From Desulfurispora thermophila DSM 16022 (GTDB lineage Bacteria; Bacillota; Desulfotomaculia; Desulfotomaculales; Desulfurisporaceae): DNA of 64,000 nucleotides. The notes below the pieces were generated by a model. The model was not told the DNA's origin. It ran no database searches and saw only the letters and a program-made list of their open reading frames with translations. The stretch covers positions 115-64,114 of the forward strand of contig NZ_AQWN01000002.1 of the NCBI RefSeq assembly GCF_000376385.1, read 5' to 3'. Position numbers and translations under genes: made by a program. Positions 1 to 64,000 of the stretch are shown in pieces. The stretch's first letter is position 1. Each line of letters begins with the position of its first letter.

Positions 1-1104
<1,104 letters not shown>

Positions 1105-1137
1105 ACAGCAAGCGTTTCCAAGCTTTCCGTTCAGCGG

Positions 1138-1179
1138 ATATTGTCCGGGCGGGTGCCCTGTGCCCAGCCCGGACAATAT
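1138..1179 (+). promoter_or_regulatory. Perfect 13-bp hairpin between tuf and rpsJ
   Basis: The arms at 1138-1150 and 1167-1179 (ATATTGTCCGGGC / GCCCGGACAATAT) are perfectly complementary around a 16-nt loop. No U-run follows, so it does not look like a simple terminator. It could be an RNA processing site, a transcript stabiliser or a leader structure of the S10 operon. Confidence 0.6.
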
Positions 1180-1249
1180 TACCCGGCAAATGCAAAGGCC
1201 CGAAAACATATGAAGTCCGGGCTGATGCCGACTGAAAGGAGGTCAGTCT

Positions 1250-1558
1250 GTGAAGAAACAGAAAATACGTATCCGGCTGAAAGCCTATGATCATAAAGTA
1301 CTGGATCAATCGGCGCAGAAAATTGTGGAAACTGCCAAGCGGACAGGTGCCAACGTGGCCGGCCCCATACCGCTCCCCACAGAGAAAAATATTTATACCA
1401 TTCTGCGTTCCCCCCATGTAAACAAGGACTCGCGGGAGCAGTTTGAAATGCGCACACACAAGCGTTTGATCGACATCTTGGAGCCCACTCCAAAAACAGT
1501 GGATGCCTTGATGCGCCTGGATTTGCCGGCAGGCGTGGATATTGAAATCAAACTGTAA
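1250..1558 (+). CDS. rpsJ: 30S ribosomal protein S10
   Basis: Small-subunit head protein (also NusE in antitermination), 102 aa, the usual length. The start [18 protein letters not shown] and the end [10 protein letters not shown] are the family termini. GTG start with AAAGGAGGT seven bases upstream. First gene of the S10 block, 145 bp after tuf. Confidence 0.98.
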
Positions 1559-1657
1559 CAAGACGCAAAGTAAGACCGGAACAAAGGCTGGAGAGCATGT
1601 TTGCCGCCGGGCAAACCGCTGCGTGTCGGTCCGGCAATGGAGGTGCGAGCAAAGACG

Positions 1658-2290
1658 ATGAAAAAAGGTATATTGGGTATTAAAGCGGGAATGACGCAAA
1701 TATTTAAGGAAGACGGTACAGCTGTGCCGGTGACGGTGATTCAGGCCGGTCCCTGTGTGGTGGTGCAAAAGAAGCTGCCGGAAACCGATGGCTACAGCGC
1801 CGTCCAGGTCGGCTTCGGGGAAAAGAAGGAGCGCCTGGTGAACAAACCGCTGAAAGGGCATTATAACCGGGCCAATCTCAAGCCGATGCGCTACCTGCGG
1901 GAACTGCGTCTGGATGACGTATCGGGTTATGAAGTGGGTCAAGAAATCAAAGTGGATATTTTCGCTCCCGGCGACCGGGTGGATGTAGTGGGTATCAGCA
2001 GAGGTCGTGGTTTTGCCGGCGGGATCAAGCGCCATGGCTTCCACCGGGGACCCATGGCCCACGGTTCCAAGTACCACCGGCGTCCCGGCTCCCTGGGAGC
2101 CAAGGGTCCGGCCCGTGTTTTCAAAGGCCGCCGGCTGCCCGGTCATTACGGCGTGGAGAGAGTAACTGTGCAGAACCTGGAAGTGGTCAAGGTGGATCCG
2201 GAACGCAATCTGCTGGCCATCAAAGGTAGCGTGCCGGGCGTGCGCGGTGGTCTGCTCATGATTAAAGACAGCGTCAAAGCCAGGCAGTAA
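1658..2290 (+). CDS. rplC: 50S ribosomal protein L3
   Basis: Large-subunit protein near the peptidyl-transferase centre, 210 aa. The start is placed at ATG 1658 ([16 protein letters not shown]), which has GGAGGTGCGAG just upstream; the frame is open further back to a TTG at 1601, but those residues are not family-like. The [14 protein letters not shown] loop and the C-terminal KGSVPG segment are present. Confidence 0.97.
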
Positions 2291-2321
2291 TTGTGGCGGT
2301 GGGTAAAAGGAGGAAGTCTTT

Positions 2322-2954
2322 ATGCCGAAGGTTGCATTGTACAATATGAGTGGCCAGCAGGTAGGGGAAATAGAACTGAGTGACCGTGTTTTTGGTGTAC
2401 CCATGAATGAGCATGTTGTGCACCAGGCCGTAGTTGCCTATCTGGCCGCCCAGCGTCAGGGTACGCATGACACCAAGACGCGCGGCGAAGTGCGGGGCGG
2501 TGGCCGCAAGCCCTGGCGGCAAAAGGGCACCGGCCGGGCCAGACACGGCAGCATTCGCTCGCCCATCTGGCGCGGTGGTGGTACGGTTTTCGGTCCGCAT
2601 CCCCGCAGCTACCGGATAAAAATTAATAAAAAAGAGCGGCGGCTGGCCATTCGCTGTGCTCTGTCCGACAAAGTAGCCAGCGGTAAGATTGTGGTGCTGG
2701 ATCAACTGAACTTTGCACAACCCAAAACCAAAGAGATGATCAAGGTACTGAGCAATTTGCAGGTGGATATGGCCCAGAAGGCGCTGGTGGTTACAGCCGG
2801 ACCGGACGAGAATGTATTCAAGTCCGCCCGCAACATTCCCGGAGTCAAACCAATCCCCACCGACAATATCAATGTGTATGACATTCTCAAGCACGGTACA
2901 TTGGTTATGACCAGGGATGCTGTGGCCAGGGTGGAGGAGGTGCTGGCACAGTGA
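2322..2954 (+). CDS. rplD: 50S ribosomal protein L4
   Basis: Large-subunit protein lining the exit tunnel; in E. coli it represses its own S10 operon. 210 aa, with the tunnel loop motif [19 protein letters not shown] at about residues 64-82. ATG start behind AAAGGAGGA. Its TGA stop overlaps the GTG start of rplW by 4 bases, suggesting translational coupling. Confidence 0.97.
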
Positions 2955-3235
2955 AAGATCCGCGCGATATTTTGAAACGTCCGGTGGTTACCGAAAAGAG
3001 TATGAAACTGCTGGAGGAAAACAAATATACCTTTATTGTGGACCTCAATGCTAACAAGACCGAGATCAAAAAGGCCGTGGAAGAGCTTTTCAAGGTCAAG
3101 GTGGATAAGGTTTACACTATGCGTTACAAGGGCCGCGTGAAAAGGGTGCGCAATATCATCGGCCGGACCTCGGATTTCAAGAAAGCTATTGTTAAACTGA
3201 AAGAAGGCAAAATCAACCTGTTTGAGGGCGTCTAG
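2951..3235 (+). CDS. rplW: 50S ribosomal protein L23
   Basis: Protein at the exit-tunnel mouth that docks trigger factor and SRP. 94 aa, starting with [17 protein letters not shown], the conserved L23 N-terminus. Begins at a GTG inside the rplD stop (GTGA overlap); GGAGGAGG near the end of rplD serves as ribosome binding site. Confidence 0.97.
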
Positions 3236-3291
3236 CGGAAAGCGCCTGTAAAGCCCGCTTGGGGGCGGGCCGCATGAGGAGGGAAGTTAAG

Positions 3292-4116
3292 GTGCCTGTT
3301 AAATCATATAAACCGACATCACCGGGCCGCCGCTTTGTTACTGTTTCCACCTTTGAGGAGATCACCACCGACCAGCCGGAAAAATCCTTGCTGCGCCCGC
3401 TGAAAAAGACCGGCGGCCGTAACAACCAGGGCCGCATAACAGTGCGTCACCGGGGCGGTGGTGCCAAGCGCATGTACCGGGTGATTGATTTCAAACGCGA
3501 TAAGGACGGCATCCCGGCCAAGGTTGCCACCATCGAGTACGATCCCAACCGTTCGGCGCGCATTGCCCTGTTGCATTACGCTGATGGCGAGAAGCGCTAC
3601 ATCATCGCGCCGCACGGCCTGCAAGTGGGTATGACTGTGGTTTCCGGTCCCGACGCCGACATCAAGGTGGGCAACTGTTTGCCTTTGCGTAATATCCCCC
3701 TGGGTACCATGATTCACAACATCGAGTTGTATCCGAAAGGTGGCGGCAAGCTGGTGCGTTCGGCCGGCACAGCGGCGCAGCTGATGGCCAAGGAAGGGAA
3801 ATATGCTCACATTCGCATGCCGTCCGGTGAAATGAGACTGGTACTGCAGGATTGCCGGGCCACCATCGGCCAGGTGGGCAACATTGACCATGAAAACATC
3901 ACCATCGGCAAGGCCGGGCGCAGCCGCTGGTTGGGTCGCAGACCTACGGTGCGCGGTGTGGTCATGAACCCGGTGGACCACCCGCACGGCGGTGGTGAAG
4001 GCCGTTCGCCCATTGGCCGCAACCCGGTTACCCCGTGGGGTAAACCGGCACTGGGGGCACGCACGCGCAAGAAGAAACCCAGCGATCGCCTGATAGTAAA
4101 ACGGCGGTACCAGTAG
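3292..4116 (+). CDS. rplB: 50S ribosomal protein L2
   Basis: Primary 23S rRNA-binding protein needed for subunit association and peptidyl transfer. 274 aa from GTG 3292 ([14 protein letters not shown]), with GAGGAGGGA 10 bases upstream; an upstream in-frame start would add residues that are not family-like. The C-terminal [15 protein letters not shown] motif holds the conserved functional His. Confidence 0.97.
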
Positions 4117-4133
4117 GGAAGGGAGGCTAGCAT

Positions 4134-4418
4134 ATGGGCCGTTCTTTAAAGAAAGGGCCGTACTGTGACGAGAAACTGCTCAAAAAAATCAGAGCCATGA
4201 ACCAGTCCGGCGAGAAAAAAGTGATCAAGACCTGGTCGCGCCGGTCCACAATATTCCCCGATATGATCGGACATACCATTGCGGTACACGACGGCCGCAA
4301 GCATGTGCCTGTGTATATCACCGAGGACATGGTGGGACATAAGCTGGGCGAGTTTGCTCCCACCAGACTGTTCCGTGGACACGGGGCGCACACCGAGAGA
4401 TCTACGGCTCTGAAATAA
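4134..4418 (+). CDS. rpsS: 30S ribosomal protein S19
   Basis: Small-subunit head protein, partner of S13, contacting A-site tRNA. 94 aa; begins [18 protein letters not shown] and contains the conserved [20 protein letters not shown] core. ATG start behind GGGAGGC. Confidence 0.98.
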
Positions 4419-4445
4419 CCACCGGGTAAGGGGGTAAACGTTACA

Positions 4446-4799
4446 ATGGCACAAGCAACCGAAGCCAGAGCAATTGCCCGGTATCTGCGCATTTCCCCGC
4501 GCAAAGCGCGGCAGGTCATTGACCTGATTCGGGGGAAGAGCGTGCGGGAAGCACTGGCCATCCTGCGATATACGCCCAAAAAGGCTTCCGCCATGATCAG
4601 CAAAGTGGTGAAGTCGGCAGCCGCCAACGCGGAGAACAACCATGAAATGAACAGAGATAACCTGTACATTGCTGCCTGCTATGTTGACGAGGGTCCGACC
4701 ATCAAGCGCTACCAGGCCAGGGCGATGGGCAGGGCCGACATCCTGCGCAAGAGGACCAGCCATATCACAGTGGTGGTCAGGGAAAAACCCGAGAAATAA
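4446..4799 (+). CDS. rplV: 50S ribosomal protein L22
   Basis: Exit-tunnel constriction protein. 117 aa, with the [22 protein letters not shown]-terminal core and the C-terminal beta-hairpin ([21 protein letters not shown]) that reaches into the tunnel. ATG start after GGGGGT. Confidence 0.97.
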
Positions 4800-4811
4800 A
4801 GGAGGGCTAGC

Positions 4812-5474
4812 GTGGGTCAGAAGGTAAGTCCGAAAGGATTGCGCATCGGCATTATCAAAGATTGGGATGCCAAATGGTTTGCCAGTAAAAAGGATTTTTC
4901 CAGCCTGCTGGTGGAAGATAATAAAATTCGTAAATACATCAAGAAAAAGCTTTACGCGGCCGGTATTTCCCGCGTGGTGATTGAGCGGGCGGCCAACCGG
5001 GTGAAAGTAACCATTCACACCGCCCGGCCCGGCATTGTCATTGGCCGCGGTGGTGCAGAAGTGGAAGCGCTGCGCAAAGAATTGGAGAAGATGACCGGCA
5101 AACAGGTGCATATTAACATTGCCGAAGTGAAAGTGCCCGAAGTGGATGCCCAGCTGGTGGCGGAAAACGTTGCCGCCCAGATTGAGAAGCGGGTGGCTTT
5201 TCGCCGGGCCATGAAGCAGGTGGTGCAGCGCTGCTTGAAGATGGGCGGCAAAGGGATTAAGATTTCGGTCAGCGGCCGTTTGGCTGGAGCGGAGATTGCG
5301 CGTACCGAATGGTACAGCGAGGGCAAAGTGCCACTGCACACCCTGCGGGCCGATATCGACTACGGTTTTGCTGAAGCCGACACCACATACGGCAAAATTG
5401 GCATCAAAGTATGGATTTATAAAGGAGAAGTACTGCCGGAAGCCAAGTCCGCTGCCGGTCAAGGAGGCGAATAG
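4812..5474 (+). CDS. rpsC: 30S ribosomal protein S3
   Basis: mRNA-entry-channel protein. 220 aa: GTG start ([13 protein letters not shown]) after AAAGGAGGG, a KH RNA-binding domain with the GXXG-type segment [13 protein letters not shown] at about 77-89, then the C-terminal S3 domain ending in an Ala/Gly tail. The rplP start lies 5 bases after the stop. Confidence 0.98.
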
Positions 5475-5479
5475 GCTCA

Positions 5480-5911
5480 ATGCTCATACCAAAAAGGGTT
5501 AAATACCGCAAGCAGCACCGCCCCGGCCTAGCCGGAAAGGCCAAGGGTGGCAAGGAAGTGCATTTTGGCGAATATGGCCTGGTGGCTCTTGAGCCCGCCT
5601 GGATTACCAGCAGGCAGATTGAAGCAGCCCGTATTGCCATGACCCGTTACATTAAGCGGGGCGGCAAAGTGTGGATCCGCATTTTCCCGGATCGACCGAT
5701 TACGCAGAAGCCCGCTGAAACCCGTATGGGCAGCGGCAAAGGGGCGCCGGAATACTGGGTGGCGGCGGTAAAACCGGGCCGGGTGATGTTTGAACTGGCC
5801 GGTGTTTCGGAAGAAGTGGCCAAGGAAGCCATGCGCCTGGCGTCTCACAAGTTGCCAATCAAGACCAAGTTTGTGAAGCGCGGGGAAGTAGGTGAGGCAA
5901 ATGAAGTCTAA
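5480..5911 (+). CDS. rplP: 50S ribosomal protein L16
   Basis: Central-protuberance protein near the A site. 143 aa, beginning [14 protein letters not shown], with the [22 protein letters not shown] motif at about 72-93. ATG start using AAGGAGGCG at the end of rpsC. The stop overlaps the rpmC start region by 11 bases. Confidence 0.98.
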
Positions 5912-6116
5912 AGAATTACTGAAGGAGTTGCGGCAAATGACCGATGCCGAACTGGCCAAAAAGCTGGACGAGTCGAAAGACGAACTTTTTAAGTTGCGTT
6001 TTCAAATGGTGACCGGTCAGCTGGAAAACCCCATGCGCATCCGCGAAGTTCGCCGTTCCATTGCCCGGCTGAAAACAGTACAGCGGGAGCGCGAGCTGGG
6101 GATCAATAGAGCCTAG
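5901..6116 (+). CDS. rpmC: 50S ribosomal protein L29
   Basis: Small coiled-hairpin protein at the exit tunnel that with L23 forms the nascent-chain factor docking site. 71 aa from ATG 5901 ([18 protein letters not shown]); a GTG at 5892 would add three residues but leave no room for the ribosome binding site (AGGTGAGG). Overlaps rplP by 11 bases. Confidence 0.96.
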
Positions 6117-6143
6117 TAGTATGCAAATAAAGGAGGTCCTTTT

Positions 6144-6407
6144 GTGGAAGGCCGTAATTTGCGCAAAACCCGCGTGGGACGTGTGGTCAGCGATAAAATG
6201 GATAAAACCGTTGTCGTGGCCGTGGAAACTCTGGTCAGCCACCCGCTCTACAAGCGTACCATGCGCCGGACCAAGAAGTTTAAAGCTCACGACGAGCAGA
6301 ACAGCTGCCGCATTGGTGATAAGGTAAAAATCATGGAAACCAGGCCGCTTTCCAAGGATAAGCGCTGGCGGGTCGTGGAAATTCTGGAGCGTGCCGAACA
6401 GTTGTAA
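6144..6407 (+). CDS. rpsQ: 30S ribosomal protein S17
   Basis: Primary 16S rRNA-binding OB-fold protein. 87 aa, with the conserved [17 protein letters not shown] and [14 protein letters not shown] segments. GTG start after AAAGGAGGTCC, a near-perfect ribosome binding site. Confidence 0.97.
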
Positions 6408-6446
6408 AAGTTTGTCAAACTGCCGGCCAAGGAGGAAGATTAGCCC

Positions 6447-6815
6447 ATGATTCAGGTGCAGACCATGCTCAACTCGGCTGACAATACCGGCGCCAAACGC
6501 CTGATGTGCATCAAGGTGCTGGGCGGCTCGCTGCGCCGCTATGCCAGCCTGGGCGATATTATCGTTTGTTCTGTGAAGGAAGCGACACCCGGCGGCGTTG
6601 TTAAGAAGGGCGATGTGGTGAAATGCGTGATCGTGCGTACGGCCAAGGAAGTACGCCGCCCGGATGGTTCATATATCAAGTTTGATGAGAACGCCGCCGT
6701 GATCATCAAGGACGACAAGAGCCCGCGCGGTACGCGTATTTTCGGGCCTGTAGCCCGGGAACTGCGCGAGCGCGATTTTATGAAGATCGTTTCGCTGGCT
6801 CCCGAAGTTATCTGA
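6447..6815 (+). CDS. rplN: 50S ribosomal protein L14
   Basis: Intersubunit-bridge protein. 122 aa, the family length; starts [17 protein letters not shown] and ends with the [19 protein letters not shown] helix. ATG start behind AAGGAGGAAG. Confidence 0.98.
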
Positions 6816-6834
6816 GAACAGGGAGGTGCTGTCG

Positions 6835-7155
6835 GTGCCCAAGGTCCATGTGCGCAAGGGAGATACAGTGCTGGTGATAACCGGCAAATATGCCGGCAAA
6901 AAGGGTAAAGTGTTGGAAGTGCAACCGGATAAGAGCCGGGTTGTGGTGGAAGGTGTAAACATTATTAAGAGGCATACCAGACCCAACCCCAAGCTGATGC
7001 AGGGGGGTATTCTGGAGCGGGAAGCGCCCATTCACAGTTCCAACGTTATGCTGGTGTGCACAAAGTGTGACAAACCCACCCGCATTGCCAAGAAGTTTCT
7101 GGAAGATGGCAAGAAGGTACGTGTTTGCAAGAAATGTGGCGAAGTTCTAAGTTAA
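6835..7155 (+). CDS. rplX: 50S ribosomal protein L24
   Basis: Assembly-initiating protein with an N-terminal KOW motif ([20 protein letters not shown]). 106 aa from GTG 6835; a GTG at 6826 sits inside the ribosome binding site GGGAGGT and is less likely. The C-terminus carries CTKC and CKKC pairs, a zinc-ribbon-like feature common in non-Bacillus L24. Confidence 0.96.
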
Positions 7156-7184
7156 CCCGCGCTTTTAGGCGAGGAGGGAAATGA

Positions 7185-7727
7185 ATGTCCAGGTTAAAAG
7201 ACAAGTATATTAACGAGATTGTACCGGCCATGATGCAAAAGTTTAACTACAAAAACATCATGCAGGTACCCAAGCTGGAAAAGGTAGTGCTGAACATCGG
7301 CCTGGGCGAGGCCATTCAGAACAGCAAAGCCCTGGATGCAGCCGTGAACGACCTGAGTCTGATTGCCGGTCAGAAACCGGTGGTGACCAAAGCCAAAAAA
7401 TCCATAGCGGCATTTAAACTGCGCCAGGGCATGAAGATAGGCTGCAAAGTAACTCTGCGCGGAGAGCGCATGTATGAGTTTGTCGACAAGCTGGTCAGTA
7501 TTGCTCTGCCCCGCGTGCGCGACTTCCGGGGGGTTTCTCCCAAATCCTTTGACGGGCGCGGCAACTACACCCTGGGCATCAAGGAGCAGCTGATTTTCCC
7601 CGAGATCGATTATGACAAAATTGACCGGGTACGCGGTCTGGAAGTGATCTTTGTTACCACGGCCAAAACCGACGAGGAAGCCAGAGAGCTGTTGCGGCTC
7701 CTGGGGATGCCCTTCCGGGCAGCCTGA
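7185..7727 (+). CDS. rplE: 50S ribosomal protein L5
   Basis: 5S rRNA-binding protein of the central protuberance. 180 aa, with [18 protein letters not shown] at about 26-43 and the [22 protein letters not shown] core. ATG start behind GAGGAGGGA. Confidence 0.98.
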
Positions 7728-7769
7728 GCTTAAAGCTCCCAATTAGCCTGCCGCAAAGGGGGGAGACAA

Positions 7770-7955
7770 GTGGCAAAAAAATCTATGATTAACAAACACC
7801 TGCGGCCGCCCAAGTTCCAGGTGCGTTATCATAACCGCTGCAAGTTGTGCGGGCGTCCGCATGCCTATATGCGCAAGTTTGGTATCTGCCGGATTTGTTT
7901 CCGCATGCTGGCATACAAAGGGGAAATTCCTGGTATTAAGAAGGCTAGCTGGTAA
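7770..7955 (+). CDS. rpsN: 30S ribosomal protein S14, zinc-binding type
   Basis: Small-subunit head protein of the short C+ type. 61 aa, with two CxxC pairs (CKLC and CRIC) flanking HAYMRKFGI, expected to bind one zinc. The zinc-free paralogue found in some bacteria is not in this window. GTG start after GGGGGGAG. Confidence 0.98.
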
Positions 7956-7977
7956 AGTGAAAGGGGGTAGCTATGGC

Positions 7978-8376
7978 ATGGTCATGACTGATCCCATTGC
8001 CGATTTTTTAACCCGCATGAGAAATGCCAATATGGTTTACCATGAAAAGTTTGAAGCACCGGCCTCCAAAATGAAAATGGCCATAGCCGGCATTTTGAAG
8101 GAAGAGGGCTTTATCAAGGAATATGAATATGTCGCCGACGGCAAGCAGGGCATTATCCGCGTTTACCTGAAGTATGGTCCGAACAAGGAGCGGGTGATTA
8201 CCGGAGTCAAGAGAATCAGCAAACCGGGCTTGCGAGTATACGCCCGCAAGGATAACATCCCCAAAGTTCTTGGCGGCCTGGGAATAGCCATACTGTCCAC
8301 ATCGCGCGGTATTATGACCGACAAACAGGCCCGCAAGCAAGGGCTGGGCGGCGAGGTTATCTGTTACGTATGGTGA
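7978..8376 (+). CDS. rpsH: 30S ribosomal protein S8
   Basis: Primary 16S rRNA-binding protein; represses the spc operon in E. coli. 132 aa from ATG 7978 ([18 protein letters not shown]), with AAGGGGGT eight bases upstream. The frame is open well back into rpsN, but that extension is not family sequence. Ends in the conserved GGEVICYVW. Confidence 0.97.
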
Positions 8377-8401
8377 AAATGCGGCACTTGGAGGTGTAGG
8401 C

Positions 8402-8950
8402 ATGTCCAGAATTGGTAAACAGCCAATTGCCTTGCCCACCGGCGTGACTGTGACTGTAGAAGGTAATCTGGTCAAAGTCAAGGGTCCTAAAGGACAGCTG
8501 GAACGGCAAGTTCATCCCGATATGATTATAGAACAGGAAGAAGGCAGGCTTTTAGTCAAACGCCCTTCTGATTCCAACCTGCATAAGTCGCTGCACGGCC
8601 TGACCAGGACTCTGATCAACAATATGGTGGTGGGGGTCACCAAGGGTTATGAAAAAGGCCTGGAGCTGGTAGGTGTTGGTTACCGGGCCCAAAAACAGGG
8701 TAGCAAGGTGGTTATCAGCATCGGTTATTCCCACCCGGTGGAAGTTGAGCCGCCAGCCGGTATCGAGCTGGATGTTCCCGCGCCGACCAAAATTATTGTC
8801 AAAGGGATGGATAAGGAACTGGTTGGTGCGGTAGCGGCTAACATTAGGTCCATTAGAGAGCCCGAGCCGTACAAAGGTAAAGGTATCAAGTACGAAGGCG
8901 AGAAGATTCGCCGCAAGGCCGGTAAGACCGGTGGCAAGGGCAAGAAGTAG
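8402..8950 (+). CDS. rplF: 50S ribosomal protein L6
   Basis: Protein beside the factor-binding site. 182 aa with two alpha-beta repeats; starts [17 protein letters not shown] and carries the C-terminal signature [22 protein letters not shown] start after GGAGGTGTAGGC. Confidence 0.98.
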
Positions 8951-8970
8951 GGCGAAGGAGTTGAAAAGCG

Positions 8971-9339
8971 GTGATTAGCAAAACCGATCGCAGGAAAGAG
9001 CGGGCCAAAAGACAGTTGCGGGTGCGCAAGAAAGTTTTTGGCACGGCCCAGCGCCCGCGCCTGAATGTTTTTCGCAGCCTAAGTCACATTTACGCGCAAA
9101 TTATTGATGATGAACAAGGCCACACTCTGGTTGCTGCCTCTACCCTTTCGCCTGAACTTAAAGGTAAACTGGAGCAGACCGGCAATGTGGCAGCGGCCCG
9201 GCAGGTCGGCCTTTTAATTGCCGAAAAGGCCAGGGCCAAAGGCATAACCAAAGTAGTCTTTGACCGGGCCGGATACCTGTATCACGGCCGGGTAAAAGCA
9301 CTGGCCGATGGAGCCAGGGAAGGCGGCCTGGAGTTTTAA
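8971..9339 (+). CDS. rplR: 50S ribosomal protein L18
   Basis: 5S rRNA-binding protein. 122 aa, with [20 protein letters not shown] and the C-terminal [24 protein letters not shown] signature. GTG start behind AAGGAG. Confidence 0.98.
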
Positions 9340-9365
9340 GAGCGGCTGGTAAAGGAGGGAAATTA

Positions 9366-9866
9366 GTGTCCAGGATTGATACTGGTAAGATGGAATTGAC
9401 CGAAAAGGTTGTCTATATTAACCGGGTGGCCAAAGTGGTAAAGGGCGGGCGCCGCTTTAGTTTTTCCGCTCTGGTTGTGGTAGGTGACGGCAACGGTCAC
9501 GTGGGTGCCGGGCTGGGTAAGGCCGGCGAAGTGCCCGAGGCCATTCGCAAGGGTGTGGAAGACGCCAAGAAAAATATGATCACCGTGCCGCTGATGGGCA
9601 CCACTATTCCCCACGAGGTGATCGGCGAGTTTGGTGCGGGCAAGGTGCTCATGAAACCGGCCGCACCCGGTACTGGTGTAATCGCCGGTGGTCCGGTACG
9701 GGCGATACTGGAGTTGGCTGGTGTGCGCGATATCCTGACCAAGTCCCTGGGCTCCAACAATGCCAATAACATGGTGCACGCCACCATGGTGGCCTTGAAG
9801 AGCCTGAAGACTCCGCAAGAGGTGGCCCGCCTGCGGGGCAAAACAGTGGAAGAAATACTGGGTTAG
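9366..9866 (+). CDS. rpsE: 30S ribosomal protein S5
   Basis: Decoding-fidelity protein. 166 aa: double-stranded RNA-binding-type N-domain ([34 protein letters not shown]) and an S5 C-domain from about 85 ([21 protein letters not shown]). GTG start after AAAGGAGGGA. Confidence 0.98.
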
Positions 9867-9877
9867 GGGTGAACAAA

Positions 9878-10057
9878 GTGGCCAAGATCAAAATAACCCT
9901 GGTGCGCAGCCTGATCGGCCGTCCCGAGGCGCAGCGCCGGGTGGTGCGGTCCCTGGGGCTGAGGAAGACCAACAGCTTTGTCATTAAAGAGGACACTCCC
10001 ACCATCATGGGCATGGTCAACAAGGTGTCTCACCTGCTGAAGGTTGAGCAAGTCTAA
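9878..10057 (+). CDS. rpmD: 50S ribosomal protein L30
   Basis: 59 aa from GTG 9878 ([18 protein letters not shown]), the usual length. An in-frame GTG at 9869 overlaps the likely ribosome binding site (TAGGGGTGA), so the downstream start is preferred. Confidence 0.94.
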
Positions 10058-10069
10058 GGAGGCTTTAAC

Positions 10070-10516
10070 ATGGTCAAGTTGCATGAATTGAAACCGGCAC
10101 CGGGTTCCCGCCACAAACCCACCCGCAAGGGGCAGGGCATCGGGTCGGGGCTGGGTAAAACCGCCGGGCGGGGCCAAAAAGGTCAAAATGCCCGTTCCGG
10201 TGGTGGTGTGCGCCCCGGTTTTGAAGGCGGTCAAATGCCGCTGCACCGCCGTATGCCCAAGCGGGGCTTTACCAATGCCCGCTTTAAGAAGGAAATTGTG
10301 GCCGTCAACCTGGAAAAGTTGAACAAATTCCCGGCCGGCACCGAAGTTACCCCCGAGCTTTTGAAACAGGCCGGCGTAATTAAAAAGATCGGTGATGGAG
10401 TGAAGATTCTGGGCGACGGTAACATTGAAGTGGCCCTGACAGTCAAGGCCCATGCTTTTAGCAAGACGGCGGCGGAAAAAATTGTAGCTGCCGGCGGCAA
10501 AGCAGAGGTGATTTAA
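10070..10516 (+). CDS. rplO: 50S ribosomal protein L15
   Basis: Late-assembly large-subunit protein. 148 aa, with the Gly/Arg-rich N-terminus ([20 protein letters not shown]), [17 protein letters not shown] and the C-terminal signature region. ATG start after AAGGAGGC. The stop shares its last base with the secY start (TAATG). Confidence 0.98.
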
Positions 10517-11775
10517 TGCTTGCCACACTGCAGAGCGCCTGGAAAGTAGACGAACTGCGGCGCAAGTTGCTTTTCACCCTGGGCATGCTCTTTATCTTCC
10601 GCCTGGGCGCCCACATCCCCGTGCCGGGCGTCAACACGCAGGTGTTTGCCGACCTGGTGGCCAGCAATACGCTGTTTGGCTTTTTTGATGTCATCTCGGG
10701 CGGTTCTTTTAAAAACTTTTCGGTTTTTGCCATGAGCATTACGCCTTACATCAACGCTTCAATTATCATGCAGCTACTTACAGTGGTGTTGCCTTCTCTG
10801 GAACGGCTGGCAAAAGAAGGGGAGGAAGGGCGCAAGAAAATTACCCAGTACACCCGTTACCTGACAGTGGTACTGGCCTTTATCCAGGCCATTGGCACCA
10901 GCGTGGCCCTGCGCCAGGCGCTGGTGAAGCCCACAGTGTGGCATTACCTGCTGGTGGCCCTGACGCTTACCGCCGGCACGGCATTTTTGATGTGGCTGGG
11001 TGAGCAAATCACGGAAAAGGGCATTGGCAACGGCATCTCGCTGCTTATTTTCGCCGGTATTGTTTCCCGCGTTCCGGCGGCTTTGTATCGCCTGGTGGAG
11101 TACCTCCAGGCCGGGACAGTAAATATTCTGAGCGTCCTTTTGCTGGTGATTATTGCTGCCGTGGTTATTGCCGGCATAGTGGCGGTGCAGGAAGGACAGC
11201 GGCGCATACCGGTGCAGTACGCCAAGCGGGTGGTGGGCCGGCGAGTATACGGCGGTCAGAGCACCCACATTCCCTTGAAAGTTAATCAAGCCGGAGTGAT
11301 TCCGGTAATCTTCGCCTCATCCATTTTGCTCTTCCCCGAGCAAATTGCCCGGTTTTTTCCCGGTTCCAAGCTGGCCAACTGGTACCTGGCCGCCTTTGGC
11401 TGGGGTACGTTCTTGCACACGCTGATATATGCACTGCTCATTATCGGCTTCACTTATTTTTACACTGCGGTGATTATGAACCCGGTGGATATTGCCGATA
11501 ACATTAAAAAGTACGGCGGCTTTATACCCGGCATCCGCCCCGGCCGGCCGACGGCAGAATATATCAGCAGAGTGATGAGCAGGGTGACACTGGCCGGCGC
11601 GCTTTTTCTGGCGCTGATTGCCATCCTGCCCAACTTCGTATTGCTGGCCACCCGTATCCCCAACATTTATTTCGGCGGTACGGCATTGTTGATTGTGGTC
11701 GGGGTGGCTTTGGACACCATGAAACAAATTGAATCTCACCTGCTGATGCGCAGCTACCAGGGGTTCATAAAGTAA
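10516..11775 (+). CDS. secY: SecYEG translocon channel subunit SecY
   Basis: Membrane channel through which Sec substrates cross or enter the cytoplasmic membrane. 419 aa, about ten hydrophobic segments, with the plug-region signature (GAHIPVPGVN) and cytoplasmic loops such as GQSTHIPLKVNQAGVIPVIF at about 242-261. Translationally coupled to rplO by a one-base overlap. map, not adk, follows after 14 bp. Confidence 0.98.
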   Translation: MLATLQSAWKVDELRRKLLFTLGMLFIFRLGAHIPVPGVNTQVFADLVASNTLFGFFDVISGGSFKNFSVFAMSITPYINASIIMQLLTVVLPSLERLAKEGEEGRKKITQYTRYLTVVLAFIQAIGTSVALRQALVKPTVWHYLLVALTLTAGTAFLMWLGEQITEKGIGNGISLLIFAGIVSRVPAALYRLVEYLQAGTVNILSVLLLVIIAAVVIAGIVAVQEGQRRIPVQYAKRVVGRRVYGGQSTHIPLKVNQAGVIPVIFASSILLFPEQIARFFPGSKLANWYLAAFGWGTFLHTLIYALLIIGFTYFYTAVIMNPVDIADNIKKYGGFIPGIRPGRPTAEYISRVMSRVTLAGALFLALIAILPNFVLLATRIPNIYFGGTALLIVVGVALDTMKQIESHLLMRSYQGFIK

Positions 11776-11789
11776 GCCGGTGGTAACCA

Positions 11790-12536
11790 ATGATTATTTT
11801 AAAAACCGAAAAAGAGCTGGCTTACATGCGCGACGCCGGAAGAATTGTTGCCGGTGCCCATGCCGAGATAGCGCGGGCGGTGCGCCCAGGTGTGACCACA
11901 GCTGAACTGGATCGTATTGCCGAGGAGTATATTACGCGTAAAGGCGGCCGGCCGGCGTTTAAAGGGTTGTACGGTTATCCCGCCACCATTTGCGCTTCGG
12001 TCAATGAACAGGTAGTACATGGCATTCCTGGTTTAAGGCAATTGCAAAATGGTGATATTATAAGTATTGACATTGGGGCGGAAATTAATGGCTATTTTGG
12101 TGACAGCGCCGTAACGCTGCCGGTGGGTGAAGTAAGCCCGCAGGTATCCAAACTCCTGGAAGTCACCGAGCAGTCCTTGTACCAGGGCATTGCCAGGGCC
12201 GTGGAAGGGAACAGGCTGACCGACATATCCCATGCCATCCAGAAATACGTGGAGGCGCACGGCTTTTCTGTAGTCAGGGACTATGTAGGACATGGTATTG
12301 GCAGCAGCATGCACGAAGAACCACAGGTACCCAATTTCGGCCGGCCGGGGCGCGGGCCCAGACTCAAGGCCGGGATGACACTGGCTATTGAACCGATGGT
12401 GAATATGGGTACGTACAAAGTGCGCACTTTGCCGGATAATTGGACGGTAGTGACCGATGATCTGCAATACTCAGCTCATTTTGAGCACACCATTGCCATT
12501 ACAGAAAGTGAGCCGGAAATTCTAACCAGGCTATAG
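11790..12536 (+). CDS. map: Methionine aminopeptidase, type I
   Basis: Removes the initiator Met from nascent proteins. 248 aa, with the metal-binding set Asp94 (SIDIG), Asp105 (YFGDSAV), His168 (GHGIG), Glu201 (AIEPM) and Glu231 (HFEHT) in the expected order. No N-terminal zinc-finger extension. ATG start after the weak site CCGGTGG, 14 bp from secY. Confidence 0.97.
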
Positions 12537-12565
12537 GCGGTCCGGGTGGAGGTGGCCGGTAAACT

Positions 12566-12901
12566 TTGAAAGATAAAAAATTTACTCCCGGTCAGGTAGT
12601 CATATCCACGGCCGGCCGGGATACCGGCAGGCTGTACGTGGTTACCGGGCAGGCCGGGGGCGAAGATGGCAGAAATTTGGTTTATGTTGTGGACGGACAT
12701 ATTCGCAAAATAGACCGACCCAAGAAAAAAAATGTTCGCCACCTGGAGGACACTGGCAAACTGGTGCCGGAGATTGCGCAAAAGATTGCTACCGGCAGGA
12801 AAGTAACCGATCAGGAAATACGGCAGGTGCTGGAGGCTACTTTCACCACCGCTGCATCAGTAGCAAGCGTAAAGGAGGCGTTAAGCGATACTGATGGCTA
12901 A
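12566..12901 (+). CDS. KOW-domain RNA-binding protein (L14e-like)
   Basis: Small protein of the kind many Firmicutes encode between map and infA. 111 aa; the first ~50 residues form a KOW-like segment ([21 protein letters not shown], then [18 protein letters not shown]). The C-terminal half is charged and probably helical. Probable RNA or ribosome association follows from the KOW fold and position; the precise role is not established. TTG start behind GGAGGTGGCCGG. Overlaps infA by 8 bases. Confidence 0.88.
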
Positions 12902-13112
12902 GCAGGATGTCATAGAAGTTGAAGGTACCGTGATCGAGCCGCTGCCCAATGCCATGTTTCGCGTCCAATTGCAAAACGGGCACAAAGTGCTGGCTCATGT
13001 TTCCGGTAAAATCCGGATGAACTTTATTCGCATTCTGGCCGGGGACAGGGTGATGGTGGAGCTTTCTCCTTATGACCTGACCAGAGGTAGAATTGTATAC
13101 CGTTATAAGTAA
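12894..13112 (+). CDS. infA: Translation initiation factor IF-1
   Basis: S1/OB-fold factor that binds the A site during initiation. 72 aa, starting [22 protein letters not shown] and ending [15 protein letters not shown]. Starts 8 bases inside the KOW-protein gene with AAAGGAGGCG upstream. Confidence 0.98.
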
Positions 13113-13176
13113 TATTTCGCAGGGATTTTAAACTGGGGGCCTGTGCAAATACAGGCCCGGGCGGCAGGAGGTATGA

Positions 13177-13293
<117 letters not shown>

Positions 13294-13314
13294 AAACGGG
13301 AGGTGTTACCTTTT

Positions 13315-13686
13315 ATGGCACGTATTGCTGGGGCGGACTTGCCGCGGGACAAACGGGTGGAAGTTGCCCTTACCTATATCTATGGCATCGGCCGTTCCAC
13401 ATCGCGCAAGATCCTGGCGCAGACCGGGGTTAACCCGGACACCCGGGTGCGCAACCTGACCGAAGAAGAGATTAACCGGCTGCGCGATGTGATCGAGAAG
13501 AATTACAAGGTGGAAGGCGATCTGCGCCGGGAAGTGGCGCTGAACATCAAGCGGCTGATTGAGATTGGTTGTTATCGCGGGCTGCGGCACCGCAAAGGTT
13601 TGCCGGTGCGGGGGCAGCGGACCAAGACCAATGCCCGTACGCGCAAAGGGCCCAGAAGAACTGTCGGTGTAAAACGCAAGAAGTAA
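13315..13686 (+). CDS. rpsM: 30S ribosomal protein S13
   Basis: Head protein contacting P-site tRNA and L5. 123 aa from ATG 13315 ([19 protein letters not shown]), after GGGAGGTGTTACC. Helix-two-turns-helix region at about 14-50 and the basic C-tail ([17 protein letters not shown]). Confidence 0.98.
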
Positions 13687-13705
13687 GTGAAGAGGGGGTT
13701 AGAGA

Positions 13706-14095
13706 ATGGCTCGCCGCGCCACCCGTACGAAGAGGCGGGAAAGAAAAAATGTGGACCGGGGTGTGGCTCACATCAAGTCCACTTTTAACAACACTATTGT
13801 TACCATTACCGACACGCAGGGCAATGCCATTTCCTGGTGCAGTGCCGGTCAGGTTGGATTCAAGGGATCACGTAAGAGCACGCCCTTTGCTGCTCAAATG
13901 GCAGCAGAGCAGGCGGCTAAAGAAGCTATTGAGCACGGCATGAAGGAAGTTGAAGTGATGGTGAAAGGTCCCGGGGCCGGGCGGGAGGCTGCCATTCGCT
14001 CGCTGCAGGCTGCCGGGTTGGAGGTAAGCCTGATCAAAGACGTTACGCCCATTCCACACAACGGCTGCCGGCCTCCCAAGCGCCGGAGAGTATAG
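13706..14095 (+). CDS. rpsK: 30S ribosomal protein S11
   Basis: Platform protein near the E-site mRNA. 129 aa, with [18 protein letters not shown] and the C-terminal signature [21 protein letters not shown] start behind GAGGGGGTTAG. Confidence 0.98.
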
Positions 14096-14113
14096 GAGGT
14101 GTTTTTTGGCTCC

Positions 14114-14740
14114 ATGGCAAGATATACAGGACCCCTTTGCCGCCTTTGCCGCCGGGAGGGTATCAAGCTGTACCTGAAAGGTGATCGTTGCTATTCCAGC
14201 AAATGCGCCATTGATCGCCGGGGTTATGCTCCCGGTATGCACGGCCAGCGGCGGAAAAAACTGAGCGAATACGGTATGCAGCTGCGGGAAAAACAAAAGG
14301 CCCGCCGCATTTACGGTGTGCTGGAGCGCCAGTTCCGCAACTACTTTGAGCGGGCGGAGCGCCAGCCCGGCGTTACCGGTGAAAATCTGCTGCGCCTTTT
14401 GGAGCGGCGCCTGGACAATGTGGTGTACCGCCTGGGTCTGGCCACCTCGCGCCAGGAGGCCCGTCAGCTGGTATTGCACGGCCACTTCCGCCTGAACGGC
14501 CGCAAGGTGAACATTCCTTCCCTGCTGGTGCGGGTGGGCGATGAGATTGAAGTGCGGGAGAAAAGCCGGGAGTCGTCCCGCATTAAAGAACTGATGGAGC
14601 GGGCTGCCGATCGCACACCGCCGGCCTGGCTGGAGTATGATGCCAATCAGGCCAAGGGGCGGGTAGTGGCGTTCCCCACCCGTGATCAGATTGACATACC
14701 GGTTAAGGAGCAGATGATTGTTGAGCTGTACTCCAGATAG
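14114..14740 (+). CDS. rpsD: 30S ribosomal protein S4, zinc form
   Basis: Primary assembly protein of the 30S body. 208 aa from ATG 14114 ([16 protein letters not shown]). The N-terminal Cys set (CRLC, then CYSSKC) marks the C+ zinc form, and an S4 RNA-binding domain follows at about 98-160 ([20 protein letters not shown]). The spacing from the ribosome binding site TAGGAGGT is long (about 14 bases), but no better in-frame start exists. Confidence 0.97.
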
Positions 14741-14791
14741 GCTTGCTGACATGAACGCCGGTCGGTTTGGCCAGAGGGAGGTTACCAGATA

Positions 14792-15739
14792 ATGTTTGAA
14801 ATAGAAAAACCCAGGATCGAATGTGTGGAAAAAAGCGCTGACAACACCTATGGCAAGTTTGTGGTGGAGCCACTGGAGCGAGGCTACGGGATTACTCTGG
14901 GCAATTCACTGCGCCGGATGCTGCTTTCCTCCATGCCGGGTGCGGCGGTTACTTCGGTAAAAATTGAAGGGGTGCTGCACGAGTTCTCCACCATTCCCGG
15001 CGTTGTGGAAGATGTTACCGACATTATTCTGAACCTGAAGGGCCTCTGCTTGAAAATGCACAGCGATGAAGAAAAAACCGTCCGCATTGAGGCCAGGGGC
15101 GAAAAAGTAGTGACGGCGGCTGACATTATCTGTGATCCCGATGTGGAAATCCTCAATCCGGAACACCATATCGCGACTTTGGCCGAAAACGGCAGGCTGT
15201 TCATGGAAATGACTGTGGCAAAGGGGCGCGGTTATGTACCGGCGGAGCGGAACAAAAAAGGTGACCATGTAATTGGGATTATTCCTGTGGACTCCGTTTT
15301 CAGCCCGGTGCGCAAAGTCAACTACAATGTGGAGAACACACGTGTCGGCCAGCGCACAGACTACGACAAGCTGACTCTGGAAGTATGGACCGATGGTTCA
15401 ATAAAGCCCGATGAGGCAGTTAGCCTGTCCGCCAGGATTTTGAGCGACCACCTCAAGCTGTTCATCGGACTCACCGACAGCGTGGACAACGTGGAAATCA
15501 TGGTGGAAAAAGAAGAAGAGCAAAAGGATAAAATTCTGGAGATGACCATTGAGGAACTGGACCTCTCGGTTCGCTCTTACAACTGCCTGAAGCGGGCTGG
15601 CATCAACACAGTGGAAGAACTAATTCAGCGCAACGAAGAGGATATGATGAAAGTCCGCAATCTGGGCAAGAAGTCTTTGGAAGAAGTGATCAACAAACTT
15701 GCCGAATTGGGGCTTTCCCTGCGTAAGGACGAAGATTGA
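14792..15739 (+). CDS. rpoA: RNA polymerase alpha subunit
   Basis: Scaffolds polymerase assembly and reads UP elements. 315 aa: N-domain ([20 protein letters not shown] at about 30-49) for dimerisation and beta/beta' contact, a flexible acidic linker (EKEEEQKD), and the C-domain helix-hairpin-helix ([14 protein letters not shown]). ATG start behind GAGGGAGGT. Confidence 0.98.
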
Positions 15740-15754
15740 CGGGAGGGAAAAGAA

Positions 15755-16093
15755 GTGGGCTACCGGAAACTGGGGGTGAACACCGGGCACCGCAAGGCCA
15801 TGTTGCGCAACCTGGTGTCTTCCCTGATCAAGGAAGAGCGCATTCAGACCACTGAATCCCGGGCCAAGGAAGTAAAACGGCTGGCTGATAAAATGGTCAC
15901 ACTGGCCAAGCGGGGCGACCTGCACGCCCGGCGTCAGGCCCTGGCTTACATTTACGATGAAGATGTAGTCAGAAAGCTGTTTGATACCGTTGGGCCGCGC
16001 TATGCCGACCGGAACGGCGGTTACACCCGCATTGTCCGCACAGGCTTTCGGCGGGGCGATGCCGCTCCCCTGGTAGTGCTGGAATTGGTATAG
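15755..16093 (+). CDS. rplQ: 50S ribosomal protein L17
   Basis: Exit-tunnel-rim protein. 112 aa, starting [20 protein letters not shown] and ending with the [22 protein letters not shown] signature. GTG start after GGGAGGG. Last ribosomal gene of the main block. Confidence 0.97.
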
Positions 16094-16103
16094 TTGGGAC
16101 GCG

Positions 16104-16931
16104 GTGTTGAGGTTTCATAATGTGAGTTACCAGTATCAGGGTCAGGCTGTGCCTGCCCTGATCGATTTTAGTGCCACTGTTGCTCCCGGGGAACACGTGG
16201 CCGTGGTGGGTGCCAATGGCAGTGGTAAGTCCACGCTGGCCGGGCTGGCGGCCTGCTTGCTGTTGCCCACTGCCGGTGAAGTGTTGATTGCCGGTGTGAA
16301 AAGTGACCGTGTGCGCCAGGACTTGTCCCTGCGCCGCAAAGTCGGTCTGGTTTTGCAGAATCCGGACAATCAAATCGTCGCCGCCACAGTGGAAGAAGAT
16401 GTAGCCTTTGGCCTGGAGAACCTGGGGGTGCCGCGGGAGGAGATGTGGCGGCGGGTGGAGGAAGCGCTGTCTGTGACCGGTATGGAGGAATTGCGCTTAT
16501 GCCCACCCCACCAGCTCTCGGGCGGGCAAAAACAGAGGTTGGCTCTGGCCGGCATTTTAGCCATGCGGCCTGAAGTAATAATTCTGGACGAACCGACCGC
16601 CATGCTGGATCCTGTGGGGCGCCGGGAAATTATCCAGTGGCTGCTCAGAATAAAGGCGTGTGCTCCGGTAACCATTATGTACATTACCCACCATCTGGAA
16701 GAAACCCTGGTGGCCGACCGGGTCTGGCTGTTGCAAAAAGGACGGCTCGCGGCCGACCTGCCGCCCCTGGCGCTTTATACACAAAACAGGGAATTGGTTG
16801 AGCAGGCCGGCTTGTCCTTGCCCCCCCTTCTGGAACTGGTGCACCGATTGGAACGGGGTGGTGTGCCTTTGCCCGCCGGTATTGCCCAAATTGAGCAGCT
16901 GGTAGATGCCTTATGCCGGTTATTGAGTTAA
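16104..16931 (+). CDS. ecfA1: ECF transporter ATPase EcfA1
   Basis: One of two ATPases powering the shared energy-coupling-factor module for vitamin and metal uptake. 275 aa: Walker A GANGSGKS at 36-43, Q-loop (LVLQNPDNQI), signature LSGGQKQRLALAG and Walker B VIILDEPTAML. GTG start at 16104 (a TTG follows at 16107) with a poor ribosome binding site, consistent with coupling to rplQ 10 bp upstream. Overlaps ecfA2 by 19 bases. Confidence 0.95.
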   Translation: MLRFHNVSYQYQGQAVPALIDFSATVAPGEHVAVVGANGSGKSTLAGLAACLLLPTAGEVLIAGVKSDRVRQDLSLRRKVGLVLQNPDNQIVAATVEEDVAFGLENLGVPREEMWRRVEEALSVTGMEELRLCPPHQLSGGQKQRLALAGILAMRPEVIILDEPTAMLDPVGRREIIQWLLRIKACAPVTIMYITHHLEETLVADRVWLLQKGRLAADLPPLALYTQNRELVEQAGLSLPPLLELVHRLERGGVPLPAGIAQIEQLVDALCRLLS

Positions 16932-17770
16932 TAAACGTAAATCATACTTACTGGCCGGGAACGCCCATGGCCAGACAGGCGCTGGTGGATGTAAGTCTGA
17001 ATATAGAAGAAGGGGATTGCTGGGCGGTGGTGGGAACCGCGGGCTCGGGCAAGAGCACCCTGGTGCAGCATTTTGTCGGGCTTTTACAACCCACAAGTGG
17101 TAAGGTACTGGTTTACGGAGGCAACACAGCCGACAAAAAAGTGCGGGACGGACTGTGGCGCAAGGTGGGACTGGTTTTTCAGTACCCGGAAAGGCAGTTT
17201 TTTGAGGAATCGGTGCTCAGAGAAGTGGCATACGGACCTTTGAACCTGGGTCTGAGCAGGCGGGAAGCGGAGCAGCGGGCCCGGTGGGCTTTGCAGGCAG
17301 TGGGGCTGGATCCCCAGCGTTATCAGTCTCTCTCTCCTTTTCGCTTGAGCGGGGGCGAAAAGCGCCGTGTGGCCATTGCGGCCACTTTGGCCATCAAGCC
17401 GCCGGTGCTGGTGCTGGACGAGCCGACGGCCGGTTTGGACCCGGCAGGTCAGCGGTTGGTACTGAAGCTAATGTTGGACTTGAAGAAGCGCGGCTTTACG
17501 ATCATATTGGTTACACACCAGATGGAAATGGCAGCGCTTATAGCCGATCGAGTGGCGGTTTTACATGCGGGCAGGCTGTTGGCCAGTGGCAGGGCTAAAG
17601 AAATTTACTTTGATAAAGTATTATGGGAACAGGCCGGTCTTGAGCCCCCCCTGGCCGTGGAAATCCAGCTGAGGTTGGGCGCGGCGGGCATAAAACTACC
17701 CTTTGCGCCAGTCACCAGCTACTATGAACTGGCCGGGTGCCTGCTCAAAATGTGGGGGAGGCGGTCATAG
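16913..17770 (+). CDS. ecfA2: ECF transporter ATPase EcfA2
   Basis: Second ATPase of the ECF module, pairing with EcfA1 under EcfT. 285 aa: Walker A GTAGSGKS at 41-48, Q-loop FQYPERQFFEESV (ECF-type), signature LSGGEKRRVAIAA and Walker B VLVLDEPTAGLDP. Its TAG stop shares one base with the proposed GTG start of ecfT. Confidence 0.95.
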   Translation: MPVIELINVNHTYWPGTPMARQALVDVSLNIEEGDCWAVVGTAGSGKSTLVQHFVGLLQPTSGKVLVYGGNTADKKVRDGLWRKVGLVFQYPERQFFEESVLREVAYGPLNLGLSRREAEQRARWALQAVGLDPQRYQSLSPFRLSGGEKRRVAIAATLAIKPPVLVLDEPTAGLDPAGQRLVLKLMLDLKKRGFTIILVTHQMEMAALIADRVAVLHAGRLLASGRAKEIYFDKVLWEQAGLEPPLAVEIQLRLGAAGIKLPFAPVTSYYELAGCLLKMWGRRS

Positions 17771-18573
17771 TGGGTGTGGCCTGGAATGGACTGCTTCCCG
17801 GACAATACTTCCCCGGGGATACTGTGCTACACCGCCTGGATCCCCGCTGCAAGATTGTGGTCTGTGGCCTTTTAATGGTGGCGACTTTAGCTGCCCGGGA
17901 GCTTTATATACTGCTGCCAGCTTTGACGTTGTTGCTGGCAACCCGGTTGGCCCGGCTACCCGTAAGCCAGCTGTGGCGAGGTATGAAACTTTTCTGGATA
18001 TTTTTGCTTGTCACCATGCTGCTGCAGTTTTTCTTTACAGCAGGTGATGTTATCTACACTCTGGGTCCCCTGCAAATCAGCCGTCAGGGGGTGGCTTTGG
18101 GTGTAAGCATGTTTGGGCGCATTGTACTTTTGATATTGTCCGGCATTCTGCTTACTTTTACCACATCGCCATCCCGCTTGACGGCCGGGATTGAGAGCCT
18201 GCTAAGTCCCATCTCCCGCCTGGGTTTGCCGGTAGCGGATATTGCCCTGATGATGACCATAGCCATGCGCTTTGTCCCCCTGCTGCTGGATGAAACCTGG
18301 CAGATCATGCAGGCCCAGCAGGCGCGGGGAGGTAGCATGGCGATCCGCCAGCCGGCGGCACGCCTGAAGAGCGCTCTGGCGCTGTTGGTGCCGGTGTTAA
18401 TCGGGGTATTGCGCCGGGCGGAAGAACTGGCTCTGGCCATGGAAGCCCGTTGTTTTGTACCGGGTAGCCGCAGGACACATCTGCACAGCCCTTGCTGGCG
18501 GGCCCGGGATACAGCTGTGTTACTGGGTGCATGTGGGGTGCTGGTGGTAGTGCTGGCCGGCAGGTACATTTAG
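17770..18573 (+). CDS. ecfT: ECF transporter membrane subunit EcfT
   Basis: Membrane scaffold that couples the ATPases to interchangeable S components. 267 aa from GTG 17770, which has GGGGGAGGCGG just upstream; the frame is open 33 bases further back. Several hydrophobic segments (about 30-110 and 240-265). The coupling-helix motifs appear as QQARGG at about 177-182 and ALAMEARCF near 220. No S component is adjacent. Confidence 0.93.
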   Translation: MGVAWNGLLPGQYFPGDTVLHRLDPRCKIVVCGLLMVATLAARELYILLPALTLLLATRLARLPVSQLWRGMKLFWIFLLVTMLLQFFFTAGDVIYTLGPLQISRQGVALGVSMFGRIVLLILSGILLTFTTSPSRLTAGIESLLSPISRLGLPVADIALMMTIAMRFVPLLLDETWQIMQAQQARGGSMAIRQPAARLKSALALLVPVLIGVLRRAEELALAMEARCFVPGSRRTHLHSPCWRARDTAVLLGACGVLVVVLAGRYI

Positions 18574-18584
18574 AGGGTAGTAAA

Positions 18585-19328
18585 ATGAGAAATGTTAAAT
18601 TAACTCTGGCTTACGACGGGACCAACTACCACGGGTTTCAAGAGCAGCGGGGTAGCGGACTTTTGACCATACAGGAAGTACTGGAAAGCACGTTGCAAAA
18701 GTTTACCGGCCGCCGGGTGATCGTATACGGGGCCGGGCGTACCGACGCCGGGGTACATGCCCTGGGTCAGGTGGTGAACTTTGACGCCAGCCATTGGCCC
18801 ATTCCCATACCCCGCATTCCCCTGGCGCTCAACGGGGCCTTGCCGGGTGATATCGTAATTAAAGAAGCCGAAGAGGTGCCGGAAAACTTTCACGCCCGTT
18901 TTTCGGCAATTAACAAGACCTATTGCTACCAGATCTACAACCAGCGCATTCCCGACCCATTTTACGCCCGCTACAGCTACTTTGAACCGCGGGAACTTTC
19001 GCTGTCCGCCATGCAGGAAGCGGCCGGGTATTTGCTCGGCCAGCACGACTTTGCCGCCTTTCGGGCCCAGGGTACGCCGGTGAAATCTACAGTGCGCACC
19101 ATTTATCATTTGGCTGTGGAGCGTACGGGGTGCCTGATTCGCATTACAATAAAAGGCGACGGATTTTTATACAATATGGTGCGCATTATTGCCGGTACTC
19201 TGTTGCAAGTGGGGCTGGGCAAATACCCGCCACAAACTATGCCCGGGATTCTGGCCAGCAGGCAAAGGTCGCTGGCCGGGCCAACGCTCCCGCCACAGGG
19301 CTTATTCCTGGTACGGGTAGATTACTAG
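18585..19328 (+). CDS. truA: tRNA pseudouridine(38-40) synthase TruA
   Basis: Isomerises uridines 38-40 in the anticodon stem-loop. 247 aa from ATG 18585 (MRNVKLTLAYDGTNYHGFQ) after AGAGGGTAG. The catalytic Asp54 lies in GAGRTDAGVHALGQ. Follows ecfT by 11 bp, a common Firmicutes arrangement. Confidence 0.97.
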   Translation: MRNVKLTLAYDGTNYHGFQEQRGSGLLTIQEVLESTLQKFTGRRVIVYGAGRTDAGVHALGQVVNFDASHWPIPIPRIPLALNGALPGDIVIKEAEEVPENFHARFSAINKTYCYQIYNQRIPDPFYARYSYFEPRELSLSAMQEAAGYLLGQHDFAAFRAQGTPVKSTVRTIYHLAVERTGCLIRITIKGDGFLYNMVRIIAGTLLQVGLGKYPPQTMPGILASRQRSLAGPTLPPQGLFLVRVDY

Positions 19329-19329
19329 C

Positions 19330-19359
19330 TTGACAAATACTTGTCAGGAGTTTTAAAAT
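19330..19359 (+). promoter_or_regulatory. Sigma-A promoter of rplM-rpsI
   Basis: TTGACA (19330-19335), 18-bp spacer, TAAAAT (19354-19359). It starts 2 bp after the truA stop and gives rplM-rpsI its own transcript. Confidence 0.75.
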
Positions 19360-19372
19360 TACTATATGTGTG

Positions 19373-19412
19373 CCGGTTAGCTGGTTCCCCGAGCCCCGGA
19401 GCCAGGAGCCGG
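19373..19412 (+). promoter_or_regulatory. Structured rplM leader, candidate L13-type autoregulatory element
   Basis: CCGGTT (19373) pairs with AGCCGG at the end, and CTGGTTCC pairs with GGAGCCAG (one G-U) inside it, giving a long two-part hairpin in the 5' leader between the promoter and rplM. Firmicutes often have an L13 leader here; family membership is inferred from position and shape only. Confidence 0.5.
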
Positions 19413-19452
19413 TACGATCTGTCAGGTGCAGTGCATGTAGGAGGGAAAAATA

Positions 19453-19887
19453 ATGAGAACTACTTATATGGCCAAGCCAGGTGAAATAGAGCGCAAATGG
19501 TATGTCATTGACGCCGAAGGCCAGGTACTAGGCCGCCTGGCTGCCCAGGCCGCAGCCATTCTGCGCGGTAAGCACCGTCCAACCTTCACACCACATGTGG
19601 ATACAGGCGACCATGTGATTATTGTCAATGCCGATAAAGTGAAACTGACCGGCAAGAAGTTGCAGCAAAAGCACTATATCCGTCATACCGGCCATCCGGG
19701 CGGGTTGAAAGCAACCAGTTACGCTACGCTGATCAAGACCAAACCCGAACTGATTGTGCGCAAGGCTATTGAGGGCATGCTGCCCCATAACCGGCTGGGT
19801 GCCGCTATGGCCAAAAAGCTCAAGGTCTACAGTGGGCCGGAGCACCCGCACCAGGCTCAAAAGCCCCAGGCCTGGACACTTAAGTAA
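19453..19887 (+). CDS. rplM: 50S ribosomal protein L13
   Basis: Early-assembly large-subunit protein. 144 aa, with [21 protein letters not shown], the [22 protein letters not shown] core and the [20 protein letters not shown] signature. ATG start after TAGGAGGGA. Confidence 0.98.
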
Positions 19888-19914
19888 GTGAGTGATTCAT
19901 AAGGAGGAGAAGCA

Positions 19915-20307
19915 ATGGCCCAGGTTCAGTTCTATGGCACCGGGCGGCGGAAAAATGCTGTGGCCCGTGTCTATATTTATCCCGGTGAAGGCAATATTAC
20001 GGTTAATAACAGGGATTTGCTCAGCTATTTTGGTCGTCGCGTTTTGGAAACTCTGGTCAAACAGCCGCTGGAGATTACCGGCACTGCCGGCCGGTTTGAT
20101 GTGAAAGTGCGGGCGAAAGGTGGCGGCATCAGCGGTCAGGCCGGTGCGGTGCGCATGGGTATTGCCCGCGCGCTGGTGCAAGCTGACCCCAACCTGCGTC
20201 CCATATTGAAAAAGGCCGGCTTCTTGACCCGTGACCCGCGCATGAAGGAAAGGAGAAAGTACGGCCTGAAAAAAGCCCGCCGTGCACCCCAGTTCTCCAA
20301 GCGTTAA
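19915..20307 (+). CDS. rpsI: 30S ribosomal protein S9
   Basis: Head protein whose C-terminal tail reaches the P-site tRNA. 130 aa, starting with the [15 protein letters not shown] signature and ending [15 protein letters not shown] start behind AAGGAGGAG. Operon partner of rplM. Confidence 0.98.
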
Positions 20308-20323
20308 CCAAACGTATAAACAC

Positions 20324-20355
20324 AAAAAAGAAGGGTTTCTGCCCTTCTTTTTTTA
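20324..20355. terminator. Bidirectional terminator, rpsI / chemoreceptor gene
   Basis: Palindrome AAAAAAGAAGGG - TTTCT - GCCCTTCTTTTTT, with A- and T-runs on both sides, placed between converging genes. It can serve rpsI (+) and the 20368-21195 gene (-). Confidence 0.9.
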
Positions 20356-20367
20356 ACCTTGCTTAAC

Positions 20368-21195
20368 TTATAATTCATCAGCCCAGCTTTTCATCTGTTC
20401 TGTTACCGAGTTGATCTGTTGTACGGCGGCCATAATTTCCTGCGTGGCAGCGGCCTGTTGCTGTGAGGTGGCGGCTACTGTGGTTACATAACCGGCAATA
20501 TCAATAATGGCTTCTTTAATACTCTGCAGTGTATCGGCGATTTCTTTGACCGAATTGTTGGTGCGGCTGGCCAGCTTGCGGATTTCTTCCGCCACCACGG
20601 AAAAACCGCGCCCCATCTCGCCCGCCCGGGCTGCTTCAATGGCCGCATTCAGGCCCAAGAGGTGGGTTTGGCCGGCCACTTCCCGGATCAATCCCAGCAC
20701 TTCATCCATGCCCTGCACCTTATCTCTCATTTCCTGGGTAAAGCTGTCCAGCTTCTGGGCATTTTGCGCCAGATCCTGGGCCTGGGCGGCCATGCCGGAA
20801 ACGTTTTGGGTGATGGATTCAAAGGCCATGTTCAGTTCGGCCGATGTCTTGATCAGGTTGCTTTTAGCCGCGCTGGTGCTGGGATTGCACATGGAAAGCG
20901 CCCCGATCACCTGTCCGGATTCATCACGTATGGGCACACTGGAGGCAAAGTAGCCCACGCCGTATACTTCCGGACCAACCTCCCTTGTAATCCTCCGGCC
21001 CTCGCGCAAAGCGGTGCCGGCGCCGCTTTGCGGGCTGACCGGGTCGCCCACCTTGATACCCAGCTTGATGCGCTGTCCTTCTTTGTAATAGACAAATTTC
21101 TCCCGGTCGCAAATTGCCAGCACCACGTCTTCGCCCAGCATTTCCCCGTAATAACGGGCGGCGTCCACCACTTTTTGCAAGATATCGCTGCTCAT
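20368..21195 (-). CDS. Soluble methyl-accepting chemotaxis-type receptor
   Basis: 275 aa with no membrane segment, so probably a cytoplasmic sensor signalling through CheA/CheW. The N-terminal ~110 residues form a GAF/PAS-like sensory part ([18 protein letters not shown], then [16 protein letters not shown]). The rest is a shortened MCP signalling domain with the hairpin-tip segment [20 protein letters not shown] and [15 protein letters not shown] start behind GGAGGGG. The ligand cannot be inferred; no che genes are nearby. Confidence 0.88.
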
Positions 21196-21330
21196 TAAGT
21201 TACCCCTCCATCATCAATTGAAGTAATAATTTTTTAAGGTCCCCCTTTTTACCTCAATCCCCTTTGGTCAATATTTATTTGTTATAAGCGGCGTAAAACC
21301 CTGCAAAAAAAACGAAAAAACTGTATAGAA

Positions 21331-21353
21331 AAGAAAAAAGCCGTAAAACGGCC
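21331..21353 (-). terminator. Terminator downstream of uraA
   Basis: Read on the - strand: GGCCGT TTT ACGGC followed by TTTTTTCTTTTC. Short stem but a strong U-run, about 100 bases after the uraA stop. Confidence 0.65.
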
Positions 21354-21452
21354 ATATGCTCAATTAATAGGTGAAAAATAATTCGTATATCATTGATTGC
21401 TTTGCACATATCTACGCAGGTCATCCGTTAAGAAAATATTTATATTGCAGGG

Positions 21453-22724
21453 TTAACTTTCTCTATCAGCCGCCAGGCCGGTAACGTCCAGCAGTTTGAA
21501 AACAAGGCTTAAGAAAATGGACATGACTGTGGCCAGCCCCATGCCTTTCAGGCTGACTGTGCCAATCTGCAATTGAGTACCGCTGATGGAAACAATCAGA
21601 ACCACCGAAGTCAAAATCAGGTTGCGTGGCTTGCTATAGTCTACCTTGGCTTCCACCAGCATGCGAATACCCGAGGCGGCAATAACCCCGAAGAGGAGCA
21701 GTGATACGCCGCCCATTACCGGTGTGGGAATGCTCTGGATGGCTGCCGCCAGCTTGCCCACAAAAGAGAGCAGGATGGCGATTATAGCTGCGCCGCCGAT
21801 CACCCAGACGCTGTATACACGGGTGATGGCCATGACACCAATGTTTTCTCCATAGGTGGTGTTGGGGGTGGAACCGAAACAGCCGGAAAGCAGGGTGGAA
21901 AGGCCGTTGCCCAGCAGGGAAAGGTGCAGGCCGGGGCGCCGGGCCAGATCGCGGCCCACAATGCCGCTGGTCACAAAGAGGTGTCCGATGTGCTCGGCAA
22001 TTACCACCAGGGCGGCGGGCAATATGATCATTATGGCTGAGGGGTTGAAAGTAGGAGTGTATATGTCGGGTAGGGCCAGCCACGGGGCTTTTAAGATGGG
22101 CTCTACATTGACCAGGCCCAGGAAGAAGGAGAGTACATAGCCGGCAGTAATACCCAGCAGGATGGGGATGATGGCCAGAAAGCCGCGCAGAACAACTGAA
22201 AAGAGAATGGTTAACCCCAGTGTGGTGAGGGAAACGGTGATGGCTTTGGGATCAGGTACAAAGGGTTTGCTTGCTTCGCCAATCAGACCGGCCATTTGAG
22301 CGGCCACCGGCGCCAGTTCCAGGCCGATCACTGCTACAATGGCGCCCATGGCGGCGGCCGGAAATACCACATCAATCCAGCCGGTGCCGGCCACTTTAAT
22401 CAAAATGGCTACCAGTACGAAAGTAAGTCCTACGGCAATAAAGCCGCCCAGGGCGTCGCTGTAACTGTACTTGTCCAGCACTACCAGCACGGGTGAAATG
22501 AAGGCAAAACTGGAGCCCAGATAAGCCGGTATTTGTCCCCGGCAGATCAGGATGTAAAGCAGAGTGCCGATACCGTTAAACAGCAGTACCGTAGCCGGGT
22601 TGACCTGAAAAATGATCGGTACCAGCACTGTAGCACCAAACATGGCGAACAGGTGTTGCAGGCTGAGTGGCAGTGTCTGCCAAAAGGGCAGCCTTTCCTC
22701 TACCTGAATTTCCCGACGGCGCAA
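21453..22724 (-). CDS. uraA: Uracil permease, NCS2 family
   Basis: Cytoplasmic-membrane uracil/proton symporter. 423 aa and highly hydrophobic, with about 12-14 membrane segments. The NCS2 pattern is visible in SLQHLFAMFGATVLVP near the N-terminus and GCFGSTPNTTYGENIGVMA in the middle. ATG start after GAGGAGG. Downstream of upp on the same strand (66-bp gap), so import and salvage are linked. Confidence 0.93.
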   Translation of the reverse strand: MRRREIQVEERLPFWQTLPLSLQHLFAMFGATVLVPIIFQVNPATVLLFNGIGTLLYILICRGQIPAYLGSSFAFISPVLVVLDKYSYSDALGGFIAVGLTFVLVAILIKVAGTGWIDVVFPAAAMGAIVAVIGLELAPVAAQMAGLIGEASKPFVPDPKAITVSLTTLGLTILFSVVLRGFLAIIPILLGITAGYVLSFFLGLVNVEPILKAPWLALPDIYTPTFNPSAIMIILPAALVVIAEHIGHLFVTSGIVGRDLARRPGLHLSLLGNGLSTLLSGCFGSTPNTTYGENIGVMAITRVYSVWVIGGAAIIAILLSFVGKLAAAIQSIPTPVMGGVSLLLFGVIAASGIRMLVEAKVDYSKPRNLILTSVVLIVSISGTQLQIGTVSLKGMGLATVMSIFLSLVFKLLDVTGLAADRES

Positions 22725-22790
22725 TTAAACCAGGCCTCCTCATAAAGAATGCAAAAATAAAAATAATAAAGCCAATTGCTCTGAAAAAAT

Positions 22791-23429
22791 TTAGATTAAA
22801 AACAACCTGTCTCCGGCATCGCCCAGGCCCGGCACAATATACCCCTTTTCGTTGAGCTGGGGGTCGATGGTGGCGGTGACAATGCTCACTTGAGGGTATT
22901 TCTTAATGATCTGGTTTATACCTTGCTCAACAGCAAAGGCGCAGACCAGAGTAATTTTTTCCGGGCTGTATCCCGCCTCCATAATCAAGTCCAGTGTTTT
23001 GACACTGCTGTTGCCCGTGGCCAGCATGGGGTCCAGTACAAACACGCGGTCGAAATCGGCCGGATTTTCCGGTAAAGAACACAGGTAGGCCCGCGCCTGC
23101 AAAGTTTCATGATCGCGGGAAATACCTATATGGGCCACCCTGGCCGCGGGTAAAAACTCCAAAAAGCTGTCCACCAGACCCAGGCCGGCCCGCAGTATGG
23201 GTACCAGCAGCACCCGTTCCGATTTAATTTTTGTGGCCGGTGCCTCCACGTCCAGGGGTGTGTAAACCGGAGCATCGACGGCAGGCAGGGTTTTGGTTGC
23301 TTCCATGGCCAAAAAAAACCCCAGGCCCTTGAGCGCCGACCGGAAAGCGTGAATGCTTGTATGGCGGTCGCGCAGGGTCCGGAGTTTGTCGGCAACCACA
23401 GGATGTCTTAAGACAGTTACCGTCTGCAA
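22791..23429 (-). CDS. upp: Uracil phosphoribosyltransferase
   Basis: Converts uracil and PRPP to UMP. 212 aa from TTG 23429, which has GGGAGGCG six bases upstream; the frame is open to 23453, but that would put the ribosome binding site inside the gene. PRPP-binding motif FVLDPMLATGNS and the C-terminal GYIVPGLGDAGDRLF uracil-binding segment are present. First gene of upp-uraA. Confidence 0.95.
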   Translation of the reverse strand: MQTVTVLRHPVVADKLRTLRDRHTSIHAFRSALKGLGFFLAMEATKTLPAVDAPVYTPLDVEAPATKIKSERVLLVPILRAGLGLVDSFLEFLPAARVAHIGISRDHETLQARAYLCSLPENPADFDRVFVLDPMLATGNSSVKTLDLIMEAGYSPEKITLVCAFAVEQGINQIIKKYPQVSIVTATIDPQLNEKGYIVPGLGDAGDRLFLI

Positions 23430-23688
23430 AAAATCGCCTCCCTGTTCTTGCAATTATAAGCATGATATACACAAACCCTTTCTTTATTCGACAAACATAC
23501 AGCAAATCCTCTTTATAATGAAAAATTTTCACACTGTATTGAGTGACTGTGTCTCTTTATCTGGCAGACTTAAAACTCCTCACTGCGCAATAAATAGCAT
23601 TTCATTAATTCTCCTGATCGATGCATGCCAATTGAGTGGCATGTGTGCCGGCGGCAGCTTTTTCCTGGTTTGTACCGGTTGGATGTAG

Positions 23689-23694
23689 TATAAT
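23689..23694 (+). promoter_or_regulatory. Possible -10 box for the 23726 gene
   Basis: TATAAT at 23689-23694, 32 bases before the start codon. The -35 region (TGGTTT, 17 bp upstream) is weak. Confidence 0.4.
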
Positions 23695-23725
23695 AAAAGT
23701 CAGTGTAGTGGTCAGGGAGGGATGG

Positions 23726-24328
23726 ATGGTGAGTGATAAAATAAAAACAGCCTGGGAAAAGGTGCTGGAGAAAATGCAGCAAATGCCACCGGTTGCACCC
23801 GGTGAGCTGGCCAGAATGGAATATATGCCGCAGGGGCACCGTTTGGGAGCCAAATTTATGCAGGACAAACAGCTGAATCTGAAGCAGGCCCTGGCAGAGG
23901 TGTCGCCCGAACAAAGGCCCTATGTGGCGGAAGGTGTGCAGGAAGCACTCTTGCTGCAACTGGCTTTGCCGGAACGGGAGGAGCAAATGGAAGTAAACCG
24001 GCGGGCCATGGAGGGGCTATTGATATTAAAACAGGGCAGTCCGGAAATGGTGACCCTGCTTAATGAGCTGGAATACCTGTTTAACTATTACCAGCAGGCC
24101 CTGCAGCAGACCAGGGCCGGTTTTGAGAGGGAGTTTGCCGCCCGGAGCCGTACCATGCGTCGCTCCGTCCCCGGGCGCCAGGCCGGTGGCGGTGCCGAAA
24201 ACAAGCTGGAGCAAATACCCGGTTATTTTGAAGAATGGAGCCGGGTGCTGGGCGATTTGAACAGCCGCTTTGCCGGCGCCCTGGTTGAACTTAAGGAGAA
24301 AATAAAAAGCATCAATGTACCTGATTAA
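23726..24328 (+). CDS. Conserved-looking hypothetical protein, helical
   Basis: 200 aa from ATG 23726 (MVSDKIKTAWEKVLEKMQQM) behind GTCAGGGAGGG. Not recognised. No signal peptide or membrane segment; composition suggests an all-helical, partly coiled-coil cytoplasmic protein (EREEQMEVNRRAMEG, then NELEYLFNYYQQALQQ), with a basic Gly-rich linker at about 155-165. Single gene between divergent upp and the terminator shared with htpX, so context gives no function. Confidence 0.7.
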   Translation: MVSDKIKTAWEKVLEKMQQMPPVAPGELARMEYMPQGHRLGAKFMQDKQLNLKQALAEVSPEQRPYVAEGVQEALLLQLALPEREEQMEVNRRAMEGLLILKQGSPEMVTLLNELEYLFNYYQQALQQTRAGFEREFAARSRTMRRSVPGRQAGGGAENKLEQIPGYFEEWSRVLGDLNSRFAGALVELKEKIKSINVPD

Positions 24329-24367
24329 AAAGAATGGAACCTGTGTCATGTGTTGTTGAGGCTGCAA

Positions 24368-24423
24368 TTAAAAAGCCTCCGCCGGCGAGTAATTGAGCAT
24401 TGCCGGTGGGAGGCTTTGACTTT
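24368..24423. terminator. Bidirectional terminator between converging genes
   Basis: AAAAAGCCTCCGCCGGC ... GCCGGTGGGAGGCTTTGACTTTTT forms a 12-bp stem with one G-T pair, flanked by A- and T-rich ends. It lies between the 23726 gene and htpX. Confidence 0.85.
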
Positions 24424-24434
24424 TTATGGGCTGC

Positions 24435-25283
24435 CTAGTAGCGCATAGCCCGCAGGCGGGCCACTCTCTCCTGGATGGGCGGGTGGGTGGAGAAAAGCGC
24501 GGCCAGGCTCTGGCCGGAAAGCGGGTTAACAATAAACAGGTGCGAGGTGGCCGGATTGACCTGCATAGGTACATGATGAGCGGCCTGTTCCAGTTTGAGC
24601 AGCGCACTGGCCAGCCCTTCCGGTGTGCCGGCCAATTTGGCACCTGTTTCGTCCGCACCGTACTCCCGGGCGCGGGAGATGGCCAGCTGGATGAGCATAG
24701 CGGCGATGGGGGCCAGGATAATCAGGAGCAGCGTGCCCAAGAGCCCCAGGATGCCGGCGCCGCCTTCTTCATCGTCACTGCCGCCGAAAATCAGCCCCCA
24801 TTGCAGGGCGTTGGCGATCATGGTGATGGCGCCGGCCAAACTGGCGGCCAGGGTAGCCACCAGCACATCGCGGTTTTTGATGTGGGCGATCTCGTGGGCC
24901 AGCACACCTTCCACTTCGGCCCGGTTTAAAATCTGCATCAGCCCGTCGGTCACGGCCACCGCCGAGTGGGCGGGGCTGCGGCCTGTGGCAAAGGCGTTGG
25001 GTTGGGGTGAAGGCGTGCGGTAAATGCGGGGCATGGGGATGCCGGCCCGCTGGGAAAGGCGCCGGACCATGGCAAAGAGTTCGGGTGATTCATGTTCGTG
25101 CAGTTCCTGGGCGCCGGTCATGGCCAGGGCAATTTTGTCACTGAAGAAGTAGCTGACAAAGTTCATGCCCAGGGCGATGATAAAAAACAACATGGCCCCG
25201 CTCCGGCCGCCCACCATCTGACCGATGAACACCAGCAACATGGTTAAAACACCCATCAGCAGCCAGGCGCGCAGTTTGGTCAT
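24435..25283 (-). CDS. htpX: Membrane zinc metalloprotease HtpX
   Basis: M48 protease degrading misfolded membrane proteins. 282 aa from ATG 25283 with AAAGGAGGT upstream; the open frame extends 12 codons further but lacks a ribosome binding site. Two N-terminal membrane segments (about 8-45), zinc motif HEIAH at 130-134, and two further hydrophobic segments after it (about 140-205). Stress control is usual in the family, but no operator was recognised here. Confidence 0.95.
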   Translation of the reverse strand: MTKLRAWLLMGVLTMLLVFIGQMVGGRSGAMLFFIIALGMNFVSYFFSDKIALAMTGAQELHEHESPELFAMVRRLSQRAGIPMPRIYRTPSPQPNAFATGRSPAHSAVAVTDGLMQILNRAEVEGVLAHEIAHIKNRDVLVATLAASLAGAITMIANALQWGLIFGGSDDEEGGAGILGLLGTLLLIILAPIAAMLIQLAISRAREYGADETGAKLAGTPEGLASALLKLEQAAHHVPMQVNPATSHLFIVNPLSGQSLAALFSTHPPIQERVARLRAMRY

Positions 25284-25593
25284 GCAAAATACCTCCTTTA
25301 AGAGTATGATTAAGAACAATTACGTCAGACAGGGCTTTCTGGTAGTACAGTGACCAAATTTAATAGATGTGTACAGCCTGAAAAATGTTTGTTGATGATT
25401 GTTAAATATGTCGCATTTATCTTAAATTATATAGAGTGGCGGAAACCTTTACAAGTTGGCGCAGCTGCGGGGAATGGTAAAATTTTTTTAACTCAACCCT
25501 GGTAGTGAAGTTGCGGACAATAACTCAAAAAATTTATTTGACAACGGCACCGGCTTGCAGTAAAATATGCTTTGCAGGTTTGATAAATAATAA
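25284..25593. other. AT-rich intergenic region, htpX to tRNA-Leu
   Basis: About 310 bases without a convincing gene. It contains the htpX ribosome binding site and, at its right end, the tRNA-Leu promoter. Confidence 0.6.
25538..25566 (+). promoter_or_regulatory. Consensus promoter of tRNA-Leu
   Basis: TTGACA (25538-25543), 17 bp, TAAAAT (25561-25566); the mature tRNA begins 27 bases after the -10 box. Confidence 0.85.
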
Positions 25594-25683
25594 GCCGGAG
25601 TGGCGGAACAGGCAGACGCAAGGGACTTAAAATCCCTCGGGGAGTATATCCCCGTACCGGTTCAAGTCCGGTCTCCGGCACCA
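25594..25683 (+). tRNA. tRNA-Leu (UAA)
   Basis: Acceptor arms GCCGGAG / CTCCGGC, anticodon loop CTTAAAA with UAA, an extended class II variable arm (GGGAGTATATCCC), T-loop GGTTCAAGTCC and encoded CCA at 25681-25683. Confidence 0.97.
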
Positions 25684-25688
25684 GTTTT

Positions 25689-25722
25689 CAAGGCTTCCGG
25701 GTTCGTTACCTGGAAGCCTTTA
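25689..25722 (+). terminator. Terminator after tRNA-Leu
   Basis: AGGCTTCC ... GGAAGCCT hairpin followed by a short T tract, 6 bases after the tRNA. Confidence 0.6.
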
Positions 25723-25738
25723 GCATTATAATAGACCT

Positions 25739-26164
25739 TTATTTGTTTATCAGTATTAGTCCAATTATACAAAATGCCGCCCCGAGGATTTTGTTGACCC
25801 CGAACCCCTCTTTGAAAAACAGTATTCCTATCGGAATAAGCATAAGTGCCAGAGCGATATTTGCTACCAAAGACCCTATACTTATATTCCATCCTGCTCT
25901 GTAGGCCATTAAATACCCGAATTCCAGACCAACAATGGAGATGCCGAGAACTATGCTCGTCCAATTTAATTCTTGCAATGTTTGGAAAAATCCTTTATCA
26001 GTTTTGTAAAATACCAATACAATAATGGTGAAAAGTGATGCCGTTAGATATGTAATAAGCAGTGCTGAAAAAGGGTTGACCCTCTGTGGTGTCAGTTTTT
26101 GGCAAATATTATATAAGATATTCGAGGATACTATGAGTACAATTGAAAATACATACATAAACAT
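25739..26164 (-). CDS. EamA/DMT-type small transporter
   Basis: 141 aa from ATG 26164 (MFMYVFSIVLIVSSNILYN) with GGAG upstream. Four or more hydrophobic segments and a C-terminal PIGILFFKEGFGVNKILGAAF, the usual end of an EamA half-domain, so probably a drug/metabolite exporter that works as an oligomer; the substrate is unknown. The gene and the ~350 bases upstream are clearly AT-rich and use codons unlike the surrounding genes. With its position beside a tRNA, this suggests acquisition by transfer. Confidence 0.75.
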   Translation of the reverse strand: MFMYVFSIVLIVSSNILYNICQKLTPQRVNPFSALLITYLTASLFTIIVLVFYKTDKGFFQTLQELNWTSIVLGISIVGLEFGYLMAYRAGWNISIGSLVANIALALMLIPIGILFFKEGFGVNKILGAAFCIIGLILINK

Positions 26165-26559
26165 AGTTCTTTCTCCATTCATAAAAAATTAAACGTTTGG
26201 TTGTTTTGCTCTGGTATCAAAACGGACGTACTGCAAAGCCCCTTTTTGTGTTTATTGAAATCCATTATTACATAGTAATTAATAGGACCCTATTGTCAAG
26301 AACAAAAATATAAATGCCCCGGTCGAAAAACCAGGATTTTTATTTGTAAAGAATTTTTTAAGTAGAAAAATTTGGACATGGAATGTATAATGTAAAAAAA
26401 TGGCTGAATATGCAATCATCCGTTCATCGGGGACAGTAAATGGTGAAGATGGTGAAGAGGGGGTGATTACCGGTTGGAACCAGCGGTAAAGGCTAATGAT
26501 TTTATAGCTGGAGGAAGATATGTGGGGGATATTTATGTTTTCGGGGGAGGAGTTCTAAC
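26165..26559. other. AT-rich gap upstream of the two-CW chemoreceptor
   Basis: No gene seen. TATAAT at 26386-26391 is a possible -10 box on the + strand but has no acceptable -35. The right end becomes GC-richer and carries GGGGGAGGAG, the ribosome binding site of the next gene. I recognised no riboswitch motif. Confidence 0.5.
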
Positions 26560-28320
26560 ATGAATAACTGCTGGGAAAACATGCATTGCCCGCCGGAGCG
26601 CAAAGAGAATTGTCCGGCCTTTACCGGCAATCAGGGCCTGTATTGCTGGCGGGTGACGGGTACACTGTGCCGGGGCGAAGTGCAGGGCAGTATGGCCGAA
26701 AAGATGGCCGCCTGCCGGGAGTGCCGGCACTACAAACTGCTTATGGAAAAAAACAAACTGGGTGGTATCAGGGGGCGTCTCGTGTTGGGGTTCGCCGCCA
26801 TCCTGGTGTTGCTGGCGCTGGTGGCCGGCCTGGCCTGGTATCAGCTGCGCACTGTACATAACAGGTCATCTGATTTGCTGACCCACAAGGCAGCGGTGGT
26901 CAGTGAAGTAAAAAGCCTGCTCATTGCCGCCCAGCAGGAAACCCTGGATGTGCGGGGCTACCTGCTTTACGGTAACCAGGATTATTTAAACAAATACCGG
27001 CAGGACAGTCAACTGGTGCAGGAAACCCTGCAGCAGGTGCGGCAGCATGTTACCACTTCCGAAGGCATGGGCAAACTGGCCCGGATAGAAAAAAACTATC
27101 AGGTCCTGCACGGCTATCTGGAAAACGCCCTGCAGCTGAAACAGACCGGCCGGGAGCAGGAGCTGGCGGCCTATGTGGCGGCCAACAAGGGAGTGTTCAG
27201 CAACCTGCGCGGCGCTGTGCAAGAACTGATTGACTATGACCAGAAATTGCTGGAGGAGGGCCTACGGCAAAATGAACGGGCGGTGCAGAGCACCATTACT
27301 TTCCTGCTCGGGGTGGCGGTAGCTGCTCTGCTGCTGGCGCTGCTGATTGCCTATCTGCTGGCGTGCATGATCACTGTGCCGCTGGCCCAGCTCAAGGAGG
27401 TCAGCATCCGGGTGGCAGAAGGAGATCTGGCGGTGCCGCTGCTGGAGGTGCGGCGCATTGATGAGTGCGGCCATCTCATGCACGCTTTCAACCAGCTTGT
27501 GGTGGGGATGCGGGAAATGGCCGGCACGATCCATGAACAGACCGGATCGCTCACCCGGGCTGCCGAAACCTTGAGCGCCAGTGCCCAGCAGACGGCCAGT
27601 GCCGCCAATGAGAACACTTCCACTGTGGAAGAAGTGGCCAGTACGGTGCAACAGGTGGCGCAAAATGTCGAGCAGGTGGCCGAACTGGCCGGCCGGCTCA
27701 ACCAGCAGGCCAGCCAGGGGCAGAGCGGCATCCAGCAGGTGGAGGGGCAGATGCAGGTGATCACTGCTTCGGCCGGGCAGGCGGCCGCGGCTGTGGAACA
27801 GCTCAGCCAGCAGACTGAAAACATCAGCCAGATTATTGACCTGATCACCAGTATAGCTGAACAGACCAACCTGCTGGCTTTGAATGCGGCCATTGAGGCG
27901 GCCCGGGCCGGCGATGCGGGGCGTGGTTTTGCCGTGGTGGCCGAAGAAGTGCGCCAGCTGGCCGAGCAGTCGGCCAGTGCGGCCAAAGATATCCGGCAAA
28001 TTCTGGCCGGGATTCAGGATCAGGTGACGCAGTCGGTGCAGATCATGCACAGCGGCGGTCGCAATGTCGAAGCCGGTGTGCAACTGGTACAAAATGTGGG
28101 CCGTTCCCTGACCGGGATTTTGCAAAATATTGCCGAACTGGGCGGACAAATTGAACGGGTGGCCGGAGCAGCCCAGCAGATCAGTGTGGCAGTGCAGAGC
28201 GTTGCCGCCAGCTCGGAGGAACAAACGGCGGCGGTGGAGGAGGTCAGTTCCACGGCCCAGGAGCTGAGTGCCATGGCAGACAATTTGCAGCAGATGGCCG
28301 CCCGCTTCAAGCTGGCGTGA
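26560..28320 (+). CDS. Chemoreceptor with N-terminal two-CW Cys-rich domain
   Basis: 586 aa. Residues 1-58 hold a cysteine cluster (C4-W5, C10, C18, C29-W30, C37, C52, C55) resembling the two-CW domain, presumably cytoplasmic and perhaps metal-binding. A membrane segment (about 73-96), a helical extracellular 4HB-like domain (100-245), a second membrane segment (246-272), HAMP (to about 325) and an MCP signalling domain with tip [20 protein letters not shown] follow. A Cys-rich module before the first membrane helix is an unusual layout. ATG start behind GGGGGAGGAG. Confidence 0.9.
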
Positions 28321-28400
28321 ACTAATATCAGTGATTATGCTGGAGTCTGCATTACGGGTATACCTGGTGAACGCAGGGTTCTGGACGGGCTGAGCAGAGT

Positions 28401-28434
28401 AAAAGCCGGTCTTTCCAAACAATGACCGGCTTTT
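28401..28434 (+). terminator. Terminator after the chemoreceptor
   Basis: AAAAGCCGGTC ... GACCGGCTTTT, a strong stem with flanking A/T runs, between converging genes, so probably bidirectional. Confidence 0.85.
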
Positions 28435-28469
28435 GATTTTGATATGGTTCCTGTTATGTACCGGCCTGC

Positions 28470-29252
28470 TTATTCGGCCCGGTCTTCCAGCAGAGAGCGG
28501 ACAATGTGCAGGGAAGACCATTCGCCGCTGCTGACATAGGTGATGGTGGGCGTTTGGGGAAACAGTTTGCGGTTAATCTGCTTTATGTTCAGGCCCCGGG
28601 CGGAGAGCTGCCGCACCTGCTCCTGCAATTCCTCCAAATGGGCCAGTTTTTGCTGTATCAGCCGGTGAGCATTTTTCACCACCCCGGCGTGGGCGCAGTA
28701 TATAGTGTCAAAGTCTTTGGACAGCAGGTGGCGCAGTGACCGCATCAGCCGGGGCATGTTTTCCGGCCGCATCACCACCCGCGTTTTGTGGTGCAAGTAC
28801 AGGTCGCCGCTGAAAAGACGGCCGTGCTGCTTGTCCAGCAGGACTACGTGGTCGTGGGAGTGACCGGGGGTGGGGATGACCTCCCAGTCGATAGTACGGC
28901 CGGAGATGGTTTCCCCCAGAGGCTGTGGCTCAAAAGCCGGCCTGCTGCCCCAGAAGAGCCGGCGGTACAAAGGCAAACGCGCCTTTTGCCGGCATATTTC
29001 CAGGGCGCTTTTGTGAATGTAGGCCGGGATGCCGTGTTGCCGGCACAGAAAGGCCGTGTTGCCGGTATGGTCTTCATGAAAATGGGTGTGTACAATAAGT
29101 TCGGGTTTGTGTTGTTCACAAAAAACGGCGATGCTCTTTTGCAGGCGCGAGGGGCCGCTGTCTATCAAAAGACCGTCCACCAGGTAAAGAAAGACCTGCA
29201 GGCGGGTGCCCAAAAAACCCAGCTGGCCGTGAAAAATCTTTACATCACTCAT
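28470..29252 (-). CDS. MBL-fold metallo-hydrolase
   Basis: 260 aa from ATG 29252 (MSDVKIFHGQLGF) with GGTGATC upstream. Zinc motif HFHEDH at 57-62, then PTPGHSHDH and a late CAHAG supply the other ligands. Glyoxalase II-like hydrolase of unknown substrate. The C-terminal ~70 residues look helical (IQQKLAHLEELQEQVRQL), as in MBL proteins with a winged-helix-like tail. Confidence 0.87.
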   Translation of the reverse strand: MSDVKIFHGQLGFLGTRLQVFLYLVDGLLIDSGPSRLQKSIAVFCEQHKPELIVHTHFHEDHTGNTAFLCRQHGIPAYIHKSALEICRQKARLPLYRRLFWGSRPAFEPQPLGETISGRTIDWEVIPTPGHSHDHVVLLDKQHGRLFSGDLYLHHKTRVVMRPENMPRLMRSLRHLLSKDFDTIYCAHAGVVKNAHRLIQQKLAHLEELQEQVRQLSARGLNIKQINRKLFPQTPTITYVSSGEWSSLHIVRSLLEDRAE

Positions 29253-29434
29253 TGCGATCACCACTTTTCATAAGAGATGTTTGGCAAGTGCTGATTTTTT
29301 TTAATTTCGCCGGTCGGGTTGTGCTTTCCTGCTTATTGAATGAATATTTAGTCATATTTCCAGCAGTTTAAGTTTGCAAATATTGCAGCGAAAGTTTATA
29401 TAAGCTTGCCGCGGATAAACATTAAGCTTAAGGG

Positions 29435-30757
29435 CTAGCAGTTTGCCAAATATCTGACAGTGTGGTTAACAATAAAACATACTGTGCCGGCTATGGCCAG
29501 GGGAAGCAGGGCGGCCAGCAATGTCCAGTGCCGGCTGCCGGTCTCCCGCCGGATGGTCAGCAGGGTGGTGGCGCAGGGGTAGTGGAGCAGGGAAAAAAGC
29601 ATAGTGCAGAGAGCGGTCAGCCACGTCCAGCCCTGTGCTTGCAGCAGGTGGCGCAGGTCGGAAAGACTGCCGGGCTCGATCAGCGTACCGGTTGCCAAAT
29701 AACCCATTAACATGATGGGCAACACAATTTCGTTGGCGGGCAGACCCAGGATAAAGGCCACGGCGATGTACCCGTCCAGACCCAGCTGGCGGGCGACCGG
29801 GTCTAACAAAGCGGCCAGCAGGGCCAGCAGGGAGCGGTCCTGCCAGTGGAGGTGGGCCGTCAGCCAGATCAGGGCGCCGGCCGGTGCGGCAACGCATACC
29901 GCCCGTCCTAAAACGCGCAGGGTGCGGTCGCGCAATGAATACCAGAGCAGTTGTCCCATCCGGGGCAGGCGGTATGGAGGCATTTCCAGGGCGAAAGTGC
30001 TGGAATTGCCCGCCAGCAGGCTTCTGGACAATAACCAGGTAGTCAACAGGCTGATCAGTATTCCAAAAATTACCAGAGAGACAACTATCCCTACAGCTGC
30101 CGTCAGATGGCCTTCTGCGGCACCACTACCAAAAAATAGAGCGCTTAAAGCAATCAGGGTGGGAAACCGGCCGTTGCAGGGTACAAAAACGTTGGTCAAA
30201 ATAGCCAGCAATCGTTCGCGCCTGCTTTCAATTATCCGGCAGGCCGTGACACCGGCCGCATTGCAGCCAAACCCCATGCACATGCACAGGGCCTGTTTAC
30301 CGTGCCCACCGGCCTTTTGAAACAGCCGGTCCAGGTTAAATGCCACCCGGGGCAGGTAGCCCAGGTCTTCCAAAAAAGCAAAAATGGGAAAAAAAATGGC
30401 CATGGGCGGCAGCATGACCGAGACCACCCAGGTTAAGGTACAGTAGACCCCTTCCATGAGCAATTGTTCCAACCAGTTTGGCGCGGACAGGTAATACAGG
30501 GTTTGGCGGATGTAGGGTTTTAGCCAGGCGAAGAAATTGGCCAGCAGTTCGGAAGGGTGGTTGGCTCCGCTGATGGTGAGCCAGAAAACCAGGGCTAAAA
30601 GGCCGAGCATGGCCGGGAAACCCAGCCAGCGGGAAGTAAGAATATCGTCCAGCCGCATTGTCAGGTCCTTTTGCTGCGGTTTAGCGGTACAGACCTGGCG
30701 GCTGATCAGACAGGCCTGGTCGTACAAATGAGCGGTGATCACTTCTCTGACATTCAT
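29435..30757 (-). CDS. feoB: FeoB membrane (permease) part, separate gene
   Basis: 440 aa, the transmembrane portion of the ferrous-iron transporter: two gate-type segments (YLPRVAFNLDRLFQKAGGHG, then MGFGCNAAGVTACRII) and about eight to ten membrane helices. The GTPase half is encoded by the preceding gene, whose stop overlaps this start by 4 bases. The first ~35 residues are soluble. An intact FeoB is a single polypeptide of about 700 aa; the split keeps both halves whole, so it looks functional rather than broken. Confidence 0.9.
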   Translation of the reverse strand: MNVREVITAHLYDQACLISRQVCTAKPQQKDLTMRLDDILTSRWLGFPAMLGLLALVFWLTISGANHPSELLANFFAWLKPYIRQTLYYLSAPNWLEQLLMEGVYCTLTWVVSVMLPPMAIFFPIFAFLEDLGYLPRVAFNLDRLFQKAGGHGKQALCMCMGFGCNAAGVTACRIIESRRERLLAILTNVFVPCNGRFPTLIALSALFFGSGAAEGHLTAAVGIVVSLVIFGILISLLTTWLLSRSLLAGNSSTFALEMPPYRLPRMGQLLWYSLRDRTLRVLGRAVCVAAPAGALIWLTAHLHWQDRSLLALLAALLDPVARQLGLDGYIAVAFILGLPANEIVLPIMLMGYLATGTLIEPGSLSDLRHLLQAQGWTWLTALCTMLFSLLHYPCATTLLTIRRETGSRHWTLLAALLPLAIAGTVCFIVNHTVRYLANC

Positions 30758-31512
30758 GCCATAGCCTCCCTGGCTAAAAGAGATAATTGGGCCAGAGTTT
30801 TTTGCAGGTTGGGGTCGTTTTCCAGCAGGCGCATGGCCAGCCAGCGTCTGCTCACATAGGCAGGTATCCAGCCGGGCAGACTGGGTAGAATTTCGTTGAT
30901 TTTGTTTTCAATATCCTGCGGGTAGCGCATTGTGAACGGGGCAGTTTTTATTTTACCCTGGTAAATGTCTAAAACTGTTTTCATCAGCTGGATCAGTCCG
31001 TTGCCGTTGCGACCGGTGGTAGGAACTACAGGAACGCCCAGTGTTTGGGCCAATTTTTGTTTATCAATTACTATACCGCGCTTTTGGGCTTCGTCCATCA
31101 GGTTTAAACAGAGCACAGTGCGGGGTGTGATCGAGAGTACCTGCAGGGCAAGGGTCAGGTGTCGCTCCAGGCAGGTGGCGTCCATGACCACAATAGTGAT
31201 ATCGGGGTCGGCAAAACATATGAAGTCGTGCGTAATCACTTCATCCGGCGAGTTGGGCAAAAGCGAGTATGTGCCGGGCAGGTCGACGAGTAAAAAGGTC
31301 TGATCAGCTATGTTGACCTTGCCGGTAGCCTGGTCGACGGTTTTGCCCGGCCAGTTGCCCGTGTGTTGGCTTAGTCCGGTCAGGGCGTTGAAAATAGTGC
31401 TTTTACCCGTGTTGGGATTGCCGGCCAGAGCCACCACCGGCAGGGCAGCCAGAGCAGGACTCAGGCAAAAAAGGGCTGTGCGCACAGACACCCGATCCAG
31501 TGGTTTACTCAC
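30754..31512 (-). CDS. feoB: FeoB GTPase part, separate gene
   Basis: 252 aa: G1 GNPNTGKS at 31-38, G3 DLPGTYSL, G4 NLMD, and a helical GDI-like segment (about 190-250). Expected to gate ferrous-iron transport by the membrane part encoded immediately downstream. GTG start directly abuts the feoA stop (no gap), and its own stop overlaps the permease start (ATGA), so three-gene translational coupling is likely. Confidence 0.93.
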   Translation of the reverse strand: MSKPLDRVSVRTALFCLSPALAALPVVALAGNPNTGKSTIFNALTGLSQHTGNWPGKTVDQATGKVNIADQTFLLVDLPGTYSLLPNSPDEVITHDFICFADPDITIVVMDATCLERHLTLALQVLSITPRTVLCLNLMDEAQKRGIVIDKQKLAQTLGVPVVPTTGRNGNGLIQLMKTVLDIYQGKIKTAPFTMRYPQDIENKINEILPSLPGWIPAYVSRRWLAMRLLENDPNLQKTLAQLSLLAREAMA

Positions 31513-31749
31513 TCACGCATCCACCCTTTGCACAAGTATGCCGGAAGCAGTTTTCCGGCGCAGGGCAATCATTGCGCCTCGAATGAAGTAGGCCGTGGGA
31601 TCTCCCAGAGGACTGCGGCGCACGACCCGCACTATTGTTCCGGGCAGTATACCCAGGCTGAGCAGCGTGTTGTACATGTCAGTCGGCAATATTATCCGGC
31701 GGACAACGCCGCTTTGCCCTGGAGCCAATTCAGGCAAGGAGAACAACAT
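31513..31749 (-). CDS. feoA: FeoA family protein
   Basis: 78 aa SH3-like protein that supports FeoB. Contains the pattern LSLGILPGTIVRVVRRSPLGDPTAYFIRG split over residues about 30-58, and begins MLFSLPELAPGQSGVVRRI. First gene of feoA-feoB(GTPase)-feoB(permease). I could not see a clear Fur or DtxR-type operator upstream. Confidence 0.92.
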   Translation of the reverse strand: MLFSLPELAPGQSGVVRRIILPTDMYNTLLSLGILPGTIVRVVRRSPLGDPTAYFIRGAMIALRRKTASGILVQRVDA

Positions 31750-32077
31750 AAGAGACTCTTACCCCTCTTTTGTTCTTGCTAAATGGTTTGGCAGACAAGC
31801 CCATCGTCCGGGTGAGTAATTGTTCTGGCAGCTTTGGGTAGTTAGAAGATTGGCTTGAGTAATTCAAAGTTGGCTGGTTAGTTTAAGGGAGTGTTTTTTC
31901 TATAGGTATGCAATGTATTGACGCCAGGTGTTTGGATATTTTTGCAATTGCTTTTGTTAATACCATTTTAGCAGGTCTGTATTATTTTGCTAGTGCAACT
32001 ATGTTCGGAATTATAGACAGGAAAGGGGGGCCGGCGTATTATTAAATTACAGAAGTAAGATTGTGAGGTGATACAAA
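31750..32077. other. Divergent intergenic region, feoA / small ORF
   Basis: About 330 bases, AT-rich. It should hold the promoter of the feo operon (-) and of the 32078 gene (+). No clear consensus promoter or iron box was found. Confidence 0.5.
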
Positions 32078-32215
32078 ATGACGTTTCGCATCAGGAAGAA
32101 AAACATCAAGCTGGTTAAGGTGGAGCGTAACCAAAACACCCAAGGCTCTGGTAACCGTACGGAAAAAGTGAATGCGTTCACAGACTTTTATGGACAGATG
32201 ATCTTCATGAAGTGA
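32078..32215 (+). CDS. Small basic hypothetical protein, 45 aa
   Basis: Begins MTFRIRKKNIKLVKVERNQN and ends DFYGQMIFMK. ATG start with GTGAGGTGAT at good spacing and a strong terminator 57 bases after the stop, so it behaves like a complete small transcription unit. No homologue recognised; the N-terminal half is strongly basic. Confidence 0.6.
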   Translation: MTFRIRKKNIKLVKVERNQNTQGSGNRTEKVNAFTDFYGQMIFMK

Positions 32216-32271
32216 CCGGAAGTGGGTGTGGAAGATATTGGAAAATAATAGTTGTTGCTGGCAGGACTACG

Positions 32272-32318
32272 GCGCGGCTGCGTTCCAATTGTTGGGGGAG
32301 CAGCCGCGCAGTGTTTTT
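32272..32318 (+). terminator. Terminator after the 45-aa gene
   Basis: GCGCGGCTGC / GCAGCCGCGC, a perfect 10-bp GC-rich stem with a 19-base loop, followed by AGTGTTTTT. Confidence 0.85.
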
Positions 32319-32333
32319 AAGGGCGTTGTTTTA

Positions 32334-32342
32334 TGGTAAAAT
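32334..32342 (+). promoter_or_regulatory. Extended -10 promoter of the LysR gene
   Basis: TGGTAAAAT (TG-n-TAAAAT) 36 bases before the start codon; no strong -35. Confidence 0.45.
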
Positions 32343-32377
32343 CTACAGGTAGCGGATGACGAGAAGGTGATGAATTT

Positions 32378-33391
32378 TTGAACATAAAACAACTGGAGGC
32401 ATTTCTGCTGGTAGCGGAGATGGGCAGCTTTACCAAAGCGGCCCGCAAACTTTTTTTAAGCCAGCCGGCAGTGAGCTTTTTAATCAAATCTCTGGAAGAG
32501 GAAATGGAAGTGGAGCTCTTCAGCCGCCAGGAGCGGCGGGTGGAATTGAGCACAGCGGGGCGGCTTTTGTTGCCCGAGGCTCGCCAGTTGTTGAAGCAGT
32601 ATCAACGTATGCACTGTTTACTGGAAGAGCTGAAAGGGTTGAAAACCGGCCTGTTGGAGCTGGGGGCCAGTACCATTCCGGGGGAATATCTTTTGCCCTG
32701 GTATATTGGATATTTTCGCCAGAAATATCCTGGTGTAAAGGTCACATTGCGCGTATCGGGCAGTGGCGATGTGATGGATTGGCTGAAAGAGAGGCTGATT
32801 GACATTGGCATTGCCGGACGTCCCGCTCCCTCGGCAGATATTATTTCTGAACCATGGCTGGCCGATTCTCTGGTGTTGCTGGTGCCACCTGGCCATGAGT
32901 GGGCTGACGGGCAGCGGGTCAGGGTGAGAGATCTGGTGGGACAACCTTTCATTCTGCGCGAACCTGGTTCGGGCACCCGGCAGGTATGGGAGGAGCGGCT
33001 GGCTACTGCCGGTTTGAGTGTGGCAGATTTATCTGTGGTCATGGAGATGGGCAGTACCAGGGCGGTGATCAGCGCTGTGCAGGCCGGGCTGGGTATAGGC
33101 GTGGTTTCTTACTGGGCGGCGGCCGAATGCCTGGCTTTGCGCCTGGTGAAACATGTGCAGGTGGCGGAAATGGATTTGTCCAGGTATCTGTATTTGCTGC
33201 GGGGCAATCATGATGCTGGGAACTATGCCGCGCAGGTGTTTTGGGACTTTTTGAAAAAAGAGAAGCCGGCAGATATTTTGCCGGCCGAGAGAATAGATAC
33301 TTTGGCGAAATACTACGATTGGGCCGGGGCTTGTTTGCCGCCCGGCGAGGCAGATCCGGGGGCCCCCATGCCCAGGCCGGGGGCCAGGTGA
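32378..33391 (+). CDS. LysR-family transcriptional regulator
   Basis: 337 aa. N-terminal winged helix-turn-helix (MNIKQLEAFLLVAEMGSFTKAARKL, split at about 1-25, then LSQPAVSFLIKSLEEEM) and a periplasmic-binding-like effector domain (about 90-290). TTG start behind GAGAAGGTGATG. The 3' end overlaps the converging efflux gene by 79 bases, so the ~45-residue Pro/Gly-rich tail may be a late extension. Targets unknown; the pump and the small upstream gene are candidates. Confidence 0.9.
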   Translation: MNIKQLEAFLLVAEMGSFTKAARKLFLSQPAVSFLIKSLEEEMEVELFSRQERRVELSTAGRLLLPEARQLLKQYQRMHCLLEELKGLKTGLLELGASTIPGEYLLPWYIGYFRQKYPGVKVTLRVSGSGDVMDWLKERLIDIGIAGRPAPSADIISEPWLADSLVLLVPPGHEWADGQRVRVRDLVGQPFILREPGSGTRQVWEERLATAGLSVADLSVVMEMGSTRAVISAVQAGLGIGVVSYWAAAECLALRLVKHVQVAEMDLSRYLYLLRGNHDAGNYAAQVFWDFLKKEKPADILPAERIDTLAKYYDWAGACLPPGEADPGAPMPRPGAR

Positions 33392-34968
33392 GCAAATTGC
33401 CGGGCCATGAGTTGACGCTGCTTTTCGGCCCGCCCTTTGGTCAGATAAAAAGCGAAGGGTAGGCCCAGAAAGACAAAAATCGCTCCCACCAGCAGGGCAT
33501 CGCTCATGCCGCGCATGAGCGCTTCTCGCTGTACCAGGCCGCTGACGGCTGCCAGAGCGGTACTTCTGTCACCCAGGGCGGCAGCAGCGTAGTTCAGATA
33601 CTGGCTGGCCAGAGGTGCATCCACACTGATTCCGGCCCCCAGCACGGCGGTGTGGTAGGCCTGGCGGCTGATCATAATGTATGTCAGGTAGGCAATACCC
33701 AGTGATGAGGCAATTTGCCGGAAAAGGTTGTTGATAGCCGTGGCCCGGCCTACCAGAAAAGGCGGTACCGTGTTTGTGCCCACGGCAGAAAGGGGCATCA
33801 TGGCCAGACCCAGTCCCAGAGCCCGCAACACCAGTAGCAGGCGCAGGTGGGGCAGGCTGTAATTGAGATTCAGTTCATGCAGCATGTAACTTATCGTACC
33901 GGCTATGGTCAGACCCACCACGCCCAGGGGCATGGCACCAATTTTGTCAAACAGCCGGCCGCTGATGGGCATCATCAAACCGGTGGCCAGGGCCATGGGC
34001 ATCATAAAGAGACCTGTTTGCATGGGTGTCATGCCCAGCATGTTTTGGGTGTATAGAGGAATGATAAAAATAATGGCAAACAGCCCCACCTGGGTGAGCA
34101 CGGTAACCGTTGTGCTGATACTGAAAACCGGGTTCTTGAATAGACGAATTTCCAGCATGGGGTGGTCGACCCGCAGCTCCCAGACACAAAACAGCAGCAG
34201 GCTGAAAAAGGCAATGCAGAACAGGGTAACAATATACTGCGAGGTCCACCCCTTATCCTGCCCTTTGCTCAGGGCCAGCAGCAGGGCAAAACAACCTGTG
34301 CAGCAAAGAAAAGCCCCCAGGTAGTCAAATTTTAAATTTGGCTGACGGGGAGTTTCCTGCAGCGCCATTTGGGTGAGCAATACGGCAAAGAAGCCTATGG
34401 GAATATTAATGGTAAAGATCAAATGCCAGCTGAAATTGTCCACCAGGTAACCACCCAGGGTGGGACCGATGGCTGGAGCCATGGTAGCGGCAATGCCCCA
34501 TAGGCCCAGGGCCAGGCCGATTTTTTGCATCGGCACAATGCGGTAGATGATGGCCATACTTACCGGCATGATCATACCGCCGCCGATAGCCTGCACGACC
34601 CGGAAGGCAATGAGCGAGTTGTTGCTCCAGGCCATGCCGCACAGCGCCGAGCCAATGGTAAAGGCTATCAGGGCAAAGATGTACATGAATTTATAGCCGT
34701 AACGGTCGCCCAGATAACCGGTAACCGGTACCACTACGCCGGAAGCCAGCAGATAGCCGGTAAGAATCCACTGGGCATCCTCGGTATCCACGCCGAAAAT
34801 GGCCATCAGCTTGGGCAGGGCAACGTTGACAATACTGCCGTCCAAAATAGCCATGAAAGCGCCAATTACTACAACAAATAAGCCCATCCAGGGGAAGGGT
34901 CGCGGGTCTTTCTGCAAACCAGTCGCGGACGGCCTGCCTCCCGGCGGCAAGGGATTTTTTGCGGCCAT
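33313..34968 (-). CDS. DHA2-family multidrug efflux MFS transporter (EmrB/QacA-like)
   Basis: 551 aa with about 14 membrane segments. Motif A-like GYLGDRYGYKFMYI, the DHA2 pattern LDGSIVNVALPKL near the N-terminus and motif C-like GPTLGGYLVDNFSWHLIFTINIP, split across about 145-167. ATG at 34968 is preferred over GTG 34977 because GGAG lies eight bases before it. Twelve bases downstream of its EmrA-like partner. Confidence 0.92.
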   Translation of the reverse strand: MAAKNPLPPGGRPSATGLQKDPRPFPWMGLFVVVIGAFMAILDGSIVNVALPKLMAIFGVDTEDAQWILTGYLLASGVVVPVTGYLGDRYGYKFMYIFALIAFTIGSALCGMAWSNNSLIAFRVVQAIGGGMIMPVSMAIIYRIVPMQKIGLALGLWGIAATMAPAIGPTLGGYLVDNFSWHLIFTINIPIGFFAVLLTQMALQETPRQPNLKFDYLGAFLCCTGCFALLLALSKGQDKGWTSQYIVTLFCIAFFSLLLFCVWELRVDHPMLEIRLFKNPVFSISTTVTVLTQVGLFAIIFIIPLYTQNMLGMTPMQTGLFMMPMALATGLMMPISGRLFDKIGAMPLGVVGLTIAGTISYMLHELNLNYSLPHLRLLLVLRALGLGLAMMPLSAVGTNTVPPFLVGRATAINNLFRQIASSLGIAYLTYIMISRQAYHTAVLGAGISVDAPLASQYLNYAAAALGDRSTALAAVSGLVQREALMRGMSDALLVGAIFVFLGLPFAFYLTKGRAEKQRQLMARQFAHLAPGLGMGAPGSASPGGKQAPAQS

Positions 34969-34980
34969 GTACAGCACTCC

Positions 34981-35634
34981 TTAACGGACGTGAATTTTGA
35001 TCTCCGCATTGGCGTTATGAATCAAATTTCCCGGCGGGTTGTCCAGAGCGATCTTGATCGGGATGCGCTGTACCACTTTGGTGAAATTGCCGCTGGTGTT
35101 GGTGATGGGCAGAAGAGAGAACGTGGCCAGGCTGGCTTCGCCGATGTAGTACACGCGGCCGGTAAATTTCTGGCCGGGTAAATAGTCCAGGGTGACATCC
35201 ACCAGTTGCCCCAGTTTAACTCGGCTCAGATCGGTTTCCTCCACATTGGCACTGATATACATCTGGCGCGGGTCCACCAGCAGGGCGATGGTGGCGCCAG
35301 CGGCAGTGTTTTCGTTGGGGTTGGCCAGCTTTTTAATTATTATGCCGTCCACCGGGGCTTTGACTACGGCCAGTTCGGGGTCGGTGCCGGGGGGCAATTG
35401 AGCTTCATCCAGCCGGGCCAGCACTTGTCCCGCCTGCACATGGTCGCCTTCCTCAAACTCTACGGACTTAATTTTGCCGTTAACGCGCGGGGTGGCTTTG
35501 TATATGGTGCCGTCCACCCGGGCATCGTCGGTCCGGACATAGAAAGTGTTATTGTACCAGTAGTAGCCGGTAATGCCCAGGGTGGACAGGATCATCATGA
35601 TCAGCAGCACCAGCATAATTTTGTTGTTTTTCAT
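34981..35634 (-). CDS. EmrA/HlyD-type membrane fusion protein, compact
   Basis: 217 aa from ATG 35634 with AAGGAGC upstream. One N-terminal membrane anchor (MLVLLIMMILSTLGITGYYW at about 6-25), then biotinyl-lipoyl halves (RVNGKIKSVEFEEGDHVQAG, then VVKAPVDGIIIKKL) and a beta-barrel region. The coiled-coil hairpin normally between the lipoyl halves is missing: only about ten residues (EAQLPPGTDPEL) link them. Adapter for the MFS pump encoded 12 bases downstream. Confidence 0.88.
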   Translation of the reverse strand: MKNNKIMLVLLIMMILSTLGITGYYWYNNTFYVRTDDARVDGTIYKATPRVNGKIKSVEFEEGDHVQAGQVLARLDEAQLPPGTDPELAVVKAPVDGIIIKKLANPNENTAAGATIALLVDPRQMYISANVEETDLSRVKLGQLVDVTLDYLPGQKFTGRVYYIGEASLATFSLLPITNTSGNFTKVVQRIPIKIALDNPPGNLIHNANAEIKIHVR

Positions 35635-35768
35635 TCTCTGATTGCTCCTTTCCGGCAACGTGAAGTTCAATAAATAGATTAATTATTTAATGGCATTAAC
35701 CGTTTATATGTTTAAGTATAGGCAGGCAGTATATTCCTGTCAATAAAAAATAGCTGGCGGAAAAAATT

Positions 35769-35808
35769 AACCCCCTGCCAGGCTCACTGCGCGCCGGCAG
35801 GGGGTTTT
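35769..35808 (-). terminator. Terminator after the 94-aa gene
   Basis: ACCCCCTGCC ... GGCAGGGGGT stem; on the - strand it is followed by TTAATTTTTT. Confidence 0.75.
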
Positions 35809-35920
35809 ACAGGGGGCTGCTTAACTGCAACAAGTATCTCCTCCCCGTTGTTGCTGTTTATTCTTCCGATTTGCTGGTGGGATTTGAGTTCAACTCATGG
35901 TGCCGGATGAGGCATGTTGA

Positions 35921-36205
35921 TTAGTGTTTGAAATGCTGCTTGATTTCCGACCAGTGCATGAAGGTCTTGAAATTGGACCAGAGCACTTTGACCAGGGAAT
36001 GGTCGGCTATCGGGGCAGGATGCTTTTCTTCCCAGGTGGTGTAGGTGGCGTAGTCCTGCCGCCGGGCTTCCTGAATGTCGCTTACCGCATGGCGAATATC
36101 TTCCATGGTCACAGCCTCATCCCTCACCTGCTCCTGCCCTTGCGCCTGGATGGCTTCCAGAACCTCGCTCCTGCTGCAGGGCCAGTTAATGGTTTGTTTT
36201 GCCAT
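35921..36205 (-). CDS. Hypothetical protein, 94 aa
   Basis: MAKQTINWPCSRSEVLEAIQ at the start, ATG behind AAAGGAGTG. Not recognised. Probably helical and soluble, Trp- and His-containing C-terminus (FKTFMHWSEIKQHFKH). It has its own terminator and a perfect palindrome upstream, so it seems to be a regulated single gene. Confidence 0.65.
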   Translation of the reverse strand: MAKQTINWPCSRSEVLEAIQAQGQEQVRDEAVTMEDIRHAVSDIQEARRQDYATYTTWEEKHPAPIADHSLVKVLWSNFKTFMHWSEIKQHFKH

Positions 36206-36537
36206 AGCTAACACTCCTTTCTGGAACAATACAGGTTTGACCCCAGGATTATTCTGCCTCTTTTGTATTAATACAACTGCTTGGTTATGGTTATTTTTTT
36301 GTGGCGCAAGTTAACTGGTGCTTAATATGGTTATAGCTATTTAATATTATTGTCTCTTCCTGCTATTATCATAATCCCGGCGGAAGGTGAGGGAAACCTT
36401 TCTCCTTTGAAAGGCGAAAAATATTGTTAGCGGTGCCTGTTAGACAAGTCAAGTGTTTCACATGCCCGCTTTTCTGCCGTTCAGCTTGGCGAAATGTTCA
36501 CCAGCCCGGTTTTTTGCCAATGGACAAGGCGAACATT
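36206..36537. other. Intergenic region upstream of the 94-aa gene
   Basis: About 330 bases. It contains a perfect palindrome (36263-36276), a GAAATGTTC / GAACATTTC inverted repeat at its right end and no convincing gene. Confidence 0.5.
36263..36276. promoter_or_regulatory. 14-bp perfect palindrome, operator candidate
   Basis: TTGTATTAATACAA, about 60 bases upstream of the 36205 start codon, the position of a promoter-overlapping operator. Regulator unknown. Confidence 0.5.
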
Positions 36538-36539
36538 TC
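36491..36539. repeat. Inverted repeat at the 3' end of the ADP-forming synthetase gene
   Basis: GAAATGTTC (36491-36499) and GAACATTTC (36531-36539) are perfect complements, extended by a CC/GG pair after one mismatch. The right arm covers the stop codon. No U-run follows on the - strand, so it may be a processed 3' end. Confidence 0.5.
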
Positions 36540-38667
36540 ACAAATCATTCAGGGCTGGCTTTAACACCATGCGGGCGTCCAGTACAAGCGCACCGCTCGG
36601 ATATGCTACGACGGGGTTTAAATCCATCTCCGCTATTTCACCTATTGCCATGGCCAGGTTGGACAACCTGGCAATAATACTTGCCAGGGCGTCAATGTCT
36701 CCTGGCGGTTTTCCCCGGTAACCTGCCAGGAGACGGCTGCCTTTGATCTGCCGGATCATTTGGCCGGCTTCTTCTTGATCAAGCGGGAGCATGCGGAAGG
36801 AGACATCTTTTATTATTTCGGTAAAAATTCCTCCCAGACCGCAGGCTACCACCGGACCAAACTGGTCATCCACAGTCATACCTATGATTAACTCTATTCC
36901 CTCTGCGGCCATGGGTTGCACTGTTACGGCTGCTTCTGGATCCAGAGGAAGGGCTTTTGTGGTCATTTCTCTGTAAGCCTGGCGCAGTGACGTCTCATCG
37001 GCAAGGTTCAGGCGCACACCACCGTAATCCGATTTATGGATAATTCTGGGGGAGCGGATTTTTAATACTACCGGATAACCAAGTTTTTGGGCGCATGCTG
37101 CTGCCTCGTCTGCGCTCCGGGCTGCCAGACAGGGGGTTACCGGAATGCCGAAGGTGGCCAAAACTTCCTTGGCTTCGTCCTCCAACAGCAGGTTCCTGCC
37201 TTCAGAGCGGGCTCTGCCTATTATTTCATTAACTTTTTCCATATCTTTGGGGGCTGTAATTTGGGCGGTAAAATTGGGTTCCTGCTGTACCGCCGGTCTG
37301 CTGTAGTGCACCAGGGCGGCCGCGCCCCAGGCGGCTTCATCGGGTGATATATAGAGCGGTATGCCCGCCTCCTGGAGGGCCTGTCTGTCCCCTGCCACAT
37401 CTCCCACAGTGGAAATATAACAGGCCAGAATGGGCTTGTTGGTTTTTTGTTTGGCCGTAATGAGCTCCCGGGTGGGATTGCGCCAGTTTTTCTGCACGCA
37501 GCTGAAGGTGGCCAGAAGATCAACGTTGGGGTCCTCCAGCACCGCTTCTACCAGCCGGCCGTATGTTTCGGCCGCAAAACCAAGCCCCGCTGCGTCCAGG
37601 GGGTTTTTCAATATGACGGGCGGATTTTCGCCCAGGATACTCTTTATTCTCTGGATGCTCTCCTGGTTGAAGGCAGGAACGTTCACACCCTGTTTGGCCA
37701 GCCGGTCCAGGGCCACAATGCTGGGCCCGGCCGTATAGGTGTACAGGCCGGCCCGGTCTCCGGCGGGGAGCGGGCACAGGGAGAGAGCCTTGCAGGCCGC
37801 CACCAGTTCAGGCACGCTTTCTACCAGCAGTATACCGTACTGCCGGAAAATGTCCTGGAAGAGCCGGTGGGAGCCGGCTATGCTCCCGGTGTGGGTCATG
37901 GCGGCGTAGTTGACGGCATCGGATTGGCCGACTTTGTACACCACGACAGGTTTTTGGCGGGCTACTTTACCCGCTGTCTGGACCAGCCGGCGGGTGTCAT
38001 CCACCCCTTCCAGAAAAACTCCAATCACCTTTGTGCCGGGGTCTGTGAGCAGATATTCCAGGTAGTCGGCAATTTCCAGGACGGTGCGGTTGCCCGCGCC
38101 AATCCACTTGTTTATTCCCAGACCCTCATCCGAGGCCTTTTGGATAATGTACAGGCCTATGCCACCGCTCTGGCTGATAAATGAAACATTGCCCTTCTTC
38201 AGGCGCAATGGGTAAAAGGATGCATCCAGGTCCGCATCGGTGTTGATTATCCCCAGGGTATTGGGGCCAACTACTTTAATTCCGTACTTTTGGGCTATCT
38301 CCACCAACCTTTTTTCCAGGGCGAGCCCTGTCTCGCCAGTTTCCCGGAAACCGCCGGCAACGCAGACAGCTCCTTTTACTCCCAGTTGCCCGCATTGCTC
38401 CACTGCTTCCACAGTGGCATGCTGGTTCAGGGAAACCAGAGCCAGGTCCACCGGGTGCGGTATGTCGCTCAGAGAGCGATAAACCCGCAGGCCCATTATG
38501 GAGTTAAGCTTTGGGTGTACGGGATATACTTCACCTTTAAATCCCCCATAGATGAGACTTTCCAGGAGGTTATATCCTACCTTGTCCGGCGAATCCGTAG
38601 CGCCGATCACAGCCACCCGTTGTGGATAAAACATACCTTGTATTCTCTCTATATCTGGCCTGTGCAT
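36538..38667 (-). CDS. Acyl-CoA synthetase (ADP-forming), fused alpha-beta
   Basis: 709 aa. CoA-binding Rossmann domain (VAVIGATDSPDKVGYNLLES at about 18-37), succinyl-CoA-ligase-like flavodoxin domains with the phospho-accepting His259 (AAMTHTGSIAGS), then an ATP-grasp domain (about 485-709; GYPVVLKIRSPRIIHKSDYGG near its start). It interconverts acyl-CoA, ADP and phosphate with acid, CoA and ATP; acetate or a related short acid is likely but the substrate is not fixed by sequence. Divergent from the AMP-ligase fragment and part of the acyl-CoA cluster. Confidence 0.92.
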   Translation of the reverse strand: MHRPDIERIQGMFYPQRVAVIGATDSPDKVGYNLLESLIYGGFKGEVYPVHPKLNSIMGLRVYRSLSDIPHPVDLALVSLNQHATVEAVEQCGQLGVKGAVCVAGGFRETGETGLALEKRLVEIAQKYGIKVVGPNTLGIINTDADLDASFYPLRLKKGNVSFISQSGGIGLYIIQKASDEGLGINKWIGAGNRTVLEIADYLEYLLTDPGTKVIGVFLEGVDDTRRLVQTAGKVARQKPVVVYKVGQSDAVNYAAMTHTGSIAGSHRLFQDIFRQYGILLVESVPELVAACKALSLCPLPAGDRAGLYTYTAGPSIVALDRLAKQGVNVPAFNQESIQRIKSILGENPPVILKNPLDAAGLGFAAETYGRLVEAVLEDPNVDLLATFSCVQKNWRNPTRELITAKQKTNKPILACYISTVGDVAGDRQALQEAGIPLYISPDEAAWGAAALVHYSRPAVQQEPNFTAQITAPKDMEKVNEIIGRARSEGRNLLLEDEAKEVLATFGIPVTPCLAARSADEAAACAQKLGYPVVLKIRSPRIIHKSDYGGVRLNLADETSLRQAYREMTTKALPLDPEAAVTVQPMAAEGIELIIGMTVDDQFGPVVACGLGGIFTEIIKDVSFRMLPLDQEEAGQMIRQIKGSRLLAGYRGKPPGDIDALASIIARLSNLAMAIGEIAEMDLNPVVAYPSGALVLDARMVLKPALNDL

Positions 38668-38735
38668 TGTTTTGCCCCCTATAAATTAACAGAATATTTT
38701 AAAACATCATACCACCATTTATTTATGTATGTCTA

Positions 38736-39068
38736 GTGTTGAATTTTCTCGGGCGGCTGAAGGAAATGATTAAGTGTTCCGGCTATAGTGTTTTCCCGGA
38801 GGAAGTGGAAATGTTGCTGCTGAAACATCCGGCCATACAGCAGGTGGCGGTGGTGGGAGTGCCCGATCCGGTACGCGGGGAAAGTGTCAAGGCCTTTGTG
38901 GTTTTGAGAGAAAATTACAAAGGACAGATTAAACCGGAGGAAGTTATAGAGTGGGCCAAAAACAGTATGGCTGCTTATAAATACCCCCGGCAGGTGGAAT
39001 TCCGGGATGCCTTGCCGGCCACCGGCACGGGCAAGGTGCTGCGCCGTTTGCTGAAAGAGGGGAATTGA
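38736..39068 (+). pseudogene. C-terminal fragment of an AMP-forming acyl-CoA ligase
   Basis: 110 aa that match only the last quarter of an acyl-CoA synthetase: the hinge segment GRLKEMIKCSGYSVFPEEVE and the catalytic-Lys end ATGTGKVLRR. An in-frame TAA at 38700 closes the frame upstream, and no N-terminal domain exists nearby. It parallels the C-terminus of the complete ligase at 40844-42496 (shared AAYKYPRQVEF-like and ATGKV patterns). Probably a deletion remnant, perhaps of an ancestral duplicate; expression as a free C-domain is possible but unproven. Confidence 0.75.
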
Positions 39069-39080
39069 GTATATTTACAG

Positions 39081-39124
39081 TGCCCGGCGGTTGATCTATC
39101 ATTTAGTTATTAAAATGCCGGGCA
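39081..39124. repeat. Inverted repeat upstream of the sigma-54 activator
   Basis: TGCCCGGC and GCCGGGCA arms separated by 28 AT-rich bases; no T-run. Possible operator or mRNA structure. Confidence 0.4.
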
Positions 39125-39149
39125 GGCGCCCAGAGCAGGGGTGGCGGGG

Positions 39150-40511
39150 ATGGATAATGCTTATTCCAGCATTTTTCACGGTTCCTATGACGGCCTGGTG
39201 CTTTGCGATAGCAATGGTGTGTTGCTTAACCTGAATGAGGGCTACCGGCGCATTACCGGGGCATCCGTCCAGGATGTGCGGGAGGCGCTGGGCCGGCCCA
39301 TGGCAGAACTGGTGCAGGAAGGGGTGGTTGCTCCTTCGGTAACTCTGGAGGTACTGCGCCGCAAGCAGGCGGTTACGCTGTTGCAGCGCATCAAAACCGG
39401 TCGCATTGTGCTGGCAACCGGGAATCCGCTTTATGATGAAATAGGGCGGATAAAATATGTGGTGACCAATGTGCGCAGCAACAGCTGGCCCGGTGTTTTG
39501 GACAGTGGCTTTGGTGTCCGGCAGGGGAAAAAGCTGGAATATATCTGGAGCGCCGGCCAGGGCTTGCCCGTACTGGTGGCGTCCAGTCCCGCCATGGGCA
39601 AAGTGCTGGAACTGGCCCGGCGGGTGGCGGCTTCCAGCCTGCCGGTGATCATCTGCGGCGAGTCGGGTACGGGCAAGGATGTGCTGGCCAGGTTCATCCA
39701 CGCTTGCAGCCTGGTGGCGGACGGGCCTTTTGTGCCGGTAAACTGTGCCGCTGTGCAGGAAAATCTGCTGGAAGCCGAGCTTTTTGGTTACGAGCCGGGG
39801 GCATTTACCGGTGCCAGCAAACGGGGCAAAGAAGGGCTGGTGGAAGTAGCCCACGGCGGTACCCTGTTCCTGGATGAAATAGCCGAAATCCCGGTGCGCA
39901 TGCAGGCCAAGCTGTTACGCTTTTTGCAGGACGGCGAGTTCTACCGGGTGGGCGGCAATCGCCCCCGGCATGTGCAGGTGCGCCTGATCTGTGCCACCAA
40001 TCAGAATTTGTCCGAATTAATCAATAAAGGGTTATTCCGCTCCGACCTGTATTACCGCATGGCCGGTGTCACGCTGAACTTGCCCGCCCTGCGGGAACGG
40101 CGGGAGGACATCTGGCTTTTGGCCGGACATTTTATACGCCAGGTTGGGCTGAAGTATGGGCGGGAAAAGGTATTTGATCCACAGGTGCGGCCGCTTCTGG
40201 AGGCGTATGCCTGGCCGGGTAATGTGCGGGAACTGCAGAATACGGTGGAAAGGGTTTATGTGCTGGCGGCAGGAGAAATAATCGACCCGGATGATGTGCA
40301 GGAGTTGTTGGATGTTCTCCCGCCGCCGGCCGATTTGACTGGCTCCGCCGCTGGAGATATGGTGGGCGACTTTAAAAAGTTGCAGGAGCAGTTTGAGAAG
40401 GAGTTGTTCCAGAAAGCCATGCGGCAGTATGGCAGCATTCGGGGAACGGCCAGAGCGCTGGGGCTGGCTCCAGCTACTGTAATTAGAAAATTGAGAAAGT
40501 ATAAAATATAA
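39150..40511 (+). CDS. Sigma-54-dependent transcriptional activator with PAS domain
   Basis: 453 aa. PAS domain (about 5-110, [20 protein letters not shown]), AAA+ domain with Walker A GESGTGKD, the sigma-54 contact loop [16 protein letters not shown] and the R-finger region, then a Fis-type helix-turn-helix ([21 protein letters not shown]) at the C-terminus. No receiver domain, so the PAS domain probably senses a ligand. ATG 39150 is preferred over GTG 39141 on ribosome-binding-site spacing (AGGGGTGG). A sigma-54 promoter match lies 277 bp after its stop, so it likely controls the ligase-MBL-abfD genes. Confidence 0.94.
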
Positions 40512-40560
40512 TTTTCAAATTAATGATGGATGTTTTATTGAAGAAACAACCTGTTCCAGG

Positions 40561-40592
40561 GAGCTACCGTTCAATACGGTAGCTCTTTTACT
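40561..40592 (+). terminator. Terminator after the sigma-54 activator
   Basis: GAGCTACCGT - TCAAT - ACGGTAGCTC followed by TTTTA; perfect 10-bp stem. Confidence 0.88.
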
Positions 40593-40688
40593 TACAGGGG
40601 AACTTTAGAATTAGCGCTTTCTTTAGAAAAGTTAAGAGTTTTATGTTTATCCTTGCTAAACTGGCTACCCTTTATGTTAACTGTTTGG

Positions 40689-40710
40689 CTCAAGTGTTTT
40701 GAGTCTCAAA
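40689..40710. promoter_or_regulatory. Candidate enhancer sites for the sigma-54 activator
   Basis: Perfect palindrome TTTGAG-T-CTCAAA (40698-40710), overlapped on its left by CTCAA-N5-TTGAG (40689-40703). It is about 80-100 bp upstream of the -24 box, a typical distance for a sigma-54 upstream activating sequence. Confidence 0.5.
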
Positions 40711-40787
40711 CAAAAACCTGTTGGTGGTGTTGTTTTTCCAACTGCTCAAATAAAAGAAAAACGGGAGCCCGGGGCTTTCAGGGGCTC

Positions 40788-40802
40788 TGGAACGGTTTTT
40801 GC
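40788..40802 (+). promoter_or_regulatory. Sigma-54 (-24/-12) promoter of the acyl-CoA ligase operon
   Basis: TGGAAC-GGTTT-TTGC, compared with the consensus TGGCAC-N5-TTGC: one mismatch, invariant GG and GC at the right spacing. The expected start near 40814 leaves a 30-base leader to ATG 40844. Confidence 0.72.
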
Positions 40803-40843
40803 GGTTTTGGTAATGCCAAAAGCAAAGGGAAGGGGTGATTTAT

Positions 40844-42496
40844 ATGACAGTACCTTATGAAAGCTTCTGGCCGGCCCGTCTGCCCAGAACGCTTTCCTAT
40901 CCCCGGGTGCCGCTCCACCGCCTGCTGGAAGTAGCGGCCGAGTTTTACCCCGACAAAACGGCCATCAATTATTATGGCTGTCCGCTTAGCTACCGGCAAA
41001 TGCTGGAGCAGGTTTACCAGCTGGCCGGAGCCCTGGCGGCGCGCGGTCTGCAGCAGGGTGACAGGGTGGCTCTTTATATGCAGAACACACCGCACTATGT
41101 GGTGGCTTTTTACGGTGTGTTGCGGGCCGGGGGAGTGGTGGTGCCGATCAACCCCATGCTCACCGGGCATGAGTTGCTGTTCTTGCTGCAGGATAGTGAG
41201 GCTACGGGCTTGATTACTACCAGCGATCTCTATCCGCGGGTGGCTGCTGTGGCGGAGCAGACCGGATTGCGCTTTGTTGTTACAGGCACATACCAAGATT
41301 ATCTGTTGAAGAAGCCTACCCTACCTCTGCCCGATACTGTGCTGGGTGCCTCAGGGTTGGAGAGCGGTGTTCTTACCTGGAGGGATGTACTGCAGGAGAA
41401 TCAATCACCACCTGCGGTGCAGGTAACGCCGGAGCAGTTCTGCTTTTTGCCTTACACTTCGGGTTCAACCGGTGTGCCCAAGGGTTGTATGCACACCCAT
41501 CAGACCGTCATGGCCAATTTGATCAGTTCTTACTACTGGCTGACCAATACGGTTTCCAGTGTGCATCTGGCCACCCTGCCCCTTTTTCATGTCACCGGTC
41601 TGGTGCACAGCATGCTGGCTCCTCTGTATGCCGGCGCGACGGTTGTCCTGCTCACCCGCTGGGACAAACGGGCGGCATTGGAGGCCATAGAAAAATACCG
41701 CTGCACGCACTGGGTGAACATCACCACCATGTTGATTGATTTTTTAACCATTCCGGATCTGAGCGGGCGGGATTTAAGTTCCCTGGTGCTGGTGGGTGGG
41801 GGCGGAGCGCCGCTACCCGAAGCAGTGGGCAGACGCTGGGAAGAGCTCACCGGGCTAAGGTATGTGGAAGGGTACGGTATGACGGAAACAATTTCCCAGA
41901 CCCATTTCAACCCGCCCGACCGGCCCAAGCTGCAGTGTATCGGTATTCCCGACTTCAATGTGGATGCCCGCATTGTGGATGTGGAAAGCGGTGCGGAACT
42001 GCCTCCGGGTATGGCCGGCGAGTTGGTGATCAGCGGACCCGAAGTATTTTTGGGCTACTGGAAGAGGCCGCAGGAAACCAGTGCTTCCTTTATTGAGCTG
42101 AATGGGAAAAAGTTTTTCCGCACCGGTGACATCGCCCGTATGGACGAGGAGGGGTACTTTTATATTGTGGACCGCACCAAGCGCATGATCAATGCCGCCG
42201 GCTACAAAGTCTGGCCGGCCGAGGTGGAAAGCCATCTTTATCAGCACCCGGCCGTTCTGGAAGCCTGTGTGGTGGGGGTGGCGCACCCGGTGCGGGTGGA
42301 GGAAGTGCGGGCCTATGTGGTGCTGCGGGAAGGATACAGGGGTAAAATAGCTCCGGAGGAACTGATTAACTGGTGTAAAGAGCGCATGGCGCCATATAAA
42401 TATCCGCGCCAGGTTGTGTTCGTGGATAGCCTGCCCCGCACTGCCACCGGTAAGGTTAACTGGCGGCAGGTGCAGGAAACAGCCCGGCAGGAGTAG
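40844..42496 (+). CDS. AMP-forming acyl-CoA ligase
   Basis: 550 aa from ATG 40844 behind AAGGGGTGAT. P-loop YTSGSTGVPKG at about 207-217, the A5-like motif GYGMTETISQTHFN, hinge VDRTKRMINAAGYKVWPAEVE and catalytic Lys in RTATGKVNW. Activates a carboxylic acid with ATP and CoA. Neighbouring abfD suggests 4-hydroxybutyrate or a related C4 acid; chain length cannot be read from the sequence. First gene of ligase-MBL-abfD, 10 bp before the MBL gene. Confidence 0.9.
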   Translation: MTVPYESFWPARLPRTLSYPRVPLHRLLEVAAEFYPDKTAINYYGCPLSYRQMLEQVYQLAGALAARGLQQGDRVALYMQNTPHYVVAFYGVLRAGGVVVPINPMLTGHELLFLLQDSEATGLITTSDLYPRVAAVAEQTGLRFVVTGTYQDYLLKKPTLPLPDTVLGASGLESGVLTWRDVLQENQSPPAVQVTPEQFCFLPYTSGSTGVPKGCMHTHQTVMANLISSYYWLTNTVSSVHLATLPLFHVTGLVHSMLAPLYAGATVVLLTRWDKRAALEAIEKYRCTHWVNITTMLIDFLTIPDLSGRDLSSLVLVGGGGAPLPEAVGRRWEELTGLRYVEGYGMTETISQTHFNPPDRPKLQCIGIPDFNVDARIVDVESGAELPPGMAGELVISGPEVFLGYWKRPQETSASFIELNGKKFFRTGDIARMDEEGYFYIVDRTKRMINAAGYKVWPAEVESHLYQHPAVLEACVVGVAHPVRVEEVRAYVVLREGYRGKIAPEELINWCKERMAPYKYPRQVVFVDSLPRTATGKVNWRQVQETARQE

Positions 42497-42506
42497 GAGG
42501 TGTGCT

Positions 42507-43301
42507 ATGTACCGGATTATACCATTGCAGGTAGCGGAAATAATGGCCCCGCTGGGTGTGGTGGCCATGTTTGGCGATATGCAAAAGCTGCTGGTGGCGC
42601 CCGTGTTTGTTTTTTACCTGGAGGGTGGAGACAAGAAAATACTGGTGGATGCTGGAGTCAACGCTCCCGACAGCAGTGGGACGGTGCACGGTTTCCCCAT
42701 CATGGGCGGCGGAGAACAGGGGCTGCGCCAGGCTCTGGCCCAAGTGGGGGTGCAGCCCGAAGAAGTTGATTTTTTAATTCTCACCCATTTGCACTTTGAC
42801 CATTGTGCTATGTTGCCGCTGTTCCGGCGGGCGCGAATTGTGGTGCAGGAAAAGGAATGGCGGACGGCGCACAATCCGGTGCCCATTGCCCGGGCGGTGT
42901 ACGAGCGTGAACTGTTTGCGACGCTGGAACGGATGAATCTGGTGCTGGTTAATGGGGACTGCGAAATAGCACCGGGAGTGAAGGTTTTATTATTACCGGG
43001 GCATACCCAGGGCATGCAGGGTGTGGCGGTGGACACCGGACAAGGCAGGTTTGTCCTGGCCGGAGATTTGCTCTACAGCTATTACAACCTGGATCCGTCC
43101 TTGTCGTCATTTAAAGACCTGAGGGGGAACGAAATAGCTGTACTGCCCCGTCCCGATTTGCCCTTTTTGCCTCCGGCCGTGCATATAGACTTGAGTGACT
43201 GGTATGCCAGTTGCTGGAAGGCGGTGGCGCAGGCCGGTGGACGGGAAAGGGTTATCCCCGGTCACGATCCGGCGGTGGCGGGAAAGGTTTTTGGTGAGTA
43301 A
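42507..43301 (+). CDS. MBL-fold hydrolase (lactonase-like)
   Basis: 264 aa from ATG 42507 after GGAGGTGTGCT. Zinc motif HLHFDH at 94-99, then PGHTQGMQG, a bridging Asp in LAGDLLYS and a late PGHDP His, the pattern of the N-acyl-homoserine-lactonase-like branch. In this operon it might hydrolyse a lactone (such as gamma-butyrolactone to 4-hydroxybutyrate) or a thioester. This role is inferred from context only. Confidence 0.85.
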   Translation: MYRIIPLQVAEIMAPLGVVAMFGDMQKLLVAPVFVFYLEGGDKKILVDAGVNAPDSSGTVHGFPIMGGGEQGLRQALAQVGVQPEEVDFLILTHLHFDHCAMLPLFRRARIVVQEKEWRTAHNPVPIARAVYERELFATLERMNLVLVNGDCEIAPGVKVLLLPGHTQGMQGVAVDTGQGRFVLAGDLLYSYYNLDPSLSSFKDLRGNEIAVLPRPDLPFLPPAVHIDLSDWYASCWKAVAQAGGRERVIPGHDPAVAGKVFGE

Positions 43302-43308
43302 AGTTAGT

Positions 43309-43320
43309 TTTGACGTCAAA
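43309..43320. promoter_or_regulatory. Perfect palindrome upstream of abfD
   Basis: TTTGACGTCAAA between the MBL gene and abfD. It shares TTTGA/TCAAA half-sites with the 40698-40710 palindrome but with a two-base rather than three-base centre. Confidence 0.4.
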
Positions 43321-43348
43321 CAGAATACAATCATCAGGAGGGAAAACA

Positions 43349-44851
43349 ATGGCTCTGGTTAGTGGCAAAGATTACATGGAGCGCCTGGCTAAAATGAAGC
43401 CCAATGTTTATCTCAATGGTCGGGCAATTGACCGCACGGACGAGCGGCTGCGGGGCGGGATCAACATCATTAAGGAGACCTTTGAACTGGCGGCCCGGCC
43501 CGAGTGGCAGGAATTGTGCGTGGTGGAATCCCATCTGGGAGTGGGCAAAATCAACCGGTTCTGTCACATTCACCAGAGCAAGGAGGATTTGCTTCAGAAA
43601 CAAAAAATGACCCGCCTGCTCTGCCAGCGGGTGGGCGGTTGTATTCAGCGCTGCATGGGCATTGATGCACTGAATGCCCTTTCAGTGGTAACAAAGGAGA
43701 TGGACGACATACTGGGTACGGTTTACCACCAGCGCTTTCTGGACTACCTGAAATATTTTCAGAGCAACGACCTGGTCGGGTGCTGTGCCCAGACCGATGT
43801 GAAGGGCGACCGTGGCAAACGGCCCCATCAACAAACCGACCCCGACCTTTACCTGCGCATTGTGGAAGAGCGGGAGGACGGCATAGTCGTCCGGGGAGCC
43901 AAAGCGCACAATACCGCCGCTCCCTATGTGGACGAGATCATAGTCTTGCCTACCCGGGCCATGACACCGCAGGACGGCGCCTACGCTGTGGCCTTCGCCA
44001 TTCCGGCCGACTGGCCGGGAGTGAAGCTGGTGATCCGGCCGGCCCACCCCAGAAAGCGGGTGCACCTGGAGGCGCCCATCTTCCAGTTTGGCGACGCCGA
44101 GTCCTTTACCATTTTTGATGATGTCTTTGTGCCCAAAGAGCGGGTCTTTATGAAAGGTGAGCATATGTTTGCCGGATTTTTGGCCCTCATGTTCGCCCAT
44201 TTCCACCGCCATTCCTACACGGGTTGCAAGCCGGCCATTTCGGATATTATCGCCAGCGCCGCCGCCCTGGTCACCGAGTACAACGGCATTGAAAAGCTGC
44301 CCCATGTGCAGGAAAAAATCTCCCACATAATTGGTACGGCCGAATTGGTTTATGCCGCGGGTATTGCCAGTGCCGAGTATTCCGAGAAGTTTGCCTCGGG
44401 TACCCAGGTGCCCGATGAAATTTTCACCAATGTGGGCCGGCGCCATGCCGGACAGAATGTCTACCACGAGTATGAGATTCTGGCTGACCTGGCCGGCGGC
44501 CTGTGCGCCACCCTGCCCTTTGAAGAGGACTTTTTCAGTGAGGAAAACGGCAGCCTCCTGCATAAATACATCCAGCGCGTGGCCGGTGTGGCGGTGGAGG
44601 ATGTGCACCGCTGCTACCGCCTGCTGGAGCACATGATCGTGGGCGACATGGCCGGTGTCATGCAGGTGGCTGGCATTCACGGCGGCGGTTCACCACATAT
44701 GGAGACCGTGACCATGATGCAGCGCTATCCCATGGCGGATCTGAAGAAGATAGCCAAATATCTGGCGGGTATTGATACCAATTTTGTTTGTTTTCACCGG
44801 GAAACCGTGACGCCCAAAAAGCTGCTGGAAAAATACAAGCCGGGGCGGTAG
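43349..44851 (+). CDS. abfD: 4-Hydroxybutyryl-CoA dehydratase / vinylacetyl-CoA delta-isomerase
   Basis: 500 aa from ATG 43349 with AGGAGGG upstream. FAD and [4Fe-4S] enzyme of the HpaB-like fold, converting 4-hydroxybutyryl-CoA to crotonyl-CoA. The four cluster ligands known from Clostridium aminobutyricum (Cys99, Cys103, His292, Cys299) have exact counterparts: Cys98 and Cys102 in GGCIQRCMG, and His286 and Cys293 in HFHRHSYTGC, with spacing conserved. That separates it from flavin hydroxylases of the same family. Follows the MBL gene by 47 bp; ends before a strong terminator. Such enzymes are oxygen-sensitive, fitting an anaerobe. Confidence 0.94.
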   Translation: MALVSGKDYMERLAKMKPNVYLNGRAIDRTDERLRGGINIIKETFELAARPEWQELCVVESHLGVGKINRFCHIHQSKEDLLQKQKMTRLLCQRVGGCIQRCMGIDALNALSVVTKEMDDILGTVYHQRFLDYLKYFQSNDLVGCCAQTDVKGDRGKRPHQQTDPDLYLRIVEEREDGIVVRGAKAHNTAAPYVDEIIVLPTRAMTPQDGAYAVAFAIPADWPGVKLVIRPAHPRKRVHLEAPIFQFGDAESFTIFDDVFVPKERVFMKGEHMFAGFLALMFAHFHRHSYTGCKPAISDIIASAAALVTEYNGIEKLPHVQEKISHIIGTAELVYAAGIASAEYSEKFASGTQVPDEIFTNVGRRHAGQNVYHEYEILADLAGGLCATLPFEEDFFSEENGSLLHKYIQRVAGVAVEDVHRCYRLLEHMIVGDMAGVMQVAGIHGGGSPHMETVTMMQRYPMADLKKIAKYLAGIDTNFVCFHRETVTPKKLLEKYKPGR

Positions 44852-44910
44852 ATTGGTGCGTTGGTTGTCTATAAGGGACAGTAGTTTTGGGTATGGTTCC
44901 GAAAACATGA

Positions 44911-44948
44911 TAAAAGCCAGCATCTTCAACCTAAAGATGCTGGCTTTT
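44911..44948. terminator. Bidirectional terminator, abfD / tRNA operon
   Basis: TAAAAGCCAGCATCTT - CAACCT - AAGATGCTGGCTTTTTA; 12-bp or longer stem with runs on both strands, between converging units. Confidence 0.92.
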
Positions 44949-44951
44949 TAC

Positions 44952-45026
44952 TGGAGGCGACACCCGGATTTGAACCGGGGAATGGAGGATTTGCAGTCCT
45001 CTGCCTTACCACTTGGCTATGTCGCC
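44952..45026 (-). tRNA. tRNA-Cys (GCA)
   Basis: Read on the - strand: acceptor GGCGACA / TGTCGCC, anticodon GCA in CTGCAAA, T-loop GGTTCAAATCC, discriminator T and encoded CCA. Confidence 0.97.
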
Positions 45027-45034
45027 GGATAAAA

Positions 45035-45109
45035 TGGAGCGGAAGACGGGATTCGAACCCGCGACCCTCGCCTTGGCAAGGCGATGCTCTACCACTGAGC
45101 CACTTCCGC
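45035..45109 (-). tRNA. tRNA-Gly (GCC)
   Basis: Acceptor GCGGAAG / CTTCCGC, anticodon GCC in TTGCCAA, T-loop GGTTCGAATCC, encoded CCA. Nine bases from its neighbours. Confidence 0.97.
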
Positions 45110-45117
45110 AGATAAGT

Positions 45118-45193
<76 letters not shown>

Positions 45194-45201
45194 ATGATAT
45201 A

Positions 45202-45278
45202 TGGCGGAGCTGACGGGAGTCGAACCCGCGATCTCCGGCGTGACAGGCCGGCATGTTAGACCACTACACCACAGCTCC
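45202..45278 (-). tRNA. tRNA-Asp (GUC)
   Basis: Acceptor GGAGCTG / CAGCTCC, anticodon GTC in CTGTCAC, T-loop GGTTCGACTCC, discriminator G, encoded CCA. First gene of the Asp-Phe-Gly-Cys operon. Confidence 0.97.
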
Positions 45279-45313
45279 TTATTTTTTGCATGCTTGCCGC
45301 ACCGGCAATGATA

Positions 45314-45342
45314 AGTATACAAAATGTTAACGGGTAAGTCAA
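45314..45342 (-). promoter_or_regulatory. Promoter of the tRNA operon
   Basis: On the - strand: TTGACT (45342-45337), 17 bp, TATACT (45319-45314), about 36 bases before tRNA-Asp. Confidence 0.8.
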
Positions 45343-45569
45343 TAATAATTTTATCCAGGTGAAAAAAAATTAACATCCTTGGAGGGATGGGATGATGGTT
45401 TATCCGCCGGCTCAGGCAGGAAAACTAAAGCAAATGATGTAATAAAAAAATGCCGGGCATTTTACCCGGCGAGAAAAGAGAGGAAGAGATAGTGAGTGGC
45501 CAGTATTAGCATATGAAAAAACAAGTTATAATGTAAATAAATGGCACATTTTTTATGGGAGATGATAGC

Positions 45570-46988
45570 GTGCTGGATCGGCAGTTGCTAAAAGAAGTGC
45601 TGGACTTGGCCCTGGCGGCCGGCGGTGATTTTGCCGACATATTTGTGGAGAATAAGGCGGTAACCTCCATCAGCTGTGAGGATGGCCGGATAGAGCGGGT
45701 GATTACGGGAGTGGAATGTGGAGCCGGGGTGCGGGTTTTGTCCGGCGATGCTACTTCATACGCTTTTACCAATGACCTTTCCAGAGACAGTCTGCTGGAA
45801 GTGGCCCGCATTGCCAGTCATGCCGCGCAAGGTGACCGGCTGGAAGCGTGTTTTGACTTGCGGCGGCAGGAGACAAAGAACTTTTTTACCGTCATCAAGC
45901 GGCCTGATCAGGTAGCCACCGCGCAAAAGGTGGAGGTGGTGCAGGCGGCCGACCGGGCAGCCCGGCAGGTGGACAGGGAAAAAATCAAACAGGTGCAGGT
46001 GGGTTACGGGGATGTGGTGCAGCAGGTGGTGATGGCCAACAGCGAAGGCGATTATGTGGCCGATGAGCGAATCCGCACCCGCCTGATTGTACAGGCGGTG
46101 GCCATGGAACAGGGCGTACTTCAGACCGGTTACGAGGCCCTGGGCAATGTTAAAGGTTTTGAGCTGGTGGAGGGCGATGTGGCCGAGGCGCTGGCCCGCA
46201 CGGCGGCCGAGCGGGCGGTAAAAATGCTCTCTGCTCAGCCGGCTCCTGCCGGGCGCATGCCTGTAGTCATGGCCGGTGAGGCGGGAGGTACCATGGTGCA
46301 TGAGGCTTGCGGGCATGGACTGGAGGCCGATCTGGTGCAAAAAGGGCTTTCGGTCTATGCCGGCAAGGTGGGCCAAAAAGTGGCAGCCACCGGGGTGACG
46401 GTGGTTGATGATGCCACTCTGGACGTGCACTATGGTTCATATGCTTATGATGACGAGGCTGTTCCGGCGGAAAAGGTGGTTTTGATTAAAGACGGTGTGC
46501 TGCAGGATTTTCTGTATGACCGTCTGACAGCGCGGCAGGAGAAAAGGCGCAGCAACGGGCACGGCCGGCGGGAGTCGTACCAGTACAAGCCCATTCCCCG
46601 CATGGCCAACACATACATTGCTCCGGGCAAGGAGGACCCGGAGAAAATCATCCGGGAGGCCAAACAGGGCCTTTTGGTGAAAAAAATGGGGGGCGGGCAG
46701 GTTAATACTACGACGGGTGATTTTGTCTTTGATGTAGCGGAGGGTTATTTGATTGTAGACGGTCAGGTGGGTCCGCTGGTGCGGGGAGCTACACTGACAG
46801 GCAATGGACCGGAGGTTTTGCAACAGGTGGAGATGGTGGGAGCCGACCTGGGCTTTACCATTGGTACATGCGGTAAGGACGGGCAAGGTGTGCCGGTGAG
46901 TGACGCTCAGCCGACTATTTTTATCAAACAACTGGTGGTGGGTGGAACGGCATCTGGTCAAGCGAATGGTGAGATACGGCGGCTGTAA
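45570..46988 (+). CDS. tldD: TldD-family metalloprotease
   Basis: 472 aa from GTG 45570, which has GGGAGATGAT at good spacing; ATG 45555 would place that site inside the gene. The zinc motif HEACGH lies in GTMVHEACGHGLEADL at about 245-260, followed by the conserved TGNGPEVL region near the C-terminus. In E. coli TldD works with TldE/PmbA in degrading or maturing small peptides; no tldE is next to it. A short GCCGGGC/ACCCGGC stem (about 45451-45470) precedes the gene. Confidence 0.93.
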   Translation: MLDRQLLKEVLDLALAAGGDFADIFVENKAVTSISCEDGRIERVITGVECGAGVRVLSGDATSYAFTNDLSRDSLLEVARIASHAAQGDRLEACFDLRRQETKNFFTVIKRPDQVATAQKVEVVQAADRAARQVDREKIKQVQVGYGDVVQQVVMANSEGDYVADERIRTRLIVQAVAMEQGVLQTGYEALGNVKGFELVEGDVAEALARTAAERAVKMLSAQPAPAGRMPVVMAGEAGGTMVHEACGHGLEADLVQKGLSVYAGKVGQKVAATGVTVVDDATLDVHYGSYAYDDEAVPAEKVVLIKDGVLQDFLYDRLTARQEKRRSNGHGRRESYQYKPIPRMANTYIAPGKEDPEKIIREAKQGLLVKKMGGGQVNTTTGDFVFDVAEGYLIVDGQVGPLVRGATLTGNGPEVLQQVEMVGADLGFTIGTCGKDGQGVPVSDAQPTIFIKQLVVGGTASGQANGEIRRL

Positions 46989-47278
46989 TGTGCAGGCCGC
47001 TTTGTTTTTCTGCTGGGCTATACATATACTTTATTTTTTCTTGTTGCCAAAATCACTAATTAAACTGAATGGTCAAATATAATGTCTAATTTTTCACAAG
47101 CCTCACGAATGGATTATTCCGGCCGGAGTTGTCCTCTCTCTGCCATCTGCCAGAATTATTCGACATTTAAGAGACCAGCTATTGTGGCCGTCTGTTTATT
47201 ATTTTACAATACAAGCAAGAAAGCAAGCAGGTCGGATAAAGCAGGCAGGTGCAGAACAAAACAAAGGAGGGGACACAT
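46989..47278. other. Intergenic region before the 43-aa gene
   Basis: About 290 bases with no convincing gene. It ends in the ribosome binding site AAAGGAGGGG. No consensus promoter was identified. Confidence 0.5.
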
Positions 47279-47410
47279 ATGGCACCGGCGGTTGCTCAAG
47301 CGGCGGAAAAAATTACGCTTATTCTGGAAAAGTACAGCGACCAAATGGAGCTCATGGATATCATTGATATCGTGGATAATCTGCGTAAACTGGTGGAGAT
47401 GACTGAATGA
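47279..47410 (+). CDS. Small acidic helical protein, 43 aa
   Basis: MAPAVAQAAEKITLILEKYS, then DQMELMDIIDIVDNLRKLVEMTE. ATG start behind the near-perfect site AAAGGAGGGGACAC, with a terminator 44 bases after the stop. Amphipathic heptad-like Leu/Ile pattern suggests one or two helices. Not recognised. Confidence 0.68.
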   Translation: MAPAVAQAAEKITLILEKYSDQMELMDIIDIVDNLRKLVEMTE

Positions 47411-47453
47411 GTAACTCGAAGAGAGAGATAATAAGTCTGCCTGGTCTATGAAG

Positions 47454-47487
47454 GCACCCTCAGTATACTGGGGGTGCTTGGTTTTTT
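47454..47487 (+). terminator. Terminator after the 43-aa gene
   Basis: GCACCCTCAGTA / TACTGGGGGTGC, a 12-bp stem with one G-T pair, then TTGGTTTTTT. Confidence 0.85.
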
Positions 47488-47516
47488 CAGTAAACAAAAA
47501 ACTTGTTCACAGGGAA

Positions 47517-47543
47517 AGCCGGCCGGGTAGCTACCGGCCGGCT
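47517..47543 (-). terminator. Hairpin at the 3' end of acuA
   Basis: AGCCGGCCGG ... CCGGCCGGCT, a very GC-rich near-perfect palindrome; on the - strand it is followed by TTTCCC, so the U-run is short. Confidence 0.6.
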
Positions 47544-47552
47544 GAAGCCATG

Positions 47553-48155
47553 TCAGTCAACCAGTGAGTTTTGATAGGTTAAGTCTTCAAAAGCTTTGAT
47601 GTACTGATAGGGAACTTTGCTGCCAAACCGCACCATAAGCATGTTGGCCGGGTGTTCCAGTATTTCCGGGTCATCAGTGCGGCGTTTTTTAAAGCCGGCG
47701 TAGCCGAACAACTTGGTCAGCATCTTCTGGTAGCTCCAGACATCCAGCCGGCTACCTTTCAAGTCCCAGTGCCAGAAAAATTCGGTGGTGATGACGACAT
47801 ACTCTTCCAGCAGCGGGTTTTCAAAAGCGGTCTCCAGCAGCTTTTTGGCTATGCCCATCTTCTGGTAATCGCGGGCTACTTCAATGGCGCCCAGCTCCAG
47901 AATGCGCGGATGTCTGCTCCACCTGGTGTACTGACTGGGGTAATGAAAGAGGGTGTAGCCAACAATATACTGATTATTGTGAGCAATATAGACAAGCCCT
48001 TCCGGGGACTGGGCAACAATGGTCAGGGCTTCCTGCTGCCGGGCCGGGGAACGAAAATTGCTCAGTTTTTCATGCATGGTCAGGCTGCGGATGAAATCGG
48101 CCGTGACCGGTCCTTCAATAATAATGTTTTCAGTTGCTGTATTGATAATTTTCAT
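47553..48155 (-). CDS. acuA: AcuA-type protein acetyltransferase (GNAT)
   Basis: 200 aa. Matches the B. subtilis AcuA pattern, with LELGAIEVARDYQKMGIAKK as the acetyl-CoA-binding loop at about 89-108 and VITTEFFWHWDLKGS, then LDVWSYQKM. AcuA acetylates the catalytic Lys of acetyl-CoA synthetase and silences it. No acuBC genes follow and no acs lies beside it; the nearest AMP-forming ligase is the one at 40844. Start chosen at ATG 48155 after GGTGGTG; the site is weak. Confidence 0.85.
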   Translation of the reverse strand: MKIINTATENIIIEGPVTADFIRSLTMHEKLSNFRSPARQQEALTIVAQSPEGLVYIAHNNQYIVGYTLFHYPSQYTRWSRHPRILELGAIEVARDYQKMGIAKKLLETAFENPLLEEYVVITTEFFWHWDLKGSRLDVWSYQKMLTKLFGYAGFKKRRTDDPEILEHPANMLMVRFGSKVPYQYIKAFEDLTYQNSLVD

Positions 48156-48298
48156 AGACACCACCGAACCCCAAGTTTTTATATTCCGACATTATTAAAA
48201 TATTCTGATAAAAATAAATAAATCCTGCTGCCGGATAAATATTTTTATCAAAAAAATAGAAATAAGTCAATTCTAAAATGTTAAATAAATGAACATGA

Positions 48299-48325
48299 GA
48301 GCCAGGCCCGGTCGCGGGTCTGGCT
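48299..48325 (-). terminator. Possible terminator after the response regulator gene
   Basis: GCCAGGCCCG - GTCG - CGGGTCTGGC, one wobble pair; the U-run on the - strand is weak. Confidence 0.5.
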
Positions 48326-48334
48326 TGGTTGTTT

Positions 48335-49690
48335 TCAGTTCAAACTGATGCCGTGCTTCTGGCTGCGGTACAGAAGGGCGGAACGGGTAATGCCCAGCAG
48401 TTGGGCAGCCCTGGTCTGGTTGCCGCCGCTTTTCTCCAGGGCTTTGATAATCAGTTCTTTTTCCAGTTCCTCCAACGATATGCCGCCGTCCGGGATGGTG
48501 AGCAAATTTTGCCGGGTAGCCTGCTCCGAGGTGACCAGCAGTTCCTTGGGCAGATCAGCCGGGGTGATTTCCTGGCCCTGACAGATAATTACCGCCCGTT
48601 CAATAACATTTTGCAGTTCCCGGATGTTGCCGGGCCAGTGGTACCTGGTCATCAGTTGCATGGCGGCGGGCGAGATGCGGCTGATTTTGCCATTGGGGGC
48701 AAATTTGCTCAAGAAATGGTTGGCCAGCAGGGGAATATCTTCCTTCCTGTCTCGCAAAGCGGGCATGTTAATCTGAATCACATTGAGCCGGTAATACAAA
48801 TCTTCGCGAAACTGGCCCTTTTCCATCGCCTCTTTTAGGTTGCGGTTGGTGGCGGCAATTACGCGCACATCCACTTTTAAGGTTTCCGTCCCGCCCACCC
48901 TTTCAAATGTTTTTTCCTGGAGTACCCGCAACAGTTTGGCCTGCATGTTCAAAGGCATTTCGGCAATCTCATCCAGAAACAAGGTTCCGTTGTGGGCCAG
49001 TTCAAAACGGCCCGGTTTGCGGTGCAGGGCACCGGTAAAGGCTCCTTTTTCATGGCCAAAAAGTTCGCTTTCCAGCAAATTATCGGGAATAGCGGCGCAG
49101 TTCACCGGTACAAAGGGACCATCCCGGCGCGGGCTGTGCTGGTGAATGGTCACGGCCGCCACTTCCTTGCCGGTGCCGCTTTCGCCGGTAATCAATACAG
49201 TGGCGTTGCTCTGGGCCACTTTATCGATCAGTTTGAGCACTTCCTGCATGGCCGGGCTCTGTCCGATCAACTGGCTGTATTTTTTTTGCAGTTCGGAGCG
49301 TAAAAAGTCCACCTCGCTGGCCAGTTGGGATACCTGCAGGTTTTGCTTGATCACCAGCTTGAGCTCATCCAAATCGAACGGTTTGGTCAGGTAATCAGAT
49401 GCCCCCAGTTTCATGGCTTCAATGGCGGTTTCAATGCTGCCGTGGGCCGTGAGCATGACCACCGGCAGGCGGGGATTCATCTGGCGCGCCTTTTTCAATA
49501 CTTCCAGTCCGTCCATTTCGGGCATCTTCAGATCCAGAATAACCAGGGTGGGGGCTTGCTCTTTGATCATTTCCAGCCCCTGGTGCACCCGGGTGGTGCT
49601 GATGGCCTGATAGCCTTCCTGGCGCATGGCTCTTTCCAGCGCCCAGCACATGTGCTCTTCGTCATCAATGATCAGTATTTTGGGGATCAA
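48335..49690 (-). CDS. NtrC-family response regulator
   Basis: 451 aa. Receiver domain with phospho-acceptor Asp53 (LVILDLKMPEMDG) and Lys in YLTKPFD, AAA+ domain with GESGTGKE, GAFTGA and [10 protein letters not shown], and a C-terminal Fis-type helix-turn-helix (GGNQTRAAQLLGITRSALLYR). Activates sigma-54 promoters on phosphorylation by the kinase encoded just upstream, with which it overlaps by 4 bases. Targets are not known; the 53675 promoter match is one candidate. Confidence 0.95.
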   Translation of the reverse strand: MIPKILIIDDEEHMCWALERAMRQEGYQAISTTRVHQGLEMIKEQAPTLVILDLKMPEMDGLEVLKKARQMNPRLPVVMLTAHGSIETAIEAMKLGASDYLTKPFDLDELKLVIKQNLQVSQLASEVDFLRSELQKKYSQLIGQSPAMQEVLKLIDKVAQSNATVLITGESGTGKEVAAVTIHQHSPRRDGPFVPVNCAAIPDNLLESELFGHEKGAFTGALHRKPGRFELAHNGTLFLDEIAEMPLNMQAKLLRVLQEKTFERVGGTETLKVDVRVIAATNRNLKEAMEKGQFREDLYYRLNVIQINMPALRDRKEDIPLLANHFLSKFAPNGKISRISPAAMQLMTRYHWPGNIRELQNVIERAVIICQGQEITPADLPKELLVTSEQATRQNLLTIPDGGISLEELEKELIIKALEKSGGNQTRAAQLLGITRSALLYRSQKHGISLN

Positions 49691-51228
49691 ATGTAAGCAC
49701 CTTCCTTTTCCTCGGACATACCCGAAAGCGGCAGGGTAATGGTGAATGTACTGCCCGCGCCTGGCGTGCTGGAGACGTGGATTCTGCCGCCGTGCGAGGT
49801 GACGATCTGGTGGCTGATGGAAAGTCCCAGCCCGGTGCCCTGGGATTTTGTAGTATAGAAGGGTTCAAAAATGTGGGCCAGGTTTTCGGGGGCAATCCCC
49901 TCTCCGCTATCTGTGAAAGAGATAAAGGCTTGCTCCCCGTCCTGTCCGGTCCGGATGAGCAGTTTGCCTCCCCGGGGCATGGCCTGGATGGCGTTTAAGA
50001 TCATGTTGACAAAAACCTGTTTCATTCTTTCCGGGTCGGCGCTGAGCATGGGCATGTCTTCCGCCAGTTCGGTGACCAGTTCTATGTTGTGCTGTCTGAG
50101 CATGGGGGAAGTAAATGTTAAAACACGCCTTAATATGTCATTCACACACAGCGGCTGGACAACCGGTGTGTGGGGGCGGCCGAAGTCCAGCAACTCCTGG
50201 ATCACCCGGTTTTGCCTGTCTACCTGTTCTTTGATTACAGAGGTAAACTCCTGGATCTCGGGTTGGTTTTTAAACTCGGCCTCCATAACCTGGACGGTGG
50301 CTTTGATCACACCGATGGGGTTGCGCAACTCATGGGCCACGCCGGTGACCAGCCGCCCCAGGGAAGCCAGCCTTTCCGAGCGGCGCAGCTCTTCTTCCAA
50401 CTGTTCTTTTTGCGCCAGGGCGATGGCCATGGCATTGATGGCCCGGGTGATTTCTCCGGCTTCTCCCGGCATATCGGGGAGCAGTTTATTTAAATCGGTC
50501 TTCATGAGCATGAGCCCTTCTTTAATTTTGCTCACACCGGCTGTCAGGTTGTGGACAAAGAAAAGAGCGCCCAGCGCAGCCAGGAAGAAAATGCTTAAGG
50601 AGATATACCTGGTTAGCAGACGGAAACTGCGGCTCTGGGCGAAGATGGGGTGCAGGCGCTCATCCGCCCAGGCTACGGCTACCAGTCTGTTGTTGTGGAA
50701 GACGGGGGCCAGAAACTCGTATGTTTCGTCATTTAAACTGCTGGTCAGACGGGCCAGGGGACGCTTGCTGGCCACCACGGCCAGCAGGCCGGTTTTGGCC
50801 TCCTCCATGATCCTTTTCTCGCGTTCCCGGCTTTCTTCCGGGGAGAGCTTGCGGTATTGATGCAAGAAACCCTGGACGAATATCTGGTCGCTTTCCGGCA
50901 GATAAAGTCCGATGCGCACCCCGGGAAAACTGGGCACCAGTGGGCCGGCAACCTCGTCAAAAGCGGTCTGGATTGCTTTGACTCCGGCGGCAGTATCGGT
51001 TGCCCAGTCATCACCTGCCGGGTGTTGTTTTTGCAGGCGGTCCTGGATGCCGGGTACAACAATGGTCATGATCAGGGAACGCAGTTTGGTTTCCCGGTCG
51101 CGCAACATGATTTCATCACTTTTGGAGGCGAAAAAGATGTCGTAAAGCATTACCAGAACGGGTATTAAGAGCAATGTGGCCAGTATTAACAAAAATTGTG
51201 TGCGCAGACTTTTGCCCAGAATACGCAC
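49687..51228 (-). CDS. Sensor histidine kinase, NtrB/ZraS-like
   Basis: 513 aa. N-terminal membrane segment (about 10-32), an extracellular sensor of about 150 residues, a second segment (about 197-220), HAMP-like linker, HisKA with the H-box GVAHELRNPIGVIKA and an HATPase with DSGEGIAPENLAH and GTGLGLSIS. The only far-upstream in-frame start, GTG 51228, is fused to the ribosome binding site AAGGAGGTG, so initiation at the next codons (ATT or CTG) or further in should be considered. Confidence 0.92.
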   Translation of the reverse strand: MRILGKSLRTQFLLILATLLLIPVLVMLYDIFFASKSDEIMLRDRETKLRSLIMTIVVPGIQDRLQKQHPAGDDWATDTAAGVKAIQTAFDEVAGPLVPSFPGVRIGLYLPESDQIFVQGFLHQYRKLSPEESREREKRIMEEAKTGLLAVVASKRPLARLTSSLNDETYEFLAPVFHNNRLVAVAWADERLHPIFAQSRSFRLLTRYISLSIFFLAALGALFFVHNLTAGVSKIKEGLMLMKTDLNKLLPDMPGEAGEITRAINAMAIALAQKEQLEEELRRSERLASLGRLVTGVAHELRNPIGVIKATVQVMEAEFKNQPEIQEFTSVIKEQVDRQNRVIQELLDFGRPHTPVVQPLCVNDILRRVLTFTSPMLRQHNIELVTELAEDMPMLSADPERMKQVFVNMILNAIQAMPRGGKLLIRTGQDGEQAFISFTDSGEGIAPENLAHIFEPFYTTKSQGTGLGLSISHQIVTSHGGRIHVSSTPGAGSTFTITLPLSGMSEEKEGAYI

Positions 51229-51301
51229 CTCCTTGCGGTCTGCTGGGAATAACAGGGGATTGTATAATATGACACAATTATTTTTTCAGAAATAATAGCC
51301 T

Positions 51302-51331
51302 TGGACAAACAATGTGTATTTACTGTATAAT
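51302..51331 (+). promoter_or_regulatory. Promoter candidate with a long leader
   Basis: TGGACA (51302-51307), 18 bp, TATAAT (51326-51331). Starts near 51338, 250 bases upstream of the next gene. A second weaker pair, TTGCTG-16-TATAAC, lies at 51489-51516. Confidence 0.55.
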
Positions 51332-51337
51332 ATCAGA

Positions 51338-51587
51338 CAGCCGGGTTGTGATGTTGCTCAGTTACGTGCACTTCTTGCCAGCAATGATGCGGTGCGTTGC
51401 CCTGGTTTCAGTGGTATGGAAAGTGCATGGGTTTGTTTAAAAACAAAATGAGAAAGTTATCACTCTAGCAATCTGTGGTCAGGATGATTTGCTGTTTTGA
51501 TTGATTGTATTATAACATACAGTAAGTTGAGTATAGAAGAGAAATATTGCACAATATGATAAAAATCTCTGTCCGGGAGGGATGTTT
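51338..51587 (+). other. Leader or possible small RNA region
   Basis: About 250 bases between the 51302 promoter and the 51588 gene, with no ORF or recognised riboswitch. GC content is mixed, unlike the AT-rich flanks. Confidence 0.35.
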
Positions 51588-52217
51588 ATGCAAAAGGAAT
51601 TGCTGGAAATGTTTGCTAAGCAGAAAAAAGTTTTTTTGCGCCAGCAAAAGAGTGATCTGCCCGGAGAAACCAAGAAAATTCTGGATCGTTTTGAGGAGTG
51701 GCTCAGGGGAGGAATGGATGGAGAGGCGGGGCAGGAATGGCCGCAGCTGGCCTATGGGGATTTTGTCAATATGGTTTTGGCTATGGTCAAAGAAAAGCTG
51801 GCCAGACAGTCGATTAGTATTAATTATGAGCTGCCCGGCCAGAGTTTGGGGATCAGCGAGTCCTGGAAATGTATTAAGGTTTTCGGAAATAAAGATATCT
51901 ATTATCGTATCGGTCGTACCCGGCCACGCAAGGGACCGCATGCCGGCAAGGAGATTCTGGTTTTTGATCTGGTAATGGACGGTTATAAAAAGCAGGTTTT
52001 CCTGCCCTTACTGGAAAGTAAGGCCGAAATGGAGAAAATGCTGGGACAGGAGCTGGAAAGGGAGCTTCCCAAGGTGGAATCCACGGGCAAGTATCGTTTG
52101 AAGGTGGTGCTCCCCTTCAGCATGGTCCACAAAGGTGAAGTGGAAGCCGCGGCAGCCAGGCTGGCCGATTTTATTGCGGTAACCTACCAAAAGCTTTCGC
52201 AGTTAGGGGTCAATTAG
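51588..52217 (+). CDS. Hypothetical protein, 209 aa
   Basis: Starts MQKELLEMFAKQKKVFLRQQ. ATG 51588 is preferred to ATG 51582 because GGGAGGG immediately precedes the latter. Not recognised. Soluble; a charged helical N-terminus (about 1-50), a mixed alpha-beta centre containing GNKDIYYRIGRTRPRKGPHA and a C-terminal EAAAARLADFIAVTYQKL helix. The 3' end overlaps the converging TauE gene by 15 bases. Confidence 0.7.
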   Translation: MQKELLEMFAKQKKVFLRQQKSDLPGETKKILDRFEEWLRGGMDGEAGQEWPQLAYGDFVNMVLAMVKEKLARQSISINYELPGQSLGISESWKCIKVFGNKDIYYRIGRTRPRKGPHAGKEILVFDLVMDGYKKQVFLPLLESKAEMEKMLGQELERELPKVESTGKYRLKVVLPFSMVHKGEVEAAAARLADFIAVTYQKLSQLGVN

Positions 52218-53207
52218 GCTGGTGGAGCCGGTAACCGTTTGACCTGTGACCGGTGGGGGACTGACTTTGGCCTGGTTTTTTTGTGCAGACAGCAAGCCGC
52301 TCCCGAGTAAAAGCAGAGGGGTGCAGGCCAGGGCGGCATACACGGGTAAATGGTCGGGCAGTTTTACGGCGATGCCGGGCAAGTATGTTAATAAAATTGT
52401 ACCACTTGTAATGGTTGTGAAGCAGATTTCCGCTGCCTGTCTGTGGTGCAGAGGGTGCTTTTCGCTCCAGAAACAGCCGATCTGTCTTCCCAGGGCCGAG
52501 GATATCAGCAGGGTGAGCAAAGCCGGTAAATTGTTCAAGCTGCCCTGGGCTATGGTCAGCAGGAGCACAGAACCGTAGATGAGTATGCCGGCTATGTTTT
52601 CCGTATTGCGGGATAAATTTGCCGGTAGGCCGAGTAGATACATGCCTGCCGCCAGACCCAGCAGGCCCGGCCCCATGCCGCTGAAGCCGGTCAGCACTCC
52701 CAGGATTAGGGCGACCAGGGCTACCCGACCAACGGTAATGTATTGCAGCCCGACTGCACCCGGAGCGGCCAGGGATAGGAAAGGCCAGAAAAGCCCTGCG
52801 GGTGGCAGGGGGTTATCCTGGTAATAGCCGTTACGGCAGTAAAACAAAAACTGTCGCATGTTGCTGGCAATGAATATCATTATACCAGCGCTGTACAGTA
52901 CCAGAAAGGCGACAGTGCCGTGGGACATCTGGCTCAAGATGGTTAGCAGGTGTTGCCCGGCCCAGATGGCGGGTAAAGCGACAATGCCGGTTACCAATGC
53001 CACCCGGCGCATGGCCGGTGGTTTGACTTGAGCTGTGATATGTCCGGTCGCTGTGTGGGTAAAGTGATAAGTGCAGGCCAGGGCTACGGCGGCGGCCGGG
53101 CTGAATTGCAGGCTGAGTAATAATGGTACCAGCATTATAGAAATAGCGTTATTTATAAAGCTGGCCAGCAAACCCGCGCTCAGTCCCAGCAGTGCGGTTA
53201 GTAGCAT
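52203..53207 (-). CDS. TauE/SafE-family membrane permease
   Basis: 334 aa from ATG 53207 (MLLTALLGLSAGLLASFINN) behind GAGGTGATC; the frame is open another 35 codons but without membrane or start signals. About eight to nine hydrophobic segments with two related halves (GLSAGLLASFIN and LTGFSGMGPGLLGLAAGMYL). Family members export sulfite, sulfoacetate or other organic anions; the substrate here is unknown. Confidence 0.88.
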   Translation of the reverse strand: MLLTALLGLSAGLLASFINNAISIMLVPLLLSLQFSPAAAVALACTYHFTHTATGHITAQVKPPAMRRVALVTGIVALPAIWAGQHLLTILSQMSHGTVAFLVLYSAGIMIFIASNMRQFLFYCRNGYYQDNPLPPAGLFWPFLSLAAPGAVGLQYITVGRVALVALILGVLTGFSGMGPGLLGLAAGMYLLGLPANLSRNTENIAGILIYGSVLLLTIAQGSLNNLPALLTLLISSALGRQIGCFWSEKHPLHHRQAAEICFTTITSGTILLTYLPGIAVKLPDHLPVYAALACTPLLLLGSGLLSAQKNQAKVSPPPVTGQTVTGSTSLIDP

Positions 53208-53604
53208 AGCGATCACCTCGGTATGATAAGTGTTTAAAAACATACAGTTAGGACATATCCGACCAAGTTGCACCTGAGAAGTTTTACAATAGCAGAGTAT
53301 ATAATTGTGCAATAATGAACAAAGACAATGTGTTTATGTCCTGAAGAGTGCGTGTGCCCCGGTCCGGGGCATAATTTGGTGCATAATATCGATCAAGCAA
53401 TTGTTGATTACTAAGGGTCGACATTAAAGTTTGCCGCCTGGTGGGCTAAAAGTTGTATATTTATGTGAATGTGAAAACAATAACTATTATTTGCTATTAT
53501 AGCATGGGGTGGTTGATAGTGACAAGAAGAATGTGAGATCTGGCGGGAATTTTACCGGTTTTATTTAGCATTCTGTGTTCCTTAAAAACGCTGGAGCTTG
53601 AGCA

Positions 53605-53636
53605 TTTAAGCATGAAACAATTTAAGCATGAAACAA
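53605..53636. repeat. 16-bp perfect tandem repeat
   Basis: TTTAAGCATGAAACAA at 53605-53620 and again at 53621-53636. Located 39-70 bp upstream of the 53675 promoter match, so it may be a regulator-binding site. Confidence 0.8.
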
Positions 53637-53674
53637 TGGAGAGAAGGTTATAATTTTTTATGACAATTGTCATC

Positions 53675-53690
53675 TGGCACAAGATATGCA
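53675..53690 (+). promoter_or_regulatory. Sigma-54-like promoter of the CBS-domain gene
   Basis: TGGCAC-AAGAT-ATGCA against TGGCAC-N5-TTGCA: perfect -24, one mismatch in -12, correct spacing. The expected start near 53702 is 36 bases before ATG 53738. Confidence 0.5.
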
Positions 53691-53737
53691 TTGCTGATTG
53701 TCAACCAGAACAGAGTGTACGCAGGGGAGTGATTAAA

Positions 53738-54271
53738 ATGTTAAATACCAGTGTGGCCGGTGTACAGCAGTACCGGGAGAAAACAGTGGGGGAAATTATG
53801 CGGCCTCTGGAGACATTGTCCGCTGTTTCTGCCCGCACCACTATTGGCGATGCGGTATATCTTTTGTGTCATAATCTGGCCAGCCAGGGCGAGACCATGC
53901 CATATCTACTGGTGTTTGATAACAAGAAACTGGTTGGCCTGGTAGGAGCGGGGCAATTGCTGGCCGCTGTCGACCCACCCGGCCTGAAAAACGATTGGTA
54001 CAGAGGATGGAATGTCACAGACTGGTGTGAGCCGGACTTTCTGGAGGGTATTTTTGCGCACCGTTGCCTGGAAGCGGCGGAGAAACCGGTGAGCGATGTA
54101 ATGCAGCCGCTGGGGGAAGGGTTGAAGGCAGGCGATTCGCTGGCCAAAGCTGTATACAGTTTTCTGCGCCGGAAGACCGAACTTTTGCCGGTACAAAAAA
54201 ACGGACTGGTGGTAGGTGTGGTGCGGCGACTGGATGTATTGTATGAGATGGGCAAGCTGCTTGGCGGGTGA
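53738..54271 (+). CDS. CBS-domain pair protein
   Basis: 177 aa from ATG 53738 (MLNTSVAGVQQYREKTVGEI) after AGGGGAGTGATT. Two CBS motifs, about 18-75 (VGEIMRPLETLSAVSARTTI, then YLLVFDNKKLVGLV) and about 118-177 (VSDVMQPLGEGLKAGDSLAK, then LLPVQKNGLVVGVV), separated by a ~40-residue Trp-rich insert. CBS pairs bind adenine nucleotides or SAM; no enzyme domain is attached, so it is probably a sensor. Confidence 0.87.
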   Translation: MLNTSVAGVQQYREKTVGEIMRPLETLSAVSARTTIGDAVYLLCHNLASQGETMPYLLVFDNKKLVGLVGAGQLLAAVDPPGLKNDWYRGWNVTDWCEPDFLEGIFAHRCLEAAEKPVSDVMQPLGEGLKAGDSLAKAVYSFLRRKTELLPVQKNGLVVGVVRRLDVLYEMGKLLGG

Positions 54272-54453
54272 AACCTGTTCGCAACTTTAGTCAAGTGAAG
54301 AAGATTGGGTTGGAGATATAAAAATATTAAGCTGGAATGGAAAAAGCATGGTGATTATGATAACAAGAGGGGGAGGTGACTCTCTTGTTATTTTATTTAA
54401 CAGTATAAACAATTAATAAAATTAAAACATTTACTGAAATTGACATCTATTTG

Positions 54454-54462
54454 TGGTATAAT
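54454..54462 (+). promoter_or_regulatory. Extended -10 promoter of the 54592 MBL gene
   Basis: TGGTATAAT (TG-n-TATAAT). The TTGACA at 54440 is only 11 bp away, too close to be the -35. Leaves a leader of about 125 bases. Confidence 0.6.
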
Positions 54463-54503
54463 AACCAGGTAAAGACCTTATGGATGTGACGGATGACTGG
54501 CGG

Positions 54504-54569
54504 GATAGCATTATCTCATTCAGGTTGTAAATATATAATATAATCAAACAATGCTAAATGAGATAGCAT
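54504..54569. repeat. Inverted and direct repeats in the MBL gene leader
   Basis: TATCTCATT (54512-54520) and AATGAGATA (54557-54565) are perfect inverted copies; GATAGCAT occurs at 54504 and again at 54562. The leader RNA could fold around the ribosome binding region, or the sites could bind a repressor. Confidence 0.55.
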
Positions 54570-54591
54570 GAAGGAAGGCGAGGATGAGCCA

Positions 54592-55578
54592 ATGTCTGTA
54601 GTACAGGTAACCGAGGACATTTTTTTGGTCCAGGTTCCTCTACCATTTCGCCTAAACCAGGTTAATTGCTATGTAATTATTGCGGACGGGGGATGGGACA
54701 TAATTGATTGTGGTTTGAACTACGCAGAGGCGCGCGAGGCCTGGATGGCAGCGCTGCGGGAATTGGGTGGCAAGTTTACTGATATCAAGCGAATTTTTTT
54801 AACTCACTACCACCCCGATCATTATGGCCTGGCCGGTTGGTTACAGGAGCAGAGCGGGGCATCGGTTTATGTCCACAGTGCGGAGAAACGCTCCATTGAA
54901 GAAGTTTGGAAGCGGGGGCGTACCAATTACCCCCTGGTGGGGGACATGTTCAAAGAGCACGGCATGCCCGAAGAGCTGGCGGATGAACTGGTGCAGGATA
55001 TGTTAAAAATGCTGCCTCTGGTGCAACCTTACCCGCAATGCGATTTTCTGACCGGCAATGAGGAATTGACAATGGCGGGAAATATTTTTCGCTTGTTGCA
55101 CACGCCGGGTCATTCCGACGGCCATGTTTGCTATTTTTGCGAGCGGGAGGGCATACTGTTTTCGGGCGATCACCTGCTGCCCAAAATATCGTCCAACATC
55201 AGCCTGTGGCCCACCTCTCACCCCAATCCCCTGGAGCACTTTTTGCGCTCGCTGGAGATTGTGGGCTGCCTGCCGGTAAAAAGTGTGCTCCCAGCCCATG
55301 GGCCGGTTTTCAGCGATTGTGCCAAACGGGTGGATGAACTCCTGTGCCACCACCAGCAAAGACTGCTGCAAATCTGTCGGATCATGGGGAGGGATGAAAA
55401 GACAGCTTTTCAGATTTGCCAGGCCCTGTTCGGTGCGGGTTTAAACAATCACGAACAACGTTTTGCCATGGCCGAGACACTGTCCCACCTGGCTTATCTG
55501 GAAAGCCGCGCTCGGATCAGCTCCCGGCACATTGGCGGGAAAATTTTCTTCCGCCTTACTGCCAGCTTTCCAGAGTGA
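54592..55578 (+). CDS. MBL-fold hydrolase, long form
   Basis: 328 aa from ATG 54592 (MSVVQVTEDIFLVQVPLPFR) after GAGGATGAG. Zinc motif HYHPDH at 72-77, TPGHSDGH, FSGDHLLPKIS and PAHGP complete the site. The C-terminal ~80 residues (HQQRLLQICRIMGRDEKTAF onward) form the helical extension of the YqgX/LACTB2-like subgroup. Substrate unknown. Overlaps a converging small ORF by 23 bases. Confidence 0.88.
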   Translation: MSVVQVTEDIFLVQVPLPFRLNQVNCYVIIADGGWDIIDCGLNYAEAREAWMAALRELGGKFTDIKRIFLTHYHPDHYGLAGWLQEQSGASVYVHSAEKRSIEEVWKRGRTNYPLVGDMFKEHGMPEELADELVQDMLKMLPLVQPYPQCDFLTGNEELTMAGNIFRLLHTPGHSDGHVCYFCEREGILFSGDHLLPKISSNISLWPTSHPNPLEHFLRSLEIVGCLPVKSVLPAHGPVFSDCAKRVDELLCHHQQRLLQICRIMGRDEKTAFQICQALFGAGLNNHEQRFAMAETLSHLAYLESRARISSRHIGGKIFFRLTASFPE

Positions 55579-55795
55579 GCAAAGCGGCATAATCGCCGGT
55601 TTGGAAAAACTTTTCCCGCTTTTCCCGGCTCAGGCAACTCACCTGCAGGTGGCGGGGGTTGTAACCGCCGGCGATGAGCTGGTTGCGGCGTTTTTGCACC
55701 TCTCTTTTGCTCCCCACCAGGAGCAGGAGCTGGCGCTGGGTGTCTACCAGACGGCAGGCGAAGCGGTATTCATCTATGTTAATTACGGCGGCCAT
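55556..55795 (-). CDS. Small hypothetical protein, 79 aa
   Basis: MAAVINIDEYRFACRLVDTQ at the start, ATG behind AAGGGGGCG, the only plausible gene in this stretch. Basic, predicted alpha-beta (LLLLVGSKREVQKRRNQLIA). Not recognised. Overlaps the end of the MBL gene by 23 bases on the other strand. Confidence 0.55.
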   Translation of the reverse strand: MAAVINIDEYRFACRLVDTQRQLLLLVGSKREVQKRRNQLIAGGYNPRHLQVSCLSREKREKFFQTGDYAALLTLESWQ

Positions 55796-56067
55796 GCTTA
55801 CGCCCCCTTGTGAAATATTTTGTTTATATTATATAATTATACTGCTGATTGTGCAATATGTCACATATTCTGGTGTAAAAATAATAAAATTAAAAAATAA
55901 ATTTTTGTTAATGGAAATAATTTTAATGAGCGTATGCGCTCAATTATCTTGTCTATTAAGCAATAGGGGTGTAAAATTTAACCGCACGGCCTTAAAATTT
56001 AACCTTAACCTATTGGCTAGATATCTGAATATTTTGTATAATTGGAAAATCAGGAAGTGATATTACC

Positions 56068-57390
56068 ATGCCGCGAGAAACTTTGATTGAAATCATTTTT
56101 CGCTGGGTACCGATAAATATGCTGGCATTTTTTATTTCCCTCACCCCCGGCCTGCCGGTCTGGGGGCCGGGGGTGATCATGCTGGCAGCCGGCATTGTAA
56201 CCGCTGTTTTGCTGGTGCGCTATTTGAGTCAGAGCTGCCGCATGGGTACACTGGGCGAGCATCCACTTGACCCTACTTTGCAAATAGCAAACGAAACCCT
56301 GCCCTATTTAAGAAGGGGTCTGAACCAGGAGACAGCCACCTATACGGCGGAAATCATCCAAAAGATAGCCGATGTGGCGGCAGTGGCCATTACCGACCGG
56401 GAAAAAGTGCTGGCATATATCGGGGCGGGAGCCGATCACCATCTCCCTGGAGGTCCTATCATTACCGACGCTACCAAGCAGGTGGTGGCTACCGGGGAGC
56501 TAAAAGTAATTCACGACCGTTACGAGCTCAATTGCCCTCACAAGGGATGCCCGTTGGAATCAGCTGTCATAGCGCCGTTACGCTGCCAGGGGGAAGTGGT
56601 GGGTACGGTTAAGTTGTACCAGACCCGGGAGGGTGATGTGCCGCCCAGTATAGTCAAGCTGGCCATAGGGGTGGCGCAGCTTTTGGGGATGCAAATGGAG
56701 CTGGCCCAACTGGATCGCCAGGCGCAACTGGTGACCAAGGCCGAACTGGATGCTCTGCAGGCTCAGATCAATCCGCACTTTCTGTTTAATACGCTCAACA
56801 CTATCATTATGTTTATTCGTACCAATCCGGAAACGGCACGTCGCCTTTTGATACGGTTGGCCGCATTTTTCCGCCATTCACTGAAAAGACATGGACACTT
56901 TAATTCACTGAAAGAGGAAATTGAGTACCTGAATACTTATTTGATCCTGGAAAAAGCCCGTTTTCGGGATAAATTGCGTATTGTGAAAGAAATAGATGAA
57001 GTTCTGCTGGACTACCAGGTACCGGTGCTCACTATTCAGCCTCTGGTGGAAAACGCTATAAAACATGGCATTTTGCCCAAAGAGGGTCAGGGAACGGTGT
57101 GGATCCGGGCCTTCTTGCAGGAAAATGAAGAGGAAATGCTGTTTGAAATCAAGGATAACGGGGTGGGCATTCCCCCGGAGAAATTACCTCTGGTTTTGCG
57201 ACCCGGCTATGGTTCGGGCAACGGGGTGGGCATGTCCAACGTGCACGAGCGCTTGAAGGGCCTTTTCGGCGAAGAGTATGGTTTGCAGATTGAAAGCGTG
57301 CCAGGGGAGGGAACTTCCATCAAATTTCGGGTTCCCCTGATCTGCCGGCCGGTGGAAAGAGCAGTGGAAGAAGGAGGGAACAGGCCATGA
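56068..57390 (+). CDS. LytS-family sensor kinase with GAF domain, short membrane part
   Basis: 440 aa. Two N-terminal hydrophobic segments (about 8-30 and 35-52) replace the five-to-six-helix LytS sensor; a GAF-like domain (about 90-210) carries a Cys pair in NCPHKGCPLESAVIAPL; His_kinase with QAQINPHFLFNTLNTIIMF and an HATPase with VENAIKHGI and DNGVGIPPEKL. ATG after GGAAGTGAT. Its 3' end overlaps the regulator gene by 4 bases. Confidence 0.92.
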   Translation: MPRETLIEIIFRWVPINMLAFFISLTPGLPVWGPGVIMLAAGIVTAVLLVRYLSQSCRMGTLGEHPLDPTLQIANETLPYLRRGLNQETATYTAEIIQKIADVAAVAITDREKVLAYIGAGADHHLPGGPIITDATKQVVATGELKVIHDRYELNCPHKGCPLESAVIAPLRCQGEVVGTVKLYQTREGDVPPSIVKLAIGVAQLLGMQMELAQLDRQAQLVTKAELDALQAQINPHFLFNTLNTIIMFIRTNPETARRLLIRLAAFFRHSLKRHGHFNSLKEEIEYLNTYLILEKARFRDKLRIVKEIDEVLLDYQVPVLTIQPLVENAIKHGILPKEGQGTVWIRAFLQENEEEMLFEIKDNGVGIPPEKLPLVLRPGYGSGNGVGMSNVHERLKGLFGEEYGLQIESVPGEGTSIKFRVPLICRPVERAVEEGGNRP

Positions 57391-58172
57391 AATTGAAGGC
57401 GTTGATAGTTGATGACGAATACCCGGCCCGCCAGGAATTGCGTTATGCTTTGAGTAATTTCAACAACATTGAGATTGTGGGAGAAGCCACCAGTGCGCAG
57501 GAAGCACTGGCGCTAATCAAAGCTCTGGACTATCAGGTGCTTTTTGTGGACATTTCCATGCCCGGCATGACTGGTTTGGAATTGGCAGCAGCCTTACAGG
57601 AGTTGCCCCGTCAGCCGTATATCATTTTTGTTACGGCGTACGATGAATATGCCGTGCAGGCCTTTGAGGTCAATGCAGTAGATTACTTGTTGAAGCCAGT
57701 GGAACCCGGCCGGTTGAAAAAAGCCATTGACAAGGTGGTGCGGTTAACCCAGGAGTCGGCGGAAACGGCCGGCGAGGGGCAAAACGTTGAGGGTGGCGGG
57801 CCGGTGAGCGCACCACGGGAACAGGTGGGACAGATCAAAATTGACCGTATCCCGGCCGAGAAACAGGGCAAAACCGTCCTGGTTGCCGAGTCGGATATTT
57901 TCTATGCTTTTACAGAACAGGATTATATTTATATCAAAACCTATGCGGATAAACTTTTTACCAGGTTTACTTTGAAAGAGCTGGAAGCACGGCTCAATCC
58001 GGCCGTATTTTTCCGCACCCATCGCTGCTACCTGGTCAACTTGCACAAGGTGAAAGAAATTGTGCCCTTCTTCAATGGCACGTACAATTTGGTCGTGGAC
58101 GACAAGGAGAACAGCGAAGTACCGGTCAGCCGGGCGCAGGCCAAGAAGTTGCGCAAAATTCTCGGCTTTTAG
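57387..58172 (+). CDS. LytR/AlgR-type response regulator
   Basis: 261 aa. Receiver with phospho-acceptor Asp55 (VLFVDISMPGMTG) and Lys in YLLKPVEP, a linker, then a LytTR DNA-binding domain (about 155-261; FFRTHRCYLVNLHKVKEI). Partner of the LytS-like kinase; GGAGGG precedes the ATG. Usual targets of this class are cell-wall or carbon-overflow genes, unknown here. Confidence 0.93.
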   Translation: MKLKALIVDDEYPARQELRYALSNFNNIEIVGEATSAQEALALIKALDYQVLFVDISMPGMTGLELAAALQELPRQPYIIFVTAYDEYAVQAFEVNAVDYLLKPVEPGRLKKAIDKVVRLTQESAETAGEGQNVEGGGPVSAPREQVGQIKIDRIPAEKQGKTVLVAESDIFYAFTEQDYIYIKTYADKLFTRFTLKELEARLNPAVFFRTHRCYLVNLHKVKEIVPFFNGTYNLVVDDKENSEVPVSRAQAKKLRKILGF

Positions 58173-58237
58173 TTTTACCGGTGGATGGCAACAATTTATT
58201 GGGAGACTGTCTTTGGCGGAAACGGAGCGGTGTGGTC

Positions 58238-58627
58238 TTGGTTTATGGTACCGGTGTGGATATTGTGGAAATAGACAGGGTGAAAAAGACAGTCTTAAAA
58301 TACGGGCAGCGTTTTTTGCACCGGGTGTTTACCGAGGGCGAAATAGCCTATTGCTACCGGCAGAAGGATCCCTTCCCCCACCTGGCGGTCCGTTGGGCGG
58401 CCAAAGAGGCGGCGGTGAAGGCGCTGGGCAGTGGTGTGCGGGGTCTTTCCTGGCGGGAGCTGGAAGTGGGGCGGCGGGAAAACGGTCAACCTCAGCTCAG
58501 GCTTTGGGGCCGGGCCGCTGCTCTGGCGGTCGCCCGGGGCATAGAGTCTTTTCACCTCAGCCTGTCCCACAACCGGACCATGGCCATGGCTTTTGTCATT
58601 GCGGAAAAAAGTATTGGTAGTGATTGA
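58238..58627 (+). CDS. acpS: Holo-[acyl-carrier-protein] synthase
   Basis: Transfers phosphopantetheine from CoA to ACP. 129 aa from TTG 58238 (VYGTGVDIVEIDRVKKT); GTG 58232 is an alternative, with GGAG just upstream. Mg-binding Asp in GVDIVEI and the motif RWAAKEAAVKAL are present. Precedes nnr and alr, the common acpS-nnr-alr order. Confidence 0.94.
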   Translation: MVYGTGVDIVEIDRVKKTVLKYGQRFLHRVFTEGEIAYCYRQKDPFPHLAVRWAAKEAAVKALGSGVRGLSWRELEVGRRENGQPQLRLWGRAAALAVARGIESFHLSLSHNRTMAMAFVIAEKSIGSD

Positions 58628-58644
58628 TGCTATAGTATATCGGG

Positions 58645-58673
58645 CAAGCCGTCTGGGCAGGACGGCTTTTTTT
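58645..58673 (+). terminator. Terminator after acpS
   Basis: AAGCCGTC - TGGGCAG - GACGGCTT followed by TTTTT. Confidence 0.88.
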
Positions 58674-58729
58674 ACTGTTAGCTTCATGCGAACAATTTTG
58701 CAAAAAGTTTTCCAGTTGCCGTTGGCAAA

Positions 58730-58738
58730 TGGTATAAT
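58730..58738 (+). promoter_or_regulatory. Extended -10 promoter of nnr
   Basis: TGGTATAAT, 35 bases before ATG 58773; no strong -35. Confidence 0.6.
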
Positions 58739-58772
58739 AATGGAGGTATCAGACAGGCAGTGAGGTGATAGG

Positions 58773-60341
58773 ATGCGGGCGGTTACTGCTGCCGAGATGC
58801 GCGAACTGGACCGCCAGGCCATAGAGGAATATGGTATACCTGGTTTGGTATTGATGGAAAATGCCGGACGCAGCGTGGTGCAAGAAGCACTGGAGATGCT
58901 GGGTCAGGCCCGCGGCCGTCAGGTGACGGTATTTATCGGTAAGGGTAATAACGGCGGCGATGGCCTGGTGGCGGCCCGACACCTGCACAATTTGGGAGCT
59001 GAGGTGAAGGTGCTTTCCCTGGCTCCGCTGGAGGAAATCAGTGGCGATGCGGCGGTAAACCTGGCCATCTGGCAGAGGATGGGGCAGCGGGTATACTACG
59101 CCGGGCGCGAGGAAGATCTTAATGCCGTGCGGCTTTTCCTGGTCAAAACCGACCTGATCATAGATGCCATTTACGGTACTGGTTTTCAAGGCAAAGTGCG
59201 GGAGAGTGTTAGCAAAATCTTTGATGTGATTAATGCCAGCGGTAAGCCGGTGCTGGCGGTGGATATACCCTCGGGGCTGCACGCTGATACCGGCCAGGTG
59301 GGTGGCAACTGTGTACAGGCCACCCGTACGGTGACATTTGCTCTGCCCAAATTGGGCCTGCTGGTGGAGCCGGGGGCGGGTCTGTGCGGTGAACTGAAAG
59401 TAGCCGATATATCCATTCCTGCAGTGCTGCTGGATAATGAACAGCTGAAACGACACTTGCTGGACGCCGCCATGGTGGCCAGCTGGTTGCCTGTGCGGCG
59501 TTCCACCGACCATAAAGGTGATTTCGGGCATGTTCTGGTGGTGGCCGGCGCGGCCGGTTATTCCGGTGCCGCTGTACTGTGCGCTCTGGCAGCGGCCCGG
59601 GCCGGGGCCGGGCTGGTCACACTGGCTGTGCCAGCCTCTCTGCAGCCGGTGGTCAGCACCATGGCGCCCGAGATTATGACCCTGGCCCTGCCGCAAACCG
59701 ACCGGCAGACAATCAGTACCGAGGCCTGGCCGGTAATTAAAAAAATGCTGGAGCGCTGCCAGGTTTTGGCCCTGGGACCGGGCCTGACCACCCATCCGGA
59801 AACCGTGGACATGGTGCGGGAACTGCTGCCCCAAATCGGTGTGCCCGTGGTGCTGGATGCCGACGGGTTAAATGCGCTGGTGGGGCGTACGGCCATTTTT
59901 CGCCAGCTCAAGGCGCCCCTGGTGATCACCCCACATCCGGGCGAGATGGCTCGCTTGCTTGGCGTTGCGCCGGCTGAGGTGCAGGAAAAGCGCCTGGCAC
60001 TGGCCGAGGAAACGGCGGCCCGCTGGCGGCTGACCCTGGTGCTCAAAGGTGCTCGCACCCTGGTGGCCTGTCCGGATGGTACCCTGTATATTAATCCCAC
60101 CGGTAACCCCGGTATGGCCAGCGGAGGCAGCGGTGACGTGCTGACCGGGGTTATCGCCGGCCTTTTGGCCCAGGGGCTTACCGCCGGCGAGGCCGCGGCC
60201 GCCGGTGTGTACGCCCACGGCTTGGCCGGGGATCTGGCGGCGGGCGAAAAGGGACCGCAGGGTATGTTGGCGGGTGATATCCTGCACTACCTGCCGCGGG
60301 CCTGGCAGGTTATCAAACAGGCCGGGCTACTGGCAGGTTGA
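58773..60341 (+). CDS. nnr: Bifunctional NAD(P)H-hydrate epimerase / dehydratase
   Basis: Repairs hydrated NAD(P)H. 522 aa: YjeF_N epimerase domain (about 1-215; GKGNNGGDGLVAARHL, then DAIYGTGFQG) fused to an ADP-dependent dehydratase with ribokinase fold (about 225-522; HPGEMARLLG, NPGMASGGSGDVLTG). ATG after GTGAGGTGAT. Confidence 0.95.
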   Translation: MRAVTAAEMRELDRQAIEEYGIPGLVLMENAGRSVVQEALEMLGQARGRQVTVFIGKGNNGGDGLVAARHLHNLGAEVKVLSLAPLEEISGDAAVNLAIWQRMGQRVYYAGREEDLNAVRLFLVKTDLIIDAIYGTGFQGKVRESVSKIFDVINASGKPVLAVDIPSGLHADTGQVGGNCVQATRTVTFALPKLGLLVEPGAGLCGELKVADISIPAVLLDNEQLKRHLLDAAMVASWLPVRRSTDHKGDFGHVLVVAGAAGYSGAAVLCALAAARAGAGLVTLAVPASLQPVVSTMAPEIMTLALPQTDRQTISTEAWPVIKKMLERCQVLALGPGLTTHPETVDMVRELLPQIGVPVVLDADGLNALVGRTAIFRQLKAPLVITPHPGEMARLLGVAPAEVQEKRLALAEETAARWRLTLVLKGARTLVACPDGTLYINPTGNPGMASGGSGDVLTGVIAGLLAQGLTAGEAAAAGVYAHGLAGDLAAGEKGPQGMLAGDILHYLPRAWQVIKQAGLLAG

Positions 60342-60411
60342 AATATCTGCCCTGTGTCTGATTGTTTAGTGGCGGCGAGGTAGAATAAAAACAAAGAGAC
60401 GAGGTGCTGAA

Positions 60412-61542
60412 ATGAGTATTGGTCCTGTACAAGCGGAAATAAACCTGGCAGCAATTGCGCGCAATTTGCAACAGATCCGCTCATTGCTCCAGCCCGGCAC
60501 CCGGATCATGGGGGTGGTAAAAGCCAACGCTTACGGGCACGGGGCGGTGCCGGTAAGCCGTGTGCTATTACAAAACGGTGCCAGTATGCTGGCGGTAGCC
60601 CGGGCCGGCGAGGCGGTGCAACTGCGTCAGGCCGGGATTACCGTACCGGTACTGGTACTGGGCTATACGCCCGGCAATATGTTTGCCGAGTTACTGGAAT
60701 ACGGGCTCACCCAGACCGTGTTCAGCCTGGATTATGCCCGCCAATTGGCCGAGGCCGCGGCGCGGGCCGGTAAAAAACTAACCGTGCACATTAAAGTGGA
60801 TACCGGCATGGGCCGGCTGGGTTTCTGGCACGCTCGGGAGGAAGCGCTGCGCGATGTGCTGGCCATAGCCCGCCTGCCCTACCTGGAAGTGGAGGGAATA
60901 TACACCCACTTCGCGGCTGCCGACAGTGCGGATAAAACCTATACGGGGCGGCAAATCCAGGCCTTTCAGGAATTTTTGCACCGGCTGCAAAAAGAAGGTT
61001 TGCAGGTTGCCCTGCGCCACTGTGCCAACAGTGCGGGGATTATTGACCATCCGGAAGCGCATCTGGATTTGGTGCGGCCCGGGATAGTCCTTTATGGATT
61101 ATATCCTTCCTGCGAAGTGCACCGGGAGCGCCTGCACTTGGAGCCGGCCATGACCTTTAAAACCCAGGTCGCTCAGGTGAAAGAAGTGGAGGCGGGCTTT
61201 TCCGTCAGTTACGGCTGTACATACACCACACCGGGACGAACGGTAATCGCCACACTGCCGGTGGGTTATGCTGACGGTTACAGCCGTCTGTTGTCTTCCC
61301 GCGGGCAGGTTCTGGTACGGGGCGGCCGCGCCAGCATTATCGGCCGGGTGTGCATGGACCAGTGTATGATTGATGTGGGGCATCTGTCCGGCGTGCAACC
61401 GGGCGAGGAGGTGGTGCTGTTCGGCCGGCAGGGTCAGGCTTGGCTGCCGGTGGAGGAATGGGCCGGCTGGATCGGTACCATCAACTATGAAGCTGTGTGT
61501 ATGGTCAGCGCGCGCGTGCCCCGTGTTTATATTGAGGATTGA
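60412..61542 (+). CDS. alr: Alanine racemase
   Basis: PLP enzyme making D-alanine for peptidoglycan. 376 aa: PLP Lys37 in [22 protein letters not shown], the catalytic Tyr in [10 protein letters not shown] at about 263, and the C-terminal beta domain with [16 protein letters not shown] after GACGAGGTGCTG. Confidence 0.96.
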
Positions 61543-61606
61543 ACAGGAAAAGGGTTCATTAATCACTATTTATCATTACTCGGAACAGGAGGTTGTTTGG
61601 TCGAAT

Positions 61607-62095
61607 ATGGAAAGGATCTGGGCACCCTGGCGGACGGTGTATATTGGCAAGGACCACGGTGACATATGCATTTTTTGTGACAAATTACAATCGGACAAAG
61701 ATGTTGAAAACTATGTTCTGTACCGGGGAGAGCGGGTCTTCGTCCTGCTCAACCTTTACCCCTACAACAATGGTCACTTGCTGATCGCGCCCAAGCGCCA
61801 TGTGGGCGATGTAACCGATCTGACGCCCGAGGAATTGCTGGAATTGGGTTTGACCACCCAGAAGATGACCGCCCTTTTGCGGCGGGCGTTCAACCCGGAT
61901 GGTTTCAACATTGGAGTTAACCTGGGCCGCATTGCCGGGGCCGGTGTGCCGGGGCACTTCCACATTCACATTGTGCCGCGCTGGGGTGGAGATACCAACT
62001 TTATGCCCGTACTGGGCGATGTGCGGGTAATATCCGAGGCGCTGGATTTGACTTACCAGAAATTAAAAGAAGCCATGGCCGCGACAGACATGTAA
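61607..62095 (+). CDS. HIT-family nucleotide hydrolase/phosphorylase
   Basis: 162 aa from ATG 61607 (MERIWAPWRTVYIGK). The catalytic HIT motif HFHIHIVPRW is at about 125-134, and an N-terminal CIFC pair may bind zinc. The MERxWAPWR start is typical of the Ap4A-phosphorylase-like branch. The ribosome binding site AGGAGGTT is 14 bases away, a long spacing; no nearer start is in frame. Confidence 0.9.
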   Translation: MERIWAPWRTVYIGKDHGDICIFCDKLQSDKDVENYVLYRGERVFVLLNLYPYNNGHLLIAPKRHVGDVTDLTPEELLELGLTTQKMTALLRRAFNPDGFNIGVNLGRIAGAGVPGHFHIHIVPRWGGDTNFMPVLGDVRVISEALDLTYQKLKEAMAATDM

Positions 62096-62141
62096 TGTGC
62101 ATCTGGGGAGAAAGGCCGGCCTCTCCGGGGAGGAAAAAAGC

Positions 62142-63326
62142 ATGTCCCTGCCTTTAGACGGCACTTTGGTGCTGGACCTGTCGCGTTTGCTGCCCGGCCC
62201 GCTCTGCTCCATGTGGCTGGCTGATTTTGGTGCGGAAGTGATCAAAATAGAGCAGCCGGGCCAGGGGGACTACACCCGCTGGATGCCCCCTTTGTGTGGT
62301 GACACCAGCGGGCTCTTCTTGCTATTGAACCGGAACAAAAAGAGTGTGACTCTGGATCTCAAACAGCCCCGGGGCAGGGAAGTCTTTTTGCGCCTGGTGC
62401 GCGAAGCCGACGTCCTGCTGGAGGGGTTCCGTCCGGGTGTCATGGATCGTTTGGGTTTGGGTTACCGGCAACTGTCCGAGGTAAACCCGCGTCTGATCTA
62501 CTGTGCCATTACAGGATACGGACAGGATGGACCGTATGCCCGGGAAGCCGGTCATGATATCAATTATATCGGGCTGGCCGGAATACTGGGGCAAACAGGT
62601 ACACCCGGTGCTGACGGTGCTCCCGTGTTGCCGGCCGTGCAAATTGCCGATATCGGCGGTGGGGCCCTGCCGGCCCTGGCCGGTATCTTGCTGGGCCTGC
62701 TGGCCAGGCAGCGCAGCGGGCGGGGACAGATGGTGGATGTGGCCATGCTGGACGGTGTGGTCAGCTGGTTGCCGGTGCTGCTCTGGCCTCTGGTGGCCGG
62801 ACAAAAGGAGGCTCCTGGTCGGGGGAGCGGGCAATTAAACGGCGGGCTAGCCTGCTATAATGTCTACCGCTGCCGGGACGGTTCTTTTCTGGCCGTGGGA
62901 GCGCTGGAACCCCAGTTTTGGCGGGAGGTGTGCCGCTGTCTGCAGCGGGAGGATTTAATTCCCCTGCAGTTTGTGTGGGAAAAGCAGGAGTGGTTGAAAA
63001 AAACGCTGCAGGAGATTTTTGCCGAACAGGACCGGAGCCATTGGCTAAGCCTGTTTCATGGGCGCGATGCCTGTGTGACACCGGTTCATGATTTAACCGA
63101 AGTACCTGCCGATCCCCAGGTGCAACACCGCGGCATGCTGTGGCAATTGGTGCACCCGCGCCTGGGGTCACTGCTTCAGCTGGGCTTGCCGCTGCAAATG
63201 CCCGCATTGCCCCGGGCGGCAGTCCAGCCGCCGCCCGATTTGGGACAACACACGGATGAGGTGCTGTCACGCTTTGGCTATACCCTCAGCGAGATAGAGC
63301 AATTCCGGAGTGAGCGCATTATTTAG
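62142..63326 (+). CDS. Family III CoA-transferase / AMACR-like acyl-CoA racemase
   Basis: 394 aa from ATG 62142 (MSLPLDGTLVLDLSRLLPGP) after GGGAGGAAA. The CaiB/BaiF fold is clear. GHDINYIGLAG with His138 and QIADIGGG with Asp170 correspond to the catalytic His/Asp pair of alpha-methylacyl-CoA racemase, so racemase activity is at least as likely as CoA transfer. Could serve branched or hydroxyacyl-CoA metabolism; no partner gene adjacent. Confidence 0.88.
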   Translation: MSLPLDGTLVLDLSRLLPGPLCSMWLADFGAEVIKIEQPGQGDYTRWMPPLCGDTSGLFLLLNRNKKSVTLDLKQPRGREVFLRLVREADVLLEGFRPGVMDRLGLGYRQLSEVNPRLIYCAITGYGQDGPYAREAGHDINYIGLAGILGQTGTPGADGAPVLPAVQIADIGGGALPALAGILLGLLARQRSGRGQMVDVAMLDGVVSWLPVLLWPLVAGQKEAPGRGSGQLNGGLACYNVYRCRDGSFLAVGALEPQFWREVCRCLQREDLIPLQFVWEKQEWLKKTLQEIFAEQDRSHWLSLFHGRDACVTPVHDLTEVPADPQVQHRGMLWQLVHPRLGSLLQLGLPLQMPALPRAAVQPPPDLGQHTDEVLSRFGYTLSEIEQFRSERII

Positions 63327-63397
63327 CAGTCTGTTGTCCGGCTGGCCGGTTCCCCCGCCGGGAGAACCGGTCAGCCGTTTGGCAGACTGCTTTTTTA
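63326..63397 (+). terminator. Large terminator hairpin after the CoA-transferase gene
   Basis: AGCAGTCTG / CAGACTGCT outer stem with an inner GGCTGGCCGGTTC / GAACCGGTCAGCC stem, then TTTTTT. Confidence 0.9.
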
Positions 63398-63410
63398 TGG
63401 GGTAAAACAA

Positions 63411-63439
63411 TTGACAAAAATTTATTTTGCGGTTAAAGT
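63411..63439 (+). promoter_or_regulatory. Promoter of the MarR gene
   Basis: TTGACA (63411-63416), 17 bp, TAAAGT (63434-63439). AAAGTT/AACTTT arms at 63435 and 63467 could be an autoregulatory operator. Confidence 0.65.
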
Positions 63440-63488
63440 TAACATATCTAATTATTTATTACTTAAACTTTTATTTGAGGGATGGGCA

Positions 63489-63965
63489 GTGGAGAATAAA
63501 CAGCACCTGGAGAAAGATTTTGCACAAATGATTGACAGGCTGGATCAAGATGTGCCGGTTCTGTTTCGCAATTTTGCCGCTTACCTGTTTCCCAATTCTA
63601 AAGACGGGCTGACACATGTGCAGACGGTTATGCTCAAGTTGCTTTATTATGAAGGTTCGCAGACGGTATCCGAAATTGCTGATTTCATGGGGGTGACCAT
63701 GGCGGCGGTATCCAGCTTGACCGACCGCCTGCTGAAAAACAAATTGATTACCAGGGAAAGGAGTGAAAAAGACCGCCGGGTGGTAATTATATCCCTTACG
63801 GCCGAGGGCCGGGAGCTGATCCAGCTTTTCTTGCAGGAGAGACGGCGCAAGTTGCAAAGGTTGCTGGAGGAGCTGGGTTGGGAAAAGTCCGAGCAATTGC
63901 TTGCGGTGGTTGCCGACCTGCGGGCGGCGCTGGAAAAGCTGCAGGGGGCGGCGGGGTTGAAGTAA
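63489..63965 (+). CDS. MarR-family transcriptional regulator
   Basis: 158 aa from GTG 63489 (ENKQHLEKDFAQMIDRL) behind GAGGGATGG; a longer frame back to 63411 would start inside the promoter. Winged helix: QTVSEIADFMGVTMAAVSSL recognition region at about 58-77 and the wing RSEKDRRVVIISLTAEGREL. Likely represses itself or the next gene, which lies at the window edge. Confidence 0.9.
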   Translation: MENKQHLEKDFAQMIDRLDQDVPVLFRNFAAYLFPNSKDGLTHVQTVMLKLLYYEGSQTVSEIADFMGVTMAAVSSLTDRLLKNKLITRERSEKDRRVVIISLTAEGRELIQLFLQERRRKLQRLLEELGWEKSEQLLAVVADLRAALEKLQGAAGLK

Positions 63966-63967
63966 CC

Positions 63968-64000
63968 GTGGCCAAGGCAGTGAAGCGGTGCGTCCGGGAG
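63968..64000 (+). CDS. Possible start of the next gene, cut by window edge
   Basis: An open frame from GTG 63968 (AKAVKRCVRE) runs off the end, two bases after the MarR stop. No clear ribosome binding site; too short to judge. Confidence 0.2.
   Translation, partial: MAKAVKRCVRE

What the first reader, a model, noticed from the sequence alone, without database searches (positions are those of the whole stretch)
40788..40802. Sigma-54 promoter match directly after a sigma-54 activator gene
TGGAAC-GGTTT-TTGC has the required GG/GC spacing and lies 30-40 bp before the ligase start, with the activator gene just upstream. It ties regulator and operon together.
Basis: seen in the sequence. Interest (0 to 1): 0.62.

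Follow-up and report, generated by a model that had tools for sequence, protein, structure and literature searches.

The report
Sigma-54 promoter of a ligase–dehydratase operon
A bacterial gene switch: a regulator gene is followed by its two likely binding sites and a sigma-54 promoter that probably turns on the next three-gene operon, a well-known kind of arrangement found here in a new pathway.

Summary
TGGAACGGTTTTTGC lies at 40788-40802 (+), with GG-N10-GC spacing, 277 nt after the stop of a complete PAS/AAA+/HTH sigma-54 activator (GAFTGA present) and 42 nt before the ATG of an AMP-forming CoA ligase. In the whole window such a match is expected about once by chance, so the motif alone proves little.

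The context makes it convincing. (1) The genome has rpoN, and 7 of 21 activator genes are followed within 450 nt by a sense-strand sigma-54 site, against 7 of 131 other genes (p = 7e-4). (2) A relative (G036) keeps the same operon and activator, with TGGCACGGTTTTTGT at the same place. Seven ligase relatives (53-72% identical) with no activator detected directly upstream lack a site. (3) A strong terminator separates activator from operon in both genomes. (4) New here: TGTTT-N8-AAACA, fitting the published TGT-N10-12-ACA class of activator binding sites, occurs at only four places in the 2.8-Mb genome; two are in this gap (40531-40548, 40695-40712).

Most likely the activator binds the pair and opens sigma-54 RNA polymerase at 40788-40803, transcribing ligase, lactonase-like hydrolase and an AbfD-family dehydratase. 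This is a new member of a known kind. Transcription was not tested.

The parts
39150..40511 (+). Sigma-54 activator (bEBP) gene: PAS, AAA+ with GAFTGA, C-terminal Fis/TyrR-type HTH; a GTG start at 39141 is also possible
   Evidence: Pfam PF00158 224 bits, PF18024 HTH_50, PAS; GAFTGA in the translation
40531..40548 (+). Putative enhancer site 2 (UAS), TGTTTTATTGAAGAAACA
   Evidence: One of only two TGTTT-N8-AAACA matches in the window and of four places in the genome
40558..40590 (+). Intrinsic terminator of the activator transcript
   Evidence: 13-bp hairpin, -26.5 kcal/mol, z -6.3, T-rich 3' side; also a hairpin at this place in G036
40695..40712 (+). Putative enhancer site 1 (UAS), TGTTTTGAGTCTCAAACA; centre about 110 nt before the predicted start
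   Evidence: overlaps AAGTGTTTTGA, which also occurs in the G036 gap
40788..40803 (+). Sigma-54 -24/-12 promoter, TGGAACGGTTTTTGCG; predicted +1 near 40814
40828..40836 (+). Shine-Dalgarno-like sequence before the ligase
   Evidence: Read in the sequence
40844..42496 (+). AMP-forming acyl-CoA ligase, first gene of the operon
   Evidence: NF006181 (PRK08314) 818 bits, above its cut-off of 705; 66% identical to G036
42507..43301 (+). Metallo-beta-lactamase-fold hydrolase, lactonase-like
   Evidence: PF00753; best solved relatives are AiiA-type lactonases
43349..44851 (+). 4-hydroxybutyryl-CoA dehydratase (AbfD)-family protein
   Evidence: PF11794/PF03241; 1u8v 360 bits; all four Fe-S ligand positions kept
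44914..44951 (.). Terminator-like hairpin at the operon's end, before convergent tRNA genes
   Evidence: AAAGCCAGCATCTT-CAACCT-AAAGATGCTGGCTTTTT read in the sequence; tRNAs

Best explanation
The site is the -24/-12 promoter of the operon ligase - lactonase-like hydrolase - AbfD-family dehydratase. The activator gene upstream is transcribed separately and its transcript ends at the terminator at 40558-40590. The PAS-domain activator senses an unknown signal, binds the two TGTTT-N8-AAACA sites at 40531-40548 and 40695-40712, contacts sigma-54 RNA polymerase at 40788-40803 by DNA looping, and uses ATP hydrolysis through its AAA+/GAFTGA module to open the promoter, giving a transcript from about 40814. 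Shown by sequence: the elements, their order, rarity, partial conservation and the genome-wide pattern. Inferred: binding, looping, start site, signal and substrate.
For: Exact -24/-12 spacing and position. rpoN is present. The activator has PF00158, an HTH and GAFTGA. G036 keeps activator, ligase, hydrolase and dehydratase in the same order with TGGCACGGTTTTTGT about 60 nt before the ligase. Seven ligase relatives (53-72% identical) with no activator detected directly upstream have no site scoring 10 or more within 700 nt (L104-L109, L111). 7 of 21 activators have a site scoring 14 or more within 450 nt downstream in sense, 0 of 21 in antisense, 7 of 131 other genes, p = 7e-4. TGTTT-N8-AAACA: two copies in the gap, none elsewhere in the window (expected 0.06), four places in the genome; it fits the published TGT-N10-12-ACA class (PMC6615313). 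Strong terminator between activator and operon. No sigma-70-like site in the gap itself; the only one ends at 40512, before the terminator.
Against: The site departs from the consensus (TGGAAC for TGGCAC, G after TTGC). G036 has TTGT in place of TTGC, and its 13/16 identity to the window site is not significant by itself (95 of 200 simulated pairs reach it). TGTTT-N8-AAACA is not found in the G036 gap. The TT/AA extension of the literature motif was read from this gap, so the rarity figure is partly post hoc. Only one other species with the full arrangement was found. No expression data.
Confidence: 0.88

Rival explanations
1. The motif is a chance match, and the operon is expressed from an undetected sigma-A promoter or by read-through from the activator gene.
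For: Such a match is expected about once per 64 kb; the consensus match is imperfect.
Against: Position, relative, genome-wide pattern and the paired sites. Read-through is opposed by a -26.5 kcal/mol terminator. No sigma-70-like site in the gap.
Confidence: 0.07
2. The stretch GGGAGCCC...GGGGCTCTGGAACGGTTTTT (40763-40799) is a terminator or attenuator, and TGGAACGGTTTTTGC is only its tail.
For: The terminator scan lists this stretch.
Against: Folding energy is no better than in shuffles (z -0.57). The hairpin is not kept in G036, whose stretch also folds no better than shuffles (z -0.69), while TGGNACGGTTTTTG is.
Confidence: 0.03
3. The promoter is real but is activated by another of the genome's about 20 activators, not by its neighbour.
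For: Published work reports 38 of 263 activators not clustered with their targets (PMC6615313); the window also encodes a response-regulator activator at 48335-49690.
Against: In G036 the site occurs with the same activator; ligase relatives with no activator detected directly upstream lack a site; the paired sites are almost unique to this gap.
Confidence: 0.06

Closest known systems
Activator-adjacent sigma-54 operons of Clostridia (Nie et al. 2019, PMC6615313)
   Same: Activator gene beside its target operon, TGT-N10-12-ACA binding sites, often several, upstream of a -24/-12 promoter; catabolic or fermentation target genes.
   Different: No group in the paper's Table 1 lists a ligase-hydrolase-dehydratase operon. 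One site here lies 75 bp before the promoter, nearer than the usual 100-250 bp.
XanR - abfD regulon of Clostridium (same paper, Table 1)
   Same: A sigma-54 activator predicted to control an operon with abfD.
   Different: Different partner genes (nifU-hyp-ach-golB), and XanR belongs to the groups with distinct binding motifs, not TGT-N-ACA. Orthology to XanR was not tested.
PrdR (NF041552), best-scoring activator model
   Same: PAS - AAA+ - HTH layout; 330 bits over residues 4-452.
   Different: Far below the model's cut-off of 795 bits; the target operon is different.

Membership tests
Sigma-54 (-24/-12) promoter | GG and GC elements with 10 bases between them | tested here: met
   G40789 G40790 N10 G40801 C40802
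Sigma-54 (-24/-12) promoter | Close to TGGCAC[G/T]N4TTGC[A/T] beyond GG/GC | tested here: met
   Two mismatches to TGGCACGNNNNTTGCW
Sigma-54 (-24/-12) promoter | RpoN encoded in the genome | tested here: met
   PF04552 at G000:C5:34719-35201, 207 bits
Sigma-54 (-24/-12) promoter | Upstream activator binding sites | tested here: met
   Two TGTTT-N8-AAACA sites in the gap; binding not shown
Sigma-54 (-24/-12) promoter | rpoN- and activator-dependent transcription from about 12 nt after GC | not testable with these tools
   Needs 5'-end mapping and mutants
Sigma-54 activator (bEBP) | AAA+ domain with GAFTGA loop and a DNA-binding HTH | tested here: met
   PF00158, PF18024/PF02954, GAFTGA
4-hydroxybutyryl-CoA dehydratase (AbfD) | Fe-S ligands C99, C103, H292, C299 of 1u8v | tested here: met
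   C98, C102, H286, C293 in the alignment
4-hydroxybutyryl-CoA dehydratase (AbfD) | E455 of 1u8v (recalled as an active-site residue) | tested here: not met
   Aligned residue is A441, also A in G036; so it is filed only as AbfD-family

The most novel reading that the evidence does not exclude
The operon encodes an undescribed anaerobic route for a lactone or hydroxy acid (lactonase-like hydrolase, AMP-forming ligase, AbfD-family dehydratase lacking the usual E455), switched on by a dedicated activator that senses the substrate or its CoA ester.
Probability: 0.3. Interest if true: 0.45.

Novelty: new member of a known kind. Interest (0 to 1): 0.27.

Why it matters
It gives a complete, testable regulatory unit (activator, two binding sites, terminator, promoter, three-gene operon) in a lineage with about 20 sigma-54 activators, and shows that the activator-then-promoter arrangement recurs in this genome. 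The activator could serve as a reporter for finding the substrate of an uncharacterised dehydratase pathway. The regulatory principle itself is well known.

Tried and rejected
Window-wide significance of the motif: rejected, expected 1.1. Raw identity of the two promoters as proof of conservation: rejected, 13/16 arises in 95 of 200 simulated pairs. Terminator reading of the motif: folding not significant. Generic dyad scan for the activator site found nothing; the literature motif did. TGTTT-N8-AAACA in G036: not found. More species with the operon: the genome-contig scan with the dehydratase gave one distant locus, and the phylum search with the activator (398 sampled genomes) gave no clear new ortholog. 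The two other TGTTT-N8-AAACA places in the genome have no strong sigma-54 site nearby.

Full report
Observation. The motif TGGAACGGTTTTTGC is at 40788-40802 on the + strand, with GG-N10-GC spacing. The upstream gene ends at 40511 and encodes a PAS/AAA+/HTH protein with the GAFTGA loop that contacts sigma-54. The downstream ligase starts at ATG 40844 (or GTG 40835). Over the whole window such a match is expected 1.1 times by chance, and two-mismatch matches to TGGCACGNNNNTTGCW are not enriched (15 found, 16 expected). The case must therefore rest on context.

Genome context. The genome (2.82 Mb, 19 contigs) has one rpoN and 25 PF00158 hits, about 20 of them full activators. GG-N10-GC matches (TGGNAN6TTGC) number 210, against 124 with a spacer one base shorter and 42 for the reversed pattern. 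With an approximate weight matrix of my own (weights set from general knowledge of the consensus, not fitted), 7 of 21 activators have a site scoring 14 or more within 450 nt downstream on the sense strand, 0 of 21 on the antisense strand, and 7 of 131 other genes do (Fisher p = 7e-4). The window's site is one of the seven; the others seen include genes for a fumarase-family protein, a CoA-transferase-family protein and an iron alcohol dehydrogenase.

Comparison with relatives. In the same order, G036 has the same four genes in the same order: activator 55%, ligase 66%, hydrolase 66%, dehydratase 76% identical. Its gap contains TGGCACGGTTTTTGT, whose -12 base lies 61 nt before the ligase start. 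Seven ligase relatives at 53-72% identity with no activator detected directly upstream have no site scoring 10 or more within 700 nt upstream. The raw similarity of the two promoters is not significant on its own, and G036 has TTGT instead of TTGC.

Anatomy of the gap. A strong terminator follows the activator gene (40558-40590, -26.5 kcal/mol, z -6.3); G036 also has a strong hairpin there (z -3.1). So the operon needs its own promoter, and no sigma-70-like site was found in the gap beyond one that ends at 40512, before the terminator. Published work on Clostridiales describes TGT-N10-12-ACA activator sites, often several per promoter, mostly 100-250 bp upstream, with most targets beside the activator gene (PMC6615313). 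The gap holds two such sites, both TGTTT-N8-AAACA, at 40531-40548 and 40695-40712; the window has no other (expected 0.06), and the genome has only two more places. The extension from TGT/ACA to TGTTT/AAACA was read from this gap, so the rarity is partly post hoc, but the second copy was not used to define it. The site is absent from the G036 gap, where only AAGTGTTTTGA is shared (26 of 1000 simulated pairs share as much).

Operon. Ligase, hydrolase and dehydratase are separated by 10 and 47 nt and end before a terminator-like hairpin at about 44914-44951, which faces convergent tRNA genes. The hydrolase is nearest to AiiA-type lactonases among solved structures. The dehydratase is nearest to 4-hydroxybutyryl-CoA dehydratase 1u8v and keeps all four Fe-S ligand positions, Y296 and K300, but has Ala where 1u8v has Glu455. 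A route lactone -> hydroxy acid -> CoA ester -> enoyl-CoA is a reasonable guess, not shown. In Clostridium another sigma-54 activator, XanR, is predicted to control an abfD operon.

Verdict. It is a new member of a well-known kind. Transcription, binding and substrate remain untested.

Noticed in passing
38736-39068 (+): A 110-aa ORF that is only the C-terminal domain of an AMP-forming ligase, 58% identical to the end of the operon's ligase; probably a remnant of a second ligase copy upstream of the activator.
   Followed up: partly
43349-44851 (+): AbfD-family dehydratase keeps the Fe-S ligands but has Ala441 where 1u8v has Glu455; the same in G036, so a subfamily possibly acting on another substrate.
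   Followed up: partly
36538-38667 (-): An ADP-forming acyl-CoA synthetase, related to 4-hydroxybutyrate--CoA ligase models but below their cut-offs, lies divergently upstream of the ligase remnant.
   Followed up: no
L068, L070, L060, L059, L061, L062 (G000 stretches around activator genes): Six further activator genes of this genome are followed by strong sigma-54 sites in sense orientation: a ready list of predicted promoters.
   Followed up: partly
L088, L092, L093, L095, L096: AbfD-family dehydratase genes lie within a few kb of sigma-54 activator genes in several genomes of the order; sigma-54 control of this enzyme family may be widespread.
   Followed up: no
18682, 28274, 53675 (+) and 58699 (-): Other high-scoring sigma-54-like sites in the window; the one at 53675 begins inside a predicted ORF. 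None was examined further.
   Followed up: no
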